From positions 1,349,001 through 1,413,000 of the forward strand of contig NZ_CP062222.1 in assembly GCF_017487405.1 (NCBI RefSeq): a DNA stretch of 64,000 bases, written 5' to 3'. The notes beneath the pieces are model-generated. The model made no database searches, was not told the origin of the DNA, and saw only the letters and a list, made by a program, of their open reading frames with translations. A program made the position numbers and the translations under genes. Every line of letters starts with the position of its first letter. The stretch's first letter is position 1. This document shows, in pieces, positions 1 through 64,000 of the stretch. The DNA is from Brevundimonas goettingensis (GTDB lineage Bacteria; Pseudomonadota; Alphaproteobacteria; Caulobacterales; Caulobacteraceae).

Positions 1-500
1 AGACCACCATCGAGATCCTGACGCCCGACTTCCTGCGCAAGGACGGGGCGGCCGAGGTGATGATCGATGCGAAGCCCGACGTCTTCAACCACAACCTCGA
101 AACCGTGCCGCGCCTCTATCTGAAGATCCGGCCCGGCGCCCGCTACTTCCACTCCCTGCGCCTGCTGCAGATGGTCAAGGAGCGCGACCCCAACCAGTTC
201 ACCAAGTCCGGCATCATGGTCGGCCTGGGCGAGACCAAGGAGGAGGTCATGCAGGTCATGGACGACATGCGCTCCGCCGGCGTCGACTTCATCACAATCG
301 GTCAGTACCTGGCCCCGACCCGCAAGCACGCGGCCATCGAGCGCTTCGTAACGCCGGAAGAGTTCAAGGCCTATGAGGCCATCGCCCGGGCCAAGGGCTT
401 CCTGATGGTCTCGTCCAGCCCCCTGACGCGCAGCTCCCACCACGCCGGCGACGACTTCGCCCGCCTGAAGGCCGCCCGCGAAGGTCAGAACAGGCGTTGA
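1..500 (+). CDS. lipA: Lipoyl synthase, C-terminal part (5' end outside window)
   Basis: The frame is already open at the left edge (codons in phase with base 3) and ends at the TGA at 498-500. The visible residues match the C-terminal half of Lip[31 protein letters not shown] and a terminal [10 protein letters not shown] segment equivalent to the RSS motif whose serine ligates the auxiliary iron-sulfur cluster. LipA is a radical-SAM enzyme that inserts two sulfurs into octanoyl groups on lipoyl domains. Its products are the lipoyl domains of pdhB and pdhC encoded a few kb downstream. The CX3CX2C SAM-cluster motif lies upstream of the window and cannot be checked. The stop overlaps the TTG start of the next gene (TTGA). 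Confidence 0.95.
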
Positions 501-841
501 GTACTGACGCCGCCCCGGCCTGGAGCCTTCTGTTCCGGATCGGGCTCTTCGCGGCTTTCGCCGATGTCGCCCTGCTGACGACATTGACGGCCGGGCCTCT
601 GCCTTTGAGCGCCAACCCGGTCTGGCTGACCTATGTCGCCGTTGTGGTCGGGATCGCCCTCATCGCCCTGGTGCTGCGCAGGACCGGTCGCCTTCAGCTG
701 GCGGCTATCGTCATTGCGGCCGAGCTTGTGCCATTGGCATTCTGGTGCGTGCTGTTTATCGGCATGACCAACGGGATCGACGTTCTGGAACGGCTTTCTC
801 CCAATCCGCCGAGCGTCGCCGCTCCCCGACCGACAGACTGA
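497..841 (+). CDS. Small three-helix membrane protein, unknown function
   Basis: A 114-residue protein beginning at TTG 497, which overlaps the lipA stop by four bases and suggests translational coupling. There is no ATG in a better position. Three hydrophobic stretches near residues 10-32, 41-60 and 66-90 predict an inner-membrane protein with a short polar tail. I recognise no family motif. It sits between lipA and the RatA/COQ10-type gene, which are commonly close neighbours in alphaproteobacteria, so it may be a lineage-specific insertion in that operon. The TTG start and lack of a recognised family make the start and function uncertain; the long hydrophobic pattern and tight packing support a real gene. 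Confidence 0.7.
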
Positions 842-843
842 GT

Positions 844-1290
844 TTGGCTCTCCACCGCGTCACCCGCATCCTGCCCTACGAACCCGCCCAGCTCGCCACG
901 CTGGTGGCGGATGTGCGCGCCTATCCCGAGTTTGTGAAGTGGGTGACCTCCATGCGCGTCTGGAACGTGCGCGAGGAAGCGCCCGGCGTGACCCTGCTGG
1001 ACGCCGAGGCCCAGGTGGGCTTCTCCTTCCTGAAGGAGCGGTTCTCGACCTGGGTGCGCCATGACACCAACCTGCCGCGCGTCGAGGTCGGCCTGATCCG
1101 CGGGCCGTTCAAACATCTGAAGAACCGCTGGGACTTCCATGAGGACCCGGCCGGGACACGGCTGGAGTTCATGATCGACTTCGCCTTCAGGAGCCCGATC
1201 CTGAACGCGATGCTCCAGGCCAACTTCGATCTGGCCGTCTCCAAGCTGATCTCCAGCTTCGAGGCCGAGGCGAAACGCAGGTACGGATGA
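844..1290 (+). CDS. RatA/COQ10-type SRPBCC (START-like) protein
   Basis: A 148-residue protein from TTG 844. The frame is open further upstream, but residues from LALHRVTRILPY onward match the usual N-terminus and length of the family. The pattern YPEFVKW, then a beta-rich core and a C-terminal helix ending FEAEAKRR, is that of the COQ10/RatA SRPBCC fold. The family binds hydrophobic ligands; COQ10 relatives support ubiquinone function, while E. coli RatA was described as an inhibitor of ribosome association. In alphaproteobacteria the gene usually follows lipA, as here, which favours a respiratory or quinone role over a toxin. The stop overlaps the next start (ATGA). Confidence 0.85.
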   Translation: MALHRVTRILPYEPAQLATLVADVRAYPEFVKWVTSMRVWNVREEAPGVTLLDAEAQVGFSFLKERFSTWVRHDTNLPRVEVGLIRGPFKHLKNRWDFHEDPAGTRLEFMIDFAFRSPILNAMLQANFDLAVSKLISSFEAEAKRRYG

Positions 1291-2411
1291 CCATGGCCTT
1301 CGACTTCGACGTGACCGTGGTGGGGGCAGGGGCCGTGGGCCTCGCCTGTGGACGGGCGCTGGCGAAGCGCGGCCTGACCGTCCTGGTGCTGGAGAAGGAA
1401 GGCCATATCGGTCAGGGCGTCTCCTCGCGGAACTCCGAGGTCATCCACGGCGGCCTCTACTATCCGACCGGCTCGCTGAAGGCCCGCTTCTGCGTCGAGG
1501 GCCGTCGGGCGCTCTACGCCTTCCTCGAAAGCCACAAGATCGACTACCGCAAATGCGGCAAGCTGGTCGTGGCGACGGAGGAAGGCGAGGTCGAGCATAT
1601 CGAGCAGATATTCCAGCAGGCCAAGACCAACGGCGTCGAGGGGCTGGAGCATCTGACGGGCGCCCAGGCGCGGGCCATGGAGCCGGCCCTCAACGCACAC
1701 GCCGCCATCCTGTCGCCCGAGAGCGGCCTGTTCGCCAGCCACGACTATATGCTGGCCCTGCAGGGCGAGATCGAGGACGCGGGCGGTTCGGTCGTCCTGT
1801 CGACGCCGTTCGAGCGCGCCGAGCTCCTGCCGGGCGGCGGCTTCACGATCGTCGCCGGAGGGGAGGGCGGCGCCACCCTGACGACCCGGCTTCTGGTCAC
1901 CGCGCCGGGGCTGCAAGCCCAGCACGTCGCCGCCCTGATCGAGGGCTTCCCGGCCGACCGCATCCCGGCCGGTCATTTCGGCAAGGGCGTCTACTTCCGC
2001 CTGACGGGCAAGGCGCCGTTCGACCGGCTCATCTATCCGCCGCCCATCGCCGGGGCGCTCGGCACCCACTATCGCAAGGATCTGGGCGGTCAGGCTGTGT
2101 TCGGGCCGGACCTCGTCTATGTCGAGACCGAGGACTACTCCGTCGACCCGGCCAAGGCCGAGGAGTTCGCCCGCTACATTCGCCGCTTCTGGCCGGGCCT
2201 GCCCGACGGCGCCCTGACGCCCGACTACGCGGGCATCCGGCCCAAGCTGCATGGCCCCGGCGAGCCCCAGCCCGACTTCCAGCTGCGCGGCGCCGAGGAC
2301 CATGGCATCGACGGCCTCATGGCCCTGTTCGGCATCGAAAGCCCCGGCCTGACCAGTTCTCTCGCCATCGGCGAGGCGGTCGCGGAACGGCTGGTCGATC
2401 AGGGTTCCTGA
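1287..2411 (+). CDS. FAD-dependent oxidoreductase, L-2-hydroxyglutarate oxidase (LhgO)-like
   Basis: A 374-residue protein whose N-terminus [15 protein letters not shown] (from about residue 11) is a dinucleotide-binding GxGxxG fold followed by the acidic end of strand 2 (VLEKE). The segment [14 protein letters not shown] near residue 45 is typical of the DAO-family LhgO group, and the C-terminus [17 protein letters not shown] closes the FAD site. Members oxidise 2-hydroxy acids such as L-2-hydroxyglutarate and pass electrons to quinone; this exact substrate is inferred. ATG 1287 overlaps the upstream TGA by four bases, placing the gene in the same operon as the RatA/COQ10-type gene. A second in-frame ATG two codons later is an alternative start. 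Confidence 0.85.
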
Positions 2412-2427
2412 GAGGCGAAACAGCCTC

Positions 2428-2456
2428 TTGAAACTTACGGCGGGTTCCGGCATAAG
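2428..2456 (+). promoter_or_regulatory. Candidate promoter of rpmF
   Basis: TTGAAA at 2428-2433 and CATAAG at 2451-2456 are separated by 17 bases in the gap between the oxidoreductase and rpmF, about 90 bases before the rpmF start. The resemblance to a housekeeping promoter is moderate; no start site has been mapped. Confidence 0.35.
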
Positions 2457-2547
2457 CCCCCGCTCGCAGGCGGCTCACCGATGGGCCGCCGCTTCTGTTT
2501 TTCGCGTTTCCCTTCCGGGAGCGCCGAGCCCTGAGATTGAGACGGAC

Positions 2548-2730
2548 ATGGCTGTTCCGAAGCGCAAAGTATCCCCCTCGCGTCGCAACATGCGCCGCGC
2601 CCACGACGCCCTGACCTCGAACGCCTACACCGAGGACAAGGACACGGGCGAGCTGCGCCGCTCGCACCACATCGACCTGAAGACCGGCACCTACCGCGGC
2701 CGTCAGGTTCTGACGCCCAAGGAAGACTAG
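2548..2730 (+). CDS. rpmF: 50S ribosomal protein bL32
   Basis: Sixty residues starting [13 protein letters not shown], the invariant start of bL32, so the ATG at 2548 is chosen although the frame is open further upstream. The residues [21 protein letters not shown] and the short acidic tail are as expected for alphaproteobacterial bL32. There is no cysteine, so this is the zinc-free form that lacks the CXXC pairs. The protein lies near the peptidyl-transferase region of the large subunit. The gene stands alone, with its own candidate promoter upstream and a strong terminator 43 bases after the stop. In many bacteria rpmF lies beside plsX; that arrangement is absent here. Confidence 0.97.
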
Positions 2731-2773
2731 TCTTTTCAGGCGCTTGGCCGCTGATGCGGCTGACCGGGAATTG

Positions 2774-2804
2774 AACGGCGCGCGATAGCCTCGCGCGCCG
2801 TTTT
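2774..2804 (+). terminator. Rho-independent terminator after rpmF
   Basis: A perfect 12-bp stem pairs 2774-2785 with 2791-2802 around a five-base loop. The stem runs straight into TTTT, so the transcript would end in a GC-rich hairpin plus U tract. Confidence 0.85.
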
Positions 2805-2843
2805 CGTGCGTTACAGTCCGGCTTCGATCCCCGGAGCCCGCCC

Positions 2844-3452
2844 ATGATTCGCCGCGCCGTCGTCCTGACTACCGTCGCCGTCCTCGCGCCCGTCGCGATC
2901 CTGGCGGCCTGTGACCGGTCGAAGCCGGCAGAGACGGCCGAGGTCGCCGTGACCCGCGCGCCCGCCGAAGAGGCCCCCGCCGATCCGAATCTGCTGACGC
3001 CCGACGGCATCGGCATGATTCGCATCGGCCAGAGCGTGGGCGAGGTCCAGGCCCTGTCCGGCATGTCCGACACCCCCATCAACGACCCGTCGGGCTGCAA
3101 CATCTTCCACCCGTCGCGCGCGCCCGTCGGTCTGGTCGTCATGGCCGAGGCGGGCCACGTCACCCGCATCAGTCTGCACGAAGGCGCGACGGTGAAGACG
3201 GCCAGGGGGTTCGGCGTCGGCTCGGAAGGCTCGGCCATCAAGGCGGCCTATGGCGGCGGCGTCATCGTCCAGCCCGCCAAATACGAACCGGCCCCGGCCC
3301 AGGACCTCTATGTCTGGGCCAGGGGCGGCTCGACCCAGTATGTCGCCGATCCCGAGGCGCGCGGCGTCCGCTACGAGGTCGGCGCCGACGGCAAGGTCGC
3401 GGCGGTCCATGCGGGCGGCCCGTCGATCCAGCTGGCCGAAAGCTGCGGCTGA
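2844..3452 (+). CDS. Putative lipoprotein, unknown function
   Basis: A 202-residue protein with a hydrophobic signal segment and a lipobox LAAC giving the lipidated Cys23, so it is probably anchored in the outer or inner membrane facing the periplasm. After a Pro/Ala/Glu-rich linker, a small globular domain begins GIGMIRIGQSVGEVQ near residue 58. This pattern recalls small secreted domains in which a conserved GIG(M)IRxG element opens the fold. One cysteine in SGCNIF and one near the C-terminus (ESCG) could form a disulfide. I do not recognise a named function. It lies alone between the rpmF terminator and eno, all on the plus strand. Confidence 0.8.
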   Translation: MIRRAVVLTTVAVLAPVAILAACDRSKPAETAEVAVTRAPAEEAPADPNLLTPDGIGMIRIGQSVGEVQALSGMSDTPINDPSGCNIFHPSRAPVGLVVMAEAGHVTRISLHEGATVKTARGFGVGSEGSAIKAAYGGGVIVQPAKYEPAPAQDLYVWARGGSTQYVADPEARGVRYEVGADGKVAAVHAGGPSIQLAESCG

Positions 3453-3488
3453 CACCGCTCTCATTCTGTCACAGCGCCGGTTCTGGGT

Positions 3489-4833
<1,345 letters not shown>

Positions 4834-4886
4834 AAAGGGAAGGGGGGGGCGCTCGCGGCCTGTCCACCGACAATCGTCGTTCCTGC

Positions 4887-4933
4887 ACAGTCCCGCGCGT
4901 CGGTCGCCCCGACACGCGGGACTGTCTGTTTTA
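4887..4933 (+). terminator. Rho-independent terminator after eno
   Basis: A long hairpin pairs ACAGTCCCGCG at 4887-4897 with CGCGGGACTGT ending at 4925. A single C/A mismatch precedes an inner GTCGG/CCGAC stem. It is followed by CTGTTTTA. Confidence 0.8.
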
Positions 4934-5083
4934 GACTGCCTGCAAGCCCGCCCATTCGCGGTTCGTCGAATCCCGGTTTCACGATTGAAACAAAGGTTAC
5001 GAACTTATGGCCAAGCTACCGTTTGTTAGGCATTTTCGGTCATGTTCAGGCAACTGTACCCACGCTCAGAAGGAGCGTTCGCT

Positions 5084-5413
5084 TTGCCCGAACGGATGAA
5101 ACCGTATTCCCTGTCCGCCTTCCTGTTGCTTTTGTTCGCCTACCTCGGCGTTCAGGCGATGACGGGTGAGCGGGGCCTGCTCAGTGGCCATGCCCGCGAC
5201 GCCCTGCTGGCCGAGCGCGAGGCCCAGCTCACCGAGCTTAGCCAGAAACGCGCCGACCTGGAGGTCCGCGCCCGCTATCTGCGAACCAATAGCCTGTCGC
5301 GCGACCTGCTCGAGGAGCGGGCCCGCGTCGTGCTCGGTTTCGCCGACCCGCGCGACTATGTGGTCCATGTTTCGGCCTCCGCGGCGCCGAGCACAAAAGT
5401 TATGGCTTCCTGA
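5084..5413 (+). CDS. FtsB/DivIC-family septum formation initiator
   Basis: A small bitopic protein with one transmembrane helix (LSAFLLLLFAYLGVQAM), a GERGLL turn just after it, and a coiled-coil region rich in Glu/Leu/Arg that ends near an RARVVLGFADP segment, as in FtsB/DivIC proteins of the division machinery. I chose TTG 5084 (109 residues) because AGAAGGAG at 5068-5075 sits eight bases upstream, ideal for ribosome binding. The ATG at 5042 (123 residues) has no such site, and the ATG at 5096 is too far from it. In alphaproteobacteria this gene commonly lies between eno and pdhA, as here. It would act in the inner membrane with FtsL and FtsQ. Confidence 0.85.
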   Translation: MPERMKPYSLSAFLLLLFAYLGVQAMTGERGLLSGHARDALLAEREAQLTELSQKRADLEVRARYLRTNSLSRDLLEERARVVLGFADPRDYVVHVSASAAPSTKVMAS

Positions 5414-5441
5414 ACTATTGTTACAGCCGGACCGGCTCGCT

Positions 5442-5471
5442 TTGCGTTATCTGATCGAAGGCTGCTAAAGC
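5442..5471 (+). promoter_or_regulatory. Weak candidate promoter of the pdh operon
   Basis: TTGCGT at 5442-5447 and GCTAAAGC at 5464-5471 resemble the Caulobacter housekeeping elements but with a 16-base gap, slightly too long. An imperfect hairpin follows at about 5494-5517 before the pdhA ribosome-binding site. Confidence 0.3.
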
Positions 5472-5539
5472 CGCTTTCCGTAACGATAAGAAGCCCTGAA
5501 GCCAGTGTGGTTCTTCGGGGTTCAGCCGGGAGATGCCGG

Positions 5540-6577
5540 ATGGCGAAAGCCCCCTCCGCTAAGACCGCCGCGAAACCCGCGGCAAAGACCGACAAGATCC
5601 CGAACACGCCCACGGCGTCGAAAGAAGATCTGCTTCGCTACTATCGCGAGATGGTGCTGATCCGCCGCTTCGAGGAGCGCGCGGGCCAACTGTACGGCAT
5701 GGGCCTGATCGGGGGCTTCTGCCACCTGTACATCGGCCAGGAAGCCGTCGCCGTCGGCGTTCAGGAGAGTGTCAAGCAAGGCCACGACAAGATCATCACC
5801 GGCTATCGCGACCACGGCCACATGCTGGCCGCCGGGATGGACCCCAAGGAAGTGATGGCCGAGCTGACCGGTCGCTCGGGCGGTTCGTCCAAGGGCAAGG
5901 GCGGCTCGATGCACATGTTCGACGTGCCGACCGGCTTTTATGGCGGTCACGGCATCGTCGGCGCCCAGGTGGCGCTCGGCACCGGCCTGGCCTTCGCCGG
6001 CAAGTACCGCGGCGATGACTCGGTCGCCTTCGTCTATTTCGGCGACGGGGCCTCGAACCAGGGCCAGGTCTACGAGAGCTTCAACATGGCCCAGCTGTGG
6101 AAGCTGCCGGCCATCTACATCATCGAGAACAACCAGTACGCCATGGGCACGAGCATCGAGCGCTCGTCGTCCACGACCGAACTCTACATGCGGGGCGCCT
6201 CGTTCGGCATCCCGGGCGAGCAGGTCGACGGCATGGACGTTCTGGCGGTCAAGGATGCGGTCGAACGCGCCGTGGCCCGGGCTCGTGCGGGCGAGGGCCC
6301 CTTCATCCTCGAGGTGAAGACCTACCGCTACCGCGGCCACTCCATGTCCGATCCGGCCAAATACCGGTCCAAGGAGGAGGTCGACGAGGTCAAGAAGACC
6401 CGCGACCCGATCGATCACGTCAAGATGCTGCTGGAGGAGGCCAAGGCCACCGAGGACGAGCTGAAGGCGATCGACAACGAGATCAAGGCCATCGTCGCCG
6501 AGGCCGTGCAGTTCGCTCAAGAGAGCCCGGAGCCGGATCCGTCCGAGCTCTATACCGACGTCTACGTAGAGGCCTGA
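5540..6577 (+). CDS. pdhA: Pyruvate dehydrogenase E1 component, alpha subunit
   Basis: A 345-residue E1-alpha of the heterotetrameric type found in mitochondria and alphaproteobacteria. The thiamine-diphosphate motif GDGASNQG near residue 168 with downstream IIENNQYAMGTS is intact. The segment YRYRGHSMSDPAKYRS near residue 260 corresponds to the mobile loop that is phosphorylated in mitochondrial E1. It decarboxylates pyruvate and passes the acetyl group to lipoyl lysine. The ATG at 5540 is preferred over the upstream in-frame ATG at 5507 because GGGAG at 5528-5532 lies seven bases before it. The N-terminal 25 residues are Ala/Lys/Pro rich. pdhB follows after three bases. Confidence 0.97.
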   Translation: MAKAPSAKTAAKPAAKTDKIPNTPTASKEDLLRYYREMVLIRRFEERAGQLYGMGLIGGFCHLYIGQEAVAVGVQESVKQGHDKIITGYRDHGHMLAAGMDPKEVMAELTGRSGGSSKGKGGSMHMFDVPTGFYGGHGIVGAQVALGTGLAFAGKYRGDDSVAFVYFGDGASNQGQVYESFNMAQLWKLPAIYIIENNQYAMGTSIERSSSTTELYMRGASFGIPGEQVDGMDVLAVKDAVERAVARARAGEGPFILEVKTYRYRGHSMSDPAKYRSKEEVDEVKKTRDPIDHVKMLLEEAKATEDELKAIDNEIKAIVAEAVQFAQESPEPDPSELYTDVYVEA

Positions 6578-6580
6578 TCC

Positions 6581-7963
6581 GTGACCGATATTCTGATGCC
6601 GGCGCTGTCCCCCACCATGGAAGAGGGCACGCTGACGAAATGGCACATCAAGGCCGGCGACACCGTCAAGGCCGGTGATGTCATCGCCGAGATCGAAACC
6701 GACAAGGCCACGATGGAAGTCGAGGCCGTCGACGAGGGCGAGGTGCTGGAAATCCTCGTGCCTGAAGGCACGGAGAACGTGAAGGTCAACGCCCTGATCG
6801 CCCGTCTGTCCGGCGACGACGCGGGCGCCAAGGCCCCGGCTGCCGCCGCGCCTGCCGCTGAAGCCGCTCCTGCTCCCGCTGAAGCGCCGCAGGAAGAGGC
6901 CGCCGAGGCCAAATCCGCCGCCGCCGCCCCGGTCGCCGCACCCAAGGGCGAACTGCGCGATCCGGAGTTCCCGGAGGGCACGAAGCTGGTCAAGACGACC
7001 GTGCGCGACGCCCTGCGCGACGCCATGGCAGAGGAAATGCGCCGCGACGAGGCCGTCTTCCTGATCGGCGAGGAAGTCGCCCAGTATCAGGGCGCCTATA
7101 AGGTCAGCCGCGAGCTTCTGCAGGAGTTCGGCGACCGCCGCGTCGTCGACACCCCGATCACCGAGCACGGCTTCGCCGGCCTGGGCGTCGGCGCCGCCAT
7201 GTCGGGCCTGAAGCCGATCGTCGAGTTCATGACGTTCAACTTCGCCATGCAGGCCATCGACCACATCATCAACTCGGCGGCCAAGACGCTGTACATGTCG
7301 GGCGGCCAGATCCGCGCGCCCATCGTGTTCCGCGGTCCGAACGGCGCCGCCAGCCGCGTCGGCGCCCAGCACAGCCAGGACTATTCCGCCTGGTACGCCC
7401 AGGTGCCCGGCCTGAAGGTCGTCGCCCCCTATGACTCGGCCGATGCCAAGGGCCTGCTCAAGGCCGCGATTCGCGACCCGAACCCCGTCGTCTTCCTCGA
7501 ACACGAGATGATGTACGGCATCGAGTTCGACGTGCCCGAGGTCGAGGACTACATCGTGCCGATCGGCAAGGCCAAGGTCCGCCGCGAGGGGACCGACGTC
7601 ACCATCACGGCCCACGCCCGCATGGTCGGCTTCGCCCTGCAGGCCGCCGAAAAGCTGGCCGAGGAAGGCATCAGCTGCGAGGTCATCGACCTGCGCACCC
7701 TGCGTCCGCTGGACCACGAGACCATCGTCGCCAGCGTCAAGAAAACCAGCCGTCTGGTCTCGGCCGAGGAAGGCTGGGGTCCGATGGGCGTCGGCGCCGA
7801 GGTCGTGGCCCGTGTCATCGAACACGCCTTCGACTACCTCGACGCCCCGCCGCTGCGGGTCCACCAGGAAGACGTGCCGCTGCCCTACGCCGCCAACCTC
7901 GAAATCCTCTCCCTGCCGGGCGTGGACAAGATCGTCGCGGCCGTGAAGGCGGTGATGGCGTGA
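6581..7963 (+). CDS. pdhB: Pyruvate dehydrogenase E1 beta subunit with N-terminal lipoyl domain
   Basis: A 460-residue protein starting at GTG 6581, three bases after pdhA. Residues 1-80 are a complete lipoyl domain with the lipoylation motif ETDKATME (Lys42). Residues about 84-128 form an Ala/Pro/Glu flexible linker. From about 130 onward is the transketolase-like E1-beta ([49 protein letters not shown]). Most bacterial E1-beta subunits lack the lipoyl domain; its presence is an established alphaproteobacterial feature. The domain is almost the same as the one in pdhC. It forms the active site together with PdhA and may carry lipoate into the complex. The stop overlaps the GTG start of the next gene. 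Confidence 0.97.
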
Positions 7964-8277
7964 GCGAACCCCTGGAAAACCTGCTGACCGTTCCGGACAG
8001 CGTGGCGGCCGATGACGGCGCCATCGAGCTGATCCGGATCTGGTGGTCCAAGGACGAGCCGGTCATGGCGGTGAAGCCCGCGTTCAGCGACCCGGCCCAG
8101 TTCGGCGAACTGCTGGCCATCGCGGCCCGCCACATGGCCCACGGCTATGCCGTGCGGCACGGACACGACGAGAAGGCGGCCTATAACCGTATTCTCCAGG
8201 GGCTCAGCGGGGTGATCAAGGCCGACAACGTCGCCACCGTCGCCGAACCCACCGCCCTGAAGGGAGGCAATGCCTGA
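7960..8277 (+). CDS. DUF5076 protein in the pyruvate dehydrogenase operon
   Basis: A 105-residue protein beginning at GTG 7960 (overlapping the pdhB TGA) and ending one base into the pdhC start, so it is locked between the two genes. It matches the DUF5076 pattern: an N-terminal strand [17 protein letters not shown], then [20 protein letters not shown] and a C-terminal helix. There is no signal peptide or transmembrane helix, so it should be cytosolic. Its function is unknown. Being translationally coupled to both subunit genes suggests an assembly, regulatory or accessory role in the complex, which is inference from context only. Confidence 0.85.
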
Positions 8278-9557
8278 TGACCGACATCCTGATGCCTGCC
8301 CTGTCTCCCACCATGGAAGAGGGCGTCCTGGCCAAATGGCACGTCAAGGCCGGCGACGTGGTCAAGGCCGGCGACGTGATCGCCGAGATCGAGACCGACA
8401 AGGCCACGATGGAGGTCGAGGCCGTCGACGAGGGCGAGATCACCGACATCCTGGTGCCGGAAGGCACGGAGGGCGTGAAGGTCAACACCCCGATCGCCCG
8501 TCTGAAGGACGAGGGCGGCGCCGCTGTCCCCGCGCCCAAGGCTGCTCCTGCGGCTGAGGCTCCCAAGGCCGCTGCGCCCGCCGCTGCTGCTCCGGCCGCT
8601 GCCGCGCCGGCGCCCGCCGCTGCCCCCGCGCCTGCAAAGGCCGCTTCCGGCGAACGCGTCTTCTCCTCGCCGCTGGCGCGCCGTCTGGCCGCCCAGGCGG
8701 GTCTGGACCTGAAGACCATCGCCGGCACCGGCCCGCACGGCCGCGTCGTCAAGCGCGACGTCGAAGCCGCCGGCAAGGGTGGGGCCGCCAAGCCCGCTTC
8801 AGCCGCCGCTGCGCCTTCGCCGGAGTTCCGCAAGGTCCAGTCCCTGGCCCAGATGGGCATTCCGGACGGCAGCTACGACCTCATCCCGCTGGACGGCATG
8901 CGCAAGGCCATCGCCCGCCGCATGGTCGAGTCGGTGCAGCAGGTCCCGCACTTCCCCCTGACCATCGACGTCGAGATCGACGCCCTGCTGGCCGCGCGGA
9001 CCAAGGTCAACGCCCTGCTCGAGAAGTCGGGCGTCAAGGTCTCGGTCAACGACTTCGTCATCAAGGCCGCCGCCATGGCCCTGAAGGCGGTGCCGGAGGC
9101 AAACGCCAGCTACAGCCCCGAGGGCATCGCCATGCACCACCACGCCGACGTGGCGATGGCAGTGGCGATCGACGGCGGTCTGATCACCCCGATCATCTTC
9201 AAGGCCGAAACCAAGACCCTGTCGCAAATAGCTGTAGAGTCGAAGGATCTGGCCAAGCGGGCGCGCGAGCGCAAGCTGAAGCCGGAAGAGTTCCAGGGCG
9301 GCACCTTCTCGGTGTCCAACCTGGGCATGTTCGGGATCAAGCAGTTCTCCTCGATCATCAACGAGCCCCAGGGCGCGATCATGAGCGTGGGCGCGGGCGA
9401 GCAGCGTCCGGTCGTCAGGAATGGCCAGCTGGCCGTGGCGACCGTGATGACGGTCACCGTCACCTGCGATCACCGCGTGGTGGACGGCGCCACCGGCGCC
9501 CGCTTCCTGCAGGCCTTCAAGCCCCTGATCGAAGACCCCGTGACGATGCTGGCCTGA
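8277..9557 (+). CDS. pdhC: Dihydrolipoamide acetyltransferase (E2 of pyruvate dehydrogenase)
   Basis: A 426-residue E2 core protein. Its parts are one lipoyl domain (residues 1-80, Lys42 in ETDKATME), an Ala/Pro linker, a peripheral-subunit-binding domain near 128-165 ([20 protein letters not shown], then HGRVVKRDV), a second linker, and the catalytic acetyltransferase domain. That domain contains the HxxxDG motif [13 protein letters not shown] near the C-terminus. The ATG at 8277 overlaps the preceding stop by one base, and AGGGAGG at 8261-8267 is a strong ribosome-binding site. It transfers acetyl groups to CoA and forms the structural core onto which E1 and E3 bind. It is also called aceF in other organisms. 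Confidence 0.97.
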
Positions 9558-9565
9558 GGTCAGAC

Positions 9566-10045
9566 ATGGCCTCGGTCTATGACTTCAGCGCTGTGGCCCT
9601 CGACGGCGAGCCGGTCTCCTTCGACCGGTTTCGCGGTCAGGCCCTGCTGATCGTGAACACGGCGTCCAAATGCGGCTTCACCGGTCAGTACGCCGGTCTG
9701 GAGACGCTGCACCGCCAGTTCGCGGACCAGCCGTTCGAAGTCCTGGGCTTTCCCTGCAACCAGTTCGGCAATCAGGAGCCCGGACTGGCGGACGAGATCG
9801 CGACCTTCTGCTCGACCAACTACGAAGTGTCCTTCCCCTTGTTCGACAAGGTCGAGGTCAACGGCCCGAACCGGCATCCGCTCTACGCCTGGCTGACCAG
9901 CCAGAAGCGCGGCTTCCTCGGCTCGAAGGCCATCCGGTGGAACTTCACCAAATTCCTGACCGACCGGGAGGGAAGGGTGGTCGCCCGCTATTCCCCCCAG
10001 ACTGAACCCTCGGCGATCCAGGCCGACATAGAGAAGTTGATCTGA
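9566..10045 (+). CDS. Glutathione peroxidase family (thiol peroxidase)
   Basis: A 159-residue protein with the family signatures NTASKCGFT (peroxidatic Cys36), GFPCNQFG, and WNFTKFL near the C-terminus, providing the Cys-Gln-Trp-Asn active-site set. Cys82 in ATFCSTNYEV is placed like the resolving cysteine of thioredoxin-dependent family members, so the reductant may be thioredoxin rather than glutathione. There is no signal peptide, so it is cytosolic. It lies between pdhC and lpdA with gaps of only 8 and 2 bases, so it is co-transcribed with pyruvate dehydrogenase. This placement suggests peroxide protection of lipoyl thiols, which is an inference. Confidence 0.93.
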   Translation: MASVYDFSAVALDGEPVSFDRFRGQALLIVNTASKCGFTGQYAGLETLHRQFADQPFEVLGFPCNQFGNQEPGLADEIATFCSTNYEVSFPLFDKVEVNGPNRHPLYAWLTSQKRGFLGSKAIRWNFTKFLTDREGRVVARYSPQTEPSAIQADIEKLI

Positions 10046-10047
10046 TC

Positions 10048-11469
10048 ATGCCCACCCCTTCCCAGGCTGTTGAATTCGATCTCATCGTCATCGGTTCGGG
10101 CCCCGGCGGCTATGTCGCGGCCATCCGCGCCGCGCAGCTGGGCCAGAAGGTCGCCATCGTCGAGCGCGAGAACCTGGGCGGCATCTGCCTGAACTGGGGC
10201 TGTATCCCGACCAAGGCCCTGCTCAAGTCGGGCGAGAAGTTCGAGAGCCTGTCGCACCTCAAGGACTACGGCCTCAGCGCCTCGGGCGCGACCTTCGACT
10301 TCGACGCCATCATCCAGCGCTCGCGCGGCGTGGCGGCGACGATGAACAAGGGCGTCGCCTTCCTGATGAAGAAGAACAAGATCGAGGTCATCGAGGGCTC
10401 GGCCAAGCTGGAGAAGGCCGCCGGAGCTCCCAAGGTCGTCATCGATCTGAAGGCCGGCGGCTCGCGTACGGTCGAGGCCAGGGCAGTCATGCTGGCCGTC
10501 GGCGCCCGCGCCCGCGCCCTGCCGCAGATCGGCCTTGAGGCCGACGGCGACAAGATCTGGGCCTATCGCGACGCCCTGGCCCCGAAGAAACTGCCCAGGA
10601 CCTTCGTGGTCATCGGCTCGGGCGCCATCGGTCTGGAGTTCGCCAGCTTCTACCGCGCTCTGGGCTCGGAGGTGACGGTCGTCGAGGCCGTGGACCGCAT
10701 CATGCCCGTCGAGGACGAGGAGGTCTCCAAGGCCGCCCAGAAGTCGTTCGAGAAGCGCGGCATCAAGTTCCGCGTCGGCGCCAAGGTGTCGAAGGTCACC
10801 AAGACCGCCTCGGGCGTGAAGGTCGACGTCGAGATCGGCGGCAAGGCCGAGAGCCTGGAGGCCGAAGTCTGCATCTCGGCCGTGGGCATCACCGCCAACA
10901 CGGACGGCATCGGTCTGGAGGCGCTGGGCGTCACACTGGACCGCGGCCATATCGTCGTCGACAGCCACTGCCAGACCAATGTGAAGGGCCTGTTCGCCAT
11001 CGGCGACTGCGCCGGCGCCCCCTGGCTGGCGCACAAGGCCTCGCACGAGGGCATCCACGCCGCCGAATATATCGCCGGCTACAAGACCCCGAACGTCGTC
11101 TCGCCGATCGCCGGCTGCACCTACACCCAGCCCCAGGTCGCCTCGGTCGGCGTCACCGAACAAGGCGCGCGCGAGACGAAGCGCGAGGTCAAGGTCGGAC
11201 GTTTCCCCTTCCGCGTGAACGGCAAGGCCGTGGCGGCGGGCGAGGTCGACGGCTTCGTCAAGGTCATCTTCGATGCGAAGACCGGCGCCCTGATCGGCGC
11301 CCATATGATCGGCCACGAGGTCACCGAGATGATCCAGGGCTATGTCACCGCCATCACCATGGAAGCGACCGAGGAAGACATCCACGGCATCGTCTATCCG
11401 CACCCGACCATGTCGGAAGCCATGCATGAGGCGGCGCTGGACGCCTACGGCAGGACGATCCACCTCTAA
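10048..11469 (+). CDS. lpdA: Dihydrolipoyl dehydrogenase (E3)
   Basis: A 473-residue flavoprotein that reoxidises dihydrolipoyl groups with NAD+. Visible features are the FAD GxGxxG motif (VIGSGPGGYVAAIRAAQLG, from residue 14), the redox-active disulfide Cys47/Cys52 in GGICLNWGCIPTK, an NAD-binding GSGAIGLEFA segment near residue 190, FAIGDCAGAPWLAHKA, and the C-terminal His-Pro-Thr-Met-Ser-Glu active-site base region. It is the last gene of the pdh operon, and the same protein may also serve 2-oxoglutarate dehydrogenase. A perfect 33-bp inverted repeat begins six bases after its stop and may end the transcript. Confidence 0.97.
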   Translation: MPTPSQAVEFDLIVIGSGPGGYVAAIRAAQLGQKVAIVERENLGGICLNWGCIPTKALLKSGEKFESLSHLKDYGLSASGATFDFDAIIQRSRGVAATMNKGVAFLMKKNKIEVIEGSAKLEKAAGAPKVVIDLKAGGSRTVEARAVMLAVGARARALPQIGLEADGDKIWAYRDALAPKKLPRTFVVIGSGAIGLEFASFYRALGSEVTVVEAVDRIMPVEDEEVSKAAQKSFEKRGIKFRVGAKVSKVTKTASGVKVDVEIGGKAESLEAEVCISAVGITANTDGIGLEALGVTLDRGHIVVDSHCQTNVKGLFAIGDCAGAPWLAHKASHEGIHAAEYIAGYKTPNVVSPIAGCTYTQPQVASVGVTEQGARETKREVKVGRFPFRVNGKAVAAGEVDGFVKVIFDAKTGALIGAHMIGHEVTEMIQGYVTAITMEATEEDIHGIVYPHPTMSEAMHEAALDAYGRTIHL

Positions 11470-11474
11470 CCCCA

Positions 11475-11602
11475 CACCGCTCATCCCGGCGAATGCCGGG
11501 ATCCAGATCCAGGCACGGCGGGAGACGCACGGTCCCGATTGCGTGAAACTCTGCGCGCCCGACTTGTCATCTGGATCCCGGCATTCGCCGGGATGAGCGG
11601 TG
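11475..11602. repeat. 33-bp perfect inverted repeat after lpdA
   Basis: The arm at 11475-11507 and its exact reverse complement at 11570-11602 are separated by 62 bases. Each arm contains its own small palindrome (CCCGGC-gaat-GCCGGG). The structure resembles dispersed palindromic repeats known from many alphaproteobacteria. It could also terminate the pdh transcript, although there is no T tract. Confidence 0.85.
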
Positions 11603-11692
11603 AAGGAATGCGTCACTGACACCGGTAGACATTCCGTCGTCTATCATCGACATTCGTCATACAAATCGGCTTGAGACCGAGGGAGGACGACG

Positions 11693-13066
11693 ATGGGACG
11701 GATGCTTTGGACCGCCACGGCCGCAGGGTTGGCGCTCGGCGGGGCAGGGGGGTCGGCCTTCGCCCAAAGCCCCAGCTGGTACACGCAAGGCGACTTCATC
11801 CCCGTCGAGCGGGTCGAGATCGTCATCGCCAATGACCTGAGCGAGGACCGCAAGGGTCAGCCCATCGTCCTGCGCCGCGACCAGCTGCCGATGCTGGCCG
11901 ACATACAGGAACTGACCGCCACCGTGGTCGACCCGGACGGCGAACCGCGTCCCGAGCCCTCGGCGGCGGTGCTGGCGCGTCAGGGACCGCACGAGCGGCG
12001 CGGCGAGACGAACGGCCGGGCGCTCGACTATCAGTTCGACGACCTGGACAAGGACGGGATCTGGGACGAGCTGGTCTTCGTCGCGGACCTCAAGGCGGGG
12101 GAACACAAGCGCTTCTACGTCTATCGCGGCTTCCAGCAGCGCGGCTGGAACCCGCACCGCACCCACGCCGCCATCGGCTCCTACATGCGCCACACCGTGC
12201 CCTTCTGGGAGAGCGAGAATGTGGGCTGGAAGCTGTGGTTTCCGACCGACATCGACATCTACGCCAAGCGCAAGCCGCTCCTGATGTCGAACCGGCTCTA
12301 TATGGGCAACCTCGACGGATACGGCGTTTCGGCCGAGAACCCGGACTATGGCGCAGACATCCAGTCGGTCGACGACAGCTTCGGCGGCGGCGGCATCGGG
12401 GTGTTCGAGGGCGATGTGCTGCAACGGCCGCGCTTCTCGCCCACGGCTGATCTCGAGCATCGCTTCAACAGCGGCCAGCAGTCCGACACCCGCTATGCCT
12501 TCGAGGTCGTAACCAACGGGCCGGTGCGCAGCATGGTCCGCATCCGCACGATGAACTGGAACACGGGGCAGGGGACCTATGCCCTCGAACAGACCTATTC
12601 CGCCTGGGCCGGCCAGAACTATACGACCGCCGAGGCCCGCTTCCTGACCTGGCGGCCGGGGGGCCAGGGCGCCGATTTCGCGGTCGGCATCCGGAAGCGT
12701 CCGGGAGAAAACTTTGTGGTTCAGGATAGCAATCAGGTGGTCACCGCCGCTCCGGAAGCTCTGCGCAATCCCGACGATGTCGAGGGCCTGCAGCAGCAGG
12801 CGCCGATCCTCTACGCTGGCACGGCGCTGGTGGTCCCCGACGACGAAAACGGCCGCTATCAGTTCGTGGAGACGCGCGGCGGCAACCACGTCTATCGCAT
12901 CCCGGCCCGGGCCGACGGGACCTATCGCTACATGCTGGCCGCCGGCTGGAGCGAGGGCGAGGTCCTGAAGACGCCTCAGGCCTTCGCCGACTATGTCGCC
13001 GCCAGCGCCCGTAGGTACAACAGTCCGCCGCGTCTGGAGGGCGCGCGGGTGGAACGGAAGCCCTGA
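11693..13066 (+). CDS. Exported DUF4861 family protein
   Basis: A 457-residue protein with a cleavable signal peptide (about residues 1-24, ending SAFA-Q), so it is periplasmic or secreted. The mature part matches DUF4861: VERVEIVIANDLSEDRKGQPIVLRR, LDYQFDDLDKDGIWDELVFV, RTHAAIGSYMRHT, then NRLYMGN and a long beta-rich region with FLTWRPGGQ. DUF4861 proteins often occur near polysaccharide lyases and carbohydrate-uptake genes, and a role in glycan metabolism is commonly assumed but not established. No such genes are directly adjacent here. It is preceded by the inverted repeat and followed by a convergent DUF3606 gene, so it is probably monocistronic. Confidence 0.85.
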   Translation: MGRMLWTATAAGLALGGAGGSAFAQSPSWYTQGDFIPVERVEIVIANDLSEDRKGQPIVLRRDQLPMLADIQELTATVVDPDGEPRPEPSAAVLARQGPHERRGETNGRALDYQFDDLDKDGIWDELVFVADLKAGEHKRFYVYRGFQQRGWNPHRTHAAIGSYMRHTVPFWESENVGWKLWFPTDIDIYAKRKPLLMSNRLYMGNLDGYGVSAENPDYGADIQSVDDSFGGGGIGVFEGDVLQRPRFSPTADLEHRFNSGQQSDTRYAFEVVTNGPVRSMVRIRTMNWNTGQGTYALEQTYSAWAGQNYTTAEARFLTWRPGGQGADFAVGIRKRPGENFVVQDSNQVVTAAPEALRNPDDVEGLQQQAPILYAGTALVVPDDENGRYQFVETRGGNHVYRIPARADGTYRYMLAAGWSEGEVLKTPQAFADYVAASARRYNSPPRLEGARVERKP

Positions 13067-13084
13067 AGCACCACGGTGAGGGGC

Positions 13085-13267
13085 CTAGCGCTTCTTGCCC
13101 AGTTCGGCCGCGATGTCCTTGGTCATCCGGCCGACCTTGCGGTGGGCGGCGGTGATCTGGTCCCTGGTCACGCCCCAGCGCTTCATCCAGTATTCGACGG
13201 CCTGACGCTCCGACAGGTCCAGCCGGTCCTTGTCGATGAACCCGCGCTTGTCCTTGAGGCCGGCCAT
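13085..13267 (-). CDS. DUF3606 family small protein
   Basis: A 60-residue basic protein starting MAGLKDKRGFIDKDRLDLSE and containing EVEYW-like QAVEYWMKRWGVTRDQI and VGRMTKDIAAEL, the two helices of the DUF3606 pattern. The function is unknown; members are small cytosolic proteins common in Proteobacteria. The upstream gap to the next gene (13268-13361) is unusually AT-rich for this window (TTTTATC...AAGATATATTATGCGAAATTAG) and probably holds its promoter, although I cannot assign exact elements. Confidence 0.85.
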   Translation of the reverse strand: MAGLKDKRGFIDKDRLDLSERQAVEYWMKRWGVTRDQITAAHRKVGRMTKDIAAELGKKR

Positions 13268-13361
13268 GATCGAAATCCTTGTCAGAAGGGGCCGCAGAGC
13301 CGGCCCGAAGCTACACTATCTTTTATCGCCTAAGATATATTATGCGAAATTAGCGATGGGG

Positions 13362-14171
13362 TCACAGCGGAATGGACGCGGCCCAGCCGTCGTATCCGAC
13401 CTCAACGTTAGCCGGAACTTTGGCGCTCAAATCATTGTAATCAAGGTCGATGTGCAGGTTTGTCAGCACGGCGCGTTCGACCTCGGCGCGTGCGATCCAG
13501 TCCAGGGCCTGATCGACCGTGGCGTGCGTCGGGTGCGGCGTCCAGCGCAGCGCGTCGACGATCCAGAGCTTCGATCCGCGCACGGCCGCGATGGCCGCAT
13601 CATCCAGACCGGACACGTCGCTGGAATAGCTGACGTCGCCAAGCCGATAGCCGACCGACCGGATCGGTCCGTGCGCCTGATCGAAGGTCACGACCGGGAT
13701 TTCACCGCCGGGCCCGTTAACACTCCAGCGATCGCCATGCGGCGGGATCAGGTTGAGATCCAGCAGCGCCGGATAGCCGAACTGGCTTTCGAAGATGTAG
13801 GGAAACCGCGGCTGCAGCGCGTCAGCCGTCGCCTGATCCATCCAGGCCGGAATCCGCGCCCGCCGGCGGATGGCGAAGACCCTCAGGTCGTCGATGCCGT
13901 GGGTCTGGTCGGCATGGTCGTGGGTATAGAGAACCGCATCCACCGAGGTCGCCTTCGCCGCCAGCATCTGCTGACGCAGGTCCGGAGACGTGTCGATCAG
14001 GACATGGGTGACGCCGTCCGGCCCCTGTCGGCGCGCCAGCATCGAGCAGCGCGTGCGCCGGTTCTTCGGTTCGGCCGGATCGCAGGCGCCCCAGTCGCCG
14101 TCGCCGCGCGGCACGCCGCCGGACGACCCTGAGCCCAGAATTGTGATCTCTAGAGCCGCAACTTCATCCAT
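13362..14171 (-). CDS. MBL-fold metallohydrolase (PhnP-like)
   Basis: A 269-residue protein starting at the ATG complement of 14169-14171, four bases after the tatD stop. The N-terminus ITILGSGSSGGVPRGDG and central VLYTHDHADQTHGIDDL define a PhnP-type metallo-beta-lactamase-fold hydrolase; later strands include SYSSDVSGLDD and TNLHIDLDYNDL. The first metal motif reads HDHADQ instead of HxHxDH, so the last histidine is glutamine. This may be a subfamily trait but should be checked. The gene normally follows tatD in alphaproteobacteria. The substrate is unknown; phosphodiesterase activity is the family expectation. Confidence 0.88.
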   Translation of the reverse strand: MDEVAALEITILGSGSSGGVPRGDGDWGACDPAEPKNRRTRCSMLARRQGPDGVTHVLIDTSPDLRQQMLAAKATSVDAVLYTHDHADQTHGIDDLRVFAIRRRARIPAWMDQATADALQPRFPYIFESQFGYPALLDLNLIPPHGDRWSVNGPGGEIPVVTFDQAHGPIRSVGYRLGDVSYSSDVSGLDDAAIAAVRGSKLWIVDALRWTPHPTHATVDQALDWIARAEVERAVLTNLHIDLDYNDLSAKVPANVEVGYDGWAASIPL

Positions 14172-14175
14172 CGGT

Positions 14176-14958
14176 TTAACTCGGCCTCGGGATGCGGTCG
14201 AACAGATCGAAGAAGGCTGTCGTCGTCCGGGCCTCGGCCTCGGTCCGGTCCCAGCCGCGGATCTCGGCCAGTTTGTCGAGCACATGACCCACATAGGCAG
14301 GCTCGTTGCGGCGGCCCCGGTGCGGCATGGGCGCCAGGTACGGACAGTCTGTTTCGACGATGATCCGGTCGGCCGGCATGGTGCGGACCACCGCCCGGAC
14401 CTCTTCGGCCGCCTTGAAGGTGGCGATGCCAGAAACCGAGAACCATCCGCCAAGTTCGTGAGCGATATCCGCCAGTTCCTGACCACTGGTATAGCAGTGC
14501 ATGAGGAATTTGAACGCCCCCCTGCCCTGTTCCTCCTTCAGGATCGCGGCCATGACCTCGTCGGCCTCGCGGGTGTGGACGACCAGCGGCAGGCCGGTCT
14601 CGCGCGCGGCCTCGATATGGCGGCGGAACACCTCGGCCTGGATGTCGCGCGGGCTCAGGTCGTAGTGGAAGTCCAGCCCACATTCGCCGATGCCGACCAC
14701 GCGGGGCCGCTGCGCCAGCTCGACCAGATCGGCCGCCGTCATGGCCGTATGGTCCTTGGCCTCATGCGGATGGGCCCCGACGGTGCACCAGATATCGTCA
14801 TGGGCCATGGCCAGGGCGTGGGTGGCCTCGAAGGTCGAGAGCTTGTCCGAGATCTCGACCATCATCTGCACCCCGGCCTCGCGGGCGCGGACGATGACTT
14901 CGTCGCGGTCCTCATCGAACTGGGGCGCGTGCAGATTGACGTGGCTGTCGATGATCAT
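14176..14958 (-). CDS. TatD-family metal-dependent hydrolase/DNase
   Basis: A 260-residue TIM-barrel hydrolase of the TatD family, with GECGLDFHYD, VVHTREADEVM, MHCYTSGQE and ETDCPYLAPMPHRGRRNEP all in the expected order. TatD proteins are 3'-5' exonucleases or deoxyribonucleases. The first motif reads DSHVNLH where the family usually has DSHCHLD, so the second metal-binding histidine is replaced by asparagine (Asn8), with a histidine two positions later. The start codon overlaps the holB stop by one base, and the MBL hydrolase follows, so holB-tatD-MBL form one operon on the minus strand. Confidence 0.92.
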   Translation of the reverse strand: MIIDSHVNLHAPQFDEDRDEVIVRAREAGVQMMVEISDKLSTFEATHALAMAHDDIWCTVGAHPHEAKDHTAMTAADLVELAQRPRVVGIGECGLDFHYDLSPRDIQAEVFRRHIEAARETGLPLVVHTREADEVMAAILKEEQGRGAFKFLMHCYTSGQELADIAHELGGWFSVSGIATFKAAEEVRAVVRTMPADRIIVETDCPYLAPMPHRGRRNEPAYVGHVLDKLAEIRGWDRTEAEARTTTAFFDLFDRIPRPS

Positions 14959-15959
14959 CAGCCCAGTCCCTGAAGATTGGCGATCCTGCGCGTGCGGGCG
15001 ACGTCGGCCAGGGCGCCCGCCAGGGCGTCGCCACGGTCGAGGTTCAGCCCCGCCGTCCGGTCCGGCAGCTCGCTGAGCCGGCCCCAGAGCTCGGCCCAGG
15101 CCGCGGCCCCCTGCCCCGCTTCTGCCTGCAGCGCCTGTGCCTTCACCGCCGCGATGAGCCGGTCCAGCACCATGTCGAACTTCGCCTGACCCTCCGCGCC
15201 GCGGAAACCGTCGGCGACGGCCAGGGCCTCGGCCCGGTCCAGCGAGGGCTCCGACACCCAGCGCCGCGCCAGCTGGTCGGCCTCCGAGGTCGCGCCGGCG
15301 CTCAGCGCCAGAGCCTGACCGGGCGAGCCCCCGGCCATGGCGGCGATCCGGTCGGCCTCGTCCGGATCGACGCCCGACCGGTCCAGCACCAGCTCGGCCA
15401 GGGCGTGCCGCGACCAGACCGGAAACGCCAGACGGCGGCAGCGCGAGCGGATGGTGGCCAGCAGCCGTCCCGGCGCATGGGTCACCATCAGCAGGACGCC
15501 ATGTTCCGGCGGTTCCTCAAGAATCTTCAACAAGGCATTGGCTGCATTAACATTAAGGTCGTCAGCGGCGTCGATGATCGCCACCCGCGCCTGGGCCTGG
15601 GACGGGCTCTTGGAGAAGAACTCCGGCAGGTCGCGCGCCTGATCGACGGAGATCGACTTCTTGGTCTTGCCGTTCTCGACCAGCCGCTCCAGCACCAGAA
15701 GGTCCGGATGGGCCTGAGCGGAGATCAGTTTGGACACCGGATCGTCGGGCCGGGCGCCGAGAACGCCGCGCGACGGGTCGGGCATGGCGCCCAGCAGGCG
15801 GCGGGCGGCGCGATAGGCGAAGGTCGCCTTGCCCACCCCTTCCGGCCCGCACAGCAGCCAGGCGTGGTGCAGCCGGCCGCGCAGGCGCGCGTCCTCGAAG
15901 GCGGCTTCGGCTTCGGAAGACGGCTGCAGGTCGAAACGGTCGCGGGGATGGGTGGTCAC
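14958..15959 (-). CDS. holB: DNA polymerase III delta' subunit
   Basis: A 333-residue clamp-loader protein. Near residue 38 the Walker A segment GPEGVGKATFAYRAARRLL is present. A central block with KILEEPPEHGVLLMVTHAPGRLLATIRSRCRRL matches the sensor-1 SRC region of delta'. The C-terminal 120 residues are the helical collar domain. Delta' works with delta and DnaX subunits to load the beta clamp. In related genomes tmk precedes holB and metG follows it; here rlpA precedes and tatD follows directly, so both are missing from this site. tatD overlaps by one base. Confidence 0.93.
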   Translation of the reverse strand: MTTHPRDRFDLQPSSEAEAAFEDARLRGRLHHAWLLCGPEGVGKATFAYRAARRLLGAMPDPSRGVLGARPDDPVSKLISAQAHPDLLVLERLVENGKTKKSISVDQARDLPEFFSKSPSQAQARVAIIDAADDLNVNAANALLKILEEPPEHGVLLMVTHAPGRLLATIRSRCRRLAFPVWSRHALAELVLDRSGVDPDEADRIAAMAGGSPGQALALSAGATSEADQLARRWVSEPSLDRAEALAVADGFRGAEGQAKFDMVLDRLIAAVKAQALQAEAGQGAAAWAELWGRLSELPDRTAGLNLDRGDALAGALADVARTRRIANLQGLG

Positions 15960-16008
15960 CCGCCCATGATGAAGACCCGGGCGCGGGGCGCCAACCCCGG
16001 GAGGCCGA

Positions 16009-16833
16009 TCAGCGGCCGGAAATGAGCAGGGCGTCGCGCACGCCCCGCGCCACGATGGACTGGCGCTCGCGCTCGGCGGCGTTGGCGTCGTCCCACGGGC
16101 CCACGAGGACGCGGAAATAGCGCTGACCGTCGATCGAGGCGGTGTTCACCGTGGCCCTCGAGCCCAGCGATTCGGCCGCCAGATGAGCGAGGGTCGAATC
16201 CTGGAAGGACCCTGCCTGGACCCAGAACCGGTCGCCCGGGCCGCTCGCCTGCGGGGGCGGGCGGGTCGGTCGGTCGTTGGCGGCGATCTGATAGCCGCCG
16301 CCCATGCCGGTGCCGCCGCCGCGTGGGGCCGGACCCAGATAGCGGACCCTGACCTCCCCTACGCCGCGCGAGAGCAGGTCCAGCTCTTCCGCCGCGCCGC
16401 GCGACAGGTCGATGATGCGGTTGTCGACGAAGGGCCCCCGGTCGTTGACGCGCACGACGATGGAGCGGCCGTTGGCCTCATTGGTCACCTCGACCAAGGC
16501 CGGCAGCGGCAGGGTCTTGTGGGCGGCGCTGAGGCCATGCATGTCGAAGCGCTCGCCGGTCGAGGTCGGCCGCCCGTTGAACTGGTCGCCGTACCAGGAG
16601 GCCAGGCCCGTCTCGTCATAGCCCCGCGCGTCGCTCATCGGCCTATACCAGCGCCCGCGCACCTGATAGGGCCGCATGGTTCCAGGCACGATCGGGGCCG
16701 GATCTGTGACCACGGGAATGCGCGGACGACCCGCGCCGCCCATCCCGGGCACGCCGGCGCAGGCGGCCAGTGTGGCGGTCGCCGCCGCCACCGCCGCCGC
16801 TCGTATAACGCCTTTCAGCGATCCTGACCGCAT
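16009..16833 (-). CDS. rlpA: RlpA-family lipoprotein, septal lytic transglycosylase with SPOR domain
   Basis: A 274-residue lipoprotein: basic start, hydrophobic run and lipobox LAAC with Cys25. Residues about 76-165 are a double-psi beta-barrel (GLASWYGDQFNGRPTSTGE, FDMHGLSAAHKTLPLP, VRVNDRGPFVDNRIIDLS), the catalytic domain of RlpA, which cleaves denuded glycan strands. Residues about 198-274 form a SPOR domain (FWVQAGSFQDSTLAHLAAE, then YFRVLVGPW), which targets proteins to division septa. It lies 49 bases upstream of holB on the same strand. The tRNA-Ser gene is divergent from it. Confidence 0.92.
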   Translation of the reverse strand: MRSGSLKGVIRAAAVAAATATLAACAGVPGMGGAGRPRIPVVTDPAPIVPGTMRPYQVRGRWYRPMSDARGYDETGLASWYGDQFNGRPTSTGERFDMHGLSAAHKTLPLPALVEVTNEANGRSIVVRVNDRGPFVDNRIIDLSRGAAEELDLLSRGVGEVRVRYLGPAPRGGGTGMGGGYQIAANDRPTRPPPQASGPGDRFWVQAGSFQDSTLAHLAAESLGSRATVNTASIDGQRYFRVLVGPWDDANAAERERQSIVARGVRDALLISGR

Positions 16834-16894
16834 GGTCCGTCCGGAAGTCTCGGGCCGATCCCGAGCCTTCAGTGTGGACGAGAAAATTTCCGTT

Positions 16895-16924
16895 TTGGTT
16901 AACCGGGCCTTTCGCTGCTAAGGA
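16895..16924 (+). promoter_or_regulatory. Candidate promoter of the tRNA-Ser gene
   Basis: TTGGTT at 16895-16900 and GCTAAGGA at 16917-16924 are spaced by 16 bases, about 40 bases upstream of the mature tRNA 5' end, in the divergent gap with rlpA. Confidence 0.3.
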
Positions 16925-16964
16925 GCCCCTCCGCGCGGCCCAGCCCACCGTGCGACGTCCGGAT

Positions 16965-17054
16965 GGACAGGTGGCCGAGTGGTTTAAGGCAGCGGTCTTG
17001 AAAACCGCCGTGGGTGGAAGCCCACCGTGGGTTCGAATCCCACCCTGTCCGCCA
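16965..17054 (+). tRNA. tRNA-Ser (anticodon UGA)
   Basis: A 90-base class II tRNA. The acceptor stem GGACAGG at 16965-16971 pairs with CCTGTCC at 17044-17050, followed by the discriminator G and an encoded CCA end. The anticodon stem GCGGT/ACCGC encloses the loop CTTGAAA, giving anticodon TGA at 16999-17001 (reads UCA). A long variable arm and a T-arm with GGTTCGAATCC follow, as expected for serine. The 3' end lies five bases from the stop codon of the convergent efflux-pump gene, leaving no room for a separate terminator. Confidence 0.97.
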
Positions 17055-17059
17055 ATCCC

Positions 17060-20000
17060 TCAATCGCTGACCGCCTCCGGGCCGGAACCGCGCCGCGCGA
17101 GGACCGCGGCCATGGCGGGCAGGACGATCAGGGTCAGCAAGGTCGCGGTGATCAGGCCGCCGATGACGACCGTGGCCAGGGGCTTCTGCACCTCGGCCCC
17201 GGCCCCGATGGCGAAAGCCATGGGGGCGAAGCCCAGCACCGCCACCAAGGCCGTGGTCAGAACGGCTCGCAGCCGCCCGACCGCCCCCTCGACCACGGCG
17301 CTTGCCGGCTCGGTCCCGGCGTCCAGCCGCTCGCGAATGCCCTGCATCAGGACGAGGCCGTTCAGCGTGGCGACGCCGGACACGGCGATGAAGCCCACCG
17401 CCGCCGAGATCGACAGCGGCATGCCTCGGGCCAGCAGCGCCAGCGCTCCGCCGACGAGGGCCAGCGGCACGCCCGCGAACACCAGGGCGGCGTCCTTCCA
17501 TGACCGCAACGCCAGCACCAACAGCCCGCCGATGGTCAGGAAGACGATCGGCACGATCAGCCCCAACCGCGCCGAGGCCCGTTGCAGGTTCTCGAACTGC
17601 CCGCCCCAGTCCAGCCAGCCGTTCGGCGGCGGCGTGACCTTGCCGTCGATCTTCGATTGCGCCTCCTTCACGAAACTCCCCAGATCGCGGCCGCGGACAT
17701 TGGCCTGAACCGTGATGCGGCGCTTGCCGTCTTCGCGGCTGATCTGGTTCGGCCCCTCGGCGAGGTCGAAGCGCGCGACCGACGACAGGGGGACGGTCGG
17801 CGCCCCGGACTTTTCCTCCTCCGGCATGACCGGCAGCTGGCCCATCACCGCCGGATCGTTCCTCAGGTCGTCGGCCAGCCGCACCACCACGTCAAAGCGG
17901 CGGTCGCCCTCATTGACCTGCCCCGCAGTCTGGCCGGCGAAGGCGATAGCCAGGGCGTCGGCGGCGTCGGAGGCGTGGATCCCCTGCGCCGCCGCCAGTG
18001 TCCGGTCGACCCCGGCGGTGATGGTCGGCTGTCCACTGATCTGCTCGACCTTGACGTCGGCCGCCCCCTCAATGCCGTTCAGGATGGTCGCGATCTCATT
18101 GGCCGTCCGGCTCATGGCGGCGAAGTCGTCGCCATAGACCTTGACCGCCACGTCGGAGCGCACCCCGGCGATCAGCTCGTTGAACCGCATCTGGATCGGC
18201 TGGGTGAACTCATAGGCATTGCCCAGCAGCGTCCCAAGCTGCCCCTCCATCCGCTCGACCAGTTCGGCCTTGGGCAGGTTCGGGTTCGGCCAGTCCTTGC
18301 GGTCCTTCAGGATGACGAAGGTGTCCGAGATGGAGGGCGGCATGGGGTCAGACGCCACCTCGGCCGTACCGGTGCGGGTGAAGACCCGCTCCACCTCGGG
18401 CATGGCCTTGAGCGTCGTCTCGACCTTGAACTGCATGGCCTGGCTCTGTTCCAGAGAGGTCGAGGGCACGCGCATGGCCTGGACCAGCACATCCCCTTCA
18501 TCCAGCGTCGGCACGAACTCCCGGCCCAGCATCAGGAAGGCGATGACACCGGCCAGCAGGGCGAGGCCGGCCCCGCCCAGCACCGCTTGCGGCCGGGCGA
18601 CGGCCCATTCCAGCAGGGGCCGGTAACGCGCCTTGGCCGCGCGGGTCAGGCGGGTCTCCTCGTGGTCTTCCTTCGGCTCCTTGACCCACAGGGCGGCCAT
18701 GGCGGGTACGAAGGTGAAGCTCAGGACGAAGGCGGCCAGCAGCGCCAGCATGACGGTCGCGGCCATCGGCCCGAACATCTTGCCCTCCACCCCCTCGAAC
18801 ATCAGCAGGGGCGCATAGACCAGCAGGATGATGGCCTGACCGAAGGCGGCGGGCCGAGCCATCTCGCGCGCAGCCTCGGCCGCCACCAACAGCCGTTCGG
18901 CGACAGTCAGCGGCCGTCCCGTCTCATGCCGCTTGATCCCGAGCCGCCTCAGGGTGTTCTCGATCACCACCACGGCGCCGTCGACGATCAGGCCGAAGTC
19001 CAGGGCCCCGAGGCTGAGCAGATTGGCGCTGATCCCGAACCGGTTCATGGCCGAGGCCGCGAACAGGAAGGCCAGAGGGATCACCAGGGCGGTGATGATC
19101 GCCGCTCGCACATTGCCGAGCGCCAGGAACAGCACGGCGATGACCAGCAGGGCTCCCAGCGCCAGATTGTGCTCCACCGTCCGGATGGTCGCCTCGACCA
19201 GTTCGGTCCGGTCCAGCGCCGGAACCACGGCGACGCCGGGCGGAAGGCTCGGCGCGATGGATTTCAGCCGCTCCCCGACCCGATGCGCCACCTCACGCGA
19301 GTTCTCGCCCTGCAGCATCAGGGCGGTGCCGACCACGGTCTCGCGCCCATCGACGCTGGCCGACCCCAGACGCGGCGCCCGGCCGGTCTCGACCGCAGCC
19401 ACGTCCGACACCCGGATCACCTGCCCGCCCCGGTTCAGGATCGGGGTCTCGGCCAGTTCGGCCAGCGACTTCACCCGGGCGTCGGCGCGCACGATATAGG
19501 CCTCGCCCGCGCGGTTGACGTAGCCCGCGCCGGCGATGCGGTTGGCGTGCTCCAGCGCCTCGACCAACTGCACCAGACCGACGCCATAGGCCGCCAGCCG
19601 CGCCGGGTCGGGATGGACCGCATATTCCTTCACATAGCCGCCCAGCACATCGACCCCGGCGACGCCCGGCACGGTCTTCAGCTGGGGCGCGACGATCCAG
19701 TCCTGAACGGTGCGCAGGTATGTCGCCTTCTCCGCGTCGGTGACCAGCCGCTCGCCTTCGGGTGTGACATAGGGGACGCCGGTCTTCGCGGCCTCACCCT
19801 TGAACTCCAGGGTCCAGATATAGACCTCGCCCAGACCGGTCACGACCGGCCCCATCGACGGCGAGACCCCGCCCGGCAGGTCCTCGCGCGCCGACTGGAT
19901 GCGCTCGTTGACCAGATTACGCGCGAAATAGATGTCGGTGCTGTCGGTGAAGACGGCGGTGATCTGGGAAAAGCCGTGGCGCGACAGGGAGCGGGTTCCG

Positions 20001-20239
20001 GTCAGGCCGGGCAGGCCCGCCAGGGCGGTCTCCAGCGGGAAGGTCACCTGCCGCTCCACCTCCTCGGGCCCAAGCGCCGGGGCGACGGTCGTGATCTGCA
20101 CCTGACGGTTGGTGATGTCGGGCACGGCGTCGACGGGCAGTTTGAGCAGCTCTCGCGCGCCCAGCACCGCCAGGACGCAGGCGATGCCCACCACCCACCA
20201 GCGGAAACGCACCGAGGCGTCGATGATCCGGTCCAGCAT
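17060..20239 (-). CDS. CzcA-type heavy-metal RND efflux permease
   Basis: A 1059-residue resistance-nodulation-division permease: one N-terminal helix, a large periplasmic loop, six helices, a second large loop and five or six more helices. The helix-4 sequence GALDFGLIVDGAVVVIEN, with its two Asp and one Glu, matches the proton-relay motif of CzcA-type Zn/Co/Cd exporters rather than CusA. The C-terminal half contains GVATLNGLVLMQGIRERL and GAEVQKPLATVVIGGL as usual. It drives periplasmic metal out by proton antiport. The adaptor gene lies two bases upstream, forming a czcBA operon. I see no czcC-like outer-membrane channel gene beside it. The precise metal is inferred. Confidence 0.93.
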   Translation of the reverse strand: MLDRIIDASVRFRWWVVGIACVLAVLGARELLKLPVDAVPDITNRQVQITTVAPALGPEEVERQVTFPLETALAGLPGLTGTRSLSRHGFSQITAVFTDSTDIYFARNLVNERIQSAREDLPGGVSPSMGPVVTGLGEVYIWTLEFKGEAAKTGVPYVTPEGERLVTDAEKATYLRTVQDWIVAPQLKTVPGVAGVDVLGGYVKEYAVHPDPARLAAYGVGLVQLVEALEHANRIAGAGYVNRAGEAYIVRADARVKSLAELAETPILNRGGQVIRVSDVAAVETGRAPRLGSASVDGRETVVGTALMLQGENSREVAHRVGERLKSIAPSLPPGVAVVPALDRTELVEATIRTVEHNLALGALLVIAVLFLALGNVRAAIITALVIPLAFLFAASAMNRFGISANLLSLGALDFGLIVDGAVVVIENTLRRLGIKRHETGRPLTVAERLLVAAEAAREMARPAAFGQAIILLVYAPLLMFEGVEGKMFGPMAATVMLALLAAFVLSFTFVPAMAALWVKEPKEDHEETRLTRAAKARYRPLLEWAVARPQAVLGGAGLALLAGVIAFLMLGREFVPTLDEGDVLVQAMRVPSTSLEQSQAMQFKVETTLKAMPEVERVFTRTGTAEVASDPMPPSISDTFVILKDRKDWPNPNLPKAELVERMEGQLGTLLGNAYEFTQPIQMRFNELIAGVRSDVAVKVYGDDFAAMSRTANEIATILNGIEGAADVKVEQISGQPTITAGVDRTLAAAQGIHASDAADALAIAFAGQTAGQVNEGDRRFDVVVRLADDLRNDPAVMGQLPVMPEEEKSGAPTVPLSSVARFDLAEGPNQISREDGKRRITVQANVRGRDLGSFVKEAQSKIDGKVTPPPNGWLDWGGQFENLQRASARLGLIVPIVFLTIGGLLVLALRSWKDAALVFAGVPLALVGGALALLARGMPLSISAAVGFIAVSGVATLNGLVLMQGIRERLDAGTEPASAVVEGAVGRLRAVLTTALVAVLGFAPMAFAIGAGAEVQKPLATVVIGGLITATLLTLIVLPAMAAVLARRGSGPEAVSD

Positions 20240-20241
20240 CC

Positions 20242-21420
20242 TCAGTCCTCATGCCCGGCTTCGCCCTTGGCCAGTTCGGCCTTGAGCAGGAAGGCGCCGG
20301 TCCCGGCGATGCGTTCGGATCCGGTCAGGCCCGAAGTGATTTCGGTGCGGCCGCCGCTGATCGCGCCCGTGGTCACCGGCCGGGCGTGGAAGCCGCCCTC
20401 CTCGACCACGAAGACCGACGGCCGGCCTTCCACGGTCTGGACCGCCTCGGACGGCACGGTCAGGACGTTTCCGCTGTTCGCCGCGATCGTCATCAGCCGC
20501 GCCGAGACGACGGTTCCGGCGGGCGCCGTCGCCCCGTCGATACGGGCGCGGATCATGACCACCCCGCTGGCGTTGGCGGGCGCGATGGCGACCACGGTTC
20601 CGGCGACCATACGACCGTCGCCGGTGCGGGCCTCGACCCGGGCGCCCAGCCCCAGAAGGGCGGCGGCCTGGGGCGGCGCCTCGAAGGCCAGCTCCAGACG
20701 GCGCGCGTCGGCGACGGCGGCGACCTCCTGATCCTCTTCGTGCAGCACCTGCCCGGGAGCGGTGGCCATCCGCGTCACCACCCCGGCGACCGGGCTCCTG
20801 ACCACGACCAGGCCGTCGGCGCCGGGCGCCCCATAGGCCCCGACGCGAGCCCGGGCGGCGCGCAGTTCGGCCTCGGCCCGCCGTGCCTCGGCTTCGGTGA
20901 TGTCCAGTCGCGCCTTGGCGACATAGCCCTGTTCGAACAGGCTGCGGTCGCGCCTCAGGGCGGCCCGCGCGGCCTCCGCTGCGGCCTCGGCGGCGTCGGT
21001 TGTGGCGCGTGACGCCGCGCCCTCCGGGCTGCGCAGGGTGACCAGAGGCGATCCCGCGGACACGCCCTGCCCCACGCCGACATGGACCCGCACCACCTGG
21101 CCGGGCAGAGGCGCATCGACCACGGCCTCGGCGCCCGGGGCGAAGGCGATCCGGCCCGGCAGGGTCAGTTCCGCTCCGCCGCCGCGACCGACCGCGATCA
21201 CGCTGACACCGGCCTTCGCGGCCGCCTCGGGGGTCAGGGCGACGACCCCTTCAACATGAGCCTCCTCGCCGTGCCCCTCCTCTTCGCCGTGGGCGTCGGG
21301 CGCGGGGGCGGTGTTCAACCGGGCCAGGCCGTAGCCCCCGCCGAGGCCGAGGCCCAGGGCGGCGACGATGGCGGCGGCGGTCATCAGGGCCCGTCTCGAG
21401 GGCGTTCTGGATGGGATCAT
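20242..21420 (-). CDS. CzcB-type RND efflux periplasmic adaptor
   Basis: A 392-residue membrane-fusion protein with an N-terminal membrane anchor (about residues 10-33), then a His/Glu-rich stretch (AHGEEEGHGEEAH) likely to bind metal. The adaptor core follows: a barrel-sandwich segment (GRIAFAPGAEAVVDAPLPGQVVRV), an alpha-helical hairpin (AAEAAAEAARAALRRDRSLFEQGYVAKARLDITEAE), the second lipoyl half and a beta-barrel. It would bridge the CzcA permease to an outer-membrane channel. It ends two bases before the permease start. The histidine-rich N-terminus supports divalent-metal rather than drug transport. Confidence 0.9.
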   Translation of the reverse strand: MIPSRTPSRRALMTAAAIVAALGLGLGGGYGLARLNTAPAPDAHGEEEGHGEEAHVEGVVALTPEAAAKAGVSVIAVGRGGGAELTLPGRIAFAPGAEAVVDAPLPGQVVRVHVGVGQGVSAGSPLVTLRSPEGAASRATTDAAEAAAEAARAALRRDRSLFEQGYVAKARLDITEAEARRAEAELRAARARVGAYGAPGADGLVVVRSPVAGVVTRMATAPGQVLHEEDQEVAAVADARRLELAFEAPPQAAALLGLGARVEARTGDGRMVAGTVVAIAPANASGVVMIRARIDGATAPAGTVVSARLMTIAANSGNVLTVPSEAVQTVEGRPSVFVVEEGGFHARPVTTGAISGGRTEITSGLTGSERIAGTGAFLLKAELAKGEAGHED

Positions 21421-21557
21421 GTCAGGTCTCGCAGGCCCGGCGAGCGCTGCGCGGTGTCAGCCGGGCGTGATGGTCATGGGGCGACGACGCGGGACCGCGA
21501 GGGCGGCGCGTCTGCGGCGATCATTCAGGAGGGCGAGGGCTTGTGCGGCCTCGCCGA

Positions 21558-21896
21558 TCAGGCACGTGGAGGGCGATCGAGGCCTTCGGGCGCGCCCAAA
21601 GGCACGCCCGCGACATGGGCCCAGGACACGGGCGACCGGAACCGGAGCGGCGTCCCGACCGGCGAGGCTTCACCCGGCAGGGCGACGTGAGACGCGTGGC
21701 AGCAGCCGTGCAGGCAGGCGGGGCCGCAGTCACGGCATCCGTCCGAGGCCGGCTCCGGGCTCTGGACGACGGCGGCGATCGCCTCCGGCGCCGAGCAGGC
21801 CAGGGCCTCGCCGGCCGGGACGATCGCGACGAGCGCCATCAGCAGGGCGCCGAGCACCCCGAACCGCCGCAGAATCTGCCTGGCCGCCTTCAGCAT
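21558..21896 (-). CDS. Small exported Cys/His-rich protein upstream of the metal efflux genes
   Basis: A 112-residue protein from the ATG complement of 21894-21896. Residues 12-33 form a hydrophobic signal or anchor. A compact cluster C54, C57, C61, H63, C65, C66, H67, H70 (within GCRDCGPACLHGCCHASH) looks like a soft-metal binding site. The rest is Pro/Gly rich. The gene precedes czcB on the same strand (137-base gap), so it probably belongs to the efflux operon and could act as a periplasmic metal chaperone or sensor; this is inferred from context. The reading frame is open further upstream, but this start gives a normal signal sequence. Confidence 0.7.
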   Translation of the reverse strand: MLKAARQILRRFGVLGALLMALVAIVPAGEALACSAPEAIAAVVQSPEPASDGCRDCGPACLHGCCHASHVALPGEASPVGTPLRFRSPVSWAHVAGVPLGAPEGLDRPPRA

Positions 21897-21993
21897 GCGG
21901 TCGAGATAGCACAGGAAACCGCGGCCGGTCGCGCCTGCGACGTTTCGTCCTGCTCTGGACCCGGCGCGTCGAAACTCGATACAGGTGGCGGCC

Positions 21994-22869
21994 ATGACCA
22001 CCCTGAACATCGAACTCCGGGACCGCATCCTCTGGATCCGTCTGGACCGGCCTGATCAGTTGAACGCCTTCAACGAGGCCATGGGCGACGAGCTGGAGGC
22101 GGCCTTCATCGCGGCCAGCGCCGACGACGCCGTGGGCGCGATCATCGTCACCGGAAACGGCCGCAGCTTCTGCGCCGGCGCCGACCTGACCCGACCGGAC
22201 AACGTCTTCGCCCTCGACGAGACCGCGCGCCCGGACCTCGCCATGCTGCGCGAGCGGTTCGACGATCCCTATGTGGTCCGCAATATCCGCGACAAGGGCG
22301 GCCGGGTGGCCCTGGCCATCCATAACTGCAGGAAGCCCGTGATCGCCGCCATCAACGGCGCGGCCGTCGGCGTGGGCGCGACCATGACCCTGGCCATGGA
22401 TTTTCGTCTGGCCTCGACCGAGGCGAAGATCGGCTTCGTCTTCGCCCGGCTGGGTGTGGTGCCCGAGGCCTGTTCGACCTGGTTCCTGCCGCGACTCGTC
22501 GGCCAGCAGCAGGCGCTGGAGTGGTGCCTGACCGGCGACATCTTCGATGCGGCGACGGGTCAGGCGGCGGGCCTGTTGCGTTCGGTCCATGCGCCGGACC
22601 AGCTGTTGGCCGAGGCCGAGGCCTTCGCGCGGCGGCTGATCACGGATCGCTCGCCGGCCGCCGTCGCCCTGACCCGTCAGATGCTGCGCCGCAATCCGGC
22701 CCTGCCCAACCCGCTCGAGGCGCACCTGATCGAGAGCCTGGCCATGTTCGACATGAGCCAGGCCGACGGCAAGGAGGGCGTCGCCGCCTTCATGGAAAAG
22801 CGCAAGGCCGTGTTCAAGGACCGCGCCTCGTCCCTGCCGGGCGGGCTCGAGGCCTTGTTCGGCGATTAG
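21994..22869 (+). CDS. Enoyl-CoA hydratase/isomerase family protein
   Basis: A 291-residue crotonase-fold enzyme. Oxyanion-hole motifs are visible: GNGRSFCAGADLTRP near residue 52 and AAINGAAVGVGATMTLAMDFRLAS near residue 113. VFARLGVVPEACSTWFLPRLVG carries the catalytic glutamate region. Members hydrate 2-enoyl-CoA or isomerise double bases of fatty acyl-CoA; the exact substrate cannot be read from sequence. ATG 21994 is preferred over GTG 21985 because AGGTGG lies just upstream. It is divergent from the efflux operon and convergent with the small gene downstream, so it is probably transcribed alone. Confidence 0.9.
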   Translation: MTTLNIELRDRILWIRLDRPDQLNAFNEAMGDELEAAFIAASADDAVGAIIVTGNGRSFCAGADLTRPDNVFALDETARPDLAMLRERFDDPYVVRNIRDKGGRVALAIHNCRKPVIAAINGAAVGVGATMTLAMDFRLASTEAKIGFVFARLGVVPEACSTWFLPRLVGQQQALEWCLTGDIFDAATGQAAGLLRSVHAPDQLLAEAEAFARRLITDRSPAAVALTRQMLRRNPALPNPLEAHLIESLAMFDMSQADGKEGVAAFMEKRKAVFKDRASSLPGGLEALFGD

Positions 22870-23157
22870 TCAGTGAAGGGTCGGGCCCGGGGTTCCGACC
22901 GTCGAGCAGCAGCCGATCATGGCCTCGACGAATTCGGGAAGGGCCGCCTTCAGGTCCACGCCGTCGAGGTGCGAGAAATAGGCCTCCGCCACCTCCTGCC
23001 AGGCCTGCAGCAGCACGCGACGCCCTGCTTCGGCCGTCATCTGTTCCAGATGTTCGATGCCGCGTTCCGACAGCAGCCGATGCGCGACCTGACCGGCGTG
23101 CTCGGCCAGCATATGGAAGACGTCCACCTCTTCGGGGGTGAGTTCGCTGTAGAGCAA
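22870..23157 (-). CDS. Small helical protein, unknown function
   Basis: A 95-residue acidic helical protein: ELTPEEVDVFHMLAEHAGQVAHRLL, HLEQMTAEAGRRVLLQAWQEVAEAYF, then DLKAALPEFVEAMIGCC. I chose TTG at 23155-23157 (minus) because GGGAGG lies five bases upstream; a GTG eight codons earlier (23181) is an alternative. The residues look like the C-terminal ligand-binding or dimerisation helices of a TetR-like regulator, but the DNA-binding half is absent, so it may instead be a free-standing helical protein or a remnant. It ends directly against the stop of the enoyl-CoA hydratase gene, tail to tail. Confidence 0.55.
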   Translation of the reverse strand: MLYSELTPEEVDVFHMLAEHAGQVAHRLLSERGIEHLEQMTAEAGRRVLLQAWQEVAEAYFSHLDGVDLKAALPEFVEAMIGCCSTVGTPGPTLH

Positions 23158-23453
23158 GACGGCCTCCCACGCGGATTCCACGCCCCGAACACAGGGCTCC
23201 GCTAGTGAGACGCCGCAGTTCGCAGCCCACCTCAGATGTTTCTCAAGACCATCGTTCGCCGACGCGCCTCTTACGCGCAGAGGCGCAATGACAGGCTGAA
23301 AATGCGGGATTCGGCGGGCTGTCGTCGCGCCAGGTTCTGGAGGGGGGGGGGGAGGCGACCCGGCTTGGTGACTGGAAAATCCACCGGGCCGCCTGACCAA
23401 GGCTTGCCCCCTCAGTCGCTATCTATGAACCATAGAAAACAACGGTCTGCACC
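23158..23453. other. Gene-poor gap with an 11-G tract
   Basis: I see no convincing gene in this stretch. It contains a run of eleven G at 23342-23352 in a GA-rich purine tract. Minus-strand reading frames stay open through it, producing a proline run. It probably holds the promoter of the small minus-strand gene. Confidence 0.5.
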
Positions 23454-23567
23454 CTAGAATCGCAGGCGTTCCCGGCGCGAGACCGAAAGGACGATCAACC
23501 GTTGCACAGCCCACACGGTCGCGACCAGGCCCATGCCGACGGCGCCGGCGATGATTTCTTGCGGCAT
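23454..23567 (-). CDS. Tentative 37-residue single-helix peptide
   Basis: From the ATG complement of 23565-23567 the frame reads MPQEIIAGAVGMGLVATVWAV followed by a basic tail ending RRERLRF: one membrane helix with positively charged C-terminus. No clear ribosome-binding site is visible and no family is recognised. It lies divergent to the M28 peptidase gene. It could be a small membrane protein or chance; confidence is low. Confidence 0.3.
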   Translation of the reverse strand: MPQEIIAGAVGMGLVATVWAVQRLIVLSVSRRERLRF

Positions 23568-23766
23568 ACGAATGATTCCCCAGAGTTCCCGGAGCCCCCG
23601 CTCCGGTCTTACAGCCCAGCTGCATCTGGGGGTGGTTCCGCGCCTGCGCCAAGTCCATACCCCGCACACGCGAAACCGGCGCCGCGTCCGCGAACAGCCC
23701 CGCCCTGTCATTGACTTCGAGGGGCCGGACGCCTCCTCTCCCTGCCGTGCTGAAAGGAAGTTGGCG

Positions 23767-25371
23767 ATGACGGTGCGGTACGGACTCAAGGCGGCGGGCG
23801 CGGCCCTGTTCCTGGCCGGGCTGGCCGGCTGCGCGACGACGGGCGCCCCTTCTTCCGTTTCCGGTCCCCCGCCCGGAACCGACCCGGCCGTCGTCGCCTG
23901 GTGGGCGACGACCAGCGCCCTTTCGAGGGACGACATGGAGGGCCGCGACACCGGTTCGGAAGGCTATCGCAAGGCCGCCGCCTACGTCATCGACCGGTTC
24001 CAGCGCGCAGGGCTCCAGCCGGCGGGCGACAACGGGACGTGGATCCAGTCCATCCCCCTGCACGAGGTGGCGGTCGTGAAGGAAGGGACCAGCTTCACCG
24101 TCGTCGGCGACGACGGCTCGACCCGTCCGCTTCAGTTCCTCCGCGAAATCTCGGTGACCCCCGTCGCCGCCCTGCCCGTCCGTCTGGAAGCGCCGCTCGC
24201 GTTCCGCGGCTATTGCTCTCCACAAGAAATCGGCGACGTGCGCGGCAAGATCCTCGTCTGTTTCGCCGGTCGCCGCGCCGGGATGACCACAGCCGCCGGG
24301 CGGATGGCGACCGTCACGGCGGGCGACGCCGTGGCCCTGATCAATATCGACGATGTCGGCTTCACGGTGGAGCCGCCGCGCTGGCCGATGGCCTATGCCC
24401 GCTCGGTCGGCTTCGCGGACAACCCGCCCTCCGGCGGCCCGGCCTTTCCGGTGATGCGCCTGAGCGCCGACGCCCTCGCCGCCGTCATTGCGGGCTCCGG
24501 CCAGGATTCGGCCGATATCCTCGCCAGGGCCGTCGCCGCCGCGCCCCTGCCCGCCTTCGACATCCCGGCCCGGATGCGCCTGACCTTCGCAGTCAGGGAA
24601 AGCGACTACTCATCCGAAAACGTCCTGGCCGTCCTGCCCGGAACCGACCCGGCCCTGGCCGATCAGCCGGTGCTGGTGAACGCCCACCTCGACGGCTACG
24701 GCTATGGCGAGCCGGTCGACGGCGACGGCCTCTACAACGGCGCCCTGGACGACGCCGCCTATGTCGCCACCCTGATCGAGATGGCCGACCATTTCGGCGG
24801 AAAAGGCCTGCGCCGCCCGGTCTTCTTCGCCGCCTATACGGGCGAGGAGAAGGGCCTGCTCGGCTCGCGCTGGCTGGCCGACCACCCGACCCCTGCCATG
24901 GGACCGAAAGGCCTGCCCGTCGCCGTGCTCAACCTGGACCAGCTGCGCCCCCTCTATCCCCTGACCATCCTGACCACCCTGGCGGTCAACGACACATCGC
25001 TCGGCGCCGTGACGCGGGAGATCGCCGGCGAGATGGGCGTCGAGGTCCGGGCCGATCCCGAGCCCGAGCGCGGTCTGCTGCGCCGCTCGGACCACTGGCC
25101 CTTCATGCAGAAGGGCGTCCCGGGCATCAGCTTCATCTTCGGCTATGACCCGGGGACCGAGGCCGAGGCCCGTTACCGCCTCTGGTACCAGACCCGCTAC
25201 CACATGCCCCAGGACGACCTGACCACCGCCATCGACTGGAAGGCCGCGGGCGACTTCAATCGCTTCTACGAGACCCTGACCCGACGCGTCGCCGACGCCG
25301 ACCAGGCCCCGCAGTGGATCCCCGGCAGCCCCATCGCCCCGGCCGCCTCCCTTTCGGCGGGCAAGCCGTGA
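23767..25371 (+). CDS. M28-family metallopeptidase lipoprotein
   Basis: A 534-residue lipoprotein: signal segment, lipobox LAGC with Cys22. An M28 zinc aminopeptidase domain follows, interrupted by a protease-associated-like insert around residues 130-260. Zinc-site motifs are VNAHLDGYGYGE (His), NGALDDAAYVA (Asp), YTGEEKGLLGS (the Glu-Glu pair), and a late RRSDHWPFMQ and RYHMPQDDL. It should act in the periplasm or at the outer membrane, trimming peptides. ATG 23767 follows GAAAGGAAG. The stop overlaps the GTG start of the amidohydrolase gene, so the two are coupled. It is the first gene of the degradative group reaching to the GH47 gene. Confidence 0.92.
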   Translation: MTVRYGLKAAGAALFLAGLAGCATTGAPSSVSGPPPGTDPAVVAWWATTSALSRDDMEGRDTGSEGYRKAAAYVIDRFQRAGLQPAGDNGTWIQSIPLHEVAVVKEGTSFTVVGDDGSTRPLQFLREISVTPVAALPVRLEAPLAFRGYCSPQEIGDVRGKILVCFAGRRAGMTTAAGRMATVTAGDAVALINIDDVGFTVEPPRWPMAYARSVGFADNPPSGGPAFPVMRLSADALAAVIAGSGQDSADILARAVAAAPLPAFDIPARMRLTFAVRESDYSSENVLAVLPGTDPALADQPVLVNAHLDGYGYGEPVDGDGLYNGALDDAAYVATLIEMADHFGGKGLRRPVFFAAYTGEEKGLLGSRWLADHPTPAMGPKGLPVAVLNLDQLRPLYPLTILTTLAVNDTSLGAVTREIAGEMGVEVRADPEPERGLLRRSDHWPFMQKGVPGISFIFGYDPGTEAEARYRLWYQTRYHMPQDDLTTAIDWKAAGDFNRFYETLTRRVADADQAPQWIPGSPIAPAASLSAGKP

Positions 25372-26636
25372 GGCGGGGGCTGCTGATCCTGCTGCTGGCG
25401 CTGGTCGCTGGCCCGGCCTTCGCACAACAGGCTGTCCTCCTCCGCCCCGACCGCGTCTTCGACGGCGTGAACCCGCAAACCCACGCGGGCTGGCAGGTGC
25501 TGGTGCGCGGAGAACGGATCGAGGCGGTCGGCCCGAACCTGACCGTGCCCGCCGCCGCCCGCGTCGTCGACCTGCCAGGCATGACCCTGATGCCCGGAAT
25601 GATCGAGGGCCATTCCCACCTCTTCCTGCATCCGTACAACGAGACCTCCTGGGACGATCAGGTGTTGCACGAGCCTCTGGCGCTGAGGACCGCCCGCGCC
25701 ACCGTCTCGGCGCGGGCCACCCTGATGGCGGGCTTCACCACGGTGCGCGACCTCGGCACCGAGGGCGCGGGCTATGCCGACGTCGGGCTGAAGAAGGCCA
25801 TCGAACAGGGCGTCATCCCCGGCCCGCGCATGCTGGTCGCGACCCGCGCCATCGTCGCCACCGGCGCCTATGGTCCCAAGGGGTTCGAGCCGGGCGTCGA
25901 GGTCCCTCTGGGCGCCGAGGAGGCCGACGGGGATGCGCTCGTTCGGGTCGTACGCAGCCAGATCGGGGCCGGCGCCGACATCGTCAAACTCTATGCCGAC
26001 TATCGCTGGGGTCCCGGCGAGCCCAGCCGCCCGACCTTCTCCGAGTCCGAGCTGCGGCTGGCGGTCGAGACGGCCCATTCCGCCGGTCGGCTGGTCGCCG
26101 TCCACGCCGGCACCGTCGAGGGCATGCGCCGCGCCATCCTCGCCGGCGCCGACACGCTGGAGCACGGCGATGCGGGCACGCCCGAGATTTTCCGCCTGAT
26201 GCACGACCGCGGCACGGCCCTGTGCCCGACCCTCGCCGCCACCGACGCCACTACCCGCTATCGCGGTTGGGATGGTCAGGAGCCGGCGCCCGCCAACGTC
26301 CTGAACAAGCGCCGGGCCTTCGCCGAGGCCATGGCGGCCGATGTCACGCTCTGCATGGGCGGCGACGTCGGCGTCTATGCCCATGGGACCAATGCGCGCG
26401 AAATGGAGCTGATGGTCTCAGCCGGCCTGTCGCCCGCCCGGACCCTGATCGCCGCGACCGGCGGCAACGCCCGCATCTTCCACATCGACGACCGTCTGGG
26501 GGCGGTGAAGCCGGGCCTGCTGGCCGATCTGGTCGCTGTCGAAGGCGATCCGACGCAGGACATCACCGCCGTCGAGGCCGTGCGGCTGGTCATGAAGGGC
26601 GGCGTGGTCGTTCGGGAGCCCCAACCGGCGCCCTGA
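25368..26636 (+). CDS. Exported amidohydrolase (dipeptidase/imidazolonepropionase-like)
   Basis: Starting at GTG 25368, which overlaps the peptidase stop, the product has 422 residues and a clean signal peptide (RRGLLILLLALVAGPAFA-Q); an earlier frame start would bury it, so this start is secure. The metal-dependent amidohydrolase motifs are intact: GHSHLF near residue 62, IVKLYADY with the bridging lysine, VAVHAG, LEHGDAG and MGGDVGVYAHG. Related periplasmic enzymes hydrolyse dipeptides, often Xaa-Pro or Xaa-Lys types. Coupling to an M28 peptidase suggests sequential breakdown of extracellular peptides, an inference from position. Confidence 0.9.
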   Translation: MRRGLLILLLALVAGPAFAQQAVLLRPDRVFDGVNPQTHAGWQVLVRGERIEAVGPNLTVPAAARVVDLPGMTLMPGMIEGHSHLFLHPYNETSWDDQVLHEPLALRTARATVSARATLMAGFTTVRDLGTEGAGYADVGLKKAIEQGVIPGPRMLVATRAIVATGAYGPKGFEPGVEVPLGAEEADGDALVRVVRSQIGAGADIVKLYADYRWGPGEPSRPTFSESELRLAVETAHSAGRLVAVHAGTVEGMRRAILAGADTLEHGDAGTPEIFRLMHDRGTALCPTLAATDATTRYRGWDGQEPAPANVLNKRRAFAEAMAADVTLCMGGDVGVYAHGTNAREMELMVSAGLSPARTLIAATGGNARIFHIDDRLGAVKPGLLADLVAVEGDPTQDITAVEAVRLVMKGGVVVREPQPAP

Positions 26637-26709
26637 CCCCGGCTTTGGGCGCTTGAGATCGCTCCCACGATCATGTGAAGTCCCGGCGCAGTCAGCAGGG
26701 AGAGTCGTC

Positions 26710-29055
26710 ATGGTGCGTCGGATGGTGGCGATGGTCCTCTCGGCGGCGCTCGCCGTCGGGCCCGGCGGTCTCGCGGTGGCCCAGACCGCGGCCGTTCCCT
26801 TCCCCTATGACGCCGTCGATCCCTTCATCGGCACCTCGGGTCAGGGCCACACCTTCCCCGGCGCCGTCGCCCCCTTCGGCATGGTCCAGCTCAGCCCCGA
26901 CACCGAGCACAAGGTGCTGCGTCAGGGCTATGACTGGGCCTCGGGCTATCGGTACGACGACCCGACCATCCTCGGCTTCTCCCACACCCATTTCTCGGGC
27001 TCGGGCCACTCCGACCTCGGCGACGTCCTGCTGACGCCGCTCGGCGCCGGCGAGATCAAGCTGGAGCCGGGCGACGCCGCGACCCCCGGCTCCGGCTACC
27101 GCTCCCGCTACGACAAGGCCTCCGAGGTCGCCGAGCCCGGCTATTACGCGGTCAACCTGACGGACTCAGGCGTCCGCGCCGAGCTGACGGCGGGCACCCG
27201 CGTCGGCATGCACCGCTACCAGTTCGCGGCCGGCGCCCCGGCCCGGGTCCTGCTCGACTTCCGCCCCTCCATCTACGACTACCCGGACAAGGTCTCTTGG
27301 TCGCGCATCCGCGTCGCGGCCGACGGCACGGTCACCGGCTATCGCGAGACGCGCGGTTGGGCGCCCGGCCGTCAGCTCTATTTCGCCATGCGCTTCTCGA
27401 AGCCGATGGTCAGCCGCTCGATCCAGAACCGCGAGGAGAATGTCACCTACAACGGCTTCACCAAGCCCGGCCGCACGCCCGGGGATCGCGATCAGGTCGA
27501 AGGCCGCGCGCTCGAGGCCGTCTTCGACTTCGGTCCGATCGAGGCCCCCCTGATCGTCAAGGTCGCCCTGTCCGGCGTCGATGAGGCCGGCGCCATCAAG
27601 AACCTCGACAGCGAGGGCGGCGACTTCGATTTCAACGGCTTGCGCGCCTCAACGAAAGCGCAGTGGGAACAGGCGCTCGGCGCCGTCCAGATCGACGCCC
27701 CCGCCGAGATGCGCACCACCCTCTACACCGCCCTATATCACTCGCTGATGGCCCCCAGTGTCATGGGCGACGTCGACGGTCGTTATCGCGGGCCCGATCA
27801 AGCCGTGCACGCGGCCGAGGGCTTCACCTTCCATTCGACCTTCTCCCTGTGGGACACCTTCCGCGCCGAGCACCCGCTGCTGACGCTGGTCCAGCCGGAA
27901 GCGCGCAACGCCGACATGATCAACTCCCTGATCGCATCCCAGCAGCACAGCCCCTATGGCCTGCTGCCGGTCTGGCAGTTCGCGGGTCAGGAGACCTGGA
28001 CCATGATCGGCTATCACGCCGTTCCGGTCATCGCCGACGCCTGGATGAAGGGCATCCGCGGCTTCGACGGCGTGGCGGCGCTGAAGGCCATGGTCGCCAG
28101 CGCCACCTACCGCCCCTACGGTGGCCTCGGCGACTATATGGACCTCGGTTACGTCCCCATCGACCGGGAGCCGGAGGCGGCCTCCAAGACCGTCGAATAC
28201 GCCTATGACGACTGGACCATCGCCCGCATGGCCCGCAACCTGGGCCATGCCGACATCGCCGAGACCTTCGAGAAGCGCGCGCAGAACTGGCGCAACAGCT
28301 TCGACCGGGAGACCGGCTTCCTGCGCGCCCGCAAGGCGGACGGGACCTACCGCACCCCCTTCGATCCCACCGCCATCAACTACGGATCCGACTACACCGA
28401 GGGCAATGCCTGGCAGTATTCGTGGTTCGCGCCCCAGGATCTCGGCGGCATCGTCGGGGCCATGGGCGGGGACGCCGCCACCGTCGCCAAGCTGGACGCC
28501 ATGTTCGACTTCGACAATTCGAAGCTCGACTACTCCCACGCCGAGGACATCGCCGGCCTGATCGGCCAGTACATCCACGGCAACGAACCCAGCCATCACT
28601 CGGCATACATGTACGTCTACGCGGGCGCCCCGTGGCGCACCCAGGCCCGGCTGAAGCAGATCGTCGACAGCCAGTACCACGCCCGTCCCGACGGCCTCGC
28701 CGGCAACGACGACCTGGGCCAGATGTCGGCCTGGCTGGTGTTCACGGGGCTGGGCTTCTATCCGGTCACGCCGGGCAGCAACCAGTATGTGATCGGGCGG
28801 CCTTTCGTGGATCGCGCCGTGCTGAACCTCCCGAACGGCAAGACCTTCATCATCGTCACCGACGGCCTGTCCGACGCCCGGCCCTACATCGCGTCAGTAT
28901 CGCTGAACGGCCGCCCCCTCACCCGCAGCTGGATCGGCGATGACGAAATCCGCGCCGGCGGCGAACTGAGGTTTGTCATGAGCGCGCGGCCGAACCGGAG
29001 CTGGGGTTCTGGGGCGGCGGCAAGGCCGTATTCGATGACGGGTTTCGGGCGGTAG
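26710..29055 (+). CDS. GH92-family alpha-mannosidase
   Basis: A 781-residue exported protein (signal peptide about 1-24, AVA-Q) matching the GH92 alpha-mannosidase pattern throughout. The pieces seen are VDPFIGTSGQGHTFPGAVAPFGMVQLSPDT, GFSHTHFSGSGHSDLGDVLL, SPYGLLPVWQFAGQETWTMIGYHAVPVIADAW, and GNEPSHHSAYMYVYAG with the family's Ca2+/catalytic region. GH92 enzymes are calcium-dependent, inverting exo-mannosidases acting on alpha-1,2, -1,3 or -1,4 mannosides of N-glycans or yeast mannan. AGGGAGAG at 26697-26704 precedes the ATG 26710. It is 73 bases after the amidohydrolase stop and is followed by repeat elements. Confidence 0.95.
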   Translation: MVRRMVAMVLSAALAVGPGGLAVAQTAAVPFPYDAVDPFIGTSGQGHTFPGAVAPFGMVQLSPDTEHKVLRQGYDWASGYRYDDPTILGFSHTHFSGSGHSDLGDVLLTPLGAGEIKLEPGDAATPGSGYRSRYDKASEVAEPGYYAVNLTDSGVRAELTAGTRVGMHRYQFAAGAPARVLLDFRPSIYDYPDKVSWSRIRVAADGTVTGYRETRGWAPGRQLYFAMRFSKPMVSRSIQNREENVTYNGFTKPGRTPGDRDQVEGRALEAVFDFGPIEAPLIVKVALSGVDEAGAIKNLDSEGGDFDFNGLRASTKAQWEQALGAVQIDAPAEMRTTLYTALYHSLMAPSVMGDVDGRYRGPDQAVHAAEGFTFHSTFSLWDTFRAEHPLLTLVQPEARNADMINSLIASQQHSPYGLLPVWQFAGQETWTMIGYHAVPVIADAWMKGIRGFDGVAALKAMVASATYRPYGGLGDYMDLGYVPIDREPEAASKTVEYAYDDWTIARMARNLGHADIAETFEKRAQNWRNSFDRETGFLRARKADGTYRTPFDPTAINYGSDYTEGNAWQYSWFAPQDLGGIVGAMGGDAATVAKLDAMFDFDNSKLDYSHAEDIAGLIGQYIHGNEPSHHSAYMYVYAGAPWRTQARLKQIVDSQYHARPDGLAGNDDLGQMSAWLVFTGLGFYPVTPGSNQYVIGRPFVDRAVLNLPNGKTFIIVTDGLSDARPYIASVSLNGRPLTRSWIGDDEIRAGGELRFVMSARPNRSWGSGAAARPYSMTGFGR

Positions 29056-29062
29056 GCGCAGC

Positions 29063-29126
29063 GTCGCCCTCTCCTGGTTGCTTCGCAACCTGCCCTCTCC
29101 ATCGCCCTCCGGCGATGGAGAGGTGA
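29063..29126 (+). repeat. Palindromic repeat R1 (forward)
   Basis: A 64-base element: GTCGCCCTCTCCTG, a small hairpin, CTGCCCTCTCCATCGCC, then GGCGATGGAGAGGTGA. Almost identical to the copy at 29604-29673 except in the variable hairpin. It starts seven bases after the GH92 stop and is followed nine bases later by an inverted copy. Confidence 0.85.
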
Positions 29127-29135
29127 CGCCGCCGT

Positions 29136-29199
29136 TCACCTCTCCATTCGCGAAGGCGAATGGGGAGGACAGACCGCGAAGCGGTCAGGAGGGGGCGAC
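29136..29199 (-). repeat. Palindromic repeat R2 (reverse)
   Basis: The same element in inverse orientation, ending GGAGGGGGCGAC at 29199. Its inner edge overlaps the last codons and TGA of the DUF559 gene (minus strand). With R3 it flanks that gene as an inverted pair with the GTCGCC ends pointing inward. Confidence 0.85.
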
Positions 29200-29568
29200 A
29201 CCGTGATAGCCGGGAGGAACCCGCTCCCGCACAGACCGCTGGATGAAGTCCATCCCCCCCTCGATCTCGTCGCGCACATCCGAAGCCCGTAGCCGGATCA
29301 CCCGGATGCCCTGCGTCGCCAGCCACGCCGTCCGTCGCCGGTCATGGGCGATCCGCTCCGGCGCATCATGTGAGGCCCCATCCACCTCGATCGCCAGCTT
29401 CACCCAAGCACAATAGAAGTCGAGGATGTAGGGCCCGACCGGGTGCTGGCGGCGAAACTTGACGCCGTTCAATCGCTTGCCGCGCAGCCGCGTCCACAGC
29501 CGCGCCTCCGGCGGCGTCATCACACGCCGGAAGACCTTGGCTCGCGTACAGCTGATCCCGTCAGGCAT
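29185..29568 (-). CDS. DUF559 endonuclease-like protein in a repeat-flanked cassette
   Basis: A 127-residue protein of the DUF559 family (Vsr-like/PD-(D/E)XK nuclease fold): TPPEARLWTRLRGKRLNGVKFRRQHPVGPYILDFYCAWVKLAIEVDG then H67. The putative catalytic residues Glu21, Asp50, Glu61, Asp63 are all present. The start at the ATG complement of 29566-29568 gives normal family length, but the frame stays open up to an ATG inside repeat R3 (29649). The C-terminus VAPS and TGA are encoded by the conserved edge of repeat R2. No clear ribosome-binding site. It lies between two mannosidase genes, suggesting later insertion. Biochemical function is unknown for this family. Confidence 0.85.
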   Translation of the reverse strand: MPDGISCTRAKVFRRVMTPPEARLWTRLRGKRLNGVKFRRQHPVGPYILDFYCAWVKLAIEVDGASHDAPERIAHDRRRTAWLATQGIRVIRLRASDVRDEIEGGMDFIQRSVRERVPPGYHGVAPS

Positions 29569-29603
29569 TATGCAACTATGGAGTGCAATTTGGCCGACGT
29601 CGA

Positions 29604-29673
29604 GTCGCCCTCTCCTGATCGTCGCTGCGCGCCGATCTGTCCTCTCCATCGCCCTCCGGCGATGGAGAGGTGA
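29604..29673 (+). repeat. Palindromic repeat R3 (forward)
   Basis: A 70-base copy with the same ends as R1 (GTCGCCCTCTCCTG ... GGCGATGGAGAGGTGA) and a different central hairpin (ATCGTCGCTGCGCGCCGAT). It lies between the DUF559 start and the GH47 stop. Confidence 0.85.
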
Positions 29674-29679
29674 ACGCCC

Positions 29680-31071
29680 CTAGGCCGTCCTGAATCCTCT
29701 GAGCACATTCGCCTCCGTGCTCAGCTGGAGCCGACCGTAGTCCACGCGCTTCGCGTCGGCGAACAGCAGGTAGTAGTATTTCATCTGCTCGGACCACCAG
29801 TAGCCGGGGCAGTTGTCGCCCTGCTCCATCGGGCGGGTGGTGATGTCCTTGAGCGAGGTGTAGCCGAAGGCCGCCTTCGAGGTGGTCTTCATGTTGCGAT
29901 AGTGGATGGCGGCGAGGCCCCGATACCGGTCGTCGCGGTCACCAAGCCACAGGTTCAGGCAGGCGTCGGCGAACTCGGGGCGCAGGCCGGTGCGTTTTGA
30001 CCGCGCCGTGCCGGTGGTCACATCCGTGCTCTCGGGGATGATGACGTACTTCTCCTGCATGGCGGTGTAGGTCGCCAGGAAGTCGTCACCGGCGGCCTTC
30101 AGCCCCACCTGCCCCAGCAGCCCGGCCAGATAGGCCCCCAGAACCGTCTGGGACGTGCTGGTCACCGCCCCGGTCTCATAATCCACCATGGGGAACCACA
30201 GCTTGCCGTCGTAGCGATGGCCCTGATGGGCGACCATGGCGGCCATGCATTCCTGCGCCGCCGTCTTCATCTCCGCGTCGCCGAACATCTCCCAGCTGTC
30301 CCAGAGGTATTCGTAGAAGCTGTCCGCATAGACGTCGATCGAGGCGTTGCGGCTGGTGAATTTACCGGTCTCCGCATGGATGTTCGCCGCCATCAGGCCA
30401 AGCGGCGAGCGCATGTCCAGCGCATGCTTCATCGCCCGTTTGGCGGCGGCGTAATAGCGGTCGTCGCCGGTCAGCTGGCCCAGCAGGCCGAACTCGGTCG
30501 CATAGGTGCCGATCTCTGCGAGGTTGGTCTCGGGATCGCGCACCGCGCCCGTTTTCAGGTTCACATAGCGATACGGCAGGCCGTGCGGCGAGGCGTCGAA
30601 GGCCTTCATCAACCGGTCGGCCAGATCCTTCGCCTTGGCCAGCAGCACCGGATCGCCGCAGGCCAGATGGGCCGACAGCAGGCCGCCGACCAGACGGATA
30701 TTGGTCTCGAACACCTGGGCCTCGCCATCGATGTCGAAGTCGAGGTTGGCCTTGACCCAGTCGACCCCGGCCCGGAACTCGTCGTCCAGCTCCATGATCC
30801 ACAGGGTGTCCAGGGCCTCGACCAGCGACAGGCCCAGATCATGCCCCTCGATGAAGAAGGACTGGCTGGTGCCTGAGACCGGATTGATCTCGTCCTTGCC
30901 CCAGGCCTTTTCGACATAGTGGCCCCAGGCCCATTTGAACTCGGACTTCACATCGGCGCCGAGCGCGGCCCAATCTTCGGAAGGGGCTCGCTGTCGGGCG
31001 AAGGCCGGCGTCGCGGCGGCGGCGGTCATCAGGGCCAGGGTCGAGCGGCGGGACAGGGTGCGCTGAATCAT
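29680..31071 (-). CDS. GH47-family alpha-1,2-mannosidase, Tat-exported
   Basis: A 463-residue protein with a twin-arginine signal (SRRSTLALMTAAAATPAFA), so it is folded before export to the periplasm. The mature part matches GH47: FKWAWGHYVEKAWGKDEINPVSG, LVEALDTLWIMELDDEF, FETNIRLVGGLLSAHLACGD, GLLAA-like GLMAANIH, RPEFADACLNLWLGDRDDRY and a terminal LSTEANVLRGF whose Thr-Glu is the calcium-binding end of the family. GH47 hydrolyses alpha-1,2 mannosides with inversion. The family is mainly eukaryotic; a bacterial member from Caulobacter sp. K31 has been characterised. It faces GH92 across the DUF559 cassette, and both enzymes attack the same glycans. Confidence 0.93.
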   Translation of the reverse strand: MIQRTLSRRSTLALMTAAAATPAFARQRAPSEDWAALGADVKSEFKWAWGHYVEKAWGKDEINPVSGTSQSFFIEGHDLGLSLVEALDTLWIMELDDEFRAGVDWVKANLDFDIDGEAQVFETNIRLVGGLLSAHLACGDPVLLAKAKDLADRLMKAFDASPHGLPYRYVNLKTGAVRDPETNLAEIGTYATEFGLLGQLTGDDRYYAAAKRAMKHALDMRSPLGLMAANIHAETGKFTSRNASIDVYADSFYEYLWDSWEMFGDAEMKTAAQECMAAMVAHQGHRYDGKLWFPMVDYETGAVTSTSQTVLGAYLAGLLGQVGLKAAGDDFLATYTAMQEKYVIIPESTDVTTGTARSKRTGLRPEFADACLNLWLGDRDDRYRGLAAIHYRNMKTTSKAAFGYTSLKDITTRPMEQGDNCPGYWWSEQMKYYYLLFADAKRVDYGRLQLSTEANVLRGFRTA

Positions 31072-31154
31072 GCGTCCATGCTCTGTCAAAGCATCGATGC
31101 TGGCTAGCGCTGATACACTGCTGCCCCCAGCCCCCGGAACAACACACGCCAAAT

Positions 31155-31291
31155 CCGTCATCCTCGGGCTTGTCCCGAGGACCCATCGTTCAGCGGACGC
31201 GGGCTGTGGTCTGGATCGGCGATTGTGGAATAGCGGATCAGGACCGCGCGGAACTCGCCATGGATCCTCGGGACGAGCCCGAGGATGACGG
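31155..31291. repeat. 32-base imperfect inverted repeat
   Basis: The arm at 31155-31186 pairs with 31260-31291 as reverse complement with two mismatches, separated by 73 bases. Each arm carries its own palindrome (CCTCGGG-cttgt-CCCGAGG). Same architecture as the repeat after lpdA but a different sequence family. It fills the gap between the GH47 start and a small membrane protein gene. Confidence 0.8.
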
Positions 31292-31308
31292 GCTGTGAGA
31301 ATGCGAGC

Positions 31309-31425
31309 CTAGCGCGCGGTCAGCAGATGGAAGACGGCGAACGTCGCCGCCGCGCAACCCAGCACCACGGCCGGCGTCACGATCCGGACGTGCCGATGCA
31401 GAAAGGTGATGAACTCACCGACCAT
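31309..31425 (-). CDS. 38-residue single-helix membrane protein
   Basis: From the ATG complement of 31423-31425 the frame reads MVGEFITFLHRHVRIVTPA, then VVLGCAAATFAVFHLLTAR and TAG. GGGAGG lies eight bases upstream, an excellent ribosome-binding site. One hydrophobic helix spans about residues 15-35, with a basic N-terminal half, so the N-terminus is probably cytoplasmic. No family is recognised. It lies downstream of pyrG on the same strand (126-base gap) and before the inverted repeat. Its small size makes it easy to miss in annotation. Confidence 0.6.
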   Translation of the reverse strand: MVGEFITFLHRHVRIVTPAVVLGCAAATFAVFHLLTAR

Positions 31426-31550
31426 CGCCCGCGCCCTCCCAGACGCCTCAAGCGCCCGGCAGATCGATCGAACGCGTCACGTGTGTAACACGAAACCGTT
31501 CAAAAACCGTGTTCAAGTTTTCGCGTTCCGCGAGAGCGGCGCGAGGGGGC

Positions 31551-33206
<1,656 letters not shown>

Positions 33207-33261
33207 TCACCTTACCGCTGATTCGCGGCCACTCGACCGGTTCGCGAACGAAACGGCTGTT

Positions 33262-33304
33262 GAAAACAATACGAGCGCGGTCCGGATCGGCTCCGGTCGC
33301 GCTC
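33262..33304 (-). terminator. Likely terminator of secG (minus strand)
   Basis: Reading the minus strand, GAGCGCG (complement of 33298-33304) pairs with CGCGCTC (33273-33279), with an inner CCGGA/TCCGG stem and a small bulge. The T-rich GTATTGTTTTC follows. Confidence 0.6.
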
Positions 33305-33356
33305 GCTGGGGGACTGGGGGCGGGAGCGGCGGGGAGGAAGTCCCGCCGTCGCCACC

Positions 33357-33788
33357 TTATTGCTTCGGCGCCGGGGCGTTTTGGGCGGGAGCCGGAGCCG
33401 CGCCGGCGGTCGGGAGGCTGGCCTCCAGATCGTCGAGCGACGGGGCCGCCGGGGCCGCCGGCTGGGTCGCCGGAGCCTGTTGTGCGGGCGCGGTCTGGGC
33501 CGGGGCCTGGTCGACGGCGATGGAGCCGACGGCCTTGGCGTCGATGACCGACTGGTTGCCGCGCTGGACGTTGCCCAGGATGGTCAGGCCGATGGCGCAG
33601 GCGAAGAAGGCTCCGGCCAGCCACCAGGTGACCGTAGTCAGCAGATTGCCCGCGCCGCGCGCGGTCATGAAGCCCGAAGGCCCGCCGCCCATGCCGAGCG
33701 CGCCGCCCTCGGACTTCTGCAGCAGCACGATCCCCGTGAGGGCGATCGAGATCAGGATCATGACGACGAGGAGAATGGTCTGGAGCAT
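33357..33788 (-). CDS. secG: Preprotein translocase subunit SecG
   Basis: A 143-residue inner-membrane protein. Two hydrophobic helices (about residues 3-22 and 56-75) surround a cytoplasmic loop with KSEGGALGMGGGPSGFMTARGAGNLLT, the usual SecG signature. The C-terminal 60 residues are an Ala/Pro/Gln-rich extension, longer than in E. coli (110 residues) but typical of alphaproteobacteria. SecG assists SecYE in protein export. It lies between tpiA and pyrG, an order common in this class. Confidence 0.92.
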   Translation of the reverse strand: MLQTILLVVMILISIALTGIVLLQKSEGGALGMGGGPSGFMTARGAGNLLTTVTWWLAGAFFACAIGLTILGNVQRGNQSVIDAKAVGSIAVDQAPAQTAPAQQAPATQPAAPAAPSLDDLEASLPTAGAAPAPAQNAPAPKQ

Positions 33789-33848
33789 GGCCGCTTACAT
33801 GTGTGGCGCAGGCGCGCCGATCAAGCGGCGGCGTCTAACATCAAGAGA

Positions 33849-33945
33849 GGGTCGAGGGAATAGGGTCGAGGGTCGAGTAGCAAAGGTTGCGCCGTCGCGT
33901 GATCCGGGGACCCCGCTTCGACCCTCGACCCTCGACCCTCGACCC
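33849..33945. repeat. Inverted heptamer tandem arrays between tpiA and secG
   Basis: Four GGGTCGA-type units at 33849-33876 (the second degenerate) face four exact TCGACCC units at 33918-33945, separated by 41 bases. The arms can form a long hairpin. The last unit overlaps the tpiA stop codon (33945-33947, minus). Confidence 0.8.
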
Positions 33946-34694
33946 TAGACAGCCCGGATGATCCCCAGGAAGTCTGCGGCCTTCAGCGAGGCGCCGCCGA
34001 CCAGGGCGCCGCCGACCTCGGCGACTTTCAGGATTTCGGCGGCGTTCGAGGGCTTGACCGAACCGCCGTACAGGATCGGGGCGGTGCGACCGCCCTCCCC
34101 CAGCCGCGCGACCATGGCGGCGCGCACGGCGCCGTGGACCTCCTCGATCTGCTCCAGCGTCGGCGTCAGGCCCGTACCGATGGCCCAGACCGGCTCATAG
34201 GCGACGGCGAAGGCCTCGCCGGACAGGCTTTCCGGCAGAGAGCCGGTCACCTGGGCCGAGACCACGGCGACCGCGTCCCCGGCCTGGCGTTGCTCCAGGG
34301 TCTCGCCGACGCAGATGATGGGCTCCAGCCCTGCGGCCAGGGCGGCCTCGGTCTTGGCGGCGACGTCGGCGTCGGTCTCGCCGAAGCCCGCGCGGCGTTC
34401 CGAATGGCCCAGAATCACCAGGCTCGCCCCGGCGTCGGTTAGCATCTCGGCCGAGACGCAGCCGGTGAAGGCGCCGCAAACCTCGACATGGCAGTCCTGT
34501 CCCCCGACCTCGACAGCCCCGCCCTTCACCGTCGTCGCGACGCGGTCGATCAGGGTCGCGGGCGGGCAGACGGCCACACGACAGGCGGCGGGCTCGGCGT
34601 CCAGCGCCTGTTTAAGGGCCTCGGCCTCGGCCAGCGAACCGGCCACGCCGTTCATTTTCCAGTTGCCGGCGATCAACTTCACGGATTGTTTCAT
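33945..34694 (-). CDS. tpiA: Triose-phosphate isomerase
   Basis: A 249-residue TIM-barrel enzyme that interconverts dihydroxyacetone phosphate and glyceraldehyde 3-phosphate. Active-site pieces are present: NWKMNG (Lys) near residue 11, LGHSERR (His) near residue 95, [12 protein letters not shown] (Glu) near residue 165, and [13 protein letters not shown] plus VGGASL for phosphate binding. The stop codon sits in a heptamer repeat. It is the first gene of the tpiA-secG-pyrG run and is divergent from the ppiD-like gene. Confidence 0.97.
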
Positions 34695-34877
34695 GCGGCC
34701 TTCCTAAAGCAGGATTCCCTGCAAAGCCAAGCTGCTGCCGCAATCGCGTCACAAGGCCGCTGGGTGCGTCCCGCGCGACCCGGTTGCGAAGGGTCCGCTT
34801 GCCGTGCCGCCGCCCCCTGCCTATAGGCCAGAGCGGCGCCGCTCGTTTTCTCCTGGCCGCTTCTTCAGGTACGCTCG

Positions 34878-36818
34878 ATGATCTCCGTGTTCCGCAATTT
34901 CGCGAAGTCCAAATGGGCCGCCGGCCTCCTGGTCCTGGTGGGTGTCGCCCTTCTGATCGGTGGGGCGAAGCTGGACGTGTTCTCGGGCATCATGCCCAAG
35001 CACATCATCGACGCCGGCAGCCGGACGATCGACGCGGCCGAGTTCCGCAGCGATTTCGACCGCGCCCGCGAGAGCCTGCAGGAGCGCGCCGGCCGCCCGC
35101 TGACGACCGAGGATCTGGTCAAGGAGAACGTCCACGTCCGCTACCTCGAGCAGCGGACCCAGGAACTGGGCTTCCTCGACTGGGCCCATCGGGTCGGCAT
35201 CCGCCCGGGCAAGGCCCTGGTGATCAAGCAGATCCGCGCCATTCCCGCATTCTTCAACTCGGTCACCGGCCAGTTCGACGAGCAGCAGTATCAGTCGGTC
35301 CTGGCCGAGAAGAACTACACCCCGGTCATGATCGAGCGTGAACTGCGCGACCAGTACACCAGCCAGCACGCCGGCACCGCCGTGATGGCGGGCTATCGCG
35401 TCCCGCGCATCTACGGCGCCCTGCTGGCCGGCCGCGCCATGGAAACCCGTGACGGCCGCTGGTTCATGGTCACCCCGGCCATGGTCGGCGCGACCCCGGC
35501 CCCGACCGACGCCCAGCTGCAGAGCTTCATCTCGGACAACGCCGCCCAGCTGCGCCGTCCCGAGTTCCGCATGGTCTCGGTCGTCCTGTTTTCCCCGTCG
35601 GCCGCCGCCTCGACCGCCGCGATCCCGGAAGCCCGCATCGTCGAGCGCTTCAACTTCAAGAAGGACTCGCTGTCGACGCCGGAAACCCGGACCTTCGTCA
35701 CCCTGACCGCCCCGACCAAGGCCGCCGCCGACAAGATCGCCGCGGCCCTGCGCGCCGGCCAGAGCCCCGCCGACGCCGGCAAGGCCAATGGCGACATCCG
35801 CCCGGCCGACTTCAACAACACCCCGCGCAGCGCCGTCAGCGAGCCCGCCGTCGCCGCCGCCGTCTTCGGCATGCAGCCGGGTCAGGTCTCGGACGCCATT
35901 CAGGGTCGCGTCGGCTTCACCGTCGCCAAACTGACTTCGGCGACCCCCGGCCACGCCGCCACCCTGGAAGACAGCCGCGCCGCCCTGGTTCAGGAGCTGC
36001 GCGCCGAGGACGCCAAGGCCCAGGTCTTCTCCAAGGTCGAGCAGTATGAAAAGGCCCGTTCGGACGGCAAGACGCTGGATCAGGCCGTCGCGGCCATCGG
36101 CGCCCGCATCATCCAGCTGCCTCCCGTCACCCAGGACGGCAAACTGCCGAACGGCCAGGCGATGAACGCCCCGCCGCAACTGCTGACGACCGCCTGGACC
36201 CTGTCGAAGGGCGGCGAGTCCGACGTCATCGACGCCGGTCAGGGCCAGTATTTCGTCCTGCGTCTGGACGACATCAAGCCGGCCGCCCTGCCGACCCTCA
36301 ACGAGGTTCGCGCCCCGCTGACCCAGGCCTGGATCCAGCGCGAGAACGCCCGCCGCATCGCCGCCAAGGCCGATGAGCTGGCCGGCCGCGTCCGTGGCGG
36401 TCAGGACATCGCCGCCGTCGCCTCGTCCGCCGGCGCTACCCTGATCACCCGCGGCTCGGCCCAGCAGAACCAGCAGACCCAGACCGAGCTCGGCGAAGGC
36501 GTGCTCCAGGGCCTGTTCGGCCAGGGCAAGGGCCAGGTCTTCTCCGGTCCCGCCGGTGAAGCCGGCTTCGTGGTCGGCCGCGTCGACAACATCCACGCCG
36601 CCGTTCCGGCCCTGGCCGCCCCCGTCGCCGAACAGCTGCGCGTCCGCATGGGCCAGAACATGGCCCAGGGCTTTGCGGAACAGGCCATCGCCGCCGCCGC
36701 CCGCTCCACCAAGGCCAAGAACGACCCGGCCCTGGCCCTGCAGGCCCTGGGCGTCGCCGCGCCTGCCGCCGGAACCCCCGCCGGTTCGGCCCCGACCGCT
36801 CCCGCGCCCGCCCAGTGA
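34878..36818 (+). CDS. PpiD/SurA-like peptidylprolyl isomerase, membrane-anchored
   Basis: A 646-residue protein with a short cytosolic start, one transmembrane helix (about residues 14-33) and a long periplasmic part. It begins with a SurA-N-like chaperone region (TIDAAEFRSDFDRARESLQERAGRPLT), contains a parvulin-type isomerase region around residues 250-350 (MQPGQVSDAIQGRVGFTVAKL), and ends in Ala/Pro-rich sequence. It should help fold exported and outer-membrane proteins at the SecYEG exit, as PpiD does. The gene is followed with a four-base overlap (GTGA) by trpE, an odd functional pairing, though typical for the region in related alphaproteobacteria. Confidence 0.9.
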   Translation: MISVFRNFAKSKWAAGLLVLVGVALLIGGAKLDVFSGIMPKHIIDAGSRTIDAAEFRSDFDRARESLQERAGRPLTTEDLVKENVHVRYLEQRTQELGFLDWAHRVGIRPGKALVIKQIRAIPAFFNSVTGQFDEQQYQSVLAEKNYTPVMIERELRDQYTSQHAGTAVMAGYRVPRIYGALLAGRAMETRDGRWFMVTPAMVGATPAPTDAQLQSFISDNAAQLRRPEFRMVSVVLFSPSAAASTAAIPEARIVERFNFKKDSLSTPETRTFVTLTAPTKAAADKIAAALRAGQSPADAGKANGDIRPADFNNTPRSAVSEPAVAAAVFGMQPGQVSDAIQGRVGFTVAKLTSATPGHAATLEDSRAALVQELRAEDAKAQVFSKVEQYEKARSDGKTLDQAVAAIGARIIQLPPVTQDGKLPNGQAMNAPPQLLTTAWTLSKGGESDVIDAGQGQYFVLRLDDIKPAALPTLNEVRAPLTQAWIQRENARRIAAKADELAGRVRGGQDIAAVASSAGATLITRGSAQQNQQTQTELGEGVLQGLFGQGKGQVFSGPAGEAGFVVGRVDNIHAAVPALAAPVAEQLRVRMGQNMAQGFAEQAIAAAARSTKAKNDPALALQALGVAAPAAGTPAGSAPTAPAPAQ

Positions 36819-38350
36819 TCGAGGCCGGCTACGAAGACTTCGCGACGGGGCTGGCCGCCGGCCGGCCCCAGGTCGTGGTTCGCCGTCTGATCGACGATCT
36901 GGAGACCCCGGTCTCCGCCTATCTGAAGGTCGGCCTGGGCCGCACCCACGCCTTCCTGCTGGAATCGGTCGAGGGCGGCGCGCTCAACGGCCGCTATTCG
37001 ATCATTACGGTCGATCCTGACGTGGTCTGGCGCTGCCGGGGCGGCTCGGCCGAGATCGCGCGCGGCCCCGACATCGCCGCCGAACGCTTCACCCCCGAAC
37101 CCCTGCCCGTGCTCCAGTCCCTGCGCGCCCTGATCGCGGCGACGAAATTCGACCTCACGGCGACGCCCTATGGCGAGCTGCCGCCCATGGCCGCCGGCCT
37201 GTTCGGCGTCTTCGGCTACGACATGGTCCGGCTGCTGGAGCCGCTCGGCGCGCCCAATCCCGATCCGCTCGACCTGCCCGACGCCGTCCTGACCCGTCCG
37301 TCGCTGGTGGCCATGTTCGATTCGGTGCGGCGCGAGATCGTCATGGTCGCGACCGTCTATCCGGACGCCGGCCTCGGTCCGGAACAGGCCTGGACCGCCG
37401 CCAATGCCCGTCTCGACGATTTCGAGGCCCGGCTGCGTCGTCCGCTCGTCGGCCGCGGCGCCCCGACCCCGGCCGAGGTCCCGGCCTTCGTCTCCCCGGT
37501 CGATGGTCAGGCCTTCAACGGCATGGTCGCGGCGGCCAAGGACTACATCACCGCCGGCGACATCTTCCAGGTGGTGCTCAGCCACCGGTTTAGCGCGCCC
37601 TGGACCGGTGAACCCTTCGCCTTCTATCGCTCGCTGCGCCGTCAGAACCCCTCGCCCTATCTCTTCTATCTGAACTTCGGCGACTTCCAGCTGGCCGGGT
37701 CCAGCCCGGAGATCCTGGTGCGGCTCAAGGACGGCGGGGTCACCATCCGCCCGCTGGCCGGCACCCGCCCGCGCGGCGCCACCCCCGCCGCCGACAAGGC
37801 GCTGGAGGCCGAACTGCTGGCCGATCCCAAGGAACGCGCCGAACATCTGATGCTGCTGGACCTCGGCCGCAACGACGTCGGCCGCGTCTCGGCGCCCGGC
37901 ACGGTCGAGGTCACCGAAAGCTTCGTGGTCGAGCGCTACAGCCAGGTCATGCACATCGTCTCCAACGTCATCGGCAAGGCCGATCCGAAGCTGGACGCGG
38001 TGGATACCCTGCTGGCCGCCCTGCCCGCCGGCACCCTCTCGGGCGCGCCCAAGGTGCGGGCGATGGAGATCATCGACGAGCTGGAACAGACCAAGCGCGG
38101 CGTCGGCTATGGCGGCGGCGTGGGCTATATCTCGGCGGGCGGGGAAGCAGACATCTGCATCGTCCTGCGAACCGCCATGTTCACCCAGGGCCAAGTCTTC
38201 GTTCAGGCCGGCGCCGGCGTCGTCTCCGACAGCGATCCCGCCGCCGAATACGCCGAGACCCAGGCCAAGGCCCGCGCCCCCATCAACGCCGCCTCCGACG
38301 CCTGGCGCTTCGAACTGGGCGCCCCCCTCAACGACGCCGGCGAGGTCTAG
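36815..38350 (+). CDS. trpE: Anthranilate synthase component I
   Basis: A 511-residue enzyme starting at GTG 36815, overlapping the preceding stop. It makes anthranilate from chorismate with ammonia from TrpG. The N-terminal LLES motif (AFLLESVEGG, near residue 48) is the tryptophan feedback-binding element. The C-terminal chorismate-binding part shows FSPVDGQAFNGMV, GDIFQVVLSHRF, LAGTRPRGATP, ERAEHLMLLDLGRNDVGRV and AGAGVVSDSDPAAEYAE. Its partner trpG is over 3 kb downstream, separated by an ankyrin lipoprotein and two tiny genes. Confidence 0.96.
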   Translation: MIEAGYEDFATGLAAGRPQVVVRRLIDDLETPVSAYLKVGLGRTHAFLLESVEGGALNGRYSIITVDPDVVWRCRGGSAEIARGPDIAAERFTPEPLPVLQSLRALIAATKFDLTATPYGELPPMAAGLFGVFGYDMVRLLEPLGAPNPDPLDLPDAVLTRPSLVAMFDSVRREIVMVATVYPDAGLGPEQAWTAANARLDDFEARLRRPLVGRGAPTPAEVPAFVSPVDGQAFNGMVAAAKDYITAGDIFQVVLSHRFSAPWTGEPFAFYRSLRRQNPSPYLFYLNFGDFQLAGSSPEILVRLKDGGVTIRPLAGTRPRGATPAADKALEAELLADPKERAEHLMLLDLGRNDVGRVSAPGTVEVTESFVVERYSQVMHIVSNVIGKADPKLDAVDTLLAALPAGTLSGAPKVRAMEIIDELEQTKRGVGYGGGVGYISAGGEADICIVLRTAMFTQGQVFVQAGAGVVSDSDPAAEYAETQAKARAPINAASDAWRFELGAPLNDAGEV

Positions 38351-38416
38351 CTTCGCCTTATTGCGGCCACCGCGTGCACTGCTAGGTTGCGCGGAGGGAA
38401 CGGTCGGGGGCGTGGC

Positions 38417-41323
38417 GTGAAGATTTTCAAAGCGGTGCTTCCGGCCCTCTGCCTGGCGGGTTGCGTCGCCGCCTCGCCGAACGCCCCCCCCGGCCCGGAC
38501 GCGGCCGATCCGCTGATGCTCGCCTTCTCCAGCCGTATCGAGACGCTGGAAGACCGGTCGCGCGCCAATGACCAGACCGCCCTGATCGCCCTGTCCATCG
38601 TCAAGGCCGAGGGGCTGCGCGGCGTGGCCGTCGATCCCGCCGGGGCGGCCGGCCTGCGCCGCCGGGGGCTCGCCGCCGGCGCTCCGACCCAGATCACCCA
38701 GTATATCCCCGGCATCAACGGCGCGCCCGGCCGCACCAACCTGATCATTCTTCCCGGTCACGGCTTCTCATCGGCCAGCCTGAGCCGCATCGACCACTGC
38801 GTGACGGCCTTGAAGGCGCGTTCGGCCGACACCGCGGCCTTCTTCCCGGATTTCGCGCTCTACGACGACGACAAGGCCTTGGCCGCGCACGAAGCCGCAC
38901 AGGCCCAGGCGGCGGAAACCTGCGGCGGCGCCGAGCGCTACGGGACCCTGTCCCTGCTCTGGGACCGTGGCCGACCTTGGGGTGGTCGCGCCCTGCCCGA
39001 CTGCAAAGAGCCTCGGGACCGCCGGTGCAAGGCCCTCTCCGACAAGATCGCCCGGCTGAACGCCCGCGACCCGGCCGCCGAGGCCCATGCCGCCGTGGCG
39101 CGCGGCGACGCGCGTCTCGGCGCCTTCAACTCGATCGGACCCATGCCACAGGGCTGGAGCCAGCCCGGCGTGGATTGCAAGCGCTGGACCCGCGAGATGG
39201 TCGGCAAATGGCACGTCAACCAGGACGTGGTTCTGCCCGGCGACCGCGAGCACACCTCCGCCTCGGTGGCCTTCATCGCCGCCTACAACCGCGCCGTCGT
39301 CACCGACCCGGCCTTCCCCTGGTCCGACGTCTGCGCCGAGACCCTGGTCGCGCCGTTGGATCACTATCCGGGCCCCGTGCGCCGGTGGACCGAGGCGGCG
39401 CGCTCCGGCGATCCCGCCCGTCTGGCCGAGGTTCCGGCCGGACAGGACATCAACGCCCCTGACGCTCTCGGCCTGACCGCCCTGGACTGGGCCATGCGGC
39501 GTCGCGACGAACCGATGGCGATGGCGCTGCTGGACGCCGGCGCCGATCCGACCCGCTTCGATCCCGATACGCCCTCGCCGCTCGCCCTCGCCCTGTCGCA
39601 GAAGCGCGTCGCCCTGGCCCGGCGATTGATCGACCGGGGTGCGCGGATGACGGGCGATCCCGGTGTCTGCGACTATGGCGGCCCCTGGGGCGGCGGGCCC
39701 GACCGGTCGAAAAACAACGGCTGTTCCTGGGCCGGGATGATGATCCAGGCCGGCGCCTTCGATCTTCTGGACGCCCAGGCGGCGGCCGGCGGGCTCGACC
39801 CCGTCCCGCCCCGCGAAATCTATATCGACACCTTGCCGGGGGCGCGCGACCCCGTCGTCTCCATCGATCCGATCAACGAGCTTCAGTCCGCCTTCGTCGC
39901 CGCCGTCGCCGCGGGGGACGCGACCGTGATCGACCGGCTGCTGCCCCATGTCGGTCACGACCTCGACAACGCCGAAGCCCCCTGGTCGGTGTTCGAGCCG
40001 CTGATCACCGGCGGGCATGAAGACCTGGCGCTGCGCTACGCCCGTGGCCGGGGCGCCGACGCCGCCCGGTCCGAGGCTGAAGCCGTCGTCTGGCGCGCCG
40101 CAGCCCAAGGCGCGCAGCTTCAGGCCCTGCTGTTCCTCGCGGACTACGGCGCCGAGCTGAACCTTCTTCCTGCCGACCGCCTGTCCGGCTGCGCCGCTGC
40201 GGCCCGGGTCGGCGACATGGAGGCCCTTCTGGCCTGTGTGAGCGAGGCCGGCGCGATCCGCACCCGGCTGCACGCCGCCATCCGCGCCGGAGATCTGGCC
40301 GCCGTCCGGTCCATCGTCGACGCCGCGTCCGACCTCAACGAGCGGGCCAAGGTCTCCCAGTTGTCGGTCGCGGTCCGGTCGGGAACCGCGCCCATGGTCC
40401 AGGCCATCCTGGGGCGCGGCGCCCGCCCGATCGATGTCTATCCGTCGCGCCGCACGGCCCGCTATGAAGGCGCCTTCAAGGCCCGTGCAGATGCGGTGCT
40501 GACGGCCGGCGCCACGCGGCCCGAGGACGCGGACGGGACGTCGCTCGTCCTTGTCGCGGCCCGGCGCGGAGACGCCGCCATGCTGCGCCATCTCGCCGAG
40601 GCCGGGGCCCGAAATCTTGTCGGTGCGCTTCAGACAGCGGGAAATCTCGGCAATCCGCCCCCGGGCCTGCCTGACGACCTGTTCCTGCGCGACCGTTCGA
40701 TCGACAATGAGAACTTGCCCAACCGGGCCGTCGATCGCGATTTCCGCGCCTTCACCCTGCTGGCGGGCGAGACCGCGCGCGCCTATGGGCCCCAGAACCT
40801 TGAGACCGCCTTCGCCGGCGCCGTCTACAGCGGCTACAACGACGCGGCCGAGGCCCTGATCGCGGCGGGCTTCGACCTGTCTAGGGCGCGCAATCCGGCG
40901 CGGATCTGGTCGAACTGGTCGACCCTGGGCACGCCGTGCAAGCCCTCGACCGGCCGCATCCTGATCCGCGAGCGTCTCAGCGCCGTTTATCCCGCCGACG
41001 ACTTCACCCACTGGCCGCCGTTGCACGCCGTTGCGGTGGGCTGCGCCGACGCCCGCTCCACCGAGCTTCTGGTTCGCGAAGGCGGAATGGCGGTCAACCA
41101 GATCGATGTCGACGGTCAGACGCCGCTGGACCGCGCGCGCCGCTACCGGCGCCCGCCGACCGTGGCCGTGCTCGAACGGCTGGGCGGCCTCGGCGCCTCG
41201 CAGGCGGCGCCGGCGGATCACGCCGCGCGTCAGGCCCGTCTGGCCACTGAAGAAGATCTCGATCTGGTTCAGGGCGAGAACGACCCCGACGCCCCGGCTC
41301 CCGCCGCCGGCGGCGCTCACTAG
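38417..41323 (+). CDS. Ankyrin-repeat lipoprotein
   Basis: A 968-residue protein from GTG 38417, chosen because it yields a proper lipoprotein signal (MKIFKAVLPALCLAGC, Cys16). The first 300 residues form an unrecognised domain with several cysteines. From about residue 340 ankyrin-like helical pairs appear: ALGLTALDWAMRRRDEPMAMALLDAGADP, LARRLIDRGARM, DGTSLVLVAARRGDAAMLRHLAEAGARN and DGQTPLDRARRYRRPPTVAVLERLGG. Between them are degenerate repeats with the same period. It should be membrane-anchored in the periplasm and bind proteins. It interrupts the trpE-trpG neighbourhood. Function unknown. Confidence 0.85.
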   Translation: MKIFKAVLPALCLAGCVAASPNAPPGPDAADPLMLAFSSRIETLEDRSRANDQTALIALSIVKAEGLRGVAVDPAGAAGLRRRGLAAGAPTQITQYIPGINGAPGRTNLIILPGHGFSSASLSRIDHCVTALKARSADTAAFFPDFALYDDDKALAAHEAAQAQAAETCGGAERYGTLSLLWDRGRPWGGRALPDCKEPRDRRCKALSDKIARLNARDPAAEAHAAVARGDARLGAFNSIGPMPQGWSQPGVDCKRWTREMVGKWHVNQDVVLPGDREHTSASVAFIAAYNRAVVTDPAFPWSDVCAETLVAPLDHYPGPVRRWTEAARSGDPARLAEVPAGQDINAPDALGLTALDWAMRRRDEPMAMALLDAGADPTRFDPDTPSPLALALSQKRVALARRLIDRGARMTGDPGVCDYGGPWGGGPDRSKNNGCSWAGMMIQAGAFDLLDAQAAAGGLDPVPPREIYIDTLPGARDPVVSIDPINELQSAFVAAVAAGDATVIDRLLPHVGHDLDNAEAPWSVFEPLITGGHEDLALRYARGRGADAARSEAEAVVWRAAAQGAQLQALLFLADYGAELNLLPADRLSGCAAAARVGDMEALLACVSEAGAIRTRLHAAIRAGDLAAVRSIVDAASDLNERAKVSQLSVAVRSGTAPMVQAILGRGARPIDVYPSRRTARYEGAFKARADAVLTAGATRPEDADGTSLVLVAARRGDAAMLRHLAEAGARNLVGALQTAGNLGNPPPGLPDDLFLRDRSIDNENLPNRAVDRDFRAFTLLAGETARAYGPQNLETAFAGAVYSGYNDAAEALIAAGFDLSRARNPARIWSNWSTLGTPCKPSTGRILIRERLSAVYPADDFTHWPPLHAVAVGCADARSTELLVREGGMAVNQIDVDGQTPLDRARRYRRPPTVAVLERLGGLGASQAAPADHAARQARLATEEDLDLVQGENDPDAPAPAAGGAH

Positions 41324-41409
41324 GGCCTGATCGCTTCTGGCGAAATCACCCTACGGATCAAAAAGGCCGTCTCCGCCGTTCCTTGGTGAACAACGAACGG
41401 AGATCGCTC

Positions 41410-41580
41410 ATGTCGACCATCCAGGACAACCACGTCGAAGAGACCACGGAAGAGGCCCGTCAGGGCGAGAATGTGAAGGGCATGACCTCGGTTCTGGGCG
41501 TGTCGGTGGCGGCCGTCGCCATCGTCTTCGCCCTCCTCCTCCTGGTCTTCTTCGGCTTTACCAGCGGCTGGCTGGGCTAG
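41410..41580 (+). CDS. Small single-helix membrane protein
   Basis: A 56-residue protein (MSTIQDNHVEETTEEARQGE...) with an acidic soluble N-terminal half and one transmembrane helix at about 28-50. The start ATG 41410 is preceded by CGGAG nine bases upstream. The TAG at 41578-41580 overlaps the stop codon of the convergent small gene (CTAG). No family recognised. Together with its neighbour it fills the gap between the ankyrin lipoprotein and trpG. Confidence 0.7.
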   Translation: MSTIQDNHVEETTEEARQGENVKGMTSVLGVSVAAVAIVFALLLLVFFGFTSGWLG

Positions 41581-41771
41581 TTCTCGAACTGGCCCTGATA
41601 GACCGGGTCCTTGATCGCGAAGCCCGGGCCCAGCACCATGACGCCCGCCAGCAGCACCGCGGCGCTGGCGGCCAGAAACGCCGCGCCCAGCGCGCCCAGC
41701 GAACTGGCCGGACGCTCGGGCGTCTCAACCAGTAGATCTCGGGCCTGTTCGATCTCGGCGGTGTTGATCAC
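41577..41771 (-). CDS. Small membrane protein, convergent neighbour
   Basis: A 64-residue protein from GTG (complement of 41769-41771): a polar N-terminal helix AEIEQARDLLVETPER followed by a transmembrane helix (SLGALGAAFLAASAAVLLAGVMV) and a short tail. The frame is open further upstream through SLLDESQR, so a non-ATG start slightly upstream is possible. Its stop overlaps that of the previous small gene on the other strand. The first half resembles coding sequence by its codon use. No function recognised. Confidence 0.6.
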   Translation of the reverse strand: MINTAEIEQARDLLVETPERPASSLGALGAAFLAASAAVLLAGVMVLGPGFAIKDPVYQGQFEN

Positions 41772-41892
41772 GCGTTGGGACTCATCCAGCAGGGACCCGA
41801 TCTGACGCTGCGATGGTTAACGACCGGTGTCTATCCCGGCCCGCAGCAAGCTTCGGCTTGGCGCGGAGGATTTCAGGTCCTAGAACCGCCGC

Positions 41893-42483
41893 ATGATCCT
41901 CGTCGTCGATAACTACGACAGCTTTACCTACAACCTCGTCCACTACCTCGCGGAACTGGGCGCGGAGACGCATGTCGTCCGCAACGACGACCTGACGACC
42001 GCCGAGGCCTGGGCGCTGAAACCCGAAGCCGTCCTGCTCTCGCCGGGCCCCTGCGCCCCCGACCAGGCCGGCATCTGCCTGCCGCTGATCGACACCGCGC
42101 CGCTGGACATGCCGATTCTGGGCGTCTGCCTGGGCCATCAGGCCATCGGTCAGGCCATGGGCGGCCACGTGGTGCGCGCCAAGGCCCTGATGCACGGCAA
42201 GACCTCGCCGATCCTCCATGAGGGCAAGGGCATGTTCGCCGGCCTGCCCTCGCCCTTCACCGCGACGCGCTACCATTCGCTGGCCGTGCAGCGCGAAACC
42301 CTGCCCAACACGCTTCAGGTCACCGCCTGGACCGAGGACGGCGAGATCATGGGCTTCCAGCACCACGAGCGGCCGATCCACGGGGTCCAGTTCCACCCCG
42401 AGTCGATCGCCACCGAACACGGTCATGAGATGCTGGCCAACTTCCTCGATCTGGCGGGCGTCAAACGTCTGGCCATGGTCTGA
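41893..42483 (+). CDS. trpG: Anthranilate/aminodeoxychorismate synthase glutaminase
   Basis: A 196-residue class I glutamine amidotransferase. It starts [25 protein letters not shown], has [12 protein letters not shown], the nucleophile elbow [15 protein letters not shown] (Cys near residue 79), RYHSLAV, and [18 protein letters not shown] with the His-Glu pair. It supplies ammonia to TrpE and possibly also to PabB for folate. trpD starts five bases after its stop, so trpG-trpD-trpC are an operon. Confidence 0.96.
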
Positions 42484-42487
42484 GCCT

Positions 42488-43528
42488 GTGGCGGAAGGTG
42501 GTTTCAAGCCGCTGCTGGCCAAGCTGGTCGACGGCAAACCCCTGACCTCGACCGAGGCCGGCGACTTCTTCGCCGCCTGTCTGCGCGGCGAGCCCACCCC
42601 GGCCCAGGTCGCCGCCGCCGTCACCGCCCTGCGCATGCGCGGCGAGACGGTCGACGAGATCGCCGCCTTCGCGGGCGAGATGCGCAAGGCCGCCCTGACG
42701 CTCGACCACGACTACGACGTCATCGACACCTGCGGCACCGGCGGCGACGGCGCCCACACCTTCAACATCTCCACGGCGGCGGCTCTTGTCCTCGCCGGCG
42801 CGGGTCTGAAGGTCGCCAAACACGGCAACCGGGCCATGAGCTCCAAATCCGGCTCGTCCGACGTCCTCGGGGTCCTCGGTGTGGACCTGACCGCCGGTCT
42901 GGACCAGCAGAAGGCGGCGCTGGACGAGGCCGGCATCGCCTTCCTCTTCGCCCCCGCCTACCACGGCGCCATGCGCCACGTCGGCCCGGTCCGCGCCGAG
43001 ATCGGCTTCCGCACCGTCTTCAACCTGCTCGGCCCCCTGTCCAATCCGGCGGGCGCGCGGCGTCAGGTCATGGGCGTCTATGATCCCCGCCTGCTGGAGC
43101 CCCTCGCCGAGGTGCTCGGCCGCCTTGGCGCCACCCGGGCCTGGACCGTCCACGGCCAGGGTCTCGACGAACTGACCACCACGGGGCCCAGCGAGGTCGC
43201 GGAATGGAAGGACGGCGCCGTCCGCCGCTTCACCGTCACGCCCGAGGACGCCGGCCTGCCCCGCGCCGACATCGAGGCCCTGCGTGGCGGCGACGCCGAG
43301 ACCAACGCCGAGGCCCTGACCGCCCTTCTGGCCGGCCGGACCGGTCCCTATCGCGACATTGTCCTGCTCAACGCCGCCGCCGCCCTCGTCGTCGCGGACA
43401 AGGCGGATGACCTCAAGTCCGGCGTCGCCCTCGCCGCCGCCGCCATCGACGACGGCAAGGCCGCCGACGCCCTCGCCGCTCTCGCCCGCATCACCTCCAC
43501 GCCCCTGCCGATCGAAGACCTCGTATGA
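42488..43528 (+). CDS. trpD: Anthranilate phosphoribosyltransferase
   Basis: A 346-residue enzyme, starting at GTG 42488 ([20 protein letters not shown]). The frame is open much further upstream but that part is only the alternative frame of trpG. It joins anthranilate and PRPP. Conserved elements: [22 protein letters not shown] (glycine-rich PRPP loop), [21 protein letters not shown], and [28 protein letters not shown]. The stop overlaps the ATG of trpC (ATGA), indicating translational coupling. Confidence 0.96.
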
Positions 43529-44328
43529 CTGCCGCCCCTCGCGAAGACGTCCTTGCAAAGATCGCCGCCTACAAGCGCGAGGACGTCGCCGCGCGTAAGG
43601 CCGCCCAGTCGCAAGACCAGATCGAATCCCTGGCCATGATCGCCGGCATGCCGCGCGGCTTCCGTCACAGCCTCGAGAAACACGCCGCCCCCGGCCGTCC
43701 GGCCCTGATCGCCGAGATCAAGAAGGCCAGCCCCTCCAAGGGCCTGATCCGCGCCGACTTCAACCCGCCCGCCCTCGCAAAAGCCTATGAGGCCGGCGGC
43801 GCGGCCTGTCTGTCGGTCCTGACCGACGGCCCCAGCTTCCAGGGCGACGACGACTATCTGGTTCAGGCCCGGGCGGCGGTCGCCCTGCCCTGCCTGCGCA
43901 AGGATTTCCTCGTCGATCCCTGGCAGGTCGCCGAGAGCCGCGCGCTTGGAGCCGACTGCATCCTGATCATCCTGGCCATGATCGACGACGTTCTGGCGGG
44001 CGAGCTCCTGGCCGAGGCCCGCCGATTCGGCATGGACGCCCTGATCGAAACCCATGACGAGCTGGAAATGGGCCGCGCCGTCGCGCTGGGCGGCGACCTG
44101 ATCGGGGTCAATAACCGTAGCCTGCGCACCTTCGAGGTCGACCTCGGCACGACCGCTCGCCTGTCGCATCTGGCCCCGAAGAACGCCCTTCTGGTCGCCG
44201 AGAGCGGGATCTTCACCCCTGACGACGTCGCCGACGTCTGCATGGCCGGCGCCCGCGCGATTCTGGTCGGCGAAAGCCTGATGCGCCAGCCGGACGTCGA
44301 GGCCGCGACGCGGGCCCTGCTGGATTGA
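43525..44328 (+). CDS. trpC: Indole-3-glycerol phosphate synthase
   Basis: A 267-residue (beta-alpha)8 enzyme closing the indole ring. Active-site blocks are [44 protein letters not shown], and [15 protein letters not shown] followed by [12 protein letters not shown]. It is not fused to trpF, as in Caulobacter and rhizobia. It overlaps trpD by four bases. The repeat R4 starts two bases after its stop. In many relatives moaC and moeA come next; here lexA follows. Confidence 0.96.
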
Positions 44329-44330
44329 GT

Positions 44331-44400
44331 TCACCTCTCCATTCGCGAAGGCGAATGGAGAGGACAGATCGGAGCGCAGCGACGATCAGGTAAGGGCTAC
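44331..44400 (-). repeat. Palindromic repeat R4 (reverse)
   Basis: A 70-base copy of the same family as R1-R3, reverse orientation, starting TCACCTCTCCATTCGC and ending CAGGTAAGGGCTAC (degenerate at the inner edge). Begins two bases after the trpC stop. Confidence 0.8.
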
Positions 44401-44433
44401 ACCGTATTGAAAATCGCTCACCGGAAACATCGC

Positions 44434-44497
44434 GTCGCCCCCTCCTGATCGCTGCGCGATCTGTCCTCCCCACGCACCTCCGCGCGTCGGGAGGTGA
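44434..44497 (+). repeat. Palindromic repeat R5 (forward)
   Basis: A 64-base copy in forward orientation, starting GTCGCCCCCTCCTG and ending GGGAGGTGA, with an altered distal palindrome. With R4 it forms the same inward-facing pair as R2/R3, but only a 33-base spacer (44401-44433) lies between them. Confidence 0.75.
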
Positions 44498-44512
44498 GCC
44501 GCTCCTGTTAAG

Positions 44513-44566
44513 TTGACATTAGTGAAGAACACTTACAGAACATCGACGACGGTTCACGTCTTGTTC
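44513..44566 (+). promoter_or_regulatory. lexA promoter with two LexA (SOS) boxes
   Basis: TTGACA at 44513-44518 is a good -35. The first SOS box GAAC-N7-GAAC spans 44527-44541, where the -10 would lie, and the second box GTTC-N7-GTTC spans 44552-44566, ending 14 bases before the lexA ATG. Both match the alphaproteobacterial LexA consensus, so LexA should repress its own gene. Confidence 0.85.
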
Positions 44567-44580
44567 TGAAGGCTCCTCCC

Positions 44581-45276
44581 ATGCTCACGCGCAAGCAGCA
44601 CGAACTCCTGATGTTCATCCACGAACGCATCAAGGAGACCGGCGTCTCGCCCTCGTTCGACGAGATGAAAGAGGCGCTGGATCTGGCGTCCAAATCGGGC
44701 ATCCACCGGCTGATCACGGCGCTGGAGGAGCGCGGCTTCATCCGCCGCCTCGCCCACCGCGCCCGCGCCCTGGAGGTGACCAAGCTGCCGGAACAGGCGA
44801 CGACGGGCCCGATTCGCGGTCGCGCCCCCTTCACCCCTGCGGTGATCGAGGGCGGCGGACGCTCGGCGCCGGTGTCCGAGGCCGCCAACGACACCCGCGA
44901 ACTGGTTCTGGTCGGCAAGATCGCCGCCGGCGTGCCCATCGCCGCCATCCAGGGCGACAACGGCCGCTATCAGGTGCCCGAGGCCATGCTGGGCGCCGGC
45001 GAACACTACATGCTCGAGATCGAAGGCGATTCGATGATCGAGGCCGGCATCCTCAACGGCGATCTGGTGGTCATCAAACGCGTCGACACCGCCTCCTCGG
45101 GCGAGATCGTCGTGGCCCTGGTCGAGGGCGAGGAAGCCACCCTCAAACGCCTGCGCAAGAAGGGCCAGTCCATCGCCCTGGAGCCCGCCAACCGCAACTA
45201 CGAGACCCGCATCTTCGGCCCCGACCAGGTCGAGGTCCAGGGCAAGCTGGTCGGCCTGATCCGCCAGTATCATTGA
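44581..45276 (+). CDS. lexA: LexA SOS-response repressor/protease
   Basis: A 231-residue repressor. The N-terminal winged helix-turn-helix begins [34 protein letters not shown] long linker typical of alphaproteobacteria leads to the self-cleavage site Ala116-Gly117 ([10 protein letters not shown]). The catalytic pair is Ser151 ([10 protein letters not shown]) and Lys189 (ATLKRL). On DNA damage, RecA-stimulated self-cleavage inactivates it and lifts repression of SOS genes. Two LexA boxes in its promoter show autoregulation. It precedes convergent comEC, with a palindromic repeat region in between. Confidence 0.97.
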
Positions 45277-45280
45277 ATAC

Positions 45281-45440
45281 CTGACCCTCTCCCACAGGGA
45301 GAGGGAGGGACCCGCCGCGCAGCGGCGAGAGGGTGAGGGGTTCCGCCCTCACCGGTGAGCGACATGCCCCCTCACCCTTTCGGCTTCGCGCATCGCTACG
45401 CTCTGCGAGCCTCAAGCCCTCTCCCTATGGGAGAGGATTT
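45281..45440. repeat. Composite palindromic repeats between lexA and comEC
   Basis: A second repeat family: hairpin CCCTCTCCC-aca-GGGAGAGGG at 45285-45305; GAGGGTGAGGGG at 45329-45340 facing CCCCTCACCCTT at 45367-45378; and CCTCTCCC-tat-GGGAGAGG at 45418-45436. The last palindrome overlaps the comEC stop codon. It could serve as a two-way terminator for the convergent genes, though without T tracts. Confidence 0.75.
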
Positions 45441-47593
45441 GTCTTCGTCCACGGCCGATCCCCTCGCACATCCGCCGTCCAGACGGCCTCCCAGCCCGCG
45501 CCCCCATCTGACCCGGCGCGCCACAGCTCCACCGCCCCGCCGCGCGCGAAATCGACGCCGTCCAGCACCAGAGTGTCCGCGCACCCCGCCGGAACCGTCG
45601 CCACCCGCGCCCGAACGCTGACGACCGGCGCCGCCCCACACATGGCGCTTAGCACCTCCTCCGACGGCGGCTTCGTCCCCCACCACAGGGCCACGGGCGC
45701 CGCATCGCGCACCTGAGGCGCGCAGGCGAACCGCCCGCACACCCAGCCTTCGTCCGGACGGTCCGTCAGGGTCAGTCCTCGCCGCCGCGACCACAGGTCG
45801 GCCGCGAACTCGCGTACGCCCGGGCGCACCGCCACCGCCTCCTTGCCTGAGTGAAACGCCGCATTGGTCCCGCCGTCGCCGATCCATAGATCGGGCGTCG
45901 GCGCCCGGGGCCAGAGCATGACCGCCGCCGCCAGCGGCAGGCCCAGCCACCTCAGCCGCCCGCGCCACAGGCAGACGAACAGCACCCCGAGGAAGGCGAT
46001 GGGCAGCACAAAGTCCGGCGCGCTCGCCACCGTCCTCACCGCCCCCGGCAGGCCCGCCGTCCAGTGGCCGATGACCAGCATCAGCTCGATCCCCTTGCCC
46101 GCCACCCATAGGAAGGGCGCGCCCAGCCCCACGGGCTCCAGCAAGGCCCCCAACGCCAGCGCCGGCATCATCACGAAATCCGCCATCGGCGAGGTCAGCA
46201 GATTGGCTCCCAGCCCATAGACGGCCGTCCGGTTGAAATGCTGCATGGCGAAGGGTCCGGTCGCCAGACCCGCGACCAGACTGGCCGTCACCGCCGCCGT
46301 GATCCATCCGCCGATCCTCTGGACGATCAGGATCGGCCAGGGCGCCGAAAGCTCCCTCACCCGCGCCGGCCAGGCCTCCACCAGCGCCACAAGCGCCGCC
46401 GTCGCCGCGAACGACATCTGGAAGCCCGGCGTCACTATGGCCTCGGGCTGGAGCGCCAGCACCACCAGGGCTGCGACCGCGAGCGCGTGCATGGTGATCG
46501 CCTGCCGGTCCAGCAGGATGGCCAGGAAGGCGATGGAATAGGTGATGGCCGCCCGCTCGGCCGGCGGCGGCGCGCCCGAGATCACCAGATAGGTCCCGAC
46601 CGCGATCAGGCCCGCGACCGCCGCGACCTTCTTGCCCGACACCCTTAGCGCCACCCACGGCACGGCCGCCACGCCCAGCCGCACGGCGAAGAAGATGAAG
46701 CCGCCGACGACCGCCATATGCAAGCCCGAGATCGACAGGATGTGCGCCAGTCCGGAATCGCGCATGGCGTCCAGATCCTCGCGCGCGATCCAGGTCTCGT
46801 GCCCCGTGACCATGGCCGCCGCCACCCCGCCGGTGCGCGGCCCCAGCCGGTCGACGATCTTCTGCGCCAACGCAAACCGGATCGCATTCACCTTCATCGC
46901 CTGCCTCAGCCCCCACGGAGCCTCGGGCAGGACGGCGGGCCGCGTCGGCGACAGGGCGAAGGCCGTCCCGCCCATCCCCTCGAAGAAGGCGTTTCTCCCG
47001 AAATCATAGGCGCCCGGACTGGCCGGGGGCGGCGGCGGATTGAGGATGGCGAACAGGCGGATGGGCGTCCCCGGCGGCGGCGGATCGCCCTTCACCGTGG
47101 CCCTCAGCCGGATCGGCGTCGCCTCGGGCTCTAGACCCCGGATCCACACCGGCGCGACCACCACCCGGTGTCCGTTGGCGCCCGGACTGTCGACGTCCAG
47201 CACCCAGGCCTCGATCAGGGTCGGCGCGTCCAGCTCCGGCGCGATCGGCGCCGCGACCCGCTCGGTCCGAACCTTGGCCGCCGCCAGCCCAAGCGCCAGA
47301 CACATCAGCAGCATCAGCGGCAGGGTCGCCGCTCGCGGCAGCCCCCTCGCCCGCGCCGCCAGCCACAGCCCGACCGCCAGCCCCGCCGCGACCAGCAGCG
47401 GCCACAGCGGAGGCTCGACCTTCAGTCCGAAATAGATCGCGCAGCCGCCGCCGAACGCCACCGGCGCCCACAACCGCCAGCGCAGCCCCTGTCCGCCGAC
47501 CTCGTCGCGCACGAACGCGACGATCCTGTCTGGAAGGCTAGGCTTTGCCGCGTCGGGCGGTATAAGGGCGGCCCGTACGGACCTCCCTGCCAT
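45425..47593 (-). CDS. comEC: ComEC/Rec2-family DNA uptake channel
   Basis: A 722-residue polytopic protein: N-terminal helices, a periplasmic OB-like region (PTLIEAWVLDVDSPGANGHRVVV), then the competence-domain helices containing VTGHETWIAREDLDAMRDSGLAHILSISGLHMAVVGG, the hallmark of ComEC. The C-terminal part (FHSGKEAVAVRPGVREF...) is a degenerate metallo-beta-lactamase-like domain without an obvious HxHxDH. It would move single-stranded DNA across the inner membrane during transformation. The ATG at 47593 (minus) has GGAGG eight bases upstream, so this start is well supported, and it overlaps the start codon of divergent gltX. The stop lies within a palindromic repeat. Confidence 0.9.
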   Translation of the reverse strand: MAGRSVRAALIPPDAAKPSLPDRIVAFVRDEVGGQGLRWRLWAPVAFGGGCAIYFGLKVEPPLWPLLVAAGLAVGLWLAARARGLPRAATLPLMLLMCLALGLAAAKVRTERVAAPIAPELDAPTLIEAWVLDVDSPGANGHRVVVAPVWIRGLEPEATPIRLRATVKGDPPPPGTPIRLFAILNPPPPPASPGAYDFGRNAFFEGMGGTAFALSPTRPAVLPEAPWGLRQAMKVNAIRFALAQKIVDRLGPRTGGVAAAMVTGHETWIAREDLDAMRDSGLAHILSISGLHMAVVGGFIFFAVRLGVAAVPWVALRVSGKKVAAVAGLIAVGTYLVISGAPPPAERAAITYSIAFLAILLDRQAITMHALAVAALVVLALQPEAIVTPGFQMSFAATAALVALVEAWPARVRELSAPWPILIVQRIGGWITAAVTASLVAGLATGPFAMQHFNRTAVYGLGANLLTSPMADFVMMPALALGALLEPVGLGAPFLWVAGKGIELMLVIGHWTAGLPGAVRTVASAPDFVLPIAFLGVLFVCLWRGRLRWLGLPLAAAVMLWPRAPTPDLWIGDGGTNAAFHSGKEAVAVRPGVREFAADLWSRRRGLTLTDRPDEGWVCGRFACAPQVRDAAPVALWWGTKPPSEEVLSAMCGAAPVVSVRARVATVPAGCADTLVLDGVDFARGGAVELWRAGSDGGAGWEAVWTADVRGDRPWTKTNPLP
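47561..47566 (+). promoter_or_regulatory. Candidate -10 of gltX inside comEC
   Basis: TATAAG at 47561-47566 lies 25 bases before the gltX ATG within the comEC coding sequence. No good -35 is seen. No Shine-Dalgarno precedes gltX, so the mRNA may have a very short leader. Confidence 0.3.
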
Positions 47594-49007
47594 GACCTCT
47601 TCCTCCCCGACCGTCGTCACCCGCTTCGCCCCCTCGCCGACCGGTTCCCTGCACATCGGCGGCGCGAGAACGGCGCTATTCAACTACCTTTACGCGAAGG
47701 GGCGCAACGGCAAGTTCCTGATCCGTGTCGAGGACACCGATCGCGAGCGTTCGACCGATGAGGCGGTCAAGGCCATCTTCGACGGTCTGAGCTGGCTGGA
47801 GCTGTTCGCCGACGAGGAGCCGGTGTTCCAGTTCTCGCGCGCCGACCGCCACCGCGAGGTCGTCCAGACCCTGCTCGACAGCGGCCACGCCTATCGCGAC
47901 TACACCACAGCCGAAGAGACCGGCCGTCTGCGCGACGAGGCCAAGGCCGAGCGCCGCAGCTTCGAATCCCCCTGGCGCGACCGCGTCGCCGCCGGGCTGG
48001 AGGCCGAACAGCCCTTCGTCGTCCGTTTCCGCCGTCCCCTGCCCGGCCGCGTCGAGGTTCAGGACGAGGTCCAGGGCGCGGTCAGCTGGGACAATGGCGA
48101 CCTCGACGACCTGGTGCTGCTGCGCTCTGACGGCGCCCCGACCTATAATCTGGCCGTCGTCGTCGACGACCACGACATGGGCGTCACCCACGTCATCCGC
48201 GGCGACGACCATCTGAACAACGCCGCTCGCCAGTCGTTGATCTATGACGCCCTCGGCTGGCCCCGGCCCAGCTTCGCCCACATCCCCCTGATCCACGGGC
48301 CGGACGGCGCGAAACTGTCGAAACGCCACGGCGCCCAGGCCGTGCATGAGTATGCCGAGATGGGCTATCTGCCCGAGGCCATGCGCAACTACCTGGCCCG
48401 CCTCGGCTGGGCCCACGGCGATGACGAACTGTTCTCCGACGAACAGGCGCAGGAATGGTTCGACCTCTCCGGCGTCGGCAAGGCGCCAGCCCGTCTGGAC
48501 TTCGACAAATTGGCCCACGTCAACGCCCACTGGATGCGGCTGGCCGCTGATGACGGCCTGGCCAAACAGGTCCTCGACCTCCACCTCGCGCGCGGCCATG
48601 TCCTGGGCGAGGACGACGAGGTACGCCTGACCCGCGCCATGCCCTTCCTCAAGGATCGCGCCAAGACCCTCAACGAGCTGGTCGATCAGACCGCCTTCGT
48701 CCTGCGCCGCCGTCCGCTGGTCATCTTCGAAAAGGCTCTGCCCCTGCTGGCGGGTGAGTCGGGCGAGCGTATCGGCCGCCTGCGCGACCGGCTGAAGCTG
48801 TTCGCCAGCTGGGACGTCTTCGCCCTCGAGGCCGAGCTCAAGGCCTTCGCCGAGGAAGAGGCCGTCGGCTTCGGAAAGATCGGCCCGGCCGTGCGCGCCG
48901 CCCTCACCGGAGACGGGATTTCGCCCGACATCGCCAAAACTCTTGCCGCTTTGGGGCGCGAAGAATCGCTCGGGCGCTTGGATGATGCGCTGCAACAGAC
49001 TAAGTGA
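47592..49007 (+). CDS. gltX: Glutamyl-tRNA synthetase
   Basis: A 471-residue class I synthetase that charges tRNA-Glu (and possibly tRNA-Gln for later transamidation). The HIGH-type motif is [17 protein letters not shown] near residue 15, and the KMSKS-type motif is [10 protein letters not shown] near residue 240. [18 protein letters not shown] and the [19 protein letters not shown] substrate region are intact. The anticodon-binding helical domain forms the C-terminus. The start ATG shares two bases with the start codon of divergent comEC (CATG at 47591-47594). gltA follows on the same strand after 64 bases. Confidence 0.97.
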
Positions 49008-49071
49008 CATTCACGAACAACAAGGGGTCCGGCGTCTCCCCGGCGCGGGCACTAATTTCCAAGGGGCTACA

Positions 49072-50364
<1,293 letters not shown>

Positions 50365-50387
50365 TCGGACCGAAAGGTCTGAAATGC

Positions 50388-50418
50388 AAAACGCCGGAGC
50401 AAAAGCTCCGGCGTTTTT
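50388..50418 (+). terminator. Rho-independent terminator after gltA
   Basis: A perfect 13-bp stem (50388-50400 with 50405-50417), loop AAAA, and a following T run. The A/T flanks on both sides suggest it may also work for the convergent aldo/keto reductase gene. Confidence 0.9.
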
Positions 50419-50441
50419 CTTTGGGCGATGATGTGCGGGGC

Positions 50442-51311
50442 TCAGCCCCCGATGGCGTCCAGCGCGGTCATGGCGGCCTCGTCCAGCACCAGATCGCCGG
50501 CCACCAGGTTCTCCTTCAGATGCCCCACGGACGAGGTGCCGGGGATCAGCAGGATGTTGGGCGAGCGCTTGAGCAGCCAGGCGAGCGCCACCTGCATCGG
50601 GGTCGCGCCCAGACCCGCCGCCACAGCGTTCAGGGCGTCCGACTGCAACGGGCTGAAGCCGCCCAGCGGGAAGAAGGGCACATAGGCGATACCCGCCTCA
50701 TTCAGGCTGTCGATCAGGGCGTCGTCCTCGCGGTGCGCCAGGTTGTAGAGGTTCTGGACGCAGACGATCTGGGCCATCGACCGCCCCTCCTCGACCTGTT
50801 TCGCGGTGACGTTGCTCAGGCCGATGTTGCGGATCAGGCCCTGCCGCTGCAGGTCGACGACGACCCCCAGAAGTTCGGCGATGGAGCCCTCGGCCGGCCC
50901 GTGGGCCTCGCCCATCATGACCCTCAGATTGACCACATCCAGCGTCTCGAGCCCGAGATTGGTCAGGTTGTCATGCACCGCCCGCTCCAGCTCCGGGGCC
51001 GAAAACGCCGGCAGCCAGGCGCCCGTCTCGTCCCGCCGCGCCCCGATCTTGGTCACGAGAGTCAGGTCATCCGTATACGGATGAAGCGCCTCCCTGATCA
51101 GCCGGTTGGTGACATGGGGGCCGTAGAAGTCGCTCGTGTCGATATGGTCCACGCCCTGGGCCACGGCCTCGCGCAGCACGGCCAGGGCGGCGTCGTGATC
51201 CTTCGGCGGCCCGAACACGCCGGGCCCGGCCAGCTGCATCGCGCCATAGCCGAGCCGCTTCACGGTCCGGTCGCCCATCGTGTACGTGCCGACGATCGGG
51301 GAAATGGTCAT
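50442..51311 (-). CDS. YdbC-type aldo/keto reductase
   Basis: A 289-residue aldo/keto reductase that resembles E. coli YdbC strongly: RLGYGAMQLAGPGVFGPPKDHDAAL, HIDTSDFYGPHVTNRLIREAL (Asp and Tyr of the active site), LVTKIGARRDETGAWLPAFS (Lys), and IGLSNVTAKQVEE. In place of the usual catalytic His the segment reads DVVNLRVMMGEAHGPAEG, as in the YdbC group. C-terminal LLIPGTSSVGHL binds NADPH. The start has AAGGAG at good distance. The substrate is not known from sequence. It converges on gltA. Confidence 0.92.
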   Translation of the reverse strand: MTISPIVGTYTMGDRTVKRLGYGAMQLAGPGVFGPPKDHDAALAVLREAVAQGVDHIDTSDFYGPHVTNRLIREALHPYTDDLTLVTKIGARRDETGAWLPAFSAPELERAVHDNLTNLGLETLDVVNLRVMMGEAHGPAEGSIAELLGVVVDLQRQGLIRNIGLSNVTAKQVEEGRSMAQIVCVQNLYNLAHREDDALIDSLNEAGIAYVPFFPLGGFSPLQSDALNAVAAGLGATPMQVALAWLLKRSPNILLIPGTSSVGHLKENLVAGDLVLDEAAMTALDAIGG

Positions 51312-51514
51312 GGGAAAGCTCCTTGTTCCGAGGCTGGAAGCTAGGCCCGCGACAGGCGCGCGATAAGCCGGACCAATCCGCATGGGCTGTTCGCCCTGGC
51401 GAACAATGGCTGCGTTGGTATGGCGAAGCTAAGGCCGATGACATCTCTGGATTGCGTGACTAGGCTGCCCTCCAGAAGGCGGCGTATCGGCCGCGCCCAA
51501 GGGAGGGAACGACC

Positions 51515-52591
51515 ATGAGGCCTCTCGCGATCGCATCGGCCCTGCTGGTCGCCGCCTGCGCTGCGCCGACCACCCGGATCGAGCCCCTGCGCCTCGATGC
51601 GCAGGGCGCCGAGCCGGTCTTCCTGCACGACGCCGGAGGCTGGACCCTGTCGGCGGCCCGCCCCGTCTTCCCCATCACGGAGCGCTGGCCGGCGCTGAAG
51701 GGTCTGTCGGGCGCGGCGACCGCCGCCCCCTTCGGCTGCGGTCTGGCCGATGTGCATGGCGACTATTTCTCCGGCGACCGGGGCCGTCTCGCCTGCGTCT
51801 CGCGCGGTCCCGACGGCCGCCTGCGCCTGATCCGGCCGGCTGACCGGATGGAATATTCCCGGATCTATGACGCCGCGCCCGCGGACGGCGGCTATGTGGT
51901 CGTCGCCCGGCCTTACCGAAAGCGGTTCGCGCGCATCACCACCCTGTCGGCCGACGGCGCCGTGCTCCGGTCCATTGACCTGCCGGACACAGACGACCGG
52001 TCGTCCCCGGACCAGATCGTCATCCTGCCGACCGGTCGCATCGTCGTCCTGGTTCGCAGCGCCGGGACCTGTGAATGGCGGGTTCTCGAACGCGGCGGCG
52101 ACGGCTTCACGCAGGTGTCGACCACCCCGGCCGACCATGCGTTTCAGTGCCAGACCCAAAATCACGGCGGCGGCGGCGTCATTCGCGATCAGGCGACCGG
52201 CCAGACCTGGCTGCGCCAGTTCTACCCCGACAAGAACGCCCTCTACCGCCTGGATGACAACACCGCCCAGGGACGCGGCCCGGCGACGCTCGTCGTCCGC
52301 GACATGGCCGCCCTCCTGCCGATGGACGTGGGATCGCAGCCGGCTCTGGTCTCGGTGCTGGACGGGGCCCTGTATTTCGAGGCCCCGTCGGTCTCCGGCC
52401 CCATCGTGGTCCGCTACGACATCGCCGCCGAAAAGCTCAGCCGCACCGACCTCAGGGCCGCGAGCGGACGCTGGCGTGACGCCGGCCGCGTTCAGGGGCT
52501 GATGCTGACCGGCAAGGCCGGGGACCGGATGCAGGTGGCGGTCATGACCCCCTCGAGCGCGATCGAGGTCCTGCCCGTCGCGCAGGACTAG
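51515..52591 (+). CDS. Putative lipoprotein, unknown function
   Basis: A 358-residue protein with lipobox VAAC (Cys15) after a short signal, so a lipoprotein. The mature part is beta-rich with repeating short segments such as RLRLIRPADRMEYSRIYD, GGYVVVARPYRKRFARITTLSADG and GRIVVLVRS, suggesting a beta-propeller. Cysteine pairs (FGCGL/RLACVS and TCEWR/FQCQT) may form disulfides. No named family is recognised. GGGAGGGA precedes the ATG 51515. Its TAG overlaps the stop of lpxB on the other strand. Confidence 0.75.
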   Translation: MRPLAIASALLVAACAAPTTRIEPLRLDAQGAEPVFLHDAGGWTLSAARPVFPITERWPALKGLSGAATAAPFGCGLADVHGDYFSGDRGRLACVSRGPDGRLRLIRPADRMEYSRIYDAAPADGGYVVVARPYRKRFARITTLSADGAVLRSIDLPDTDDRSSPDQIVILPTGRIVVLVRSAGTCEWRVLERGGDGFTQVSTTPADHAFQCQTQNHGGGGVIRDQATGQTWLRQFYPDKNALYRLDDNTAQGRGPATLVVRDMAALLPMDVGSQPALVSVLDGALYFEAPSVSGPIVVRYDIAAEKLSRTDLRAASGRWRDAGRVQGLMLTGKAGDRMQVAVMTPSSAIEVLPVAQD

Positions 52592-53736
52592 CCGCGCGCG
52601 CCGATCACCTTGAGCACCGCCTCGGCGGCGATCTCGGACGGATCGCGCCCGCCCCGGCCCATCTTGTCCAGCGCCGCCGTCTGACGCGCCGACTGGGCCG
52701 CGCGCGCCTCGGGATCGTCCAGCAGGGCCGCGACCGCCCCCGCCAGCTTCTCGGGCGTCGCATCCTTCTGGATCAGCTCGGGCGCGATCATCTCGTCGGC
52801 GGCGGTGTTGAACAGGGTCGCGAACTTGCCCGTGAAGAAGGGCTTCATGATCGCATAGCTGAGACCGTCGAACCGGTAGGCGATGACCATCGGCGCTCCC
52901 GCCAGGGCCAGCTCGGTCGAGACCGTGCCGCTGGTCGCCAGCGCGGCCGTCGCGGCGCGCATGGCGTCGTATTTCTCGTCTTCCTGCACCAGATGCACGC
53001 GGAACGGCCAGGCGGCGACGCGGGCCGTGACGTCGGCCGCGACCGTACCCGCCACCACCACGGCGACCTCCAGCCCCGGATGGGTCCGGCGCAGCAGGGC
53101 GACCGCCTCGCCATAGACGGGCGTCATATGGCGGATCTCCGACGGCCGGCTGCCCGGCAGGATCAGCAACAGGGGCGTCTCCGCCGCCAGCCCGCGACCC
53201 TTGCGGAACCGCGCCCTGTCGGCGCTGTCCATGTCCACATGCAGGGCCTGGGACCCCACCACGGTCGTCGACAGCCCTTCGGCCTCGAACCACGGGGCGT
53301 CGAAGGTGTACAGCGCCAGCAGGTGATCCACTGCCCCGGCCAGTGTCTTGGCCCGCCCCGGCCGCGACGCCCAGACCTGCGGCCCGACGTATTTGATCAG
53401 CTTCACGCCCGGCAGGGCCTCGCGCAGCGCCTTGGCCACCCGGATGGTGAAGCCCCAGCTGTCGATCAGGACCACGGCGTCCGGCCGCTCCTTCACCGCC
53501 AGCGCCACCGTGTCCGCCACCCGCGCCTTGACCCGCTTGTAGGCCCTCAGGCCCTCGAGCCAGCCGAGGATGGACAGTTCGGCGATGTCGAACGGGCTCT
53601 CCACCCCCTCCGCCGCCATCTTCGGCCCGCCGACCCCGACGAAGGTCACGCCCGGCTCACGCGCCCGCAGCGCCTTCGCGAGGCCCGCGCCCAGCGCATC
53701 GCCCGACGCCTCGGCGGCGACCAGCATGATCTTCAT
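52588..53736 (-). CDS. lpxB: Lipid-A-disaccharide synthase
   Basis: A 382-residue GT19 glycosyltransferase that joins UDP-2,3-diacylglucosamine and lipid X into the tetraacyl disaccharide of lipid A. Recognised blocks: MLVAAEASGDALGAGLAKAL, VGVGGPKMAAEGVESPFD, VVLIDSWGFTIRVAK, KYVGPQVWASRPGRAKTL, LLILPGSRPSEIRHM and TVSTELALAGAPMVIAYR. It is the last gene of the long envelope operon, and its start overlaps the lpxI stop by four bases. The stop overlaps the stop of the convergent lipoprotein. Confidence 0.97.
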   Translation of the reverse strand: MKIMLVAAEASGDALGAGLAKALRAREPGVTFVGVGGPKMAAEGVESPFDIAELSILGWLEGLRAYKRVKARVADTVALAVKERPDAVVLIDSWGFTIRVAKALREALPGVKLIKYVGPQVWASRPGRAKTLAGAVDHLLALYTFDAPWFEAEGLSTTVVGSQALHVDMDSADRARFRKGRGLAAETPLLLILPGSRPSEIRHMTPVYGEAVALLRRTHPGLEVAVVVAGTVAADVTARVAAWPFRVHLVQEDEKYDAMRAATAALATSGTVSTELALAGAPMVIAYRFDGLSYAIMKPFFTGKFATLFNTAADEMIAPELIQKDATPEKLAGAVAALLDDPEARAAQSARQTAALDKMGRGGRDPSEIAAEAVLKVIGARG

Positions 53737-54584
53737 GACCTGTCCCCCGACCGATCTTCCCCCCAGACGAACAGACCCAGCCGGTTCGCGGTCTCGATCA
53801 GGGCCGGCCGGTCGATCAGGATCAGCTTGCCCGCCACCCCGCCGACGCCCGCCAGCCCGGCCGCATGGGCCAGCTCCAGCGTCCGTGTCCCGATCACCGG
53901 CATGTCGACGCGCAGGTCCTGAATGGGTTTGGGCGCCTTGCCCAGCGCCCCCTTCAGCGCCCCGGCCGCCCCACGCAGATCGGCGGGCAGGCCGGCGACG
54001 CGCGTCAGCATGGCGTCCGTCCCCTCCTGGGCCTCGACCGCCAGCACCAGTCCGTCACAGACGACGGCGCCTTGGCCGATGTCCAGTTCCCCCGCCTTTT
54101 CCGCCACATGCAGGGCCTTCCTCAGGTCGGCCAGCTGGTCTTCCGTCGGCGAAACGGCGCCCAGAGCCCCTGGCTCCAGCGTCTCCCCGCCCAGGATGTC
54201 GTCGGCGCCCTCGACGGCATAGCCCTCGTTCTCGAACACCGACAGGATCTTGCGCAGCAGGGCGTCGTCGCCCCTGGTCGCCGCCGCGATGATGCCGGGC
54301 AGCAGGGTCGCCCCCTTCAGATCGGGCTTCAGGCTCTTGAAATCGGGCCGATTGACGGTGCCGGCGAAACAGACCGCCTTGCAGCCCGCCGCCTTCAACG
54401 CGGCCAGCGCCTTGCCCAGCTCGGCCATGCCGATTTCGGCGCCCGGATAGCGGACCAGATGCGGATCGGCGAAACCGGTCAGGCGGATCACGAACAGCGG
54501 CCGGTCCTCCGCCTCGCAGCGCGCCGCGATCGCCAGAGGCAGGGCCCCGCCCCCGGCGATGAGCCCGAGCTTGGGCGCGCTCAC
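53733..54584 (-). CDS. lpxI: UDP-2,3-diacylglucosamine diphosphatase LpxI
   Basis: A 283-residue protein (GTG start at 54584, four bases after the lpxA stop) matching the LpxI/DUF1009 family: LGLIAGGGALPLAIA, the central ADDILGGETLEPGALG and GQGAVVCDGLVLAVEAQEGTDAMLTR, and the C-terminal VDMPVIGTRTLELAHAAGLAGV. It removes UMP from UDP-2,3-diacylglucosamine giving lipid X, replacing the unrelated LpxH of E. coli; LpxI is the usual alphaproteobacterial form. The product passes directly to LpxB, encoded next. Confidence 0.95.
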   Translation of the reverse strand: MSAPKLGLIAGGGALPLAIAARCEAEDRPLFVIRLTGFADPHLVRYPGAEIGMAELGKALAALKAAGCKAVCFAGTVNRPDFKSLKPDLKGATLLPGIIAAATRGDDALLRKILSVFENEGYAVEGADDILGGETLEPGALGAVSPTEDQLADLRKALHVAEKAGELDIGQGAVVCDGLVLAVEAQEGTDAMLTRVAGLPADLRGAAGALKGALGKAPKPIQDLRVDMPVIGTRTLELAHAAGLAGVGGVAGKLILIDRPALIETANRLGLFVWGEDRSGDRS

Positions 54585-54588
54585 CGTC

Positions 54589-55377
54589 TTACTCGCCTGG
54601 GAGACAGAGCGGCCGCTTGCCGCCGTCGCGGATGAAGGCGACGATCTCCATGATCTCGGGCAGGTCGGCATAGGTCTGCTCGACCCCGTCCAGGCGGTCG
54701 GCGAACACCCCATCCGCTTCGAACAGGTCGCGGAAGGCGGCCAGCAGCCGGCGCACCGCGTCCTTGCCATAGCCCTTGCGCTTCAGCCCGATCAGATTGA
54801 GCCCGTGCAGTTGCGCGTGATTGCCCCAGGCTGAGCCATAGGGAATGACGTCGCGGGTCACGGCGGCCAGACCGCCGACGATGGCGCCCTGCCCCACCCG
54901 GCCGTTCTGGTGCACGGCGCACAGGCCGCCGAGGAAGACCTTGTCGCCGATCTGGGCATGGCCGCCCAGGGTCGCGTTATTGGCCATGACGACATTGCTG
55001 CCGACGACCGCGTCATGGCCGACGTGGGCGCCGGTCATGAACAGGTTGTTGGAGCCGACGCGCGTCACGCCCGTGCCCTGCGGCGTGCCCCGGTTGAAGG
55101 TCGAATGCTCGCGGATCGAGTTGTCCGACCCGATCTCCAGCCGCACCGGCTCGCCCTTGTAGCCGTTGTGCTGCGGGTCGCCGCCGATGACGGCGAAGGG
55201 ATGGACGATGGTGCGGGCGCCGATCGCGGTGTCCTGCTGGACCACCACATGGCTGACCAGGGTGACGTTCTCGGCTAGGCTGACGCCGGGTCCGACGGTG
55301 CACCACGGCCCGATCTGCACCCCGTCGGCCAGCTGGGCCTCGGGATGGACGATGGCGGAGGGATGGATGGTGGTCAT
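54589..55377 (-). CDS. lpxA: UDP-N-acetylglucosamine acyltransferase
   Basis: A 262-residue left-handed beta-helix acyltransferase catalysing the first step of lipid A synthesis. Hexapeptide repeats run from IHPSAIVHPEAQLADGVQIGPWCTVGPG through GAHVGHDAVVGSNVVMANNATLGGH (active-site His near residue 120), then the C-terminal helical domain with GLNLIGLKRKGY. It lies between fabZ and lpxI, separated by two and four bases. Confidence 0.96.
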   Translation of the reverse strand: MTTIHPSAIVHPEAQLADGVQIGPWCTVGPGVSLAENVTLVSHVVVQQDTAIGARTIVHPFAVIGGDPQHNGYKGEPVRLEIGSDNSIREHSTFNRGTPQGTGVTRVGSNNLFMTGAHVGHDAVVGSNVVMANNATLGGHAQIGDKVFLGGLCAVHQNGRVGQGAIVGGLAAVTRDVIPYGSAWGNHAQLHGLNLIGLKRKGYGKDAVRRLLAAFRDLFEADGVFADRLDGVEQTYADLPEIMEIVAFIRDGGKRPLCLPGE

Positions 55378-55379
55378 GA

Positions 55380-55865
55380 TCAGGTCGCCGGCTGGTCGAC
55401 CTTGACCACCATGGCCATGAACTCGGCCTCGGCGGCCAGCTTGTCGTCGATGAAGGTCTCGCCGCGGAACTTGTAGGCGTCGCCGCGCGCGCGGGTCACG
55501 ATCACCTTCATCTTCAGCTGGTCGCCCGGCCGCGCGGGCTTGCGGAACCGCACCCCGTCGATCGACATGAACATGATGACCTTGTCCGCCACGGCGACGT
55601 CCATGGTCTTGGACATCAGCAGGGCGCCCGTCTGGGCCATGGCCTCGACGATCAGCACGCCCGGCATGACCGGATCGATCGGGAAATGGCCCGGGAAGAA
55701 GGGCTCGTTGTGGGTGACGTTCTTGATGCCGGTGATCGAGGTCCCCGGCACGAAGTCCTCGGCCTTGTCGACCAGCAGAAAGGGATAGCGGTGCGGCAGC
55801 CGCCGCATCACCTCGGCATAGTCGATCTTGACGTTTTCAGGGGCGGTTTCGGAGCCTTCGCTCAT
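55380..55865 (-). CDS. fabZ: 3-hydroxyacyl-ACP dehydratase
   Basis: A 161-residue hot-dog-fold dehydratase of fatty-acid synthesis. [19 protein letters not shown] contains the catalytic His; [24 protein letters not shown] contains the catalytic Glu. It draws on the same 3-hydroxyacyl-ACP pool that LpxA and LpxD use, so its position between lpxD and lpxA balances membrane phospholipid and lipid A synthesis. Its start overlaps the lpxD stop by four bases. Confidence 0.96.
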
Positions 55866-56881
55866 CCCTCTGATTCCTTCGTACGCTTCTTCGGGGCGAC
55901 CTGTTTGGACACCCAGACCGTTTCGCGCAAGAATTGTCGAAGCGGTTTCGCGGGATAGCCGGACCAGACCTCGCCCGCCGGGATGTTGGCCAGGACCCCG
56001 CCGCCGGCCGCGACCGCCGCCCCGTCGCCGATGGTGATGTGGTCGCCGACCCCCGCCTGGCCGCCGAACATGACGCCGTCGCCGACCGTCACCGAGCCCG
56101 ACAGACCGCTGTGCGCGGCCATCAGGACATTGCGGCCCAGAACGCAGTTGTGGCCGATCATGCAGAGGTTATCGATCTTGGTGTTCTCGCCGATGACGGT
56201 GTCGTCATAGGCGCCCCGGTCGATACAGGTGTTGGCGCCGACCGTGACTCCGTCCTGGATGATCACCCGGCCCAGTTGGGGGATGTCCACCGCCCCGGCC
56301 TTCGACCCGGCGGCGCCGAAGCCCGCCTCGCCGATCCGCGCCCCGGCATAGATCTTCACCCGGTCGCCGATCAGGGTGAAGCCGAGCGTGACGTTGGAGC
56401 CGATGGCGCAGTCGCGGCCGATCTGCACGCCCGGGCCGATGACCGTATTGGCTCCGATCCGTGTGCCCCGGCCGATGCGCGCGCCCTGGCCGATGACCAC
56501 CCCGGGCTCCAGCACGACGCTGTCGTCCTCGCAGGCGTCATCGCGGCTCGACGCAGCGTCCAGCGTCCGGGCGCGGTGCAGCCGCAGGGACGCCCGCGCC
56601 CAGGCCGCCTGGGCCTCGCCGGAGGTGATGACCGCCACGCCCTCGGGAACCGCCTCGACGGCCGAGGCGGGCACGATCACGCAGCCGGCCTTGGTTTCCG
56701 CAAGGGCGGCTGCGAATTTGCGGTCGCCCAGAAACGACACCGCGCCCCGGTCCGCGGAGGACAGGGGCGCGACGGAGGCGATCTCGGTTTCGCCGCCCCG
56801 GACGACCGTCCCGCCGATAATCTCGGCCAGGGCGGTCGCCGTCAGGGACGGCAGGGTCTCGAAGAACCTGGTATCGGGCAT
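55862..56881 (-). CDS. lpxD: UDP-3-O-(3-hydroxyacyl)glucosamine N-acyltransferase
   Basis: A 339-residue acyltransferase adding the second 3-hydroxyacyl chain in lipid A synthesis. An N-terminal UDP-binding domain ([17 protein letters not shown]) is followed by hexapeptide repeats ([30 protein letters not shown] ... [31 protein letters not shown], His active site) and a C-terminal helix. The gene lies 16 bases after the Skp-like gene. Confidence 0.96.
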
Positions 56882-56897
56882 GCGCCCGTTCCCGACC

Positions 56898-57485
56898 TTA
56901 CTGGCCCTGCTGGACCGGAACCGGCATGCGGTTGAAGGTCAGCGTGGGCAGTTGGGCGTTCAGGCGGGTGATGACTTCACCCGTGACGTCCATGGCGGGG
57001 TTCATGATGAAGACGCTCTCGCGGTCCAGCATGATGCCGCAGCCCTTTTCCTGGTAGATGGCGACCAGAATCGGCTCGACGGCGACCGAGATCAGGCGGC
57101 GCTGTTCGCTGAGGGTGTAACGCAGCTCCTCTTCGCGGGTCTGCTGCAGCTGCTGGGCTTCCTGGGCGCGGGCCTGCAGGGCCTGGCGGCGCTGGTTCAT
57201 CTGGTCGGCAGGGATGGTCGCCGCGCCCTGTTGCAGGGCGGTGGCCTCGGTCTGGATGGTGGTGGCGTAGGGCTGCAGCTCGCCCTGGACTTCGTTGGCC
57301 AGCGCGGTCATGCGCGTCTGGACCGACTGGCCGGCGCTCGACTGGGCCAGCATCTGCTGGTTGAAGAACACGCAGACGCCGGGGATCACCGGGCCGGGGT
57401 TTTGCGGGCCGGCGGTCTGGGCCGAGGCGGCCGATGCGGCGAAGAGCGAAGCCAGCGCGACGGCGCCGATAAGCAGGGTTTTCAT
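56898..57485 (-). CDS. OmpH/Skp-family periplasmic chaperone
   Basis: A 195-residue exported protein (signal peptide about residues 1-22, ASA-Q). The mature region contains a coiled-coil core rich in Gln/Glu/Arg ([36 protein letters not shown]) ending in strands that would form the trimer body, as in Skp. It should hold unfolded outer-membrane proteins for BamA, encoded directly upstream in the operon. Length is slightly more than E. coli Skp (161). Confidence 0.9.
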
Positions 57486-57522
57486 TTCAGGCCTTTGTGC
57501 GGTCCTTTTGGACCTGCGGTTG

Positions 57523-60021
57523 TCAGAACTGGGTTGAAGTCGAGAAGCGGAAGGATTCCGTACGGTCGTAGTCTTCCTTGGACCAGACCTTGGAAATGTC
57601 GAAGCGGATCGGGCCCATCGGGGACTTCCAGTGGATGCTGACGCCGGAAGCGGCGCGCAGCGACAGGTCGTCGACGATGTTGGTGTCCTGCACCCCGGTC
57701 GAGGTCAGGGTGTAGCGGTCGTCAAGCACGCCCAGGGTGCCCACGTCGGTGAACAGCGAGGTCTTGATGCCGTAGGTGTCGGGCAGGAAGTTGGGCACGG
57801 TCAGTTCAACGGTTCCGACCGCGTAGAAGTTGCCGCCCAGGGCGTCGTTGGTCGACAGGTCGCGCGGACCCATGCCGGCCGTCTCGAAGCCGCGGAAAGT
57901 GTTGCCGCCGCGGAAGAAGCGGTCATTGATGCGCACCGCATCGCCCGACCAGCCGCTGACATAGCCGACCGAACCGTCGATGCTGACGATCCAGGCCGGG
58001 GTGAAGCCGTAGTAGGTGGAGGCCTCGACCTCGGTCTTGACGTAGTTCACGTCGCCGCCGACGCCCGCCAGATCCTGACGGACCGTGCCGTTCCAGCCGC
58101 GCGTCGGACGCACGGGGTCGTTGCGGCGGTCGATCGCCAGCGTATAGCCGACCGAGGAGTTCAGCGAGGCGCCGACCTGTTCGCACAGGGCCCGCGAGCC
58201 GCCGCCGCCGGTGGCGCAATAGCCGGTCGGGACGATGATCTCGTCGTCCTTGATGAAGTAGCGGGTGCTCAGGCGGGTATAGCCGTTAATCGGGTACGAC
58301 AGACGCAGACCCGCGCCGGTCGAGCGATAGTCGAACGACGACTCGTCCTGGAAGTCATAGCGCGAGTGGAACAGGTCGAAGCCGGCGCCGATGTCGCGGC
58401 CCAGGAACTTGGGCTCGGTGAAGCGGAAGTCCAGCTGCTGGCGCAGCGAGCCCCATTCGGCGCGGGCCACGACGTTCTGGCCGCGGCCGCGGAAGTTCCG
58501 CTCGGTGACGCCCAGGTTGACCACGAAGCTGTCGACCGAGGAGAAGCCGGCGCCGACCGAAAGCTCGCCGGTCGGCTGTTCCTCGACCTTGACGTTGACC
58601 ACGGTGCGGTCGGGCGCGGAGCCGCGCACCTCGTCGATGGTCACGTCCTTGAAGAAGCCCAGGGCGCGCAGATTGTTGCGCGAGCGCTCGATCAGGGTGC
58701 GGTTGAAGGCGTCGCCTTCGGTCAGCATCATCTCGCGGCGCACGACCGGGTCGATGGTGCGGGTGTTCCCGACCACATTGATGCGGTCGATATAGACCCG
58801 CTGGCCTTCGGAAATGTTGAAGGTGACGTCGACGGTGTCGGTCTCGGGATTGGCCCGGTAGCTCGGCTTGATGTCGACGAAGGCATAGCCCGCCGAACCG
58901 GCCGCGAAGGTCAGGGCGTCGACCGAGCTTTCGATCTTGTCGCTCTCGTACAGCTGGCCTTCCCGGATCGGGATCAGCAGCTTCAGGAAGTCGGCGTTCA
59001 GGCGGCTGTTTTCGGTGACGACGTTGATCTTGCCAAAATTGTACCGGTCGCCCTCGTCCACCGTCATCGTCAGGCCGAAGGCGTGGTCGTCGGGGACCAG
59101 TTCGGCGACGGCGGAGACGATGCGGAAGTCGTAATAGCCCCGGTTCGTATAGAATTTCCGCAGCTGCTCGCGGTCATAGTCCAGACGGTTGGGGTCGTAG
59201 TTGTCGTTGGAGCTGAACAGCCGGTACCAGGCCGATTCCTTGGTCACCATGACCTCGCGCAGCTCGCCGTCCGAATAGGCGGTGTTGCCCAGGAAGGTGA
59301 TGGCCTGCAGGCCGGTTTCCGGACCCTCGTCGATCTCGAACACGACGTCGACGCGGTTCTGCTCCAGCTGGACCAGCTTGGGCGTCACGGTCGCCGAAAT
59401 GCGGCCCGAGAGGCGGTACAGTTCGATGATCTTGCCGACGTCTTCCTGCACCTTGGCGCGGGTGTAGATGCCACGCGGGGCCAGGGTGACCTCTTCGTTC
59501 AGCTTCTTCTCCGAGAGGGCGCTGTTCCCCTCGAAGGTCACCTGGTTGATGATCGGGTTTTCGACGATCGAGACCACCAGGTCGCCGTTCGGTTGCAGGC
59601 CGATCTGGACGTTGGCGAACAGCTGGGTGCGGTTCAGGGTCCGGACCGCGACGTCCAGCAGGACGGAATCGACCGTGTCGCCGGGCTGGATCGGCAGATA
59701 GGACAGGACCGTGGTCTGGTCGATGCGCTGGTTGCCCTCGACCAGGATGCGGTTGACCACACCCGTCTCGGCCGGACGCGGCGCCGGAGCGGCGGCAGGC
59801 GCGGCCTGGGCCGGAGCCGTCTGAGCGGACGCGGGCGCCGCCGGAGCGGGAGGCGGCGTCTGGGCCGGAGCGGGGGTCGGAGCCGGCGCGGTCTGCGCCA
59901 TGGCGGTTCCGCCCAGCCCGGCGGCGATGACAAGGGTCATCGCACTGCAGAGCGGGGCTCGGAAGCGGGCGGCCATGGCGGCGGGAGCACGTCGGTCGGT
60001 CATCATCATACGGGAAACCAT
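57523..60021 (-). CDS. bamA: Outer-membrane assembly factor BamA
   Basis: About 832 residues, with signal peptide (…AMTLVIAAGLGGTAMA-Q), an unusual Pro/Ala/Gln-rich linker of about 45 residues, five POTRA domains (the first beginning VVNRILVEGNQRIDQTTVLSYL) and a 16-strand beta-barrel. The conserved RGF-type loop is present as FRGGNTFRGFETAGMG, and the C-terminus ends in an aromatic Phe (STSTQF) as expected. It inserts beta-barrel proteins into the outer membrane. The start is uncertain: ATGs at 60021, 60009, 60006, 60003 and 59976 (minus) are all in frame without a clear ribosome-binding site. Confidence 0.95.
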   Translation of the reverse strand: MVSRMMMTDRRAPAAMAARFRAPLCSAMTLVIAAGLGGTAMAQTAPAPTPAPAQTPPPAPAAPASAQTAPAQAAPAAAPAPRPAETGVVNRILVEGNQRIDQTTVLSYLPIQPGDTVDSVLLDVAVRTLNRTQLFANVQIGLQPNGDLVVSIVENPIINQVTFEGNSALSEKKLNEEVTLAPRGIYTRAKVQEDVGKIIELYRLSGRISATVTPKLVQLEQNRVDVVFEIDEGPETGLQAITFLGNTAYSDGELREVMVTKESAWYRLFSSNDNYDPNRLDYDREQLRKFYTNRGYYDFRIVSAVAELVPDDHAFGLTMTVDEGDRYNFGKINVVTENSRLNADFLKLLIPIREGQLYESDKIESSVDALTFAAGSAGYAFVDIKPSYRANPETDTVDVTFNISEGQRVYIDRINVVGNTRTIDPVVRREMMLTEGDAFNRTLIERSRNNLRALGFFKDVTIDEVRGSAPDRTVVNVKVEEQPTGELSVGAGFSSVDSFVVNLGVTERNFRGRGQNVVARAEWGSLRQQLDFRFTEPKFLGRDIGAGFDLFHSRYDFQDESSFDYRSTGAGLRLSYPINGYTRLSTRYFIKDDEIIVPTGYCATGGGGSRALCEQVGASLNSSVGYTLAIDRRNDPVRPTRGWNGTVRQDLAGVGGDVNYVKTEVEASTYYGFTPAWIVSIDGSVGYVSGWSGDAVRINDRFFRGGNTFRGFETAGMGPRDLSTNDALGGNFYAVGTVELTVPNFLPDTYGIKTSLFTDVGTLGVLDDRYTLTSTGVQDTNIVDDLSLRAASGVSIHWKSPMGPIRFDISKVWSKEDYDRTESFRFSTSTQF

Positions 60022-60038
60022 CGGGGGCTGGCGTCGGC

Positions 60039-61256
60039 TCAACTGACGAGCCCGCCGAGGAATTTGAACAGGTTCAGCTTCTGCAAGTCGTTCCAGGTCG
60101 CGAACAACATCAAACCCGCCAGCAAAGCAAGACCGACCCGGTATCCCGCTTCCTGAACCCTGGCCGCCACGGGTTTCTGCGCCACAGCTTCATAGGCGTA
60201 GAATACGAGGTGGCCACCGTCCAGAACCGGGATGGGCATCAGGTTGATGAAGCCGATTCCGATCGAAAGTAAGGCGGCAAGGCTTGCCATGCTCAAGACG
60301 AGATTGATGGCGATGGCGAGCGGATCGGGGTTGGCGGCGATGGCCGCAGTGGTCACCGCGCCAGAGGCCTTGGCGATGCCCAGGGGGCCGCTCAATTGGT
60401 CGCCGGATTCCCGCCCGCTGAAGATGCGTCCGATATAGGTCAGGGTCGTGCCCAGCACGTCCCTGGTCTGCAGAACCCCCTGCCCGACCGCCTCGATCGG
60501 GTTGTAGCGCACATGGCGGGTCTCGCCTCGGGTCGGGGCCAGGATCAGGCCCAGACGACTGACGCTGATCCGACCGGCGACGGGGTCGTTCTCGATGCGG
60601 CGCTCGGGCGTCGCCGTGACCAGCATTTCAGCGCCGTTACGTTCGACGGTGAAGCGAATCGGATCCCCGGCGCTCAGCATGACCTTGGCGGTCACCTCGC
60701 GGGAATCCTTGATCGTGCGGCCGTTGATCTCGGTGATCACGTCTCCGGAGCGGAAGCCGGCGACGGCTGCGGGCGTCCCCGCCCCGACCTCGGCGACCCG
60801 GGCCGGGCTAAAGGTCTTGCCCAGGATCGAGAACATGACCGTGAAGATCAGTATGGCCAGGATGAAGTTCGCCACCGGCCCGCCGGCGGTGATCAGGGCC
60901 CGCTGCCACACGGGCTTGAAATGGAAATAGTCGCGCTCGGCGCCCGGACCGTTCTCGGCGATCACGCGCTGGCGCAGTTCGGCCAGACCGGCCTGGTCAG
61001 GCACGCTGGAGGCGTCCAGATCGCCCGCGAACTTCACATAGCCGCCCAGCGGCATCCAGCCCACGCGCCATTCGACGCCGTGCTTGTCCGTGCGGCTGAA
61101 CAGGGCGCGGCCGAAACCGATGGCGAACCGGTCGATCTTCACCTTGAAGGCGCGCGCGACCCAGTAGTGGCCCAGTTCGTGGATGACGATCACAGGCGTC
61201 AGCACGACCATCACCGACAGGATGGCGATCAGGATCTGCCCAAGACCGTTCAGCAT
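60039..61256 (-). CDS. rseP: RseP-type site-2 (RIP) metalloprotease
   Basis: A 405-residue inner-membrane zinc protease. The HExxH motif is in PVIVIHELGHYWVARAF near residue 25, a single PDZ domain occupies about residues 150-240 (VGAGTPAAVAGFRSGDVITEINGR), and the second active-site motif is NLMPIPVLDGGHL near residue 340. It cleaves transmembrane anti-sigma factors and signal peptide remnants within the membrane. The position between dxr and bamA is typical of alphaproteobacteria and links it to envelope stress signalling. Confidence 0.95.
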   Translation of the reverse strand: MLNGLGQILIAILSVMVVLTPVIVIHELGHYWVARAFKVKIDRFAIGFGRALFSRTDKHGVEWRVGWMPLGGYVKFAGDLDASSVPDQAGLAELRQRVIAENGPGAERDYFHFKPVWQRALITAGGPVANFILAILIFTVMFSILGKTFSPARVAEVGAGTPAAVAGFRSGDVITEINGRTIKDSREVTAKVMLSAGDPIRFTVERNGAEMLVTATPERRIENDPVAGRISVSRLGLILAPTRGETRHVRYNPIEAVGQGVLQTRDVLGTTLTYIGRIFSGRESGDQLSGPLGIAKASGAVTTAAIAANPDPLAIAINLVLSMASLAALLSIGIGFINLMPIPVLDGGHLVFYAYEAVAQKPVAARVQEAGYRVGLALLAGLMLFATWNDLQKLNLFKFLGGLVS

Positions 61257-61318
61257 TCGCGTTTCTTACTCCCCGACCGCCGGAATGGCGGCCCCCCAAA
61301 TCGCCTCAGATCGACATA

Positions 61319-62515
61319 TCAGGCCGCGATGGCCAGTCCGCTGACGATGGTCTCCGCGATCCGCCGAATCTCCGCATCGACGGCCAGGGCCGCGTCGCAG
61401 GCGTCTTCAGACGTGAAATCCATCCCCGAGCGTGTCGCTCGATCGAGGGTTTCGGCGACGACTGCGGCAATATTGAGAAAGGCCAGCCTACGGTCAAGAA
61501 ACGCATAGGCGGCGACCTCATTGGCGGCGTTGAACACCGTCGGGGCCGAACCGCCTGCCGTCAGGGCCTCGCGGGCCAGTTTCAGGGCCGGGAACCGTTC
61601 GTAATCCGGCGCCTCGAACGTCAGCCTGCCCAGGGCGGCCAGGTCCAGCTTGGGCGCCGGCCAGGCCAGCCGGTGCGGCCAGGCCAGGGCGCAGGCGATC
61701 GGCGTCTTCATGTCCGGCGGCCCCATCTGGGCCAGGGTCGAGCCGTCCACGTATTCGACCATCGAATGGATCACCGATTCGGGATGGACCACGACGTCGA
61801 TCTTTTCCACCGGCATAGCGAACAGATAGGCGGCCTCGATGGTCTCGAGACCCTTGTTGGCCATGGTGGCGCTGTCGACCGAAATCTTGGCGCCCATCGA
61901 CCAATTGGGGTGGGCCACGGCCTGTTCGGGCGTCATCCGCGCCATATCGGCCAGCGATGTCTTGCGGAACGGCCCGCCGGACGCCGTCAGGACCAGCTTC
62001 TCGACGCGCTCCGGCGCCTCGGCCGGAAACACCTGGAAGATAGCGGAATGCTCGGAATCGACCGGGATCAGGGTTCCGCCGCTCCGGGCTATGCGCTCGA
62101 TCAGGCGCGGGCCGCAGCAGACCAGGCTTTCCTTGTTGGCGAGGGCGAGCGTCGCCCCCGTACCCGCCGCCGCCCAGGTCGAGCGCAGCCCGGCCGCACC
62201 GACGATCGAGGCCATGATCCAGTCGGCCGGACGCGTCGCCGCCTCGACGACCGCCTGATCCCCCGCCGCGATCTCGATCTCCAGCCCCGACAGGGCGTCG
62301 CGCAGCTCGCCCAGCCGCGCCTCGTCGGCGATCACCACCTGTTTCGGCTTCCAGCGTCGGGCCTGTTCGGCCAACCGGGCGACATTGCCGCCGCCGGTCA
62401 GGACCTCGACCTCGAAGGCGCCGGTTCCGGCCGCCTCGGCCTGATCCATCAGGTCCAGCGTCGAACAGCCGACCGAGCCGGTCGACCCCAGCACGCTGAC
62501 ACGACGCCGTATCAC
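61319..62515 (-). CDS. dxr: 1-deoxy-D-xylulose 5-phosphate reductoisomerase
   Basis: A 398-residue enzyme of the MEP isoprenoid pathway. It starts at GTG (complement of 62513-62515), overlapping the cdsA stop. [18 protein letters not shown] binds [31 protein letters not shown] and [10 protein letters not shown] are the conserved catalytic and substrate loops, followed by [23 protein letters not shown]. It converts DXP to MEP, ultimately feeding undecaprenyl-phosphate made by UppS. Confidence 0.96.
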
Positions 62516-63330
62516 GCGGCCCGCTCCAGAAGGATCACCAGCCAGCGGCCCAGGGCCACCACCACGACCGCGAACATCAGGCCGTCGACCCGGTCCATCA
62601 GCCCGCCGTGCCCGGGGATCAGATTGCCTGCGTCCTTGACCCCGAAGCGCCGCTTCAAGCCCGATTCCCAAAGGTCGCCCGCCATGGTCGCCAGCGCCGC
62701 CGCCAGACCCAGAACCGCGCCCCATAAGATGTTCAGCCGGCCCATCTCAAGCCAATGCGCCATCCCGGCGCCGGCGATCATCCCCGCCGCCAGCCCGCCG
62801 ATGAAGCCGGACCAGGTCTTGTTGGGCGAAAAGCGGGGCCACAATTTCGGCCCGCCCACGGCGCTGCCGACCAGATAGGCCAGGATGTCCGAGGCCCAGG
62901 CCACGGCGAAGACCAGAACCGTCCAGTTCAGCCCTATCGGCGAATGGTCGTCCCTCAGCCAGATCAGCAGAACCGCCGGCCAGCCCAGATAGAGGACGCC
63001 ATAGGCCGCGTTCAACGCCTCCTGCCCCCGGCTGCGCGCGAATACGCCCGCGGCCCCGGCTCCGAAGACCAGCAGCACAAGGGCCAGCGACAGCTGCCCG
63101 ACATGGGCCGTCACGACCGCCGCGAAGAGGCCCAGGGCCACCGCCCCGGTCATCATCCGCCAGGCGCCGGGCGCGCTCATCATCGCCCATTCGACGGCCA
63201 GCAGGGCGCAGGCGATCAGGATCAGGGCAAGGAACCACACGCCCCCGGCCCAGGTGGCCAGAACGGCGGCGGGCGCCAGCACGACGGCTGACGCGGCGCG
63301 AATGCCTATGTCCCCAACCTTGAGCGCCAT
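62512..63330 (-). CDS. cdsA: Phosphatidate cytidylyltransferase
   Basis: A 272-residue polytopic membrane enzyme, starting [14 protein letters not shown], with seven or eight hydrophobic helices. The family signature is complete near the C-terminus: [16 protein letters not shown], then [16 protein letters not shown]. It makes CDP-diacylglycerol from phosphatidate and CTP, the branch point of phospholipid synthesis. The ATG overlaps the uppS stop by one base and the stop overlaps the dxr start. Confidence 0.95.
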
Positions 63331-64000
63331 CAGCCCGTCGCGAGCGCCGGTTGCGGCATCAGTCCGCCGAAACGGCGATCCCGGTTGCGGTATTGCTCGA
63401 CTGCCTCGCCCAGCGGGCCGGCGCCGTAGTCGGGCCAGAGCACGTTCTGGAACACCATTTCCGCGTAGGCGGCTTCCCACAGCAGGAAGTTCGACAGCCG
63501 CTGCTCGCCCGAGGTGCGCACGATCAGATCGACGGGCGGTCCCCCCGCGGTCGAAAGGCCGGCGCTCAGGGCCGCCTCGTCCAGCGGCCCCGTGGCCTCC
63601 CCGGCCAGGATCTTGTCGATATGGCGCTGGGCGGCGTCGACGATGTCGGCCTGACCGCCGTAGTTGAAGGCGACCTGCAGCAGGAAGCGGCTGTTGTGGG
63701 CCGTCTGGGCCTCGGCCCGGTCCACGATGGCGGCGATGTCGGCCGGCAGCCCCGTCCGACGGCCCAGAACCCGCACCCGCACGCCTTCGCGCGCCAGACG
63801 GTTCAGGTCGCTGGCCACATAGGACCGCACCAGACCCATCAGGTCCGACACTTCCTCGGCCGGCCGGCGCCAGTTCTCGGTCGAGAAGCCGAACACGGTC
63901 AGGCATTCCACCCCGAAAGACGGCGCGGCCTGGACGGTGCGTTTCAGGGCCTGGACCCCCTCGCGGTGGCCCATGGCGCGGGGAAGGCCCCGGGCCTGCG
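63330..64000 (-). CDS. uppS: Undecaprenyl diphosphate synthase, C-terminal part (5' end outside window)
   Basis: The visible 223 residues begin within ARGLPRAMGHREGV at the right edge and continue through TVFGFSTENWRRPAEEV, VAFNYGGQADIVDAAQ, and LIVRTSGEQRLSNFLLWEAAYAEMVF, the signature of cis-prenyltransferases. The catalytic Asp at the N-terminus lies beyond the window. The enzyme makes the C55 lipid carrier used for peptidoglycan and other envelope glycans. It is the first visible gene of the minus-strand operon running down to lpxB. Confidence 0.95.
   Translation of the reverse strand, partial: QARGLPRAMGHREGVQALKRTVQAAPSFGVECLTVFGFSTENWRRPAEEVSDLMGLVRSYVASDLNRLAREGVRVRVLGRRTGLPADIAAIVDRAEAQTAHNSRFLLQVAFNYGGQADIVDAAQRHIDKILAGEATGPLDEAALSAGLSTAGGPPVDLIVRTSGEQRLSNFLLWEAAYAEMVFQNVLWPDYGAGPLGEAVEQYRNRDRRFGGLMPQPALATG

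Follow-up and report, generated by a model that had tools for sequence, protein, structure and literature searches.

A DUF559 nuclease gene bracketed by inward-facing two-hairpin repeats in Brevundimonas goettingensis is a candidate mobile cassette

Introduction

In REP/RAYT systems (REPtrons and REPINs), a gene lies between short palindromic repeats, gene-less inward-facing pairs occur elsewhere in the genome, the repeat type is specific to the enzyme lineage, and several types can be found side by side in one genome. The locus described here shares this organization but differs in its enzyme, a PD-(D/E)XK DUF559 protein rather than the HUH/Y1 tyrosine transposase RAYT, and in its repeats, which are built of two hairpins, have GTCGCC or purine edges and lack the GTAG tag. 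It also has terminal inverted repeats, as do TIR transposons and MITEs.

Two other classes of bacterial hairpin repeat are relevant. PIT/TM intrastrand-triplex motifs (described by Hoyne et al., cited by Holder 2015, PMC4666352) consist of a pyrimidine stem, a purine stem and a second purine block, occur in many bacteria, including E. coli K-12, and form inverted pairs with high copy numbers in some genomes (PMC4666352). The repeats examined here are alike in these respects but have an extra linker hairpin in types A, B and D and bracket DUF559 genes, whereas the E. coli motif was reported, in the available sections of PMC4666352, without association to transposons, phages or plasmids. CGTC-tagged REPs, known from five phyla, are stated not to be associated with transposase genes in the available sections of PMC3733652. 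They are a separate repeat family from those at DUF559 genes, with a different nuclease fold beside them, and their description fits the hairpin repeats that we found around GIY-YIG genes, with a TGTC/CGTC-like edge and a CCA tail. Within those same sections, no enzyme is linked to PIT/TM motifs in PMC4666352 or to CGTC REPs in PMC3733652; in the open-access PMC literature, judged partly from best-ranked matches, neither a DUF559-PIT/TM link nor a GIY-YIG-CGTC REP link is reported.

The E. coli DUF559 member YcjD has been assigned to the PD-(D/E)XK superfamily, and its profile retrieves Vsr (PMC1189080, in the part available). Caulobacter VsrA, a DUF559 protein, is required for the DNA damage response of methyltransferase-lacking cells (PMC12907096, in the part available), and therefore at least one DUF559 member appears to act on chromosomal DNA. 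Vsr/YcjD/DUF559 nucleases (PDB 3hrl), and possibly 3r3p-type homing endonucleases, are of the same family or superfamily as the protein studied here, with D, ExD and H conserved in DUF559. Unlike them, the cassette has no intron or target gene and carries hairpin repeats around the gene.

The DUF559 gene and its repeats

We analysed 64,000 nucleotides of Brevundimonas goettingensis (GCF_017487405.1, NZ_CP062222.1; positions 1,349,001 to 1,413,000 of the forward strand, C1:1349001-1413000, in a one-contig genome of 3.98 Mb), hereafter the window. A sequence-only reading had placed a DUF559 gene (29185..29568, minus strand, 127 aa) between inverse copies of one repeat, R2 downstream (29136..29199, minus, 64 nt) and R3 upstream (29604..29673, plus, 70 nt), with their GTCGCC edges facing inward toward the gene and a third copy, R1, outside (29063..29126, plus, 64 nt). 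We confirmed these coordinates and orientations. The whole cassette, R3 at the 5′ side of the gene and R2 at the 3′ side, occupies 29136..29673 on the minus strand. It is intergenic and not within an intron, intein or conserved target gene, and the mannosidase genes proposed on both sides are a GH92 gene on the left (26653..29055, plus; PF07971 and PF17678) and a GH47 gene on the right (29680..31161, minus; PF01532).

The protein read from 29185-29649 (minus strand) matched PF04480 at 105.7 bits in a Pfam search (gathering cut-off 20.6); its Pfam matches were DUF559 and MTES_1575 only, with no HUH/Y1 tyrosine transposase domain. Its best named homologues were Brevundimonas proteins, and the nearest solved structure by sequence was PDB 3hrl (E = 1.5 × 10−18). 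The PD-(D/E)XK-type residues had been described as intact, and D50, E61, D63 and H67 (127-aa protein numbering) were invariant across 45 aligned DUF559 sequences, 44 of them picked from 120 listed homologues. Median dN/dS was 0.115 over 70 pairs with shared ancestry, indicating purifying selection. The gene's final four codons, VAPS, and its stop lie in the inner edge of R2, as had been read; homologues P0002-P0005 terminate in VAPS or VAPT, and the stop codon fell inside the downstream arm in 35 of the 61 genus cassettes that were bracketed and had an ATG called as start. The frame also stays open into R3, as had been read, but the five best homologues are 127 aa long, which agrees with Met at 29568 as the start, and the extension is therefore incidental. 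R3 lies just 35 nt from the start codon (29568-29603), with a TATA-like CATAGT near the ATG, and a leaderless promoter within this part of the cassette is possible from the sequence.

From its outer end, each repeat unit, 64-70 nt long and with conserved edges, runs CCTCTCC, hairpin, GGAGAGG, second hairpin, GGAGRGGGCGAC; the repeat edges are GTCGCC and GGTGA. Two hairpins form in the fold of each of R1, R2 and R3 (z −6.2 to −6.8). Of the paired cells in 13 genomic copies, 95.6% were standard pairs, compared to 37-48% paired in slid controls, and two-sided (compensatory) changes occurred in 8 of 18 pairs, neither value being reached in 500 shuffles; the number of further pair types, one of five measures, showed no excess in these copies (10 vs. 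11.0 in shuffles). The pattern GTCGCCCYCTCCTG occurred nine times in the genome, three of these in this region, and its reverse did not occur. Allowing up to three mismatches, the 14-base edge by itself had 26 matches in the window, no clear excess over chance (shuffle mean 16.5, with 26 reached in 5 of 100 shuffles). The pyrimidine stem, purine stem and second purine block were present in repeat types A, B and C, as read by eye.

A genome search with R3 as query returned 17 hits: 13 units of at least 64 nt, one of 59 nt, one of 33 nt and two antisense self-matches. Ten of the 13 units made up five gene-less pairs, every pair with its edges inward and composed of a longer unit (66-70 nt matched) and a shorter one (64-65 nt), like R3 and R2. 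One of these pairs of the same repeat family lies inside the window at 44331-44497, with its left unit at 44331..44400 (minus; C1:1393331-1393400) and its right unit at 44434..44497 (plus). Since the gene-less pairs are built like R3 and R2, the cassette looks like a pair whose spacer has been swapped for a gene.

Brackets at DUF559 genes

All three DUF559 genes in this genome were bracketed, by two different repeat types, and DUF559 was present in 94 of 101 genus genomes at 1-9 copies each. The sequence-only reading had proposed counting the DUF559 genes that lie between inward-facing repeats. With a bracket defined as an inverted repeat score of at least 20, 84 of 115 full-length genus genes with enough flank were bracketed by long inverted hairpin repeats, compared to 1 of 5339 control windows, where control windows overlap and genus loci share ancestry. 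The sole hit in this control set was a TM-type bracket in L223 (~1500-2500), around sequence with neither a DUF559 nor a GIY-YIG gene. In newly drawn regions from the genus list, 16 of 20 DUF559 genes were bracketed, as were 3 of 6720 windows, those three at one other DUF559 gene. Among other Pseudomonadota (class and phylum loci), brackets were found at 32 of 57 genes; an earlier count over largely the same loci, leaving out two truncated ones, gave 30 of 56 compared to 3 of 728 control windows. The 115 and 57 loci exclude 6 of 178 domain hits (the window duplicate L002, loci less than 250 nt from an end and repeats of one sequence) and are the best listed matches ranked by E-value, such that weak copies are under-represented. 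No bracket was found at the cut-off for 31 of the 115 genus genes and 25 of the 57 class and phylum genes. Because brackets are far commoner at DUF559 genes than in control windows, we rejected a chance association.

An open scan of 36,365 overlapping windows at five spacings gave 14 hits at eight sites. One was the DUF559 gene of L039, which had been left unmasked, and another was a GIY-YIG gene with an arm as in L162; two were TM-type brackets, in L223 and L062, that enclose sequence with no nuclease gene, and four were weak GC-rich sites. We also scored 21 named loci, comprising 10 plasmid-collection records, two from E. coli, one from N. gonorrhoeae and eight from a genome-contig scan. Twelve were bracketed at a score of at least 20, including two Deinococcus loci and one Muribaculaceae MAG (Bacteroidota), and control windows scored above 20 in two of the 21 (L191, 28; L336, 26). 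No bracket reached the cut-off at ycjD in either E. coli locus or at the N. gonorrhoeae gene. In Deinococcus psychrotolerans (L335), the bracketed DUF559 gene sits within the paa operon, between paaD and paaZ.

Repeat type and nuclease phylogeny

Repeat type tracks the nuclease clade and not the genome. Typing with regular expressions that we wrote assigned 96 genus cassettes to five repeat types, with 19 of the 115 loci untyped and omitted from the type tests, and one locus that fitted both B and D set to B. Type changed six times on the nuclease tree (Fitch), compared to a mean of 36.8 and a minimum of 31 in 1000 shuffles, and type was correlated with nuclease identity (Mantel r = 0.465, P = 0.001). 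Pairs from different genomes shared a type in 92% of cases at 0.6-0.7 identity and in 100% at 0.7 or above, while pairs within a genome shared one in none of 2 below 0.4 identity, 32% of 22 at 0.4-0.5, 14% of 7 at 0.5-0.6 and 33% of 3 at 0.6-0.7. Among typed pairs with identity of at least 0.6 and no collinear flanks, 509 of 540 had the same type, on a looser flank test that misses rearranged flanks. Shared locus ancestry as the sole cause of matching repeats is made unlikely by pairs lacking common flanks.

These patterns bear on the view that DUF559 serves the cell in Vsr-like repair or restriction, as a small gene that spreads horizontally, and that the hairpins around it act only as terminators or insulators. 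Such a host function would fit the purifying selection seen here and the VsrA requirement in Caulobacter (PMC12907096, in the part available), and in Enterobacter 638 similar hairpins have been interpreted as terminators (PMC2869309, in the part available). Terminator use nevertheless leaves the clade-specific repeats, their inward orientation and the rarity of brackets elsewhere unexplained, and earlier work cited in the available sections of PMC4666352 found neither promoter nor terminator activity for PIT/TM motifs. We consider the host-function explanation very unlikely.

DUF559 and repeats were also linked at the genome level. Of 249 phylum genomes, 62 had a strong DUF559 gene (E below 1e-10), and 46 of these carried at least five TM hairpins, compared to 11 of the 187 others; none of 20,000 family-stratified permutations reached the observed link (13 families with both kinds, 124 genomes, with genomes holding only weak DUF559 matches treated as negatives). 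Yet 16 of the 62 strong-DUF559 genomes had fewer than five TM hairpins, and seven DUF559-negative genus genomes kept 0-40 type-A hairpins, modestly fewer than the others (median 16 vs. 24, one-sided P = 0.04), which disfavors strict dependence of the repeats on DUF559. Persistence of repeats in these genus members, together with the existence of some repeat-rich genomes lacking a strong DUF559 gene, would be expected if a RAYT, an IS200-type transposase or general recombination moved the repeats and DUF559 were captured cargo. Random cargo would not, however, have repeat types that follow its phylogeny, and in the regions scanned few brackets lie anywhere but at DUF559 and GIY-YIG genes; we give the cargo explanation little credence.

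Movement, empty sites and filled sites

Movement of the cassette is supported by comparisons of flanking sequence. A first tally of 127 moved pairs was too generous, since it missed rearranged flanks, and several high-identity pairs initially scored as moved turned out to have rearranged common flanks; we replaced it with a wider test. This test drew on 83 loci with long flanking sequence and on 122 pairs of at least 0.70 identity, of which 69 had no common flank within 3 kb. In the pair L197 and L051, homology spans −114 to 390, which are exactly the limits of the arms.

A comparison with orthologous sites lacking the cassette had also been proposed, and such sites exist. Both flanks of the window junction were present in 11 of 16 fetched loci. 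Two of these 11 (L128 and L131) were clean, repeat-free empty sites, L125 and L129 had a lone outer hairpin, L126 had a GIY-YIG gene between other hairpins (L126:1002-1511) and six had other sequence. At the L062 site, we read 30 of 99 matching genomes. Six carried one DUF559 cassette and four a different one (G001 assigned by similar ends), five had a gene-less type-D pair, two a gene-less mixed pair, four a spacer and nine other sequence, the last with gaps of more than 330 nt read at their ends only. The spacer, found in four close relatives, is 127-130 nt long and has no TM repeats but a terminator-like hairpin of a different sequence, and the DNA on either side of it is 93-99% identical to that around a filled site.

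Such sites speak to whether the repeats travel with the gene or are its target, in that a free-standing homing-type DUF559 gene could invade existing repeat pairs spread by something else. The protein has weak sequence matches to PDB 3r3p, an I-Bth0305I-like mobile-intron endonuclease (E = 0.043), and to a homing endonuclease (HEase) model (E = 2 × 10−4). Gene-less pairs have the cassette architecture with a short spacer where the gene would be, and one site holds gene-less pairs or cassettes in different genomes, as homing would predict. Against this, the alternatives at the window site (L128 and L131) are repeat-free and the four close relatives at the L062 site have no TM repeats. Moreover, the outer loops of both arms were identical in 22 of 38 type-A/A′ cassettes, a figure with no chance baseline behind it, and this would be expected if the arms travel with the gene. 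Homing into repeats is improbable in our judgment, if less so than the host-function and cargo explanations.

None of the indels read could be shown to carry a target-site duplication. A 9-nt overlap in three comparisons was ruled out as a target duplication; it is the outer stem CCTTCTCCC itself and is therefore read as a deletion between short direct repeats. The symmetric outer hairpins that stand alone at orthologous sites (L125, L129 and L043:10339-10347) look like decay products of repeat pairs that arose by this kind of deletion. A fresh identical copy within one genome was not found, the best within-genome pair being 88% identical in DNA and 1.2 kb apart, and in four genomes, with ~100-120 kb of syntenic sequence apiece, a single TM-pair indel was seen. 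At L235:4444-4550, a 105-nt hairpin pair stands in place of 9 nt of an apparent coding region in L254, which would preserve the frame and is possibly an in-gene repeat insertion.

The E. coli gene ycjD offers a related case. It is a DUF559 gene between sapF and fabI with TM motifs on its 3′ side (L189 and L190, 4920-5560) but, unlike the cassette, no inverted bracket at the cut-off, and is probably a decayed cassette. At least 80% of the queried ycjD region was present in 3362 of 5426 E. coli genomes, and ycjD was truncated in two strains. E. coli failed as a source of empty sites, two ycjD-less strains having efflux genes at the position.

A nuclease-repeat cassette

The sequence-only reading had likened gene plus repeats to a REP/RAYT- or TIR-like unit, and this is supported by bracket enrichment, sites lacking the cassette and the clade-linked repeat type. 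The cassette is most likely a REP/RAYT-like unit with an unrelated nuclease. We moderately favor the more specific reading that R3-DUF559-R2 is a mobile cassette, that its nuclease is the dedicated partner of the two-hairpin repeat and that the gene-less pairs are non-autonomous, MITE- or REPIN-like derivatives. DUF559 genes are associated with the repeats in a clade-specific manner; that the protein recognizes and nicks them, and that they are then copied, is what we infer. The PD-(D/E)XK enzyme, related to Vsr and possibly to homing endonucleases, would recognize the repeat in its folded form, probably as a single strand at replication forks, and nick it at or near its edge, after which host repair or recombination would copy the bracketed segment into a new intergenic site. 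Gene-less pairs could arise by internal deletion and be moved in trans, and a deletion running from one outer stem to the other, between their short direct repeats, may leave the lone outer hairpins.

If correct, such cassettes would add homing-type nucleases to the known routes of bacterial repeat spread. The large DUF559 family, for which Vsr-like repair has been proposed in Caulobacter, would gain a second role, and the instability of TM loci between strains would have a possible reason. Recurrence of nuclease-repeat pairing in many bacteria suggests that the DUF559 family helps to spread a widespread repeat class with no known spreader.

A parallel GIY-YIG system

Nuclease-repeat pairing runs through Pseudomonadota and beyond, and GIY-YIG nucleases are a parallel system. 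Among the best-scoring loci of our searches, single-domain GIY-YIG genes were bracketed at 20 of 25 untruncated loci in the genus (five truncated loci left out; control 0 of 300) and at 12 of 25 class-wide (four left out; control 0 of 600). We put at about even the chance of the general statement that small stand-alone nucleases spread bacterial hairpin repeats, DUF559 acting on PIT/TM motifs and single-domain GIY-YIG on CGTC REPs, each with bracketed autonomous cassettes and gene-less satellites; these would make up a class of minimal mobile elements with homing-type nucleases instead of a transposase. It would supply a concrete enzyme for PIT/TM motifs and for CGTC REPs, so that the origin of both becomes testable. 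Inverted CGTC/TGTC-type hairpin brackets were seen at L151-L180, L342-L370 and L126:1002-1511, the last at the junction orthologous to that of the window. Many of the repeats flanking GIY-YIG genes have CTC/GTCATCC-like edges and CCCAG tails, features that fit the description of CGTC REPs in the available sections of PMC3733652.
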